DNA from: Asterionellopsis glacialis
Lineage: Eukaryota > Bacillariophyta > Plagiogrammaphyceae > Rhaphoneidales > Asterionellopsidaceae
NCBI GenBank assembly: GCA_014885115.2
Contig: WKLE02000993.1
Span: 1-43,696 of the forward strand
Length of the DNA: 43,696 nt
Reading direction: 5' to 3'
Positions 1-43,696 of this stretch are shown one piece after another. Under the pieces are notes generated by a model. It was not told the DNA's origin. It did not search any database and saw only the letters and a program-made list of their open reading frames with translations. The translations under genes and the position numbers were made by a program. Position 1 is the first letter of the stretch, and each line of letters opens with the position of its first letter.

Positions 1-96
1 ATCTACTTCCTTTTCAAACATTTTCAATACTACTTTTCAAATTTGTTGCAGCATAGTGCAATTCTTTTGATCCTGAACCCCCTTGACTTGCAAATG

Positions 97-147
97 AGGA
101 TTCTGCTGTTTCTACACAGCAGAATCCTTACCTCCATATGATGGAGG
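97..147. repeat. Two adjacent perfect hairpins
   Basis: The arms at 97-109 and 116-128 form a perfect 13-bp stem with a 6-nt loop. Immediately after, CCTCCAT (131-137) pairs with ATGGAGG (141-147) around a 3-nt loop. They lie about 50 bp upstream of a transposase-like remnant, so they may belong to a decayed mobile element. That link is inference. Confidence 0.6.
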
Positions 148-199
148 CTTCTTCCTCTCTGAAGCTTTTACAGTCTCAGAGGGTCCAGAAGGCCTGTGA

Positions 200-574
200 G
201 TGACAAGTAAGGGGGTCCCACTGGACTTTTCTGCTTGTTTTTGTCATACAGCTGGTGCAAATACATATGCCAGTGGACGAACAAGAACCTTGTGGCAAAG
301 GGCCAACCCATTGTCTCAGATAGGAAATTTCTTCCGTTTCTGGGACTTGAGTTGGCCATGTCCATTCTCCATGTTGAATGAAATATATCATTACTGGCAA
401 ACAGACATGTTCACTGGGTGTGAGGACTTCCAACGCATGATGTCCAGGAACAATTTTTGCCAAATTTGTGCAGCAGTGGTCCTCAGAGACCCAGACTCGT
501 ACGATCATGTTACAGGGCCCCGAACTAAGGAAAACAATACTGGTAGGTCTTTCTTTATGTTAACACACACTTAA
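200..574 (+). pseudogene. piggyBac-like (DDE_Tnp_1_7) transposase fragment
   Basis: An open frame of about 124 codons has no convincing ATG at its start (it opens on GTG, just after an in-frame TGA). It encodes a stretch ending in FQRMMSRNNFCQI followed by a DPDSYDHV segment. PiggyBac-derived transposases (DDE_Tnp_1_7 family) typically carry a conserved N-terminal block of the form 'yMsRnRFeqI..lhf.D', and the order and spacing here match that pattern. The catalytic aspartates of the family would lie further downstream and are not seen. Full-length relatives exceed 500 residues, so this is only a short remnant. The assignment rests on pattern memory, not alignment. The frame could be a broken exon of an unrelated gene. 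Confidence 0.4.
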
Positions 575-3030
575 AAGCCTTACCCCAATGACAGAGCAAT
601 AGCCTACATACGCCTGTTGATTAAGTTAACCAATTTGTATTACGGAACTAAGAAGAGGACAGGCCTGGGATCAGTCGGTTTAATCAAATGAATAACCAAC
701 ATGAGGACGGTAGATCAGTTCTGCAACAAAGAGTGTTCGAGGTGTGAAACCCCCTATTGATGTCAGAGTTAATTCTGACTCATGGTCGTGTTTGAAGGAT
801 TAGGTAACTACTTGTGTTTGGAAAAAGAAATAAATTAAAATATTGTGCTAATGTTTTTTTTTAATCGTTCGTGTAAGCCGGATTTGTAGTCGAGTCATAT
901 CACGTCTACCCTCCGGTAGGACCTTTTAGGACTGGAGGACTACCAATCAACTTGTACTAATAATCTACTGTATTCTAGCATAAAAAGGCTACTACGTGAT
1001 AATGAAGCGTGAACTCATCATGGTGCTAAGAACTTAATTTCTGACTGGCAGAAATGGAAGTTCGTTTTCTGCGTGACTATTTAAGTTGGTATTGGAAAAA
1101 CAAGAACAGATACTAAGAAAATGCCATACTGAGTCGGACGTAAACATCACTTAATATTATGGGGTATAATTATCTATTATCGTCATAGAAAACTCATGCA
1201 ATGCTCTGTCTAAGGAGTAGCTCCTTTTTCAATTTTGCTGAATTTAAAAACCCTATGACTTTTACTACCAGTATAGAAGAAAATTTTAGAAAGTTTCTTT
1301 TTATATTTTACTAAATCATCTTTATCAGTAGTGTACATAGGTAGAGCTAACATAATACCAGGTATGGATCAACTTCGTACCAGGTACGTGCTTCATATGA
1401 CATGACTATGTAAACTGTGTCAATATAAGTAATTACTAAGGGCCCTACTTCGTACCATAATTGCAGTTGTACATAAAGTTGTTTGAAAAATAACCTTACC
1501 GTGTACGTTATCAGTAACAGTACGGTATAGGTATGGATACTAGAGAAAATGGGAATAATCGTTGAGATGCGCTTATTGACGCACGACTAACTAAGACTCC
1601 TTTCTTCCTGTGAATACAGTAGTCCTAGAGGAGTATTTTTTTAATACTTGTTCCTGGTATTAAATACCGCAGAGGGACGCTGCAGAGAACAAAGAAAATC
1701 CCTAGAAAGGCCAGAAATGAACCGGAAAACATCGTTTCTCCTTTTTGGCAATATCAGAAAGAACAAAGAAAACCCTTAGAAAGGCTAGAAATTTTCGCCA
1801 GCAAATATTCCAAAGGGTGTTTTAAAGTGATTGCAGTATGTCTCATTTTGATCCTCTTAAAAATAGAAATGAATTACTCTCGTACTGCTGTAGGGTCCTA
1901 GAGTAATATTTGCATACCAGATTGTTCCTAAAATTGATATGACCTAAACTAGTCCTGCAGTTCCTTAGACTCTAGTATCAGGAGATAAATTTTGGTTTGA
2001 TCGAATTTAACCCCCCTCCCCTATCTGCCTTGTCCTAAGGACCTCAAGGACCTAGACGGGTTGGGTGGGATGTCAAACGATAGAATACTGTAGACAAAAG
2101 GGGGCCATTTTTGGGGTAGAGCACGAATCATCTTTTACCAAAGACTCTAGAGGGAAGGGAGACAACTCTTCATTTTCTTGGTAAAACTAACTACACACAA
2201 ATTCAAATAAAATCCTAATTTTCTTCTTGTTGATTGTGCGGCAACGTAGTGAATTCTATAGCCTTCGACTCTAAAGTTCCTAACTTACTTATTGTACGGA
2301 TCAATGAGAAATAAGTGTCATAGCTCAAGAGTTGCAAAATGAAGGTGTTCTGGTATCGTCACTTGCTTTTAAAATTACCGGTAATTAGTGGCTGAGGGGT
2401 GTTAAAATTCTCTCAACATACACCCAAAATCTTTAATCAAATCTCCAGCCATTTTTTTACGTGTAGACATAAGGATGACGTCGTACCTGGTACTGGCTAG
2501 TGGTCGCTCGTAGCTGGTACTAGAGGTCCTAGTACCAGGTACTGTAACAATCAGGTCCTACAGTAGGAACCACCAGGTACAAGCTCCAAATATGCCTCTT
2601 GTTCCACTCATGATATATTGAATATTCCTTGGCAACGCTTCCATGAAAATGCCACCAAGAAATACCTTTCTGTTTCTCGGAAGAGAGAACAAGAAACATT
2701 TCGGCCTTAATTGGAACCACGAAGGACATCAGAAAAGTTGTTATATTTGTCACATGGCCCTAGAAAAATAGCACTTTCTGTCAGGCTATTTAAATATGAA
2801 TAATACAACATTTCTGTTTCAGGTAGGAAACATAGTTTTGATTTTAACCGAAGAATATCGTGGTTCAAAAGGTTGAATGTTGAATAGCGTTCTAATTTCT
2901 AATACTCTAGGCTCTAGAGAGTATAGAGTCAATCTCCTAATCCTTTGGTTGCAAGGCTCAATTCCTCATATCAAATCGTTGGAGAACCTCATAACTTCTA
3001 AATCAAGTCAAAGAGATAAAGGCCGTCGTC
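575..3030. other. Long intergenic region with short repeats
   Basis: I see no supportable gene in about 2.4 kb. Frames are short and interrupted. A 74-codon minus-strand frame at 2529-2753 is open but resembles nothing I know. The stretch holds three exact GTACCWGGTAC palindromes (1377-1387, 2483-2493, 2532-2542) and a 32-bp direct repeat at 1687/1761. The last few hundred bases are presumably the promoter of the phosphatase gene at 3031. Confidence 0.5.
1687..1792. repeat. 32-bp imperfect direct repeat
   Basis: Copies at 1687-1718 and 1761-1792 begin GAACAAAGAAAA and end AGAAAT. They match at 29 of 32 positions, and all three differences are C/T transitions. The copies start 74 bp apart. 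Confidence 0.6.
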
Positions 3031-4050
3031 ATGGTTCGATTATATATTGTTCGTCACGGCGAAGCTAATTATGAAGATGTTGCCAATGGCGGTACACTCA
3101 CCGATCATGGTCGTGAAGAAGCAATAGCTCTTGCCCCGTACATAGCCGAACTAGGGATTACCCACGCTTATACTTCTCCTCTTGGACGGGCATCCCTCAC
3201 GGCAAAGTTAGCATTGCACGATATACCAACATTTAGTACTTCAAAGTTTGATTCGTCTTCTGACGACACCTCCATTGAAAACTCTTCAAGCCACCCATTA
3301 GATTCAAATGAAGAAATTAAGAGCAACTTTGAGAAAAATGTTAAAATCGAAGATTGGTGCCGTGAAATCATTCCATGGAGGAAACAATGGAGGGAGAAGT
3401 TTGGTGATGGTTGGTGCTCAGTTACGAATGACAACAAGGGCCGTTCCATCCTAGATCTACCAGCCACAGAGTCCCGCAATGCACTTGCCGCTACTGTAGA
3501 TGGTTCATGTAAATCTGTCCCAGGTTGGCAAGAGTCATGCCCTGATCATTCTGCCTTTGCAGGAAACTATGAAAAATTCTGCGCAGATGCAGATGAGTTC
3601 CTGTCAAGACATGGGATACATCGTGAGGGTGCAAATTATCGGATGAAACCCGAAGATGTCGCTAACCCCGACAAGAGGAATGCAAGAATCATTATTTTTA
3701 GTCATGGTGCTCAAGCCTTGACACTCCTTGCACACTTGTTGGCGATCCCATTACCAATAATACATTCTGCCATGTGGGTAGCACCATCTTCAGTAACCAC
3801 AATACTTTTTGAGGAATATCAGGGTCATGAAGCCGATGGTATTCCCAATCAAGGGCCGTATGTGCAGAACTGTACAAGTAGTTCCACAGATGATGGGAGT
3901 CTAGTGTTGACCGCTAGAGCACTGTCGATTGGATCAACCAATCACCTCGCGAGTAAAACTGGCTTGGATATCTATGCTCCAGGAAGGGATGCTGGAAAAA
4001 GGGACACCAAGAGGAGACGGATGACAGGTATCAGGTCAAACTTTTTTTGA
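3031..4050 (+). CDS. Histidine phosphatase superfamily (PGAM-like) protein
   Basis: A single-exon frame of 339 residues starts at the first ATG, with VRLYIVRHGE at residues 2-11. The RHG triplet (His9) is the phospho-accepting motif of the histidine phosphatase superfamily. Further family marks are TDHGREEA around residue 27, the TSPLGRASLTA segment around residue 50 (matching the usual 'sSpl.RA..TA'), and the second catalytic histidine in IIIFSHGAQ (His225). A Ser/Asp/Glu-rich insert at about 72-98 and a basic C-terminal tail (KRDTKRRRM) flank the core. No signal peptide or membrane segment is visible, so a cytosolic or nuclear place is likely. The superfamily includes phosphoglycerate mutases, phosphosugar phosphatases and protein phosphatases, and the substrate cannot be read from sequence. 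The long middle section (WCREIIPWRKQWREKFGDGW) suggests a member distinct from glycolytic PGAM. Confidence 0.85.
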   Translation: MVRLYIVRHGEANYEDVANGGTLTDHGREEAIALAPYIAELGITHAYTSPLGRASLTAKLALHDIPTFSTSKFDSSSDDTSIENSSSHPLDSNEEIKSNFEKNVKIEDWCREIIPWRKQWREKFGDGWCSVTNDNKGRSILDLPATESRNALAATVDGSCKSVPGWQESCPDHSAFAGNYEKFCADADEFLSRHGIHREGANYRMKPEDVANPDKRNARIIIFSHGAQALTLLAHLLAIPLPIIHSAMWVAPSSVTTILFEEYQGHEADGIPNQGPYVQNCTSSSTDDGSLVLTARALSIGSTNHLASKTGLDIYAPGRDAGKRDTKRRRMTGIRSNFF

Positions 4051-4364
4051 CGACAGATGCCAAGAACCGAATCCTAGAGAATACTGCTTTACTGACAATT
4101 TTTACTCAGCTATCAACAGATTCTATTGGACCAAGACACCAAAAGAAGATGTTGATGACAAGCATCGCAAGTCCAAACTTATTAAGACGAAAAATAATAC
4201 ATTCAAAAAAATTCTGCTGCTTTTTTTAATTCAATTGGTGTAGGTTTTCACCCTTTTGTTTGATACTTAACTTGAAATCATGATTCCTAGCGTAAACAGA
4301 CAATAGGTTTGGTTGGAAAAAAAATGAATTTGTATTGATAATAATTTTTTAGCTTACATAAAGT

Positions 4365-4805
4365 TTAACTTCTTTTAAAGAATTCTTCCCCGTGATCAAC
4401 CTTATCGGGATCATCACGATCAAACATTTCTTGATACTTTTTATCTTTTTTATATGTTCCTGTGTCAAAGTCCCAATTAGGGTCTCGTCCGGCATCGCGT
4501 GATCCAGAATTATTAAATGGACCTCGTCGTACTTGAGCTGCAGTTAATTCACCTTCCTTGCGTACTAACCCACCAATCCACCACATGGATATATACGGCA
4601 TACACAATGCACATCCAGTCAATGCTAAACACCCTGCCAATATAGGTCCTGCATTAGATTTTGATGTTGTTGTTCTTGTTGAGCTGTTCGCGGATGCTTT
4701 TGATGTTTGCTTCTTTGCAGTGTTTCGTGCCACATGCCTTCTCAATTCTCGTTCCAATTCAGGTGAAACCTTTTGAGCTGCTAAAAGTACTCGTGAATAA
4801 AACAT
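4365..4805 (-). CDS. Small single-TM hypothetical protein
   Basis: The frame has 146 residues counted from ATG at 4805. The frame is open further upstream but contains no earlier ATG. The layout is a basic and Ser/Thr-rich N-terminal third (with SPELERELRRHVA near residue 14), one hydrophobic segment at about 53-76 (GPILAGCLALTGCALCMPYI) with WWIGG just after it, then a polar tail with VRRGPFNNSGSRDAGRDP and an Asp/Lys-rich end. No catalytic motif is visible. A single internal membrane anchor with a conserved-looking soluble tail suggests an organelle or endomembrane protein, but I do not recognise the family. It runs convergently with the phosphatase gene to its left. Confidence 0.6.
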   Translation of the reverse strand: MFYSRVLLAAQKVSPELERELRRHVARNTAKKQTSKASANSSTRTTTSKSNAGPILAGCLALTGCALCMPYISMWWIGGLVRKEGELTAAQVRRGPFNNSGSRDAGRDPNWDFDTGTYKKDKKYQEMFDRDDPDKVDHGEEFFKRS

Positions 4806-5437
4806 TTTTTTTCTAGAACTGTCAATTGATAGTGAGTTGGCCTGCAAAATCTATGAAAAAATTCTATGCTCTCAAAAAAAATCTTATGTGTTACAACACT
4901 ATATCGAAGATCAAAGACCTTTTACAACGGCGATTTTGTCATCATCATACCCCAGAGGTACTCATCTAAGTTCGCGTCCAGTCATACCTTACAGACGCAG
5001 TAGAGGCCAATAGCTTGAGATAGGGTCCATTCTTCGAACGCGCGCAAAACCATATATCAATTTCGCCCTGCATTTCGTTTCGAGCTGGTACTGACTGTCT
5101 GTATTGCCAAAAAATCGAAAAGAATACCTGGTACGCCACGCAAGAGGTGCGGTTATGTCGACTGTCTGTCGGACGTAAATTTTGATTGACTAGGGATAGA
5201 AGTGAACAATCTCAAAAATTCGAAAGATAGTGAGATTTATCGAAATAAAAAAAGAACCGACTGTACTCTGATGGAGTGAGTATCTGTTGGTTCGGCAATG
5301 ATCTTACTCTTCTCTTCTGTGAGAGGACGACAGCGGCCCAATTTTTTTTTGTGTTTGGCACTACTGTTACTAACTACAGTCCTAGTCCTACTACACCCTC
5401 CTTTTAGTGTGGATAGTATATCAATGTACAAAGGAAA
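4806..5437. promoter_or_regulatory. Divergent intergenic/promoter region
   Basis: About 630 bp separate the starts of a minus-strand and a plus-strand gene, so this should hold both promoters. It contains near-copies of the GTACCWGGTAC palindrome (for example at 5126-5135) and no supportable gene. No TATA box stands out against the AT-rich background. Confidence 0.45.
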
Positions 5438-6043
5438 ATGATGCTTCAATTTTGTAGAAAATCATCACTCTTGATTATGGTTCAATTCTTATTTTTTTTA
5501 CGTTCCATGCAAGTAAAAATGTCAGTAGTAATGGCATCCCAATCAGAATTCTTTGACAATAAGGAAAAATACAATAATACGACGAAAAGTCTTCAAACAT
5601 CCATGTGTATCGATAATGATTGTTCCAACAAATGTCGATTATATGAAACACCAATTCAAACCTGTTACAATGGTCAAACATTATTTCCAAATGATACAAG
5701 TTGGAGTCAATGGGATATACGTGATGATGATGTTGCTGTTGTTGTTGTCTTGATGGACAGTAATAACATGCCCCAAAAACAACAACAACAACAAAAACAG
5801 CAATTTCGAAGATCATTTTATGCCACACAAGATTCGTCGTGTGGTGGTGCACCCACAGATGTTTATACACTCCCCATTGATGAATGTGTAGGTCCTTTTG
5901 GTAAACCTAGACCATGGGGTAAATTTACATTTTTGGAAGACAAAGAAGATAATAATGATGATGATGGTGAAGGAAGCCGTACACATGGTAGCATTCGTAC
6001 GGGGAGAGAAGAAGAAGAAGAACTTACAGCCATCAAGAAGTAA
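5438..6043 (+). CDS. Predicted secreted cysteine-containing protein
   Basis: The frame has 201 residues. The N-terminus (residues 8-32) is hydrophobic with basic flanks and reads like a signal peptide or signal anchor. The body carries six cysteines at 57, 62, 66, 76, 135 and 150, in contexts such as CIDNDCSNKC, TCYNGQTLFPNDTSW and PIDECVGPFGKPRPWG. Their spacing suggests disulfides in the secretory pathway. A Gln-rich low-complexity insert (about 114-122) and an acidic tail (Glu/Asp runs at 167-195) flank the conserved-looking parts. The GPFGKPRPWG motif and the six cysteines look like the core of a family, but I cannot name it. Several Met codons lie in the first 32 residues, so the start is uncertain. 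It converges on the PDH E1 alpha gene. Confidence 0.6.
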   Translation: MMLQFCRKSSLLIMVQFLFFLRSMQVKMSVVMASQSEFFDNKEKYNNTTKSLQTSMCIDNDCSNKCRLYETPIQTCYNGQTLFPNDTSWSQWDIRDDDVAVVVVLMDSNNMPQKQQQQQKQQFRRSFYATQDSSCGGAPTDVYTLPIDECVGPFGKPRPWGKFTFLEDKEDNNDDDGEGSRTHGSIRTGREEEEELTAIKK

Positions 6044-6411
6044 AATAATACATTAGGTACTACCATGATACCTATCAGTGAGGCACAAATATAATTATTT
6101 AAAACTTTAAAAATTGTACTATTCTAGTCCTAGAGTCTGTGTCTCTCCTTTGCTTTCAAACAAGAATCACTGTTTTGACATTTATTCCTATATATCTTGA
6201 GTTACGTTACTCCCCCTTGGACTCTACCTTTGATGTCAACCTACCTACCCCTTCTTCTTACTTTCACTCTTTGTTCCTTCTTTCATCATCCCCACATTAA
6301 TTTCCTCTTTCCTTCTAACTTTTGATAGTATATTCCTCCAACCCTGTTTTTTTTTTTTTCCTCGCTGTCCAATAAACTGTTCTTCCATGAGAACAAGAAG
6401 AAAAAACCTTC
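6044..6411. other. Convergent 3' intergenic region
   Basis: About 370 bp lie between two stop codons of convergent genes. It is pyrimidine-rich with a poly-T run near 6345-6360 and presumably holds both 3' UTRs. No gene is seen. Confidence 0.4.
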
Positions 6412-7824
6412 TTAATTCTTCCAGAATGACTTTTCATAATCAGGCATACGAATGTGATCAGGATATTCTTGATTATAAGGTGTCAAATCAGCTGCATACA
6501 CATGTTTCAACAAGGTTTCAGCATCAGGCTTAGGTGAGTCCTTGGCAATTTGTACCTCTTGTTGAACTTGTTTACGAATTTTCTTTTCCATGGCCTTTAA
6601 TTCTTCAGGTTCGGCAAATCCAGCATCCACCATGGTATTTTTAATAAATTCTAATGGATCACGTGTGGACCGGGCAAAGGCAATTTCCTCTCGGGTACGG
6701 TAGGTTGTACCAGGATCGGACATACTGTGACCATGGTATCGGTAGGTCATCATTTCGACATACATGGGACCATTGCCAGAACCACAGTAGTCCTTGACGA
6801 ATCTCATTCCCTCCTTGACGGCCAAGACATTCATACCATCAATACGGATACCGGGAATGTGATTTCCCATTTTGTAATAATCATTGTGACTGGAATGACG
6901 ATCAATGGAGGTACCCATACCGTAATGATTGTTTTCAATGCAAAAAATCATGGGCAATTTCCACAAACTGGCCATATTGGCAGATTCCCAAATTTGTCCT
7001 TGATTGGCGGCACCATCTCCATAACAGGCAATTGCCACATTCATATTCTCACCAGGCTTGGCATTGTACTTGTTGGCAAAGGCCAACCCGTTACCTACAG
7101 GAACTTGTGCACCTACGATACCATGTCCACCATAAAAGTTGTGTTCCTTATTGTAAAAATGCATAGACCCACCCTTGGCTTGACTCAATCCAATCGAATT
7201 ACCGAATAATTCACCCACGACACTGGCGACGGATCCACCACGGGCCAAGGCGACACAATGGCACCGATACGAGGTAATCCATGAATCTGCCTGTTCCAAT
7301 GCAAACTGAATACCAGTTGCGACAGCTTCTTGTCCATCATACAAGTGGCAAAATCCACGAATATTTCGTGCCTTGTATTCATTATCACACGTAATCTCCA
7401 TACGACGCATGGTGTACATTAATTCAAACATTTCCATCAATTCTTCCTTGGTGGTTGTGACAGTTTCTTCTGGTTTGGTATCTAATAGATATGTCTTTTT
7501 TGTGTGTAGAGAGAGTTATTAGAGATAATTATAGTACCGCAGACAACAAAAGAGATTATTATTATTATCATTGGAGAAACATAAAAAGGAAGGGGGGCAT
7601 GGGTCAGTTTGCTACAAGATTTTCAATTGTACCAAGAAAAAAAGGGGGGCATGGCTGTCGCAATGGAAGATGCTGCACAGCAGCTATAGAATGCTTCTTA
7701 CCTCGAAACTTCCCGAAAGATCAAAGGTAGTATCAGATGACATGAAACGAGTTCCAATGGCTTGTTGTCCCGTCATACGAGGAGCAACAGCCTTGGCTGC
7801 ACGAAAGAGTCGAGAAGACAACAT
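6412..7824 (-). CDS. PDHA: Pyruvate dehydrogenase E1 component alpha subunit, mitochondrial
   Basis: Two exons, 7824-7702 and 7494-6412, join in phase 0 across a 207-bp intron to give 401 residues, close to the usual length of 390-400. The protein is the alpha half of the thiamine-diphosphate enzyme that decarboxylates pyruvate and passes the acetyl group to E2 in the mitochondrial matrix. Residues 1-30 are basic and Ser/Ala-rich with no acids, a typical presequence. Hallmarks follow: MRRMEI and ARNIRGFCHLYDGQEA near residues 70-97, the ThDP motif from GDGAANQGQ (residues 200-208) to ENN (about 228-230), and the phosphorylation loop with YRYHGHSMSDPGTTYRT (about 292-308). The Ser of phosphosite 1 is present (about 298). 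The site-2 Ser of animals is Thr here. The start at 7824 gives the presequence; open frame upstream lacks an ATG. The E1 beta partner is not in this window. Confidence 0.95.
7591..7654. repeat. Exact 12-bp repeat inside the PDH E1 alpha intron
   Basis: AGGGGGGCATGG occurs at 7591-7602 and again at 7643-7654. Both copies lie within the intron, so they read as C-rich tracts on the transcribed strand. The function is unknown. Confidence 0.6.
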
Positions 7825-8792
7825 GGTTGATTGGTTTCTATTCAATGAAATTGGGTGTTGCAGGATAGATAACCGAGACAACAACACAAAGATTGAACTG
7901 TGTATGAAATGACTTGTATGTAAAGTCGAAGTGTAGCAAGTAGCAATGGTGAATAAACGACAGAGGAGATTCTCCGTGCCTTGTAGAGGAGCTGTCCTGC
8001 AGTCGGTCGGTTAGAGGAGAAGATTGCGTCGCAACCGTACCGTAGTAACACTGCAAAACAAACCGCCGGATCTTTTTTCTGCGATTGGATGCGAACACAT
8101 GAACGGTTCCGGTCGAAAGGACAGTACGAGACATAAGTAGCTTTGTACGTACCAGGTCCAGAAAAATCATTGGCTGTTCGTTACTCTACGGTCTACGGTC
8201 GTTTTTGTCTTCGTATTGTTCCATGAAAATTAACGCAGTCGTGTACCATGTAGGGTCCTACAAAGTACAATTCTACCAGAAGCAGAAACTTCGGAAGAAT
8301 TTCCGGGTTTTGTTTTCTCCAGAGTTCTGACTGTTTGTGCGCATTTTCATGAATACGTACTATGGACGGACGGACGGATCTACCATTCGGAAGGACCGTC
8401 TGTATGTCGTAAACCTTCTATTGGGTTATGCCTGACTTTCCTGGTAGTTATAGTCCTGAAGGCATAATTGATCATTGAAGACCTCTACGGACGCTAGGGA
8501 GAGCTAGCTATCTCCCATCAAAACGTGGAAGTGCGTGGTGTCAAAAAATACCTGTCAAATTCTGTGTGTTATTCTGTACGGTAGAATTCTCAATCTCAAT
8601 CTTCGTTCCGACCGACCGACCGCTGCAGCGTTGCATCACATCATTACAGAGGATCTTCCTTGGAAAGGTTAGATCATTCCTCGCATCTACTCTCTATCAG
8701 CAGTATTGCAATCGATGTGTCAGCAACTTGCAGTCTCATAGAAATAGAGTAACACCACTAGTAAAAGTACTTCTACTACGCAAGGCAACAAT
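7825..8792. promoter_or_regulatory. Divergent promoter region of PDH E1 alpha and a membrane protein
   Basis: Nearly 1 kb lies between divergent start codons. No gene is supportable. It carries partial copies of the GTACCAGGTAC motif near 8149, ACGGACGGACGG near 8363, and an imperfect palindrome around 8499-8516 centred on GCTAGC. It presumably contains both core promoters. Confidence 0.45.
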
Positions 8793-10493
8793 ATGATGAT
8801 GATTCGACAAGAAGAAGAATCCAATCATAGAAATAATAATAATAATAATAACAATAATACTCGTGTACCACGAAAATGTCACGACCCCAACAGCAATTCT
8901 GCTCTTGTTCGACAAGGTAAGTATTCCATGGTTGGTTGTTTCCATACAGTAATCCTCATGATTATCATGTGCAAGATTGTGGATGCAGACAATAGTAGTC
9001 GAATGTCAAGGAACATTGGTCATCCATTCGCACCTCCAATGCTCCATCAGGCATGGACTCATTGTACTTGTGGTATAAAAAAACACCCGCACTTATTTTC
9101 ATCCAACATAATGCCAATCGGAAGAAGAAAGGGGAGTTGTAGATTCACAAGTCGCGACCTTGTTTTGAATCTTCGAGGGGGTGGTAGTGGGGACAAAAAA
9201 GATATGTCTGATACAAATCATGATAATAATCCTCGAAAGAAGCGTCATAAAAAAAAATCGAAATCATCGTCTTCTAAATCTAATACTCATAATAAACCAG
9301 CAAAGACACCTAGTGCTGCTACTGCTACAAAAGGTAGAAAACCTCATGAAAGTGTATCAAAATCTGAAACTAACGATAATGATACCACCACACCAACTAC
9401 TTCCAGCTCCAAACATCAACAACAACCACAAGATCCAATAATTGCACAAATTGAAATTTCCATCATGTCCATTGGATGTGGTATGGGTGCTACTGATTTC
9501 ATGTCTCAAACTATTTCTACAACCACAAAAGCTAAATCTTCGTTATCAATGCTACTCAAAGATTATTTTTGGAAATCACATTCCGGTTTGTATGGATTAC
9601 AAAGTATATTCAGTCTATTGACAATTGCAGCAGGTACCATGACATGTTTTTTGGCGGGAACAGCAGCATCCACTCCAAGACAACAACAACAAGTCATGGT
9701 ATTGTTAAAACGTACATTGGCATTTGCGTCTCTCAAGTACATGTTGGGACTATTTGTAGGCAGTGCCATGACAACATCCAAGGGTATACGACGTATAGGA
9801 TTACGGCAAACACGACAATTGTATATGACACCTCTGATACAATCTTCCAATCTATCCAAACGATTATTTTATTCCTTGGTTATTCTTTGGGGATTGTTAC
9901 CCACAACAACAACAACAACAACAACAAGTGAGTTTCCAAAGATACTACACGTACTTCCAATCCTATCTATTCCACTCTTGTTGGTAGGACCCATTCTATT
10001 ACAAGAATTTGCGTCCTTCTTGTTGGGACTATCCGATGTTTTGTCATTGGTGATACAGAATTCCAAGGTATCCCATGATGACACTGACGAATCATCTAGT
10101 CCGAGTGGTATACTACCATTGGTAGCAATGAGTCGGGCATTAGTAGAAACAGGATTAGGATTATGGGTGGGAGCATCTCCCAAGGTATGGAAGAATAAAA
10201 CTTTATATGCCAAACAACATTTAGTATCCCAACGGACAATGCAATATTCTTCCATTCTAGAACTTATGGCTGGCTTATACATGATTTGGGATGTCTTTTC
10301 AACCCTTACGAAAACACTATTTTTGGGGAATGGTGGTAATGGATTATCATCATCAACTACAACAACCACCAAAACGAATACTGCATCATCAGTCATGTTT
10401 ATCATCCTTCGAAAACTTGTTTGTACAAAACTGTATGTGTCCTACTGTGTTTCCAATGTTAGCAAAACAAAGTCAACAACATCACGCGGATAG
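8793..10493 (+). CDS. Large multi-pass membrane protein, family not recognised
   Basis: A single-exon frame of 566 residues. The order is: an Asn run (residues 14-22); a hydrophobic stretch at about 46-62 that may be a signal anchor; a segment ending in LVLNLRGGG at about residues 123-131; a long Lys/Ser/Thr-rich low-complexity linker to about 215; then at least five hydrophobic segments (for example around 270-292, 309-325, 361-372, 385-412 and 487-507). Runs of Thr (encoded by ACA repeats) and Gln interrupt the membrane part. The LRGG motif after an N-terminal hydrophobic segment recurs in stramenopile proteins, as I recall. The last 25 or so residues look less protein-like than the rest. 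A different frame reading through 10400-10530 could be the true end, which would need a frameshift or intron. No function can be assigned. Confidence 0.65.
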   Translation: MMMIRQEEESNHRNNNNNNNNNTRVPRKCHDPNSNSALVRQGKYSMVGCFHTVILMIIMCKIVDADNSSRMSRNIGHPFAPPMLHQAWTHCTCGIKKHPHLFSSNIMPIGRRKGSCRFTSRDLVLNLRGGGSGDKKDMSDTNHDNNPRKKRHKKKSKSSSSKSNTHNKPAKTPSAATATKGRKPHESVSKSETNDNDTTTPTTSSSKHQQQPQDPIIAQIEISIMSIGCGMGATDFMSQTISTTTKAKSSLSMLLKDYFWKSHSGLYGLQSIFSLLTIAAGTMTCFLAGTAASTPRQQQQVMVLLKRTLAFASLKYMLGLFVGSAMTTSKGIRRIGLRQTRQLYMTPLIQSSNLSKRLFYSLVILWGLLPTTTTTTTTSEFPKILHVLPILSIPLLLVGPILLQEFASFLLGLSDVLSLVIQNSKVSHDDTDESSSPSGILPLVAMSRALVETGLGLWVGASPKVWKNKTLYAKQHLVSQRTMQYSSILELMAGLYMIWDVFSTLTKTLFLGNGGNGLSSSTTTTTKTNTASSVMFIILRKLVCTKLYVSYCVSNVSKTKSTTSRG

Positions 10494-12550
10494 AATACAT
10501 GAACAATGTATGAATTACTATTATAGTCTATAATACTACAGCTATCATTGAAATAACTTCCATCAATTGTTCCAAAGTTTTGAAAGGAAACACATGTGCA
10601 ATGGTATATCATTTTCTCCTTTGGTTTGTATTGAATAGCTGGCATGTTGGTCGATAAATGAAACCTCATTGTTGACCTATACGCTAACTCGAGCCAGCTA
10701 TTCCCTCGTTCCAAGTTTTGTATATTAGTTTACAGTGAAACTCTTTTGGTTCTGGTGATGGAACTGAGCCTTGTTAAGAAGCTCAGAATAGGCTTCACTA
10801 GGAAGATCTTGGTGGTAGTGATGTTGGTGGTGGTGGTGATGTTGTTGGTGATGATAGTGGTTGGACTAACAAATCATGGACAGCTCTATCATAGATTGCT
10901 CTATAACCTTTTCAAGGACTTTTGCATATCTGGAAGCATTTTCTTCTCCGGGTGGGACATTGGGACTTTTATAATGGGCCGTCTTCTCAATATCAGAACA
11001 ACTTGTGGTGCCACTATGCTAGATGATCTGTCGTCTTTCCATAGAAAAATGATAAAGAAAAATTGGAACTTTACGTTTTTGCTTAACGACGTTTGTTGGT
11101 GGTGTTGATGGTGCTGCGGGTTGGATATCTTGCGTGTAAAAGGGAAGGAGTTTGTTTCCATCCATGTGATCTAATTTTTGGCACAAATGCAATCATAAAG
11201 TTAAAATTAACTTACAGTAGTGTTCACCGTTGAAGACTAGTTGAAGTCTACAGTTGCCCAAACAAATCTAAAGGAACGGAATCCTTTGTTGGGAAATTAA
11301 TATTGTACACCATCAAAGAGTGACTTCGCATCTTGACCATGAATACCAAACAAACGGTGACTATAGTACAGGAACAACCATCTCTCCCTTGAAGATCATT
11401 CACCTCATTTAAAGTAACAAGGCGATGGCAATGTTGAAATTCAATGGGATATTTCTCTGAATCTTGCTGTGGGGGGTTGGTTTCTGACGAAATTTGATCG
11501 TCATCTTCAAGATGGTAATTTATTGCATAAAATCTTCTTTAGAATTTCTATCTTTTCTTTCATGAATATTTGATGTGCATGCCACAGGGGACAACATTGC
11601 ATCATGGAGTTACAATAATCAGTATCATGAAATGTGATCGGTACATTGGGGGGTAAAAGAAAGTTGAATGAAATAATCGATACTCGTTGGTGCATTTCAG
11701 AACAAAGATACCATCATTGGTGCACATTTCAGAACAGAACAGAAGATAGTGGGAATCTTGAAACAAGCAGATCGCGTTTTCTATAGATTCGATTGTACCA
11801 ATTTTGAAGTCAGAGGTCAGAAAGAGTATCACTATTTTTTTCCACAGATAAAAGGTTGCGAGAACGGGACCATTAAATGTTTTTTTAAATAAGCCCCTTT
11901 TGTCGCATAGAGTCCGCAACATATCCGTTTGTGTACCTGCTGGGTGTCCTGGTACAAAAGTCAGAGTCAGAAAAGTAGGATTTGTATTATCGCAATATAA
12001 GATGGTACCAGGTGCTCTGTACCAGGTAAGCAGAAAACCTAGTCTTACAATAAACCCTGCCGTCATCATGTATCGGTGGGGCATGACGAATCAATTAGGA
12101 CCAAAAAACTTACTATTATTGAATAGAGAACGTTGAAGAATGCTAATTTTTTTATTTTCAGAAAATGATAGCAGTTACAGTAAAGGTACCAGGTACATGG
12201 TACACTACATTACAGTACCTTGTATCAGGCACATTATTATCTAGGATAATGTGTGTATGTGGTACACTCAGTATCATCTATAATGTAAATAATCTGCTTC
12301 GCAAACGATAGACGAGGCATAATGATACAACTATCTATGTCGCACAGATACAATACCGGTTCAATTTGCGCATAAACAATGGTAATTCCTCTAGTGGTAG
12401 GCCCAAACACGTAGGTCCTCTAGAGAACCTAATTGCACAAAACCCGTTCAAAGAGGTTTGTTTCTCCAGCATCCATTTTGTTCCTCCAAAAAGTTTCCCC
12501 CAAAAAAGAGGAATACGAATCAAACGTAAAAAAAAAGATTGAAGCCTATA
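10494..12550 (-). pseudogene. Broken coding-like stretch on the minus strand, product unknown
   Basis: Several adjacent minus-strand frames look coding-like but cannot be joined into one gene. They are 12084-11602 (160 codons, with GTQTDMLRTLCDKRGLFKK), 11542-11248 (98 codons, ending FPTKDSVPLDLFGQL then TAG), and a run of about 120 codons through 11130-10740 containing in-frame TAG codons and a His-rich (CAC/CAT) tract. Upstream of 12084 sit GTACC palindromes, including the exact copy at 12186. This could be a decayed gene or a multi-intron gene whose splice sites I could not phase. A small duplication (11678-11742) lies inside. I recognise no family. The plus-strand frame over the same DNA is Val-rich only because it is the complement of the His tract. 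Confidence 0.25.
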
Positions 12551-13924
12551 ATGACCTGCAGAGTAAATACAATAAATACGATGAATAGTTCGAGTATACC
12601 TGATTCATTACTCAATGACGATGAAATGAATGTCCCGTCATTAGTAAGCTTAGGAAATAGTAGCCGTTCTTGTTTATCGGGTAGCCTATCAAGTATCAAT
12701 AGTAATTGGATGGTTTGTCATGATGATTCTCTTATAGGTCCTTTTGCTAGTGGTCGGTACTTAGCAACAGGATCTACAGATGGATGTGCCAAATTTTGGG
12801 ATTTGAACACGGGCAAAGAATTGCGAACTATCAGTAGCCACTCGGCTTGTGTTGGGTCTGTGGATTTGTTATCCAACGGCCGATATCTTCTCACAGGGTA
12901 TTATGATAATACTGCGAAACTGTGGGATATGGAATCTGGAAAACCGAGATGTCTCTTTCGAGAGAGTTCCAGACAACAATGGGTTCCCTTCATGACGATG
13001 TCTTCCGCAGGACGGTATCTCGCATTGCCTTCCTGTTCTTATAAAAGTGATGATGCAATCGATCAAGATCGCGATGCGATGATGAATGTCAAGTTATGGG
13101 ATATCGAAACTGGAAACGTAATACGAACTTTGCCATGGCAGCAAAAACAAGACAAACGAAAAACATGGTATTCATCTGTCGTGGGGGGCGCGAGGCAAAA
13201 ACATTCCAGTAATGACAATGACGATTCCTCAAGTAGCCTCGAAGCTGTTGCCCTTTCTTTCGATAACCAGCACGTTGCTTCTCTTTTTGAAGGGGCTGTC
13301 AAGGTTTGGAATATCAAAACAGGAAAAGAAATTCAGACAATCCATGTTGGCGAACAGTATCCGTTTAATTCCATTGCTCTCTCCGCATATGGTGAATACC
13401 TTGTCACCAGGTGTTCATATGATGATGAAATCATAGAACTTTGGGGGGTTGAAACAGGAAAGAAAGTACGCACATTCGTAGGCCATACAGACACCATATG
13501 TTGTATATCCCTGTCATTAAATGGGCAATATCTTGCTACAGGTTCGTGGGATAACACTGCCAAGGTTTGGTATTTAGAGACAGGAGAACTCATACAAACC
13601 TTCGTTGGTCACAATGATTGGGTTACATCTGTAGGCCTTTCACCTGATGGCCGTTACCTAGTTACTGGATCAAACGATCATACTGCCAAGCTTTGGAATT
13701 TAAAAAGTTCTGAAGCAATACGGACATTTGATGGACATTCAGGAGGGATCACTTCTGTTGCAGTTTCTTCTGATGATCGTCCTCTCTCAGGAAAGTGGGA
13801 AAACCACAAGAAGGGCGCTTCAAAAAAAATCTTTGATGATCCGCCCAAGAAAGACAATATAGACGATTCCAAGCATACCATTTCTTCCTCGACGCGCTTA
13901 AGTTTGAATCTTTTTAAGAATTGA
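12551..13924 (+). CDS. WD40-repeat protein
   Basis: A single-exon protein of 457 residues. The frame opens upstream on TTG, but the first ATG is at 12551. After a Ser-rich N-terminal segment of about 50 residues come repeated WD units. Their signature blocks are ATGSTDGCAKFWDLNTGKEL, LTGYYDNTAKLWDMESGKP, VKLWDIETGNVIRT, VKVWNIKTGKEIQT, IELWGVETGKKVRTF, ATGSWDNTAKVWYLETGEL and VTGSNDHTAKLWNLKSSEA. That gives about seven blades, enough for one beta-propeller, with an eighth GH start near the end. A basic and Ser-rich tail of about 50 residues follows. The highly regular GHxxxVTSVxxSPDGRYLxTGSxDxTAKLW style resembles bacterial and HET-E-like WD proteins. WD propellers act as protein-binding scaffolds, and no partner can be inferred. 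No targeting signal is evident. Confidence 0.85.
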   Translation: MTCRVNTINTMNSSSIPDSLLNDDEMNVPSLVSLGNSSRSCLSGSLSSINSNWMVCHDDSLIGPFASGRYLATGSTDGCAKFWDLNTGKELRTISSHSACVGSVDLLSNGRYLLTGYYDNTAKLWDMESGKPRCLFRESSRQQWVPFMTMSSAGRYLALPSCSYKSDDAIDQDRDAMMNVKLWDIETGNVIRTLPWQQKQDKRKTWYSSVVGGARQKHSSNDNDDSSSSLEAVALSFDNQHVASLFEGAVKVWNIKTGKEIQTIHVGEQYPFNSIALSAYGEYLVTRCSYDDEIIELWGVETGKKVRTFVGHTDTICCISLSLNGQYLATGSWDNTAKVWYLETGELIQTFVGHNDWVTSVGLSPDGRYLVTGSNDHTAKLWNLKSSEAIRTFDGHSGGITSVAVSSDDRPLSGKWENHKKGASKKIFDDPPKKDNIDDSKHTISSSTRLSLNLFKN

Positions 13925-15370
13925 TATCAGATATTAAAAATGACACAAATACATTAATGCACTTCCTGCGCATGCGGAATTGAATTCTTTTTGACCTTAT
14001 CTAACACAGTACATCAATATAGAATATAACTAATACGAATACGCCGAGTTTCAAACTAGTGGAAAGTATCGAATATATTTCAAACAGTTTGCTATCACTC
14101 ATTATTTTTGTTAGTGAAATATTTCATCCTGGTAGAAATCGCGTTTCAAGATCTGCTTTTTCAAGAATTCGCGAATGAGTCTCTCCTTTGTATTTGAAGA
14201 GCACAATATTTGTCTACTGTAATATAATTAAATTCCGTCCGCCCCCTGGGTAACGTTAGCCAGCGCTTTTTAGAAATCGCGTTTCAGCACCGTTCTCAAG
14301 AGTTCGCGAATTAGCGTCTCTCCTTTATCTTTTAAGAACACAGTATCTTCCTACTGTATGTAATCTAATTAAATTTCATTCGCCCCGGGGTAAGACATGA
14401 GCCAGTGCTTTTTAGCTTCTTATCCCCGCTCGCATAAAAAATGTCAGAAAGTTCGCATTTTTCTTTCTGACTTCTGAATTTCTGACTTCCGTTCAACTGG
14501 TTTTCGGTTTGTCTTTTTTGTGACGACGTCCTACAGGTAGGACCTACTATGTCCAGTGTACCTGGTACCTGCATGGGTCTTGTATTACAAGCTACAGTTG
14601 TCTAATGGATTTTTCTCACGACTCATCCTTGATTTTTCCAGACTGCCGCTACCTACGGTATCTAAAGTCAACCGGTTACCAACTGACTGTCTGTCCTCTG
14701 ATGACACTCCTCTGACATACACAAAGGAAAAGGTATAATATTTTTTATAATACTGTAAAAAGACCCCAATGCCCGCACATGCCGTCTTCGTCTTCTCGGT
14801 ATCACTTCCCAAGAGCTTAGTTACAAAAGGTTCTAGTGGGAGTGAAAGAAACTGAGGTTAGATGGTAGGCGGACGGACTCTCTCGAATGATGCAGCTGTT
14901 CCCGTTAGCTAGTTTTTTCGCAGAAAGACAGACTGATAAGCCATACATAACCGTACGTTGTCTGAAGTCTAGCGTACCAGGAAACTCCTAAGATGATACT
15001 TGTGGTACATTGCACAGTGCTAATCTCGTACATTACGTTGAACTTTCGCAGATCCCGGAGGTCTGAAAGCCTTCTTTCACCCATCAGATGGCCATCAAAT
15101 CAAAAGAAGTTAGGTCTAGTCTAGAGTCTCCAGCATAGGTACCTGGTACGAGTACATCTAGAGAGACATCGAACATCATGCCTTGCATTCAAAAAAGATA
15201 CGGAAAATCTAGCATTTAAAGCGGGTGACTAGTTTCAGTCCTTGGATCAACTCCCAAAGAGACTTACACAAAGAAAAATTGGTAAGAGAGAGAAATTTTT
15301 GTGGATTTTTATAATAGCAAGATTCAGAGTTGGTATAGATAGGGTAGAATTGTTAAAATCGTTAAAGAAA
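13925..15370. other. Intergenic region with a tandem repeat
   Basis: About 1.45 kb lie between two plus-strand genes with no supportable gene. It contains the 138-bp tandem repeat described separately, exact GTACCTGGTAC palindromes at 14558-14568 and 15139-15149, and the promoter and 5' UTR of the EamA transporter gene. A frame open from 15242 joins the transporter frame but lacks an ATG until 15371. Confidence 0.5.
14133..14413. repeat. Diverged tandem duplication of about 138 bp
   Basis: Copy one (14133-14270) and copy two (14271 to about 14413) share TAGAAATCGCGTTTC at the start, then TTCGCGAAT, TCTCTCCTTT, TCTACTGTA-like and ATTCGCCCC-like blocks in the same order, and end with CCAG(C/T)GCTTTTTAG. 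Small indels separate them. Neither copy encodes a long frame. Confidence 0.8.
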
Positions 15371-17014
15371 ATGAATTTGTCTGTGGATGAATCTAATTTT
15401 TGGTTCTCTAAGCAGTGTTCTTCAAGATGGCGATGTCTCTTGTTGATTAGCATAACTACACTACTACTTCTACAACTCCCCTATTTCGTTACATCCTTCG
15501 AAAGTCCAACTCCATGTCGTTTCACAAGAATAAGACAACGGAATAGACAGAATCATTATCAAATTCTAGGAACAAGGAGTTTGGGCAGTTGTCTTTCTGT
15601 GTCTACGTCTGTGACAACATACCAGAGATGGAACAATACCGTTGAATCACCGTCACAATCAATGATTCTTCAGGAAATAGAAAGAGATTTAGATCATCAA
15701 AGATCAATGTTGGAAGAAATCCTACAAGAATCTTCATCGAATCTCGTGCCTTTCGATGAAGATAAAATTCCAAAGGTGTCGAGTGAATGGACATTGTCAT
15801 CGGCACCAGTTGTACCACCTGTGACTGTGACTTCTCCTCAAACCAAAAATCAAAATTCTTTTACTTTATTTGGTGATGTTTGGGATGCACGATTATTGCT
15901 GATCGCCTCAGCAGCATTGTACGGTACGAACTTTGCTTTTGTAAAATTATTAGGAGAAACGATTCCATCTGTGGGGGTTTCTTCCACGATACGATTTGGT
16001 ATGGCTACCTTGGCAACCCTACCTTGGCTTTTGGCTCCAGATGGAGATGATATGAGCATAGAAGAAGCAAATCAAATATCACCAGCACCTCATGAGGTGG
16101 AAACATCATCCACCGCCGGGTTTCAATTGCCGTTCCTTCGGCATAGTAGTGTGAACAATCATCGTATACGCAAGTATTTCGGCATATCATCAACATCCAT
16201 GGCGGCGACTCTAGCAGGCTTTGAAGTTGGTATGTACAATTCTGTTGGTTATGTTGCACAAGCTGTGGGACTTGAATGTACAGATGCTAGTAAAAGTGCC
16301 TTTTTATGCAGTTTAGCTGTAGTGATTGTCCCTATTGTTGAGTTTCTGGCAGGGAAATCTCTTCAACGGAAGCAAATCATTGGAGCTGTTCTGGCAGTTG
16401 TGGGTGTAGGATTCTTAGAACTTGGAGGCTTATGCAGCGCTAGCGACAGTGTGGTGACGACGACAACAAGTTCATTTTCATCATGGAATTCATTAAGTTC
16501 AGGTGACATTGCTAGTTTGTTACAACCCTTTGCCTTTGGCATTGGTTTTTGGCGTATGGAAGATGCTATGCGTAAATATCCAAATTGCGCCAATCGCACA
16601 ACGGCAGCTCAATTGTTGGCAATATTCTTAGCATCGGCGTTTTATGCCTTGGTAATATCGCCTGATCCCCTACCAGATCAATCACAAATTATAAGTTGGT
16701 TGACAGATCCTGCCATTTTTGGTGCATTGTTTTGGACGGGTGTCATAACGACAGCAATGACAGTGTATATGGAGACAGTAGCCATGAAGACATTATCTGC
16801 CGCTGAAACAACACTTATCTTCTCTACAGAACCGATTTGGGGATTAATAACAGCATCTGTTGTAATGCATGAAACTTTTGGTGTCAATGCTGCTATAGGT
16901 GCTACACTTATACTTGGCGGATGCATATTTAGTAACATTGGTTTTGGTGGATCATCCATTTTAGGACACAAGAAGAACTTGAATGAAAGTAGGTTAGAGG
17001 AATTTTGTAAGTAG
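15371..17014 (+). CDS. Plastid-addressed EamA/DMT-family transporter
   Basis: The frame has 547 residues from ATG at 15371. Residues 22-42 form a hydrophobic signal sequence ending in YFVTS, followed by Phe43 and a Ser/Arg/Gln-rich segment. This VTS-F junction matches the ASAFAP-type bipartite plastid signal of diatoms, in which Phe follows the cleavage site. Two EamA halves follow. The first starts at LLLIASAALYGTNFAFVKLL and includes AQAVGLECTDASKSAFLCSL and a Gly/Val-rich helix ending FLELGG. The second covers GDIASLLQPFAFGIGFWRME through AAETTLIFSTEPIWGLITAS to the final Gly/Ile-rich helix. The AxKxAFLxSL and SxxPxxxxxxG patterns are typical of ten-TM drug/metabolite transporters. A plastid envelope or surrounding-membrane transporter of a small metabolite is likely. 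The substrate is unknown. A low-complexity insert splits the first half. Confidence 0.85.
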   Translation: MNLSVDESNFWFSKQCSSRWRCLLLISITTLLLLQLPYFVTSFESPTPCRFTRIRQRNRQNHYQILGTRSLGSCLSVSTSVTTYQRWNNTVESPSQSMILQEIERDLDHQRSMLEEILQESSSNLVPFDEDKIPKVSSEWTLSSAPVVPPVTVTSPQTKNQNSFTLFGDVWDARLLLIASAALYGTNFAFVKLLGETIPSVGVSSTIRFGMATLATLPWLLAPDGDDMSIEEANQISPAPHEVETSSTAGFQLPFLRHSSVNNHRIRKYFGISSTSMAATLAGFEVGMYNSVGYVAQAVGLECTDASKSAFLCSLAVVIVPIVEFLAGKSLQRKQIIGAVLAVVGVGFLELGGLCSASDSVVTTTTSSFSSWNSLSSGDIASLLQPFAFGIGFWRMEDAMRKYPNCANRTTAAQLLAIFLASAFYALVISPDPLPDQSQIISWLTDPAIFGALFWTGVITTAMTVYMETVAMKTLSAAETTLIFSTEPIWGLITASVVMHETFGVNAAIGATLILGGCIFSNIGFGGSSILGHKKNLNESRLEEFCK

Positions 17015-17475
17015 GACATGGTGGCATGACCTGATCATATTACTTCTGCGAAAGAAAGCATCTTCTGACGAGGACAAAGAAGAGGCCAAGGACAGATATG
17101 ACCAGCAACCAGATTACAATGTGGTGAGCGATCCTCATTAGCAGTATTCTTCCATTAAACGCCTTGTTGAATCAAAGGGGGGTCAATGGAAGACATTGTA
17201 CGAAATAATCTGTATTGTATGAGTAAGCCGCAGATCTAACGGTTATCAGGATTTTTATCTAATATCCCTTATCCCTCTCAGAGGGATAGGGAAGAACCAT
17301 TTGCACTGGAACGTGAAATGGATCAAATTGCTAATTAAATAGACATTTTTGATTTCAAGAACCCTATTTTCATTCATAGTATGCTGTCTTGCTGTTCATC
17401 TTTCAGCTGCAAATCCAAGATACAATTATGCTTTGATTGAAAAGCATTGAATACTTTGTGCCTTTCTCTCAGTAG
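17015..17475. other. Convergent intergenic region
   Basis: About 460 bp lie between the stop codons of convergent genes. Its only clear structure is the strong hairpin at 17266-17291. It presumably carries both 3' UTRs. No gene is seen. Confidence 0.45.
17266..17291. terminator. Strong hairpin between convergent genes
   Basis: The arm 17266-17277 (CCCTTATCCCTC) pairs with 17281-17291 (GAGGGATAGGG), with one bulged T and a 3-nt loop. It lies between two stop codons of convergent genes. A role in transcript 3' ends is inference. Confidence 0.4.
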
Positions 17476-18660
17476 CTATTGATAAAATTGTAATATTCGT
17501 GGTAATAAGAAATGTCGAAATGATAAAACCCTTGTTTGTCCCAGTTGTTCTAAAGACAGGTTCACAAGGTTTGTGTCGTTCAAGTTCTCCATGTTTTTAT
17601 CCTTTGGTATCATCAAGACATCAATGCCATACTTTTTCATTCTTTCCTGTTGCAGTAATGGTCTGGGACAAGAAACACCACCACCATTATTGTCCTTTCC
17701 CTTACTTGATAATGATGATTCAAACAAAATAAATGCACCTGTGGTTCGAAACTCAAATAATCTTTGTACAGAATCAATCATGCATGAATGATTGAAACGT
17801 TCTCTTCCAGTACCATTGCTGTTTCTTGATGCCGTTGTAATTAGAAACCCAACTGTCATGAACTGCCCCAAGAGTAAGTCGACACCAATGCTACTGGTTA
17901 TTGTTTCTGTTTCTTCTTTCGTATCTTTATTATCCTGGTGATCATTATTGTTATTCAATTCATTTCTTGTCAGAGTTTTGATTTCAATATTCGTTTGTGA
18001 CATGACCTTTTCTATCCATAATTTTTCATCCGCGTTGGGGGTGTCCTTCAAAATTAAAATAACATGAATCCCATTCTTGGCAAATGTTTCTGTAAAATGC
18101 CGATATAGGTAATTTCTGTTCCCATTAGTAGTGTCATTATTACTATTATGATTGTTGACAACATTCACAATATCTACTAAATCAATAATTGCCCAGTTAC
18201 CATAATCATGTAAAGGACGTCGAAGCTGCAATGTACTTTTGTTCCAAAAATATTCTTGTACTATGAATGTCACTAAAAGAAAGACTGCAGTCATTCGGTT
18301 CAAACATTAGAAAGGTCCCATTCATATAAAGACAACGTCCAGAACACCCCCACACGACACCGCAAAACATCAGCGTGAGAACAGTATCATTCTTAATTTC
18401 AATATCTCAAGTAGTAGCAGTAATCAGTTTCAACTCTACATACTCCAGGTATATAATGTAAACGTACCTCCGAATTCTCTTTTATTCCAATTATTGAATA
18501 GTGTAGTGATTCCTCCAAGTTCCTTCTCGTCATAACAATATTCATGGTTTCCAAAAATTATCCTTCTCACGATAAGTAACCAACATGGTATTGAAATAAG
18601 AATTGCTTGAACAAGAGAAACAATTCTTCTGACTATAGTTGAAGTACTATTCCCAAGCAT
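17476..18660 (-). CDS. Membrane-anchored protein of unknown function, two exons
   Basis: Exon 1 runs 18660-18468 (64 codons plus one base) and ends at a good donor (GTACGT). The downstream exon runs to 17476. A CTAAT branch-like site (near 18309) precedes three possible acceptors, all in the same phase and all rebuilding Val at the junction (exon 2 starting at 18284, 18272 or a few bases later). The protein is about 330 residues. It has an N-terminal hydrophobic helix (VSLVQAILISIPCWLLIV, residues 14-31), then a mostly soluble region with WAIIDLVDIVN, a stretch with HVILILKDTPNADEKLW, an Asn/Asp/Glu-rich insert, and a C-terminus ending LLPRILQFYQ. I recognise no family. The single N-terminal helix suggests a type II membrane or signal-anchored protein. 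The ATG at 18660 is the first in frame. Confidence 0.6.
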
Positions 18661-19492
18661 CTGATGTAATAAATATGATGTATTGTATCAATAACTATTT
18701 AAAACTGACTTGACGAAGACTGTTGTCGATTGATTTGTTGTGTGCATAACTTTTACCGTTTATCAGAACTCAAGAGATACACAAGATGTGGATGCCGCCT
18801 TGTAGTGCGCGATGGCTTGTTTCTCGATTCACTTGAAAAAGGAGGGATATTTCTTTGAGAAAAATGGCGAGCTTTTTGAAAGATAAAATTATCTACTAGC
18901 CATGGTACAGTAATGAAGTAGTACATAATTTACATGCTTATTGTGTATTTACATACAAACTTGTCTGGCACTGTCAACGAAAATAAACATTATCAAGTAC
19001 AGAGCTCGTAAGATCAAAACGTCATCGACGCAGGTTGGGAGTTTTGTCTGATTTTCTGGAGATCGATTTTGAGATTGCCGAACAAACCGCAGTATCCGGT
19101 ACCGTTATTGGAGGACCAATCTTGAAATCTGTCGACCCAACTGACTTTGTACTGCAGTCTACAATGAGGTTTGACTACCGGAAAAAATACAAAGTGATCG
19201 TCAGATGCTGACTCGATGCTGTGCGGTCTAAAACGGTCCCTTGCAATGGCACCGTTCTCTGCATGATACAGATAACCTCACCAATCTCTAGTGCTTAACT
19301 GTTACTTTGTTGGAGCAGTCGTAATAAAGAATCACAACCATTCCCTTATATCGACAATTAACGAAACGAGCTGCTGGTGCTGGTGCTGGTGCTGGTGTTG
19401 GCAATAAAAATCGAAACCAAGAACAAAACCAGCAGAACCAAGATTCTTCTTCCATCACTGACAATACCGATCCTACATCATTGAATACCACC
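18661..19492. promoter_or_regulatory. Divergent promoter region
   Basis: About 830 bp lie between divergent genes. No supportable gene is seen. An open stretch just upstream of 19493 encodes a Gly-Ala repeat (GCTGGT units at 19373-19396) in frame with the next gene, but it lacks an ATG and follows two stops near 19320. It is most likely 5' UTR. Confidence 0.4.
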
Positions 19493-19965
19493 ATGACCAC
19501 ATCGTCACAAGAAGATCAAGTCACTGCGAATAAAAAAGCCTCTCATGAGGCTTTGACAGAATGGTAAGACGGAAAAAACGAGGCTGTATTTTTTTATGGA
19601 TTACGTCCACCTTTGTACCACTTCATTCAAAAATACACCCTTCCGTCAACTGTTACACTTCCCTCTCTAGCAACTTCAATGTTTCATGAAAGGAAAGACT
19701 AACAAAAATTCTCACGTTACGCATAATTGTCCTTTTTTATTTTATTTTTTCCAGTTTATTAAAACAATTCTATTTTTGTGGTGGTGGTGTTGGACTTGGT
19801 GCGGCTTATGGTATTAAACGACGTGCCGGTGCCATGCCAATGGTAATTGGTGGTCTCGCAGGAACAGCAGCAGATTTCATTTATGGTTATACAGTAGCAT
19901 GCAAAGATGAAGCACAAAATTATGAAAAGTCAAAAAGTTCATCATCAGGTCCTCCACTGTTGTAA
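19493..19965 (+). CDS. Small glycine-zipper membrane protein, Mic10-like
   Basis: Exon 1 is 19493-19563 and exon 2 is 19755-19965. They are separated by a 191-bp intron with donor GTAAG and acceptor TTTTTTCCAG, and the split codon gives Cys24. The product is 93 residues. Two short glycine-rich hydrophobic segments, GGGVGLGAAYG (33-43) and AMPMVIGGLAGTAADFIYGY (50-69), flank a basic KRR turn (45-47). This is the hairpin layout of the MICOS subunit Mic10, which shapes cristae junctions in the inner mitochondrial membrane. The size (Mic10 is about 80-100 residues), paired GxGxG motifs and a Tyr/Cys just after the second helix also fit. The similarity is by architecture, not alignment, so the name is a hypothesis. 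The N-terminus is hydrophilic. An N-terminal extension is possible only with an unseen upstream exon. Confidence 0.65.
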
Positions 19966-20929
19966 ATATGTAAAATTTAAAAAAAAGCATCCACAGGGTA
20001 TGTACAACATGCACGTATTTAAATAACAGACTTGTAACGAAACGTTGGAGAACAAATAATAATATATATGAGCCGACAAGTGGTACAATAGGTGACTCTA
20101 GAAAGATCGTACTCTCCCTCCAAAGCTATGAAGGATCTCATACCAGGTCCATTACCAAAGCATATCTGATAATGTCTTCCCATTGAATCCCTTTGTGAAT
20201 TTTGCATTATTCCTACCTAGTAGGCAATTAATAAAACGATAGTGTCGATGAATGCGACAACCATATCTAATCGAATTTTTATGTGAGACCTAATCTTTGT
20301 CTTTTTGTAGTATAGTGTAATGTATTGTTTCTTGACAATATTATTGTTTGATGGTCCTGTCAAAAATTCTTTCAAAAATAGCTTGAAAATGTTAAAATAT
20401 ATATAAACGATGAGAAATCATAGCCATGACCAATGGCATCTTCCTTGCCGATGTGACCTCTTGCAAAATATGATTTCTTAAAATATGACTAATGAATAAT
20501 AAAACATCAACATTGGGTTGAAACAGAGTGGACTCGTATCAATAGTCTCTAGTTCTACCGTACCAAAAAATAGACCAGTTCCGATTCATAGAGAGCTAGC
20601 TCTACTAGACAGATGTAGTGTCCCTCTACTCTCAAGAGTTCTCGAGTAGATCAGTAGAGAGGGCATTTCCTATGTATTTAGTCCGTTATCGTACGTACAT
20701 ATATAATCCGCGCGAGAGGTGTGTGCATGACAATAAATGTTATTATTTATGGTTATGGGCGGCGATCAAGCAATGCGGTAATTTGAGCTCGCGATTATCA
20801 TGTAGCGGTGAAGGTTGGGGAAATCTCTCGAAACGCTTCTCTTCTCTTTCTCTCTCTCTTCTCGCCGTCTCTGATCATAATTTTGTTTGTGTGTGTTTGC
20901 AAACAGTTTATAGGATCTTACGATCGAGA
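19966..20929. promoter_or_regulatory. Intergenic region upstream of the selenoprotein gene
   Basis: Nearly 1 kb without a supportable gene. A perfect 12-bp palindrome, AGAGCTAGCTCT, sits at 20592-20603, followed by overlapping inverted repeats built from CTACTC/GAGTAG and CCCTCTACT/AGTAGAGAGGG (20612-20662). A pyrimidine-rich CTCT stretch near 20840-20865 precedes the start codon. These may be promoter elements of the PDI-like gene. Confidence 0.45.
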
Positions 20930-21723
20930 ATGATGAAATCCTTTACTGCAGCTGCTGCTGCAATGCTGTTGATGGCATCATCAACTGTAGCAGAACCAGC
21001 AAGTCTTAGCCTTGAAAACTACCAAAGTGAAATGACTGGCAAAAACAGTTTTGTCAAGGTAAGTTTTGAAAGTTGATAGTATTTGAAACAGAACTGAATG
21101 TTGAAATTTCAGATCGAGCTTCGCTTTGGCAAACAAGTTTGAATGCCGTATTTTTGGGAAACGACACACATCGTTGCATACTCCAATGCATTAACTCACT
21201 CTCAAACTGTTATCCTTTTGGAAACAAAAATATTCAAACTGCATAGTTCCTTGCACCTTGGTGAGGTCACTGTAAATCCATGAAGCCGGCATGGGATCAA
21301 TTGGCTGATGAATTCGCAGGTTCATCATCCGTTCTAATTGCAGATGTTGATTGTACGGCCGAGGGTGATAAGTTGTGTGAACAATTTGGAATTCGTGGAT
21401 ATCCTACTATCAAATACTTTGTAGATGGTGACATGAGTGAAGGAAAGGATTATCAGGGAGGACGTGATTTTGATTCTCTCAAAGGATTTGTAGCAGAAGA
21501 ATTGGAAGTCAAATGTTTCATTACAGATCCTACCACTGGATGTACGGAGAAGCAACAAGGGTACATTACCAAAATGACTGCCAAGTCTGCGGAAGATCGT
21601 GCCAAACAGTTGAAACGACTTGATGGTATGAAGGGTGATGCCATGAAAAGTGACCTAAAGGCTTGGTTGATGCAACGAATTGCTATTTTGAAACAATTTG
21701 AAGATGCCAAGGAAGAATTGTAA
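20930..21723 (+). CDS. PDI-like selenoprotein (thioredoxin domain, UGHC active site)
   Basis: Exon 1 (20930-21058) and exon 2 (21247-21723) join in phase 0 to give 201 residues if TGA at 21262-21264 is read as selenocysteine. Residues 1-22 are a signal peptide (MMKSFTAAAAAMLLMASSTVA). The joined frame then reads FVKFLAPWUGHCKSMKPAW, exactly a PDI-type thioredoxin active site with Sec49 in place of the first Cys and Cys52 in place. Downstream are the expected DVDCTAEGDKLCEQFGIRGYPTIKYF, including the cis-Pro (YPT), and FVAEEL. A helical C-terminal region ends in KEEL, the ER-retrieval variant used by animal PDIA4 (ERp72). The role is inferred to be thiol-disulfide exchange in the ER lumen. PDI-type selenoproteins are known in algae such as Emiliania huxleyi. 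A SECIS-like hairpin lies about 145 bp after the stop. A plain nonsense mutation is the alternative, but the rest of the frame is intact. Confidence 0.85.
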
Positions 21724-22122
21724 AGAAAGATAAACAGTGGATCTTTCAGTCTGGAGAAGAACGTGTTTTGACATTTGGACATTTTTTTTCGATTTGGGAA
21801 GGATTGTAGAAACGGATAGAAAGAGTGACAAATTTTGATTTTGACCAAACTGCGAATCGAGTCAAATGTGGAACGAATGACGCTCTTGCAGGACAATTAC
21901 AAATTTATATCTATAATGTGATTGTTGCAAGGGTTGAAAGATTTCACACAATTTTTGTTCCATGCTTGCTTCCTTTCAACAAGATACCTCAAAAGAGGAA
22001 AGAGTAACGATAAAGATAAACACTCGCTTCTTCTAGGTAGTGATAAAAAATAAATTGACTCTATTGAGACGTAACTATTGTAGGGACGAAACCTCGTTTT
22101 TCTTAGTTGACATGCTTAGGGT
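21724..22122. other. 3' UTR region between convergent selenoprotein and TAM41 genes
   Basis: About 400 bp lie between two convergent stop codons. It contains the SECIS-like hairpin at 21867-21948 and AT-rich flanks. No gene is seen. Confidence 0.5.
21867..21948 (+). promoter_or_regulatory. SECIS-like element in the 3' UTR of the PDI-like selenoprotein
   Basis: An 82-nt fold reads as follows. Lower helix TGTGGAA (21867-21873) pairs with TTTCACA (21942-21948). An internal loop is CGA / AGA. The SECIS core tetrads ATGA (21877-21880) and TGAA (21935-21938) face each other. Helix CTCTTGCA (21883-21890) pairs with TGCAAGGG (21926-21933). A GG bulge (21891-21892) follows. The upper helix ACAATTACA (21893-21901) pairs fully with TGTGATTGT (21917-21925), and a 15-nt apical loop begins AA. 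The AUGA/UGA core and loop AA are the diagnostic parts of eukaryotic SECIS elements. The loop AA is about 21 nt from the core, longer than the usual 10-13, so the GG bulge may be the functional counterpart of the AA motif. Confidence 0.65.
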
Positions 22123-23241
22123 TTATTTTACAATTTTTCGAAATGCACCTTTGGCAAACTTGGCACCAGCATAGCGTATACTTTTCATTACACCTGCTGT
22201 AAAGATGCCTTTTAAACTTTGACTTCTTGCAGCTGGTGCAACAATGTCTGCTAATGATTTGGCTAATTCCATGTTTGAATATCCAAATGAAGAATTCGTC
22301 TGCTCCTGCTGATGCTGTAATCGTTTTGTTAAACATTGCTCCCATAGTGCTTGACGCGCCGTTTGACAAGATGAATCCCATTCAACTGATACTGGCCTTT
22401 GCTCATGGCTGCTGTTTGTTGTTGCTGATGTCGAATAATTGACATTAATTAACCCCTTCTTTTCTAGTTTTTCTAATGGATTTTTGTATAAATCATGAAA
22501 TCGTTCTAATTGACCAGGTGAATGGACTAACTTTCGTACCTTTTCTGGGTCTTCCCCGCCGACTTGCATCCGTATATCACCTGCATAACTCAAATTTGCA
22601 ATTTTCATATACAATTCTTCCAATGGAATTGAATTTGGGCTATTAGTATTGTCATTATTATAATCCTGTAATAACAGCGATGCCGCTAATGCTGATGGTA
22701 AATTATATTCTTGTTGAGATTCCATCACCTCCTCATCTTCCAACACAGTTACAGTAGGTTTATGTAATCGTCCAGCTAGATATAAATAGTTCCAATCTCG
22801 TAAATCTTCAATAATGTCATTTTTTTGTACAACTCCATATTTTAGTAATCGTTCTTGTCCTTCTACAGGGATAAAGGCATGAAAGAACACTTTTGCCCCA
22901 TAATTTCGTTGTAAATTAGAACAAAAGGATGAACCCATCGTATGGCATAACCATGCATAATGATTTGAATTTAATTTTAAATTTTCATCATGCCAATCTT
23001 TTGCATCATCCACCACAAAAATTAAATCTACCATTGGTAAATCCATTTTGTTTTGCTTGCTCGTCTTTTCTTCGGATGGAATTCCTGAGTCTCTTTCTGG
23101 TTGTTGTTTGTGTTGCTGAGCAAACACTCCTGAACCATATCCAAAAGAATGAACAATCCCATCAGGAAATGAATCTACAATATCGCGTAATTGTGATGTA
23201 TGAGCTAATTGCCCTTGTTGTTCCGTCTCCATGTTTACCAT
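22123..23241 (-). CDS. TAM41: Phosphatidate cytidylyltransferase, mitochondrial (TAM41/Mmp37 family)
   Basis: A single-exon protein of 372 residues from the first ATG. Family marks in order are: GIVHSFGYGSGVF (about 28-40, the nucleotidyltransferase GxGSG loop); VDLIFVVDDAKDWHDENL (about 72-89, with the acidic DLxxxVDD metal-binding motif); NHYAW (about 93-97); YGAKVFFHAF; KYGVVQKNDIIEDLRDWNYLYLAGRL; SYAGDIRMQVGGEDPEKV; and a C-terminal TAARSQSLKG-like segment (here APAARSQSLKGI). TAM41 makes CDP-diacylglycerol from phosphatidic acid and CTP on the matrix side of the inner mitochondrial membrane, the first step to cardiolipin. A Gln/His/Lys insert splits the region just after the GSG loop. 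No clear presequence is seen at the chosen start. It is convergent with the selenoprotein gene. Confidence 0.93.
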   Translation of the reverse strand: MVNMETEQQGQLAHTSQLRDIVDSFPDGIVHSFGYGSGVFAQQHKQQPERDSGIPSEEKTSKQNKMDLPMVDLIFVVDDAKDWHDENLKLNSNHYAWLCHTMGSSFCSNLQRNYGAKVFFHAFIPVEGQERLLKYGVVQKNDIIEDLRDWNYLYLAGRLHKPTVTVLEDEEVMESQQEYNLPSALAASLLLQDYNNDNTNSPNSIPLEELYMKIANLSYAGDIRMQVGGEDPEKVRKLVHSPGQLERFHDLYKNPLEKLEKKGLINVNYSTSATTNSSHEQRPVSVEWDSSCQTARQALWEQCLTKRLQHQQEQTNSSFGYSNMELAKSLADIVAPAARSQSLKGIFTAGVMKSIRYAGAKFAKGAFRKIVK

Positions 23242-24145
23242 TGTGTAATCTCTAAAGGAACTATATGTAAAGTAAAGGGGAGGACTCTAGATGAATCGGT
23301 CGTACAAGATGATCATCAGTCGCTCATGAGCAAGTGTGAGCATGGCAGGTCCTAGTGTGTGAAGGAGAAAAAATGAGGGGAGAACGTGAGAAGTTTGTGC
23401 TCTGCCGGTACGAAGGCCAGGCAATTATTCGGTTTTCTGTTACCTAACTCAAACCCTAAATAAGATATCTAGAGATATATTGCGTTCTTTTGGATCTTCT
23501 TCCCTGCAACCTGCACAAGCCACAAACTTTTGGGACCCTTTGATGCTTTCCCTCAGCTAATTCAAGTCACTCATTAATGTGTGCTGATTCTGAACATTAC
23601 ATTGAGACTACATGATATATTGTATATTGCCGAAAAGCAATATACATGTAACGCAGATAACAGTTACTTTCGTGAATCCAGCTAGGCCCACACAAGTTCG
23701 ACTGCTGGATATATTGATGTGCTTTGAAGTAGACCATACTTTGGCACAACATTGATTTTACGATGATACTTGCGTGAACACCTACGTGATGAACAATTGT
23801 TTTCGTGTAATATTCTTAAAAACTTAGAATAGTAGAAAAGGAGAGGAGGATGCTCGATTCCGAACAAGCATGTAGGAAATTCATTCTCTTCCATTTTGTT
23901 TTCCTTTTTGCTTATCAGTCAAAATTTCTCTCGTGCATAGAAAAGAAAAAGCCGAACTCGACACTAGCAACATTGTCAATCCACTTATTCGGATATGGAC
24001 TAGTTCGGACAACACGAAAATTATAGTCAATCTTTAGTAATTGGTATAATAATTAGACATTTGATTTAGTTTACTTGCTTACAGTGCACTCCTACAAGTG
24101 CTTCTTTAAAGGATGTTCCTTCATACTGTCCCAACACTAATGCCT
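23242..24145. promoter_or_regulatory. Intergenic region between two minus-strand genes
   Basis: About 900 bp contain the promoter of the TAM41 gene (next to 23241) and the 3' end of the small plastid protein. I see no supportable gene. A 70-codon minus frame at 23894-23682 has an ATG but no recognisable features. Confidence 0.4.
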
Positions 24146-24520
24146 TTAGTTCAAGCCCTTGGTCCCATCCAGGAGTGTTTGTTCCTCGACATTTTCGTAG
24201 AAATTGACCTTATCGGCAGCTGCATCATCTCCCTTCATTCTAAGTTCACGTCGAACTCGAACTTTGTTCTCGTACTCTTCCATTTTAGCGGGGTCATTTC
24301 TTCGTTCCCTGATGATCTTTTGCAAACGTTCTTGTTCTTCGATTTCTTTTTGTCTTTTGAGTTCACGAGCTTGTCTGGCTTCTTCACTGAAGAAATCAAA
24401 CATTCCCATCTGCAACGACGATGATGAAGCTCTGGTGGCAACGCCATTTGAGGGTACTACAGAAAAGGCATTGCTAGAAACAGCAGCCAAAGTCAAAAGG
24501 AGAGCAGATTCAATCTTCAT
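24146..24520 (-). CDS. Small plastid-addressed helical protein
   Basis: A 124-residue protein. Residues 1-18 are a signal peptide (MKIESALLLTLAAVSSNA) followed directly by Phe19-Ser-Val. This A-F junction is the ASAFAP-type cleavage site of the diatom bipartite plastid signal, and the next about 18 residues are Ser/Thr/Arg-rich like a transit peptide. The mature part would begin near LQMGMFDFFSEEARQARELK and is a long charged alpha-helical stretch (EEQERLQKIIRERRNDPAKM) with a short C-terminal tail. No cysteines, cofactor motif or membrane helix is visible. The length and helix suggest a structural or assembly partner of a plastid complex, but I cannot name the family. Its upstream region carries the CRE-like cluster shared with the rhodanese gene. 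Confidence 0.75.
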   Translation of the reverse strand: MKIESALLLTLAAVSSNAFSVVPSNGVATRASSSSLQMGMFDFFSEEARQARELKRQKEIEEQERLQKIIRERRNDPAKMEEYENKVRVRRELRMKGDDAAADKVNFYENVEEQTLLDGTKGLN

Positions 24521-25350
24521 GGTGTAATGTAATTGTCAGTTGACTTGTAGAGAGAAATATCGGTTTGAGTGTTTGTCTAGAAAATATACTATAGATTTTT
24601 TGTGAACACGACGTGTTTGTTGTTTGCCAGTGTCGGTCTTCTTTTCGATCGTCCACTTTCTCATTTTCTCGTCTGTGTCGTGAGTTTTCGTGAGTCACTC
24701 ATGACAGTCAGACTTGCCTGACGTCACATGCTATCTGAAGTGCATGCATGTACCTGATAGGGAGAGTACACTTTAGAAAGTACTTGACGTACAAATATCA
24801 TCCCACGTCATCTAAACGTCAGTGCACAATACTCTGGAACACCCTTCGCAAAATGCGTGGCTGCTAATATGATTTTCAGTGGGAAATATTTTGCCCAGAG
24901 ATTTTTTGTTTTCGGTGTCACCAACGTACTGACTGTAGCTGACTGTACTGCATGTACGTGTAGAGGTAGTTCTGAGTTTCAAAAATACCAGCAAACAACG
25001 AGAAAGTGACGAAATTCTCAGGACAAACTATATCTTATGACGTCAGTATGACGTGTCTCAAAGTCAAGTGACGAAATTCTCTCAGAACATGCTAAATCGT
25101 ATGACGTCAATATGACGTGGTTCGTATTCATTTTTTTTAAAAAATGGGATGAATAACTCGATGCATTTCGTCTGGCCTACTTCCGTACGAAAAGATCTAT
25201 TGATTGTGTATCTTGTAGTCCAGGTACGGTACAAGAGGAGGAGGACGACAGGAGGAGCTTGACTTGAAAGTTTCGGACATCAACTCTATCGTCTCTAGTC
25301 TAGTCTACGTCTTCCATGAATTTTAGAAAATTACTAAACGAGCAACGACG
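24521..25350. promoter_or_regulatory. Bidirectional promoter with a CRE-like (TGACGT) cluster
   Basis: The 830 bp lie between the divergent plastid-protein and rhodanese genes. TGACGTCA palindromes occur at 24719-24726, 25038-25045 and 25102-25109. Further TGACGT/ACGTCA half-elements sit at 24785, 24805, 24816, 25049 and 25113. TGACGT elements (CCREs) mediate CO2/cAMP-responsive transcription in Phaeodactylum. A similar role here is inference. Confidence 0.65.
25005..25121. repeat. Duplicated CRE-containing module
   Basis: Copies at 25005-25058 and 25067-25121 each begin AGTGACGAAATTCT and carry TATGACGTCA followed by TATGACGTG. In each copy the two CRE cores start 11 bp apart. The middle parts have diverged while the CRE cores are intact. 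Confidence 0.75.
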
Positions 25351-26596
25351 ATGAGAATCTCACGGGTTGCATTTATTACAGCATTGGCGTCACGCCGTGT
25401 AACAAGTTTTTCGACTACGCACTCTAAATTTGGTACAGGATGGCGTGCTGTATCTCATCAGACGAACAACATCAACAGTTTGGTACAACAACAGTTTAGT
25501 GGAAGGACTAGTAGTAATCGTCGTTATTTGAGTAGTGGCGGATTTGATGGTGAGCCACCACAAATTGCACAAATTGGCATGGAACAAATGGAAGAAATTA
25601 TAGAAGATTTGGTAAGTGACCAACGATTGCAATAGTTTTTCTAGTTTTTCATGAAGATATTTTTCTTTTTTGATGCTACTGTTGTCAGGTGTCTTCATGT
25701 TTTTTATTGGTACTTTGGTTTTGAGTTATCGCCAATGTCTGATAAATATTCTAACCCTGAACTTTTTGTTTATATTATCTCGACACATAGAATGAAGCTG
25801 GGCGTGAAGAAAGTGGATACTTTGTATTGGATGTTCGTGGTTATGATGAAGTTGGTAAGGAAGTTTTGAAATCGTTCTATTTTTAAACCTGTTGAAGTGT
25901 CCCTTTGTAGTTTGTACCAGTACACGGTCATAACTCATGATTCATCTCTTTTAAATCCTTCTATATCATTCTTCCTTGTGGTGCTGAACAGCGTACACTG
26001 GTAAATTGTCAGACAAAGTTTACACTCTCCCTGTACAGGTCATTATGGAGAAGAATGCCTTTGCGTAAGTCTTGGCTCTAAAAATGTGATCTCTTGACTT
26101 TGCTGCACTCTCCTCTATCTATGGTTTGAATGTATTAAAATTGCCTTTTTGCTCAATATCTTGGGTGTGTGTGCATTATTCAATTTTAAAATCTAATCTT
26201 TTTTTCCAAATCAGCATGTCGGAAGACGATTTTGAAGAAGAGTATGGTTTTGCAAAGCCTGATCTAGATGAAACACTGGTTTTTACTTGTAAGGCCGGAA
26301 TACGTAGTCAAGCAGCAGCGCAAATGGGTACGTACAGCAAGCATATTTGATTTGTATACATTGCAGTGATCCATATCATGTACAACTTTCCCTTGTCTAC
26401 ATATTTTACATGATGAAAGTTTCGATAGTCTCTCTTTCTCTCTAGCCTCAATGTCTCATTTTCATTCCTTCTCGTTGTACTTTTCCTCTTGAAAACTCTT
26501 TCATGACAACGCTCCATGACAGCTGCAATGAATGGATATTCGAACTTGGTAAACTACCGAGGTGGTGCTGATGAATGGTTCTACAATAGAAACTAA
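25351..26596 (+). CDS. Rhodanese-domain protein, five exons
   Basis: Exons at 25351-25611, 25791-25854, 25992-26064, 26215-26327 and 26523-26596 join to 585 nt (194 residues), each with GT-AG borders and matching phases. After a basic, Ser/Thr-rich N-terminal region of about 60 residues (mitochondrial- or plastid-type presequence) comes a single rhodanese domain. Its parts are SGYFVLDVRGYDEV (the CH2A-like 'LiDVR..eE' block), KLSDKVYTLPVQVI, the active-site loop TCKAGIRSQAA with Cys158, and the closing GYSNLVNYRGGADEW. The CxxGxR loop is the persulfide-forming active site, so sulfur transfer in an organelle is likely. The acceptor is unknown. The first exon ends in phase 0 at GATTTG. The gene is divergent from the plastid-protein gene and shares its CRE-rich promoter. 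Confidence 0.85.
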
Positions 26597-26848
26597 TTTT
26601 TTTAAAAAAAAACGTAACTCTAGAAAAACAGTGTGTCAAAAAATCATTTCTATACGTAGAATTATCGAAACATGGTTATTGCGCATCATTATTATTTTGT
26701 GAACCCAACAAAAATTGTACATGTTTCAAGATGCCTTTGATCTATTTTGTATTTTTTGGTAAAATCGAGTAATCCGCAATCGTTAATCGCCCCATTCATT
26801 CCCCTCTTACTTCCTATAACTGAATTTTAAAATTCTCTCTCTCTCTCT

Positions 26849-27400
26849 CTAGTCTTCATCAGAATCTTCATCGGAATCATCAAGACCTAATTCCGTATAG
26901 GAAGCATTACGTTCTCCAGTTGCTTGTTTCTTTTTAGGACGTCCCTCTTCATCTCCATCGCGTCCTCCACCTTGCGCCTTATCCCTAGGTCGACTTAAAC
27001 CTGACGCTTGACCTAAATCATCATCCTCCTCTGAATCATCTCCTACTGGTGGACCCCCACCACCACCACCATAACGTTGTCCACCACCACCTCCATTACC
27101 ATGGCTTGCACCACCAACACGTCCTGTCGGTTGTTGTTCTTCCCCCGTTGGACGTCCTTGTTGTGCAGCCTCACAATCATCCAGCCATTCTGAAAAAACA
27201 TCAATAGGCTCGTGTAAATGATGAATAGGCATTTGATAACTTGCCCCACACAGTCTACATGCCAAACTGCCCACACCAGCTCTTAAATCCATTTTACATT
27301 CCACAGTTTCATCATTGGCACAAAAGGGACATTTGAAACGTTTGGCAAGTGTTGGACGTTTCTTTGTTTTGACTGGTGCCTTCTTTGCACGACGACCCAT
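26849..27400 (-). CDS. ELOF1: Transcription elongation factor Elf1/ELOF1 homolog with long C-terminal extension
   Basis: A 183-residue frame from the first ATG. Residues 1-83 match the whole of Elf1/ELOF1: the basic MGRRAKKAP start; a zinc ribbon with Cys pairs CPFC (24, 27) and CRLC (48, 51); VECKMDLRAGVGSLAC between them; and YQMPIHHLHEPIDVFSEWLD followed by CEAAQ. Elf1 is a small, conserved factor bound to elongating RNA polymerase II that helps passage through chromatin and transcription-coupled repair. Human and plant forms end near residue 83-120. Here about 100 more residues follow: a Gly-rich tract, an acidic DDSEEDDD patch, a basic KKK patch, and an acidic end (LGLDDSDEDSDED). Acidic tails also occur in yeast Elf1. 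It converges on the rhodanese gene. Confidence 0.93.
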   Translation of the reverse strand: MGRRAKKAPVKTKKRPTLAKRFKCPFCANDETVECKMDLRAGVGSLACRLCGASYQMPIHHLHEPIDVFSEWLDDCEAAQQGRPTGEEQQPTGRVGGASHGNGGGGGQRYGGGGGGPPVGDDSEEDDDLGQASGLSRPRDKAQGGGRDGDEEGRPKKKQATGERNASYTELGLDDSDEDSDED

Positions 27401-29063
27401 ACTTGTATTTTACTTCCTATTCTTTGTCTGTTTTATTTTGAAGTTGTATTCCAACTTTTAAAAAGAAGCTGTTCAAAAATTCACAATCGATATCTACAAA
27501 AATTATATGCTGCGAGTCAAAACAACTTTGAACTCTTTCCTTTCCCAGAAAACCTAAGGTGACACTGCACTCTATCTAGTCTAACTCAAGGAATGAAGGA
27601 GAACGTGTTATCTTCTTTCAGTTGAGTTGATCAGACGGGATGATACACCCACCTCTGCCTTATGTATCAACGCTCGCAATCAAGGCCACTATCTAGTACG
27701 GATATGACAGATGACAAATGATAGGTCCACTGGCTTCAGCGCATCCTTACCTGGTAGGACCTATTTCCTACAGGTACGAGTACACCGGTACAAACAGACG
27801 CAGTATGTCAAGATTTCGAGATTCGTTGTGATTGTGCGCATTGTCTTCATCGCTTCTCGCCAATACACTCCCCATCATCTGGACTGACTCTAGACTAGAT
27901 TACTAATCTAATCTTGACATAAAATTAGTTAAACGTGAAACTAGGACTTCTAAGTAAAGAACGTGAGTAGGACTTTTGGACCTATGAGCGCTCCCTAGCA
28001 ATTTTTAATGTGGTAAGATTCCATTGTGACGGCAAACGTCTTATTTTCTCGTTTACCATTTACACAAATTACGTAGGATAAAGTCCTTATTCTCAAGGAT
28101 AGAATCCTATTTTTCACCCTTTCTTGATTATGTGTGATGATAATGTGTACCTCGTAATTGGCGGGCGAACGGGACAAGCTACAAGAGGACTCAACTGGAT
28201 TTAGTACTATTTGGTAACGTATGCATATCAACTCTATATTCTATGTAGGTACAAGTGACCTTTTGAGAGATTGTAGTTTTGGGGGGGAAAGGATAGATTT
28301 GTAATACAGCTTTGTGATTGGCTCATCTTTCTCCAACATTTTATTGCACTTCTCATATTATTGGAATAGGTGCATATATACATTACCACGTACCTCGTAC
28401 ATTATAATAATATTATAGTGCACCACATATGAGTAAAATCAGTACCAGGTAATAATAATGACATGTTCTGTTAACAGTATGACATTTGTTCTTAGGTACT
28501 GAAAGAAGAAATGCCTTTTCTGATAACCTACCTGTACCTGGTACAGTAGGACCTAAGAGGGTTTAACTGGGTACAGTACCTGGTATGGTACAGTACACAG
28601 GTACAGGTAGTCATACATAGACCTAGTCAAGTACCAGGTAGTCCCGCTCGACATATAACCATCCGTGGCGGGAAGTTCATCATCTCTGATGGGTCGTTTC
28701 ACTATCGTTTCCCATTTTTCATATAATAGTCTACCTTGGCACCTGCACCCAGAGGCACAAACCTTGCAGGTCATACCGTACCAGGGTGCCTGTACCTGTA
28801 CAAGAGATAGCTCCTACATTGTGGCCGGTACTGTAGGTACAACCGTGACTCTCTTGGAGGGAGTTCTGTTGACTCTTTCTACACTAGTTTAACTAGTCTT
28901 TACAAGTACGAGTACGTGATACCTGGGTATTCTGGTATTTTCGCTGAAAAAAGAATACGGACGGTACAACCTTCTTGTAAAACCATAAAAAAGATACCAT
29001 AGCACGCACGTTATATCTGGTCTATCTTCTCCCTTTTCTCATTTTCTATCCTCAGCTGTGACC
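27401..29063. promoter_or_regulatory. Intergenic region rich in GTACC-type palindromes
   Basis: About 1.66 kb lie between divergent ELOF1 and the ASC-channel gene, with no supportable gene. The stretch 28430-28800 is dense in the palindrome: one exact copy at 28534-28544 and near-copies at about 28442, 28576, 28631 and 28770. It also has a G run near 28280. Both promoters should lie at its ends. Confidence 0.5.
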
Positions 29064-31374
29064 ATGTCAGTGTCTCACAAAAGAACAGATACTCTTGATA
29101 CAGAAAATATTGATATAGTTGGTCTGGATGTCTCTGGTGATGACAACAGCAAAGTTGATCAAGTAATGTATCATCCTGAGGGTAACTTGAGTGGTGAAAC
29201 AATTGAAGAAACCACCCATGAAGAACAATATTTGTATGAACAGGAAAAGCTTGGTAGCGCAGTTGGAGAGATGAAAACGACAACAACTGACGAGGCAGAC
29301 AATGGTGAATCAGAACCGGATGAACGATTCTCCTTCTGGAGTGGTAGTATGATTGATAGCATTCAAAGTCATAATGGAGTCGTGTCAAAATTTAGCGAAG
29401 AACATATGGGGCCGCATGCCCTTTATGGAAGCTTTGCCTACTCCAATGGGTGGTTTCGAACACTTTCCTACTTTTTGATATGGGTTGCACTTGGGTGGTT
29501 CTTTTTTTTCTTGTCTATCCCTCTCATTCGGGATTATCAGGCTAGGGAGGTAGTGACCACCATTGATGCGAGAGGTCTCGTTGAAGATGGGTTGCCACTA
29601 CCGATCATTACTGTTTGTCCACATGGTCGTGGTATCCGATGTGACTGTACACTGTGGCGAAGACTATATTGCCGTTACCAAAAGTTGGCTTTCGACACGG
29701 ATGATGATATCTATGAACGTTGGACTGATCGTTTTGCTGAGTATGCTTGCTTTCATGAATTCAAAGATAGATTTGAGAAGAAAAGAAGTCTCGAACAGCT
29801 CGGTACCTTTGATGAAGTAGACACAAATCCAGACAAGAACAAAACTTCTCGTCCGGATGCAGCTCGTCCGGATGATGATGCGTTGGACTTGATCCCCACG
29901 CTCCCAATATGGGATGATCCAAAATGTGAAGATTTTGATGGTGGCGATGATACTTCCATTTTAGATGTGTGTGACGCTCCCAAGAATATTCTAGAGGAAA
30001 ATCCAAGTCTGATGTCATTTACTGGTGAAGAACTCTTCAAAACAATTGTCGCACGAGAAAGTGAAAAGGATGGACCGCATATTACACATGAAGAATTAAT
30101 TTTGTACGCGTCTTTAAACATCTCTGATCGTGTATCATTTACTGAAGAAAAATCATCGTTCACCCGGTACGCCAAAAGAATTCCTAATGCCTGGATCAAA
30201 AAGTCTTACATCGAATGGAGTCGACTGCAATTGTGTACTCAAGTTCGTCCACCTCCGGAATTCGCTCGGCAACGTCTCCCTGGTGTATACAATGGAATTG
30301 CTGTCTTAATTACTGGCATCAATGAATCAGACTACCCACTCTACGATATTTCGAATGCTGCACCAGCTGTAGATGTTCACATTAATGTCATACCAGATGA
30401 ACTGTACAATCGCACTACACTTCCTATCGAATCGCATGCATTTACTACCGTACAAGCCGGGTCTATTACAAGCATTGCCTATTTGCGAGAGCTTTGGACT
30501 AGATCAAAAGGATGGGGTGAACGTGCATCACGTACGTGTGCTGATACTCATGTTCCTCGGACACTTTGCGTAAATTATGCCCTGCTCACACGTGTTGGCG
30601 AAATGTGCAATTGTACATTACCACATCGAGAGTACGGTGACATGTTTGATGTAGAATTCCCACCTGTGCTAGGGTGTTCTGCAACAGCTGATACTATCCA
30701 AGCAACGTGCGTTACAAATCAACTACCGTTGTTGTATGATGCCAAAACTATTTCGTTGGTACGTTTTTATACTAGATTTTATTTATCATTGTTATGTCTT
30801 TCTGATGCAAGTTCAGAATTTGTCTGGGGTACTAACCCCTGTTGCTGTTGTCTTTCCCTTAAACGAATAGGATGAATGTCCAGTCCCATGTGAAAGCTCC
30901 GATCATAAAATAACTTCGAGAACGACAACTAAGATAACGGAACCGCAAATGTCATATTTTAAATCAATTCTCGAAACTGTTGGAAAGAGTGTCGATGATG
31001 TTGATGTAGAAAGTACTGCATACGTGAGGGTTGGATTGGAGAGTTTGGGTAAGAAAATCATGTTGATTTGTCTATATTGATCTAGAGTTTCATTCTTATA
31101 CCATATATCTTACACTTCTTGCTAACTTTTGTATTGTAATGGTTTAATGATGCGAACAGTTACCATCGTCAATTCAGAACAGCCAAAGACGACTTTTGGT
31201 GCGCTGATGGGCCAAATAGGTGGAAATGCAGGATTGTGGTGTGGACTCTCATTTACAATGCTATTGGAAGTGTTAGAATTCATCGTAGTAGCTGTTTTGT
31301 ATGGTAGAGGATTTTATCGTCCTAGACGTCACTCTCTTCGTTGGTGGTTGACTCGAAAACTGAAGCAAAATTGA
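29064..31374 (+). CDS. DEG/ENaC/ASC-type ion channel subunit
   Basis: Exons at 29064-30758, 30871-31048 and 31160-31374 join to 695 residues. An acidic N-terminal tail of about 120 residues precedes TM1 (LSYFLIWVALGWFFFFLSIP, about 133-152). A large Cys-rich extracellular domain follows, with clusters such as GIRCDCTLW, RTCADTHVPRTLC, GEMCNCTLPHREYGD and DECPVPCESS. The ending is the family signature: GALMGQIGGNAGLWCGLSF leading into TM2 (about 649-673), where GLS (653-655) fits the GxS selectivity filter, and LLEVLEF matches the '.s.lEl.e' helix. The C-terminus is basic. ASC channels form trimers gating Na+ at the cell surface. The gating stimulus is unknown. The usual His-Gly before TM1 is not obvious. 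The GTG three codons upstream is ignored in favour of ATG at 29064. The cysteine and 'IGG..GL..G.S' patterns make the family call firm. Confidence 0.88.
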
Positions 31375-31449
31375 GAAAAATTGAGATATGGTTGTTTGTG
31401 AAAGTAGTTCCTCATGTATATTTTATTATCCAAGAGTGGAGGCGATGCG

Positions 31450-31968
31450 TCAGTCTTGAATTAATTTGGTTGGACAGCAAGTGAGAGGAGAAAGTCGTGG
31501 CGTGAGAGCCTCCTTAGTGATGGTGTCCTCTAACTGGAGTTTGGGTCTCGTCCAACAAGGGTCAAGGCTGGAGCGTAATTGATGGCCCAATGACAATAAC
31601 CACTCTAAAAGTTTATAGTTTGCAGTGAAAGCCTGAAATGTACAATTGGACTACAATTGGTTTAGAGATTTCATTTTTCCTTTTTTCTGTCTCTCTGTCT
31701 CTTTCTCTTAATTGTATTTCTTCACTGATTTACCTCTGCACTACTCCATATTTTCTTCTTCATCTGACAATTCTGATTCTGTTGAAACAAGGTAGATATG
31801 TGAAACAAGCATGGACCACATCTGTGGAAAGCATCTATGAACAATATAGGTACCGCAATTAAGAGAGAATTGGGTTATTTTACAGGGCTAGAGTAATCTT
31901 TTTACCTTTTCATTTTCAAAAAGAAAAATTTGTAAAGCCGTAAGCATGGGTTGAACAAGACATTCCAT
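31450..31968 (-). CDS. Possible small three-exon gene, unknown product
   Basis: Three open segments fit a spliced gene with all introns in phase 0: 31968-31906, 31778-31734 and 31632-31450. The total is 96 residues, beginning MECLVQPMLTALQIFLFENE. Donors are GTAAAA and GTAAAT. Acceptors are TTTCAACAG and ATTTCAG, with a CTAAA branch-like site before the second. The last exon (31632-31450) is GC-richer than its surroundings and encodes AFTANYKLLEWLLSLGHQLR and a TRPKLQLED segment. Weak points are that the start lies only 11 bp after the stop of the next minus-strand gene, the middle exon is 45 nt, and no family is recognised. The alternative is that this is simply the 3' flank of both neighbours. 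Confidence 0.3.
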
Positions 31969-31979
31969 GATAGTTTTGT

Positions 31980-32768
31980 TTATAATATTTCAGCTTCTGG
32001 ATCTTGTGAACTTAGGTAGCTTGGATTTTTATCTTTATCCTTAGGTTGCAAGTTGACCATGGTTGTATCTGCATCACCTGAAATGGGTAATTCTAATTCA
32101 GGATCTATAGTCGAAACTTTTGTGTTTTCTTCATGCATATCAACAATTTCAGGATCCTCGTCGTCGTCGTCGTCGTCACTAACAGTTGGTGTTGGATATC
32201 TACAACAAATAGCAATACCACTTACAAACCAAAATAAAGCTGCTAATATATCTGACTTACTTCCATAAAATAACTCACATTTGTTATCGTTTGTTGTACA
32301 TGTTTCCGTTTGAAACCACAAAAATGCCAATGCTTGGAAGATGCTTGCCATTAATACTTCAACTCCTGCAAGTCTCCATGTACCTGGTGAGAACACAAAA
32401 CAGGACGAAAACCATAAAAAGAGTGCACCGCCACCACCCAAAACTAATGCCAAAAAGGCAAAACCCTTGGAAACTTTCCAATACATGTCTACATTGATAA
32501 CATCTTCGTTGTAATCCGAACATTCACCTTCATAACTTACAACCCAACCCTTGGAATCAGGGTCAAATGCTGGAGCCCTGTACGCACTAAAGCCCATTTC
32601 AATGAAAGGTACGCCTTTGATAGTTGTAATTTCATCCACTATAGGTCCGGTCACTTGAACATAATCACACCCATCTTGACTCAAGGATGCAAACCAAGCC
32701 AATGTGGATAATACCGCAGGAAATAGTGTATAACCACCATGTGGCAATAGACGACAACCACGACACAT
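31980..32768 (-). CDS. Four-TM membrane protein of unknown function
   Basis: A single-exon protein of 262 residues. An N-terminal hydrophobic segment (about 12-29) is followed by an extracellular-type loop with two Cys contexts (DGCDYVQV and YEGECSDYNED). Then come three more hydrophobic segments (around 104-126, 132-150 and 173-189), the last two separated by a short loop with TETCTTNDNKCELFYGS. The C-terminal tail is acidic (Asp run at about 198-206) and hydrophilic. The four-helix layout with disulfide-prone loops recalls claudin/tetraspanin-like topologies, but none of their signature motifs is present, so I assign no family. It is divergent from the mevalonate diphosphate decarboxylase gene. 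Confidence 0.7.
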   Translation of the reverse strand: MCRGCRLLPHGGYTLFPAVLSTLAWFASLSQDGCDYVQVTGPIVDEITTIKGVPFIEMGFSAYRAPAFDPDSKGWVVSYEGECSDYNEDVINVDMYWKVSKGFAFLALVLGGGGALFLWFSSCFVFSPGTWRLAGVEVLMASIFQALAFLWFQTETCTTNDNKCELFYGSKSDILAALFWFVSGIAICCRYPTPTVSDDDDDDEDPEIVDMHEENTKVSTIDPELELPISGDADTTMVNLQPKDKDKNPSYLSSQDPEAEIL

Positions 32769-33776
32769 TCTTTTCTACGTGTAGATGTGCGAAATTGAAA
32801 AAATAGACAAGTTACAGTACTGCAATAGAATCTCAGGTTGATTTGAGTTTTGAGATAGCGGTGATTTTCATGTAATTTTTCCCCTAAAAAAATGCGAGAA
32901 CAGAAGAAGCGTTCCTTTTTTATCTCCTAATCTCGGCTCTTACTCTGTCCTTTTTGAAATGTTGTAGTTTCTCCTCGATGGGTTACCAAAAGCAAAAGTC
33001 TTCTGAGAGGAACGATAAAGCAATGCGGAGACACCGACCGTGTCAAGAATCGAAATGGAGCACCGAAGCAAAGCGCAGTGGTTCACAGTCGATCCCGCAT
33101 AGCCAACTGAGAACAACTGGGTTTTTTTTTTGCTTTTTTCTTATACCTGAGTACCTGTACGTTCGTGTACCGGAACCTTTTTCTAGTGCAATTTTTCCAT
33201 GCCAGACAAAGCATCCGGCTCTCTTCTCACCAAAAAATTCCTTCACAGTCTGTGCCCAACGTACCAGTACGTAAGACTTCTAAAAGTATATACTGTGACT
33301 ATGTAGGATCAAACATAACGAGCATTCCTATACTACCTATGGTTCGTAGGACTCTCTCTCCCTACCAGGTACGTACCTTCACTCTATCTTGTAACAGGTA
33401 GCTATCTGGGTCCTAAGTTAAAGCAATGTCGTATATATACCGTATATAATGTCATTATTACTACATATCAAATAGAAAGGACTTTAAAATAGTCCTACCG
33501 GATAGATAAAAATCATAATTATATATTATTATGATCAGTTTTATCAACCGAATCTCATTCCAGAGCAATGCTGGGACCAAAAAGCAGGAAATCTAGGCAC
33601 AAAAATACCAATCCTACGCTCAAAACATTTCTACAGTCAGCATCATCGTCATTCCCTCCACTTACTGAACTCTAGTAAGTAGCGGTAGAACTCGTCGAGC
33701 AACAATCAGATAGTTGCCTGTTTCGATAAGAAAGACAAGCCGAATTGTACGGCTAATTTTCAAAGCAAGTTGAGTC
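32769..33776. promoter_or_regulatory. Divergent promoter region
   Basis: About 1 kb lies between the divergent four-TM protein and MVD genes. No supportable gene is seen. It contains near-copies of the palindrome (for example CTACCAGGTACGTACC at 33362) and a TATA-rich stretch (near 33430-33450 and 33510-33530). Confidence 0.45.
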
Positions 33777-35021
33777 ATGAGTGAAGATAGTCCCATTTAC
33801 TTGGAGACCGTTTCGGCTCCAACAAATATTGCGTGTATCAAGTATTGGGGGAAAGCGGATGTTAAGCTTAATACTCCTATCAATTCATCAGTCAGTGTGA
33901 CGTTGAATCAGGACGACCTCAGAGCAGTCACAACTGCAGCCGCGTCTCTTAAATTTACAGAAGATCGATTGTGGCTAAATGGTGCTGAGGAACTGGGTGC
34001 ATCAACCAGTAAACGTTTCCGTTCGTGTGTCGATGGTGTACGCGCTCTTGCGACGGACAAAGTTGATGAGGAAGGCAACGTCATTGTCAAAAAAGAAGAT
34101 TGGGCAAAAATGAAGATCCATATCTCAAGTTACAACACTTTCCCCACTGCTGCAGGATTGGCAAGTAGTGCTGCAGGATATGCTGCACTTGTAGCAGCCT
34201 TGGCTCAGTTGTTCGGTGCCAAGGAGGAGTACCCTGGTCAACTTACAACTATTGCTCGTCAGGGAAGTGGATCTGCATGCCGTTCTTTGTATGGTGGGTT
34301 TGTTGCATGGCGCAAGGGAGGAGACAAACCGGATTGGTCGGACAGCCTTGCTGAACAGGTTGCAGATGAGAAGCATTGGCCTGAGTTACGTGCTGTGATT
34401 TTAGTCGTTTCAGATGCCAAGAAGGATACATCCTCTACAACCGGTATGAGTACCAGTGTAGCCACCTCTAAACTTTTGGCATACCGGGCCGCAACTGTTG
34501 TCGATGAACGTATGGAAATCATTGAGAAGGCATTTCTCGAAAAGGACTTTGAAACCTTTGGGCAGGTTACAATGGCAGATTCTAATCAGTTCCATGCTAC
34601 ATGCCTTGACACGTACCCTCCTATTTTCTATATGAATGATATTTCCAAAAGTGTCATTCGAATTGTACATGCCTACAATGCATGGGCAGGAGAAATCCGT
34701 GCGGCCTACACATTTGATGCTGGTCCAAATGCAGTCCTTTACACTCTTGAAAAGTACGTCGTTGAGGTAGGAGCTCTCATGTTGCACTACTATCCTGCTA
34801 CAAGTGATAATTATATCAACAACCCCGACTTTTTGAAAAAGATTACAGACTTTAAGTTGAGTGAAGGTCTTCTCGCAGCCACAGATAAGACTGGACGAAC
34901 TCCCAGTGCAGGTGATGTCAAAATGATGTATTACACTACAAGTGGACCTGGACCACAGAAATTAGGTATGGAAGAGGCCAACTTGGACCCAAAGACTGGA
35001 ATGAACACTCGCAAACCATAA
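33777..35021 (+). CDS. MVD: Diphosphomevalonate decarboxylase
   Basis: A single-exon protein of 414 residues, close to the usual length of about 400. It converts mevalonate 5-diphosphate to isopentenyl diphosphate with ATP, the last step of the mevalonate pathway. Landmarks are: SAPTNIACIKYWGK (13-26, start of the GHMP-kinase fold, with the Lys and Tyr-Trp of the family); PINSSVSVTLNQD (about 34-46); the ATP-binding loop PTAAGLASSAAGYAAL (about 122-138); GSGSACRSLYGGFVAW (about 162-178, with the conserved Arg); VSDAKKDTSSTTGM; MADSNQFHATCLDTYPPIFY; and AYTFDAGPNAVLYTLE near residue 320, including the catalytic Asp region. No N-terminal signal is seen, so a cytosolic place is likely, in line with the mevalonate route of diatoms. 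The start is the first ATG. The unit runs toward a decayed minus-strand locus. Confidence 0.97.
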   Translation: MSEDSPIYLETVSAPTNIACIKYWGKADVKLNTPINSSVSVTLNQDDLRAVTTAAASLKFTEDRLWLNGAEELGASTSKRFRSCVDGVRALATDKVDEEGNVIVKKEDWAKMKIHISSYNTFPTAAGLASSAAGYAALVAALAQLFGAKEEYPGQLTTIARQGSGSACRSLYGGFVAWRKGGDKPDWSDSLAEQVADEKHWPELRAVILVVSDAKKDTSSTTGMSTSVATSKLLAYRAATVVDERMEIIEKAFLEKDFETFGQVTMADSNQFHATCLDTYPPIFYMNDISKSVIRIVHAYNAWAGEIRAAYTFDAGPNAVLYTLEKYVVEVGALMLHYYPATSDNYINNPDFLKKITDFKLSEGLLAATDKTGRTPSAGDVKMMYYTTSGPGPQKLGMEEANLDPKTGMNTRKP

Positions 35022-35077
35022 TAATATAAATTTGTGACAAAATTCCTAAGGTAATATTTGTGAGCATTGATAAGCTA

Positions 35078-35716
35078 ATAAAAAGTGGTGGTTTTACTAT
35101 TTTGTTTCAATAATTGCCAATTGTTTGATGCCTGGCATGGCATCCAATCCCGTTTGTTTTGTGCTATTTGCTGTATGGTACCTCTAGATGTCAAGATGTG
35201 TGGCGTCTGTTCATTATCATCCTCAAGAATTTTCGTTTCAAACTGGATACCAATTGACGGCGCCAATGGCGTTGTTCCGAAGAATTAGGGACAGGGCCAT
35301 GAGGAAGTGTAACTATGTTTTGCCGAAACGATTGCTTCTCCGGCATTGTATTGACTTCCGAGAGAAAAAGAAGAATGGGGGACAGGTCAAGTTGCAATGA
35401 GAAATGCTGCCCTGCCTACTTCGTTGTTGAAATTGAATGATTTGGTCAATCCAACCATGATGAGTGGTATCAAAAGGAGTTTCGAAAACATGAATAATCC
35501 AAGTTCCCTAGAGCTAATAGCCACAAGCTCGCGATCCTGTTGCTGCATCCAAAGTGCCATCGTAAACGAGGAAATGGGAGAAACGGTGTTTGCAAACCAT
35601 TCTAGTATTTCTTCAATCCAAGCCAAACCGTCCACGAAGGTTCCTTTCGTGTCTCCTGGATCAAGGTATCGTTTGCCAACAGTAGCGGGTTTTCTGTGAT
35701 ATTCTTGTATATTCAT
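35078..35716 (-). pseudogene. Unresolved, probably broken coding region
   Basis: On the minus strand, a 109-codon frame starts at ATG 35716 (MNIQEYHRKPATVGKRYLDP, then a hydrophobic SKLLLIPLIMVGL segment). A second frame covers the region down to about 35190, and a third contains GIQFETKILEDDNEQTPHIL and closes near 35078. Passing from the second to the third needs a frameshift, and no splice site fits at that point. The plus strand of the same region is also open in pieces (for example FQTGYQLTAPMALFRRI), so the true strand is uncertain. It looks like a decayed gene next to the MVD 3' end. I recognise no family. Confidence 0.25.
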
Positions 35717-36010
35717 GAATTATAACTGCTGCTGATGCCCCCTCCTCTCCATGTGAAATGCTTCATCTAATAGGTAGATTATTGAGTTTCGTTGTTCATA
35801 ATGTATTTACAATTTTTCCCAAAAAAAAATTAGTTGGTATCATCGCGGAAGTACTATTTCTCATCCCAAAATAATACTGCATGTTAGTGCTATTTGGTTT
35901 CTATTATCTCATTATTGTGAACTGTAAATGCTGCTGTCCCCTACTCCTCTATGTGCAATATCTCATGTATTGGATTGATTGTTGACATTTATGGTTCATG
36001 AATGCTTTAC
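35715..36010. repeat. Diverged direct repeat of about 95 bp
   Basis: Copies at about 35715-35811 and 35918-36010 share, in order, TGCTGCTG, a C/T-rich CCCC..CTCCTCT, ATGTG(A/C)AAT, a pair of TAGATTATTG-like blocks, GTTCAT(A/G)A and TTTAC. The intervening 100 bp is AT-rich. Identity is modest and was judged by eye. Confidence 0.5.
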
Positions 36011-36279
36011 TACTATCAAAAATAATTTGGCATAAGTGTATTTAATACAAGCTTTATCTCAAAATCAAGTTTTGCACGTTTTAAATTTTTCACACACACT
36101 CTATAAAGAAATCAGATTTCATGTCCGATGCCCACTCCAATACTTTTTTTAAATTAGTTTCCCTCGTTCTTCGGTACGCAATTAAGCTCTCTTGTTGTTA
36201 ATTCCTAAATAATTTAACTTGTTTGGTATCTACGAAGCCTAATTCTATATGTATTTAATATAATGCATTTTGCAAAAAC

Positions 36280-37971
36280 TCAAATCTCCGCCATGCGTGA
36301 ATAGTCAATGCCGGGTAGTGGCTCATCCTCTTCAGTGATGTAACGAGTGCTGCTATCTGCAGTTGACAACAATGTTTCTTGATTGTTGTCTTGTTGTTCT
36401 TGTGGCTGTTGTTCAAACTTTGCAAGTACAGATACTGTCTCATTGAGACTGCTCACACTATAGTTACTACTATCAGAAGAACTTCCAGTACAGCATGTCG
36501 CAATATCATCCAAAGATTTTTCCGCTTCTTCTTGTTCGTCGTCATCATGGAAATCAGAATGACCATGTTTAGATGTTCCTCCACTCTGAAAAGAATTTCG
36601 TATGAATTCGTTGATTAAAATTGTGCCCAACCCACAGAATGCCATGACATGTGGATCATATTGAAATGAACTCAAGGAAGCAAGGAATAGTATCAAACAT
36701 ATCTTTGCAATTGCCAAAGACAAGAATCGAACAAGAGACATTTGCTTTGCCTGTTCAAGAAAGTATTGTGTACCTTTATGAGTCAACAAAATAAAGTCGA
36801 TACATATAAATGCAATTGTCATACTCCCACTAAAAAGATTAGCCGCAAATTGCTTCCGATCGTCATCTCCATAGTAAGAAGATGAGGATGAGTTGTCGTA
36901 TGCATCCGTATTGCCACCAAGTTCACGTTTGTCGTTATAAGATTCTTTGTCGTCTTCCTTGTACATGAACTCATACAAAAACATTTTGTAGGACACACCG
37001 ATAGCAATTAGTGCAGCTGAATAGATCGGCACCATAACAGTATATATGTAGTTGCTATATCTAGAACGACTCAAGGCATGGTTGTCAACATGTTTCGGTT
37101 CTGATCGAAAATGTAAATGTGCTAAAAAGATAACGGAGAGAATACCTGAATAGAAGGCTACAGTGTAATTGATTGATTCGTTGTCACTGTCTACAATCAA
37201 CAGACTAATAATACTCTCACCAAACATCAACATAAACCATTCCCCATATCGATGCATACAAAAGTGTACATTCATAGGGACTGATATTTCTTCTTGGCGG
37301 CATGATTGTTTTGGTACAAGAAGGACTTGTTCCAAAAAACCAACAGCAATCCATGATACCCATCCAGCAAGGCAATACCATAAAGGTGTATCAGTTGCGA
37401 CATTATTATCATTCTTAACAAAGAAGTAATAATACCCAGACATGATGGATGCCAGTAAGAAACATATTGTTGGCACAACTCTCCATTTAATATCTCTCCT
37501 TGCAGCAACTTTGGCAGCAGGATCACCTACACCATGCCAAATTACTTCAACATATTTCATGATAGTAATGAAGGACAAAAGGAATAATGATAATGTAAAT
37601 TGAAACATATCACTGTGCTCAACTGGGTGTGACATTATCTGTGGCGATCGAAGACGTGACAAGGCTGTAGCTACTGCACAAATATGAAATACTTCCACAA
37701 TACGATGAACAACATCATGTCCTGGACGTGTTGTAAATCTTGCATCGTAATACATTTTATCAAACCACATGACCATGATAGGAAAGCCAGTACCACAAAA
37801 GTAAAGTATGGCATCCATACTGTAATTGGAATTCTTAATCATCATCCCCAAATTATATGCTCCACCAACATAAAATAAATCAAAAAAGATATTACCCCAG
37901 TTACCACTTGGTAAAATATGACTATCACCCCATCTTTGTCTTTGCTTCGGTGGTAACCACCATACTACCAT
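36280..37971 (-). CDS. LtrA-like (low temperature requirement A) multi-pass membrane protein
   Basis: A single-exon protein of 563 residues from the first ATG. It begins with a polar WWLPPKQRQRWGDSH, then FFDLFYVGGAYNLG at about residues 29-42, which matches the opening 'LFFDLvyV.ai..l' block of the LtrA family. A second hallmark is HRYGEWFMLMFGESIISLLI at about 240-260, equivalent to the family's 'ERfGLfvIivLGEsi'. About ten hydrophobic helices are visible. A Ser/Asp/Lys-rich loop interrupts the second half (about 345-375), and a Ser/Gln/Glu-rich cytosolic tail of about 90 residues ends the protein. LtrA was named from a Listeria cold-growth mutant, and its biochemical role is not established, so none is assigned here. 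Many diatom genomes appear to hold related proteins, as I recall. Confidence 0.75.
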   Translation of the reverse strand: MVVWWLPPKQRQRWGDSHILPSGNWGNIFFDLFYVGGAYNLGMMIKNSNYSMDAILYFCGTGFPIMVMWFDKMYYDARFTTRPGHDVVHRIVEVFHICAVATALSRLRSPQIMSHPVEHSDMFQFTLSLFLLSFITIMKYVEVIWHGVGDPAAKVAARRDIKWRVVPTICFLLASIMSGYYYFFVKNDNNVATDTPLWYCLAGWVSWIAVGFLEQVLLVPKQSCRQEEISVPMNVHFCMHRYGEWFMLMFGESIISLLIVDSDNESINYTVAFYSGILSVIFLAHLHFRSEPKHVDNHALSRSRYSNYIYTVMVPIYSAALIAIGVSYKMFLYEFMYKEDDKESYNDKRELGGNTDAYDNSSSSSYYGDDDRKQFAANLFSGSMTIAFICIDFILLTHKGTQYFLEQAKQMSLVRFLSLAIAKICLILFLASLSSFQYDPHVMAFCGLGTILINEFIRNSFQSGGTSKHGHSDFHDDDEQEEAEKSLDDIATCCTGSSSDSSNYSVSSLNETVSVLAKFEQQPQEQQDNNQETLLSTADSSTRYITEEDEPLPGIDYSRMAEI

Positions 37972-38868
37972 CTTAATTGTGCTTTACTCAGGGTTTGGCC
38001 AAAAGAAGTACAAAAGGTTTCGAAACACAACCTAAAACAATAGAGATTGCCCACAATATGTTCAACGATGAAGGGGGGCGAAGACAATGACGGCTCCAAG
38101 AACAAGAAATACAATATAATATGACGAAAGAAGATCGCCAAAAAGCAACGGAGATGAGAAGTCGGAGTTGCCCTCTTTGTGACCTTTACCAGGTACTGTC
38201 TCTCCCAATTAAAATAGTGCACGTATATTTAATACTTACCTGGTACTAGATTTGAGCCCTTTCTGTACAAGTAGTCCTACCGGCGTGCCCGTACTATACC
38301 CTTGTACAGGTACAAGATGGTGCGTTCGACAGGTACCAGGTACTGTACTCTAAGTACATTCTACAGTATCGCAGATAAATTAGAGTAATCATCGAGTTCC
38401 CATAAGTCGTCATCGTGACAACATGAGATTTATAGAGTTATTTAATATTCGTGATACTAAGTTCAATGACGTAGTCAACACTTATGGAAGTCCCACTTTA
38501 ATTTCGGCGCGATAACCTTTCTTGAAGTTCTACGGTTATTTTTTTCCCTCCAATACCACAAAGGCCCTACCTACTTCGTAAGTGCATCGGTACCAGGTAC
38601 ATGTATTAATAGTTCCTCTGGTACGCAGGACTAGAGTCCTAAAGGAAGTCAAACGCAGGCATCACTGAAACCATTCAAGGTCTGTGACACCAGTAAATAT
38701 AATACCAACGCCCATCAAAGAACAGATTCTTTCTGACAAATCAGTCTGATCACTTTTCGGTCCTGTATGGATACCATCAAACATCGATAGCATCGTTATT
38801 CACATTCTCCCTGAATTTCATTTTCAACATCTTGACCGATCCTAAATTAAATCAAACACAGAGAATAC
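37972..38868. promoter_or_regulatory. Divergent promoter region of LtrA-like and S1P lyase genes
   Basis: About 900 bp without a supportable gene. It holds exact GTACCAGGTAC palindromes at 38333-38343 and 38590-38600 and near-copies at 38188 and 38236, plus a TTGTACAGGTACAA-like inverted repeat near 38302. The 5' UTR exon of the S1P lyase gene lies at its right end. Confidence 0.5.
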
Positions 38869-41121
38869 ATGTGAGTAGCAGAAGTCGTCTACTCATACCG
38901 TTCATGAGAAAACCAATTGTCTAACACACGATTGCCTTCATATTTTTGATCTTGGAAAAAACTTAATATACTAAAATCACAGGACGTCTCTTATAGTGTT
39001 ACGTCGTATACTACGACCTTACCTTACGACTTTGTTTCTCGTTTGGTGGTTTTCACTTCGAGTGCTACGTTTTCATGGTGGGGGTGATGATGTCAAATTT
39101 TCTTCTTCAAAGAGTTTCCTTCACATTATTTTAAATGATCTCGATCAACTCAAGGATACAGTCCTTATGTATGCGTCAAGAACACCACTTATGAATCCGC
39201 TTTCATCCTCGATTCAATGGATGTGGTTAATTGTAGAAGATGTTGTGGCAATTATGTTACTATCATCGATTTGGCGTCTTGGGTATTGCTTCGTCCATTA
39301 TTCTCAAGATGAATGGTCAACTATGTTGTTCGATTCCATATTCGAATGGTCAAAACGAAATCTTAGCTTTGTACAGGATTACTTGGATAAATACAAAAGT
39401 AAAACACGTCAAGACATGGAGAAAGCATTAGGAAAGGACCCTAATCGTACAATTCTCACTAGCCTGCCGTATGCAGGGAAACCAGCAGGGCAAATTCTTT
39501 CGGTACGTTATTCTCTGGACTTTGTACCCGTGTGGGGAAAATATTGGTGTTGAAGCTACTTTTATGATTTATGGTTTGTGTTCTTGTCAAATGTGTCGAT
39601 TACATTCCACAGTAATAAATCAAAACGGACGGGAAAGAGTGTGTATATTAGCACAGTAATATTTCACTGTCTGTTCCAACATATTCATGTGTTGTGCTAA
39701 TACTAAAGTGCTTGTTTCTTACATCTTTCTCTTCAAAATAGGAAATTCAAGGAAAGGCCTTGTTGGAAAATCAAACTTGGCAGAAGGGTAAAGTATCCGG
39801 CACAGTTTATTCCAATGATGAATGTCATAGTCGACTTATGGGAGATGTATATAGTGCCTACCTTTGGTCAAATCCACTCCATGCGGGTATTTGGCCATCT
39901 GTGAATCAATATGAAGCTGAGATTGTTGCCATGACTGCTAGCTTGCTTCATGGTGGGAATTCTATTACAAGTAGTAATCAAGATAATTGTGATGAAAGTA
40001 GATGCCTTGGTGCTGTAGGTTGTATGACATCAGGCGGGACTGAAAGCATTGTTATGGCTATTAAAGCTCATGCTACGCATTATGGTAAACATCGTGGTAT
40101 TAACCACCCTGAAATCGTGTGCGGTACTACAGCACATGCTAGTGTTGATAAGGCATGTGAAATGTTCAACATTCGCAAGATAACGATTGATTGCAACGAT
40201 GATGATACTGAATCATCTTTTACACTTGACCCTAAAAAGGTGGAACAGAAAATTACAGCTAATACAATTATGATTTATGCGTCGGCTCCATCTTATCCAC
40301 AGGGGGTCATTGACCCTATTGAAGAATTATCTAAAATTGCATTGCGTCATGATATTGGTCTACATGTGGATGCATGTCTTGGTGGGTTTGTTTTACCCTT
40401 TGCTAAAAAGTTATTGTCGGCAGGTAATCAGCAATCGTTAATCCCTAAATTTGATTTTGAATGTCCTGGTGTGACTAGCATGAGTGTTGATACACACAAG
40501 TATGGGTACGCCACCAAGGGAACATCTGTCGTTTTGTATCGTGATGCCGAACTTCGTCGTGCACAATACTTTGCCTATGCGCAATGGACAGGTGGTCTTT
40601 ATACAACACCTACTATTGCAGGGTCTCGTCCTGGTGCGTTGATTGCTTGTGCATGGGCTGCTATGGTATCCATTGGTGAATTAGGATATACAAATCGTGT
40701 CAAATCCATTTTAGAGGCATCTAGGATTATTTCCAACGGGATCCACAAAATTGCTGGCTTGCGTCTTATGCAGGGCAATCAAATTCCAACAATGGTCGTT
40801 TGTTTCGGATGTAAAAAAGATGACAAAGAATTGGATATTTATAGGGTCGGTGATGTCATGAGTCAAAAGGGTTGGGAGCTTAATAGTTTACAAAACCCTG
40901 CTTGCATTCACATTTGTGTCACTCTGAATGTATGTCCAGTAGCATACACCTTTTTAGATGATTTGAAGGAAACTGTTCAAGAGGTGTACAAGGAAGCTGC
41001 CGGTGGTGATAAAAAGAAGAAGAGAGGAAGCGCAGCAATTTATGGCATGGCAGGAAGTTTGCCTGCAGGACCTGTCAATGAAGTTCTCAAATGTTACACT
41101 GATTTGACATTGACACCATAA
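38869..41121 (+). CDS. SGPL1: Sphingosine-1-phosphate lyase, three exons, start codon split by an intron
   Basis: Coding segments are 38869-38870 (AT), 38983-39502 and 39742-41121, giving 633 residues. Exon 1 ends ...ACAT before a perfect donor GTGAGT, and exon 2 begins G-ACG after CACAG, so splicing makes ATG. No other ATG exists in frame before residue 61. The protein has N-terminal hydrophobic helices (about 13-28 and 79-98), then the PLP domain: KVSGTVYSNDECHSRLMGDV; PLHAGIWPSVNQYEAEIVAM; MTSGGTESIVMA; EIVCGTTAHASVDKACEMF; GLHVDACLGGFVLPF; the PLP-lysine motif SVDTHKYGYATKGTSVVLY (Lys427); and GGLYTTPTIAGSRPGALIA. S1P lyase cleaves sphingosine 1-phosphate to phosphoethanolamine and hexadecenal at the ER membrane, the exit step of sphingolipid breakdown. 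Usual length is 550-570; the extra residues lie at the N-terminus. Confidence 0.92.
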
Positions 41122-43696
41122 GGAAGTGAAGATGCATACAGTACTGTGTAAGTGACTTGTGTAGTCTATCTGAATCTGAGCTACCGGCTTTGTGGCGGTG
41201 TAAAATATCAAGAAGGTACTACTGTAGCTGATGTAGGACCTCTAGCCATTATCAGCGTTGTGTGTTCATGAATGGTCAATCTTGTTTCATATAATATATA
41301 AATATTGTAAGCCTCAGTAGATATTGCAAAGATATAGTCGTGGATATTTGGATCCCTGATTCCACCTTTCATCTTTTCTGCAACACACATGAGATGCAGT
41401 AGTACTTGATTTGTCTTAGTTTACTTCTTGTCATAATAATATATTTTATACCATCATTACCTTATCTTCAACTCCTCATATAGCTGGAATAAGGTCCATA
41501 AGTAGGTAGGTCAGGACTGGACTCCCATTCATAATAATAATTATAAATGAATTTTTTATGAGTGTGCTATGGTGAGAATCTCACTACTAAAAGTATGGTT
41601 GAAAGAACTTTTGCTAGATCACTCAGCCAACTGGGTATCCACTTTAGATGGTTGTGGGTGCCTTATAGGATGATGCCAATGTGGAAAAATAAAAGTGAGA
41701 AAAAAATAAACATAAAACTTCCTCAGCAGGCGTGATAGGTTCTTGGGTCCTTAGAAATGATTACAATATACAAGATAAAATAGGATTTGAAGATATGATG
41801 AATTTTTCCCAGGATTTCTAAAATACATCATTGGTTGACAGTGTAGCACGACTCCTGGCCTTTGTACCTTGGCCCAATGGGTGCTGATGAATCTTTGGTT
41901 CAGTTGGTGCCAACTTACTTTTCAGATTTTTTAAGGCATACCCAAATATGTTAGCTGGTTGTACTGCTGGGTCTGACATGCAGCATCAGAGTGTGACTAT
42001 GTAGTAACCCAAAAATATGGCACTTTCTTGATATTGATTTAACTGAAACCATTTATTATCTATCATAGTTGTGACTTTATCAGTGACAAACCTTGATTGG
42101 CTTTTTACTGTACCATGCCAAGAAAAGCCCCATTCTGATAAAATATGATAAAACTGTTTATCTTGTATACTAGTGGTTGACAACAGCAAAACATTCTTTT
42201 TATCTTTTGTAACAATTTTTCCAAGTGGAGGACAAATTTCTTCTTTTAAGCTCTGCTTGTATGTTTTTATAAGAGGAAGATTTAAATTTTCTATTTTTCT
42301 TTTTGACTTTTTTTTTATTTTCATTGCTTGCTTTCAGTTTTCTTTTCAATGCTTTAATTTCTTTTAGGCTGTTCCCTATCTCATCATGAGGATGTTTTGG
42401 AGAAGAAGCAATATGCCAGACATTTGCTTTGTAACTAGAGATAGATCATAGTTCATCTTAGATCTTAATAGTATGATCTTGAAACAATTTTTATGTGCCG
42501 TCTTCCTTACTTTTTCCATCCTACGTCGACCCGATTAGGATTAGGTCTATGGGATCGGCCCTTTTTCCATCTTTAATTGATGTGTCCCTTATATCCAAAA
42601 CACACGGCTGATAACCTATTTTCTGCCCTCAAATTAGGGTTAAGATTTTACCAGATCTTCTAATTGAAGAAGTACCAGAAATCACGTAAAAAACTCACGC
42701 AACATTGGAAGGATTCTTTTTTGTTCTTTCTGTCAAGAATTTTTTGGCCCGTCAAATCGACAAGACGATCGATTCACAACGACGACAACATGAGGAACAC
42801 AACAAAAAGTACTCTCTGCTCTATTCCTCCTACAGTTTCACAATGATATACTAATCCATTCTGTTTTATTAAAATGCCTGAAAAGGAGGATTGCTATGCT
42901 GCGGTTCTCTCAGTTTGGAGTATTTATTCGACAGCGTTGTGTTTGTTTTGTCTTTCAACGACAGAGTGAGGATTAGTGCTCACCATACCGGAATAAAGAT
43001 TTACCCTTATTTATTCTTGTCGAATTCCTTAAACTGGCATGTTTCTAAGTTGTTTTGATTTCTGTTTAAAGAAAACCAGCTCTGTATCTCAAGGAGAATC
43101 GCAGTGTAAATCTAAACCGAATAGATCCCCACAAGCACTTTTACAGATCTTGGTATTTGTGAAAACTCAATGTTATCTGGACGCATGTGCTCTAGTGTTG
43201 AATTGGTGCAAATTTGAATCTTTGTTATTATCGGAGTTTTTAACAAACCATCCCTCGCCCTGGCAATCGAACGAGACAGATTAGGGTGCTCTAGAGGGAG
43301 TACTAGTACAGTAGGAACAATGAGAAAAAGAAGCAATGGTGGGTTCAGAAATAGAAAACCAAAAGGTGAGCTCCTTTCTTTATGCTCAATTTGTTTTTCC
43401 TGAAAAATGCACACTCTCGGAAAGCATAGGTCTAGACACTTTAATTTTTAAAAGAGACGTTATGTAAACATGTAAAATTTTAAATTATTGATTGATTTTT
43501 TGTGACATGCACTCATGCATGCAAAAGCTTCAAGACAACCCTACAACTAACAAACTTTTAGTTCATGCCATTAGATAAATACACCTGGACATTTGTACTT
43601 CTAAATTTCTGATATGGTCTGTATTCTCATAAAATCTTTACCCGTTCTAGAATCTTTGAACAGCAGAGATCCACCAAAAATATGTGATTACTGAAC
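41122..43696. other. Gene-poor right end
   Basis: About 2.6 kb without a supportable complete gene. A coding-like minus-strand stretch (41826-42435) is annotated separately. Near the edge, ATG at 43336 opens a 10-codon segment (MVGSEIENQK) ending at a good donor, GTGAGC (43366). That could be the first exon of a gene leaving the window, but nothing downstream can confirm it. Confidence 0.35.
41826..42435 (-). pseudogene. Coding-like remnant, possibly from a mobile element
   Basis: On the minus strand, a Lys-rich coiled-coil-like frame (about 42435-42220, with IKALKRKLKASNENKKKVKK) shifts to a second frame (42324-41986). That frame carries GKIVTKDKKNVLLLSTTS and WHGTVKSQSRFVTDK, then meets TGA and continues in the same frame for about 55 codons to 41826. 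The frame change and internal stop point to decay. The GTVK and LLLST pieces recall DDE transposases, but their order does not fit piggyBac, so no family is assigned. Confidence 0.25.

Follow-up and report, generated by a model that had tools for sequence, protein, structure and literature searches.

The gene described here, which lies in a 43,696-nucleotide stretch of Asterionellopsis glacialis DNA (hereafter the window), is very likely a real selenoprotein gene, encoding a small enzyme of the protein disulfide isomerase (PDI) type with selenocysteine (Sec) at its active site, where an in-frame TGA would be read as Sec. As a whole, the data are best explained, and we hold this with high confidence, by a protein of the EhSEP2 or algal selenoprotein-PDI kind, with UGA 21262-21264 probably decoded as Sec in an ER thiol oxidoreductase. 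Sec decoding in an enzyme of this type had been proposed in a preliminary description of this DNA, and it is supported by the genes for tRNA-Sec, SepSecS and eEFSec, which occur together in the same genome, by the conservation of the protein and by a SECIS-like fold past the stop codon, the last of which was not among the earlier observations.

The features of the gene are collected in Table 1. Exon 1 comprises 43 codons, its translation ends in NSFVK, and its N-terminus resembles a signal peptide when judged by eye. The intron has its donor GT at 21059-21060 and its acceptor AG ends at 21246, after which exon 2 opens with TTC CTT GCA CCT TGG TGA GGT CAC TGT (FLAPWUGHC, where U stands for the TGA). 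The splice is backed by the homologue P0002 (203 amino acids), which shares 85% identity over 99% of the joined query and is continuous at the junction. The joined exons encode one thioredoxin domain (Pfam PF00085, 73.3 bits) with WUGHC, a cis-Pro, a helical tail and a KEEL end. The only TGA in the gene falls on the first Cys of the CxxC, with conserved flanks on both sides, and the second Cys and the cis-Pro are kept. It is followed by 152 sense codons and the TAA at 21721-21723. The exon join proposed previously (FVKFLAPWUGHC, with the TGA on the first CxxC position) thus agrees with the sequence, the Pfam match and P0002, and the second Cys, cis-Pro and KEEL, said there to be intact, are seen in the translation. 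The frame is open to the TAA as had been stated, but the 153 codons given for it include the stop. The first Cys of a CxxC is the nucleophile in established thioredoxin and PDI chemistry, and the earlier assignment of Sec to the "resolving" position has to be corrected.

Two other genes of the window can be mentioned here. A convergent Tam41/Mmp37 phosphatidate cytidylyltransferase gene (22123-23241, - strand) has its end some 400 bases away from the stop codon of the PDI gene, and a mevalonate decarboxylase is 78-80% identical to proteins of Haslea ostrearia and Seminavis robusta.

Table 1 Coordinates, within the window, of the PDI-type gene and its 3' region.
Feature	Position	Strand	Description and basis
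Exon 1	20930-21058	+	ATG start, N-terminus like a signal peptide, beginning of thioredoxin domain; translation and contiguous coverage by P0002
Intron	21059-21246	+	188 bases, GT..AG ends; sequence, homologue P0002 unbroken across it
Exon 2	21247-21723	+	Active site (WUGHC), remainder of the thioredoxin domain, C-terminal helical domain, KEEL end, TAA stop
In-frame TGA	21262-21264	+	Nucleophilic position of UxxC; putative selenocysteine codon
3' stretch up to convergent Tam41/Mmp37 gene	21724-22122	+	Sequence, Pfam; presumed 3' region, bounded by the next gene
SECIS-like stem-loop	21867-21948	+	Lower helix 21867-21873/21942-21948, ATGA 21877-21880, 9-bp helix II from 21882, GG 21891-21892, helix III from 21893, GA 21936-21937

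A search with the joined protein returned 3769 homologues at E <= 0.001, and the best 120 of these were listed and classed by the residue at the Sec position (the query, P0001, was left out of the counts and P0003, the window's own short call, was kept among the cut-off entries). Among the best 120, 75 start after the Sec position, 12 have W, 1 has G and 32 have Cys at it. All 75 cut-off entries start at the same Met of S-M-KPAW, the sixth codon after the TGA, which is probably what gene callers give if the codon is taken as a stop. An intron cannot explain the cut in 11 of them (counted by hand), because these come from transcriptome sources. Gene callers that apply codes 4 and 25 translate TGA as W and G. 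The cut-off, W and G rows, i.e. all but the Cys rows, would therefore fit TGA in the relatives as well, which we infer from their protein entries. Such DNA was sought in viral contigs, where none was found, and two bacterial matches at 39% from the search of genome contigs were not used for this purpose. Thus 75 of the best 120 entries of the family begin just past the Sec codon and hence lack the active site, the TGA having probably been taken for a stop.

Past the codon, C36, the cis-Pro P53, C90 and C99 are kept in all of the best 120 homologues and C44 in 119 of them. In a tree built from this part, the window protein falls in a group of 31 rows (support 97/75) which belongs wholly to the inferred TGA class. 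On the tree of the best 120, which rests on few columns and has many open forks, the fewest changes between the TGA class and Cys number 12, with 5 forced by well-supported branches; if every W, G and cut-off entry does have TGA, Sec and Cys would seem to have replaced each other repeatedly in the family. The gene's own genome yielded no close Cys copy of it, its 12 other matches there having 33-43% identity. One of these is a nearly full-length Cys paralogue (G000:C357:41690-42127, - strand), in which the centre reads CTKC and the tail has a comparable pair of Cys.

The machinery was sought in the 40.3-Mb assembly (1503 contigs), with family searches run exon by exon. The genome contains a tRNA-Sec (76.5 bits; SeC(tca) in ARAGORN, anticodon TCA), one clean SepSecS match (367.5 bits) and an eEFSec locus with the GTPase, third and fourth domains (PF21208, PF21131), which matches the solved eEFSec 5izk (E 1.5e-63). 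A further locus was rejected as a second tRNA-Sec, as ARAGORN calls it tRNA-Ser. Of the components that the preliminary description had named, tRNA-Sec, SepSecS and eEFSec are therefore present, and SBP2 was not identified among the five L7Ae-domain matches in the 1503 contigs, one of which was scanned further and was not accepted because its matches are to the models for L7Ae and RNase P Pop3. The same exon-by-exon search gave no selenophosphate synthetase (TIGR00476 and PF00586, 0 matches each). The sole PF02769 (AIRS_C) match in the 1503 contigs sits inside a 4018-aa frame, and that locus is not supported as SPS2. Purine-synthesis enzymes are expected to match the AIRS families too, and the scarcity of AIRS and AIRS_C matches in this genome may reflect gaps, introns or limited search sensitivity.

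In-frame TGA codons were also found in five other genes of this genome. These are: (i, ii) two glutathione peroxidases (GPx; L020 and L022), (iii) SelT (L025), with CVSU, (iv) SelM (L026) and (v) a PDI paralogue (L008) with three in-frame TGA codons in GGA TGA GGA TGA TGA, i.e. GUGUU. The GUGUU paralogue (G000:C725; 1303-1317, 2103 and 2416) ends in EQEL and has two SECIS-like elements past its stop; it resembles the PDI_e family already in print, and a pair of such elements serving three Sec residues would be of interest. Two repeated SECIS-like elements, the second with a weaker helix, also lie past the stop of SelT (G000:C1197; 2089 and 2324).

Downstream of the window gene (21724-22123), the descriptor is matched by a single ATGA stem-loop, in which helices II and III are 9 bp each and the unpaired GG comes at 10 nt; its predicted energy is -19.1 kcal/mol. 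The element, with its ATGA at 21877, begins 153 nt past the stop codon, compared with 56-129 nt for the nearest element of each sister gene. When any NTGA is allowed, one further, weaker site appears at 21918 (-10.7 kcal/mol). An equally stable ATGA site arises in 3 of 4000 dinucleotide shuffles, and one with any NTGA in 11; folded with its flanks (21855-21965), the element has a z of -3.33 against shuffles, 1 of 200 being as low. As in a SECIS, a stable hairpin lies past the stop and its helix II rises from the NTGA and GA, though in the longer-flank fold (21855-21965) the GA and the first base of ATGA are paired elsewhere. Shorter flanks give a 7-bp lower helix below an open quartet, and the lower helix is thus not settled, owing to the pairing in the longer fold. 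The predicted folds agree on helix II, the GG bulge and helix III.

A published SECIS filter consists of NTGA, 10-13 nt, AA or CC, 15-39 nt and GA (PMC2375036). In the window element GG replaces the unpaired AA or CC (at 10 nt) and the GA is 43 nt away; for these reasons we call it SECIS-like and non-canonical. Long mini-stems have been reported for Ostreococcus and Chlamydomonas (PMC2375036). Rfam did not report a SECIS for the window gene or its locus, nor for the loci of both glutathione peroxidases, SelT and SelM, and the null result for the window gene is uninformative, given that these four sister selenoprotein loci are also without a match. A MAFFT alignment of the sister elements did not line up the helices. 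The sister-gene candidates, which are predictions too, share ATGACG (ATGAAA in one glutathione peroxidase, GPx2) and TGA[AT]. The signature ATGACG..TGA[AT] plus helix occurs at 1 site in the window (both strands, 87,392 bases), at none in 183,206 bases of 29 other loci of the genome (both strands, some loci overlapping) and at 1-2 coding-strand sites in 5 of 6 selenoprotein loci, i.e. that of the window gene and 4 of its 5 sisters (GPx2 lacks it). It was drawn up after the elements, including that of the window, had been seen, and these counts of its specificity are consequently partly circular.

The best sister candidates also vary at the apex: AT in one glutathione peroxidase and TG in the other, AT and GA in the GUGUU PDI, AA in SelM and AA at 10 nt in SelT (the last by eye). 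The glutathione peroxidase and GUGUU PDI candidates, with an apex other than AA or CC, point the same way as the window element, towards a relaxed rule. That Sec insertion is driven here by a SECIS whose apical AA/CC has turned into GG, on a long mini-stem, is a tentative proposal, to which we give somewhat less than even chances. If it is true, the apical AA/CC rule by which SECIS elements are found in eukaryotes is too strict for diatoms, and the window element offers a testable departure from that rule. A limited search of the literature, covering parts of the sources, met no description of an apical GG in such an element, from which absence from print is not claimed.

Several other explanations of the TGA have to be weighed. 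Genome-wide reassignment was rejected, as TGA is also an ordinary stop in the window, ending 3 of the 10 ORFs checked. We regard it as highly improbable that the gene is an ordinary PDI of the Cys type in which the codon really is a stop or arose by sequencing error, so that we would be dealing with a pseudogene or with a misread TGC or TGT. The Cys at this position in 32 of the best 120 homologues would suit that explanation, as would the fact that there is one assembly only of the genome, but constraint on the protein is evident both before and after the codon (compare the 85% identity of P0002 over 99% of the query), and the decay around it in relatives that the preliminary description had named as grounds for doubt is not seen. 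The 31-row group with its uniform class, the common starting point of 75 of the best 120 entries past the codon and the SECIS-like fold downstream also argue against a stop or an error. Even less credible is translation of the mRNA from the downstream Met (MKPAW) to give a thioredoxin fragment without the active-site strand. That Met is the start of the 75 cut-off entries among the best 120; yet such a product would lack the first strand, the UxxC and the signal peptide, while 47 of the 75 (best 120 of 3769) end in EL, which resembles an ER-retention signal and so requires a secretory signal as well, and the FVKFLAPW segment is conserved in full-length relatives.

A third explanation accepts the selenoprotein gene as real and places the working SECIS elsewhere in the transcript, not at the stem-loop at 21877. 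It is unlikely, though less so than the two just discussed. The GG and the long spacing of the 21877 element speak for it, as do two primary-sequence matches to the classic SECIS pattern (21841 and 21934) and the weaker stem-loop at 21918 as an alternative. Against this, neither 21841 nor 21934 is counted among the NTGA sites that form a helix in that stretch, and the 21877 element shares with the sister genes a signature, albeit a post hoc one, which is absent from the 29 other loci.

Returning to Sec decoding with the 21877 element, the ribosome would read UGA 21262-21264 as Sec with the help of tRNA-Sec, eEFSec and the stem-loop at about 21867-21948. The protein would enter the secretory pathway and be kept in the ER by its KEEL end. 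There it would exchange or reduce disulfides, with the Sec selenolate making the attack and the second Cys of UGHC acting as the resolving residue. Sec insertion, ER residence and redox role are all deduced here from sequence. The invariant CX8C pair of the tail might, at a guess, form a structural disulfide.

The C-terminal domain of the window protein, which carries this pair, is helical and ERp29-like, although no Pfam ERp29 match was obtained for the protein and ERp29/Windbeutel is a loose structural match with high rmsd. To our knowledge, ERp29 and Wind have no CxxC centre. The alignment used for the structure search comprised P0001 and 49 of the 120 homologues (28 of the 32 Cys rows, 21 of the 75 cut-off rows and no W or G rows), and the search says little on the C-terminal domain, because the matched rows mostly cover residues 1-89.

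The closest known counterparts are PDI selenoproteins of algae, whose existence in Emiliania huxleyi the preliminary description had rightly mentioned. According to the published description (PMC6254913), EhSEP2 (BAD98262.1), a PDI-like selenoprotein of that species, contains a single thioredoxin domain whose centre is UGHC. The window protein has the same single domain and UGHC, with Sec presumably at the same PDI active site; as far as descriptions allow the comparison, the two differ in that EhSEP2 comes from a haptophyte and the window protein from a diatom. PDI selenoproteins have also been reported from Thalassiosira pseudonana (two), likewise a diatom and likened here by description, and from Ostreococcus (three) (PMC2375036). 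The single-domain layout, earlier thought unusual, is therefore not so, given EhSEP2 and the two T. pseudonana proteins already in print. A thiol-disulfide isomerase of T. pseudonana, likened to the E. huxleyi selenoprotein, was reported to be 1.84-fold up under high light (PMC5139114). "The algal selenoproteomes" gives 20 to 44 selenoprotein genes in diatoms and the families PDI_a to PDI_e (PMC7539508). By its descriptions, the window protein resembles PDI_a to PDI_d, single-Sec PDI-like proteins of algae, and differs, with its single TGA, from PDI_e, which has GUGUU and three Sec residues. It is well supported that the window gene adds a diatom case to the PDI selenoproteins already known from algae.
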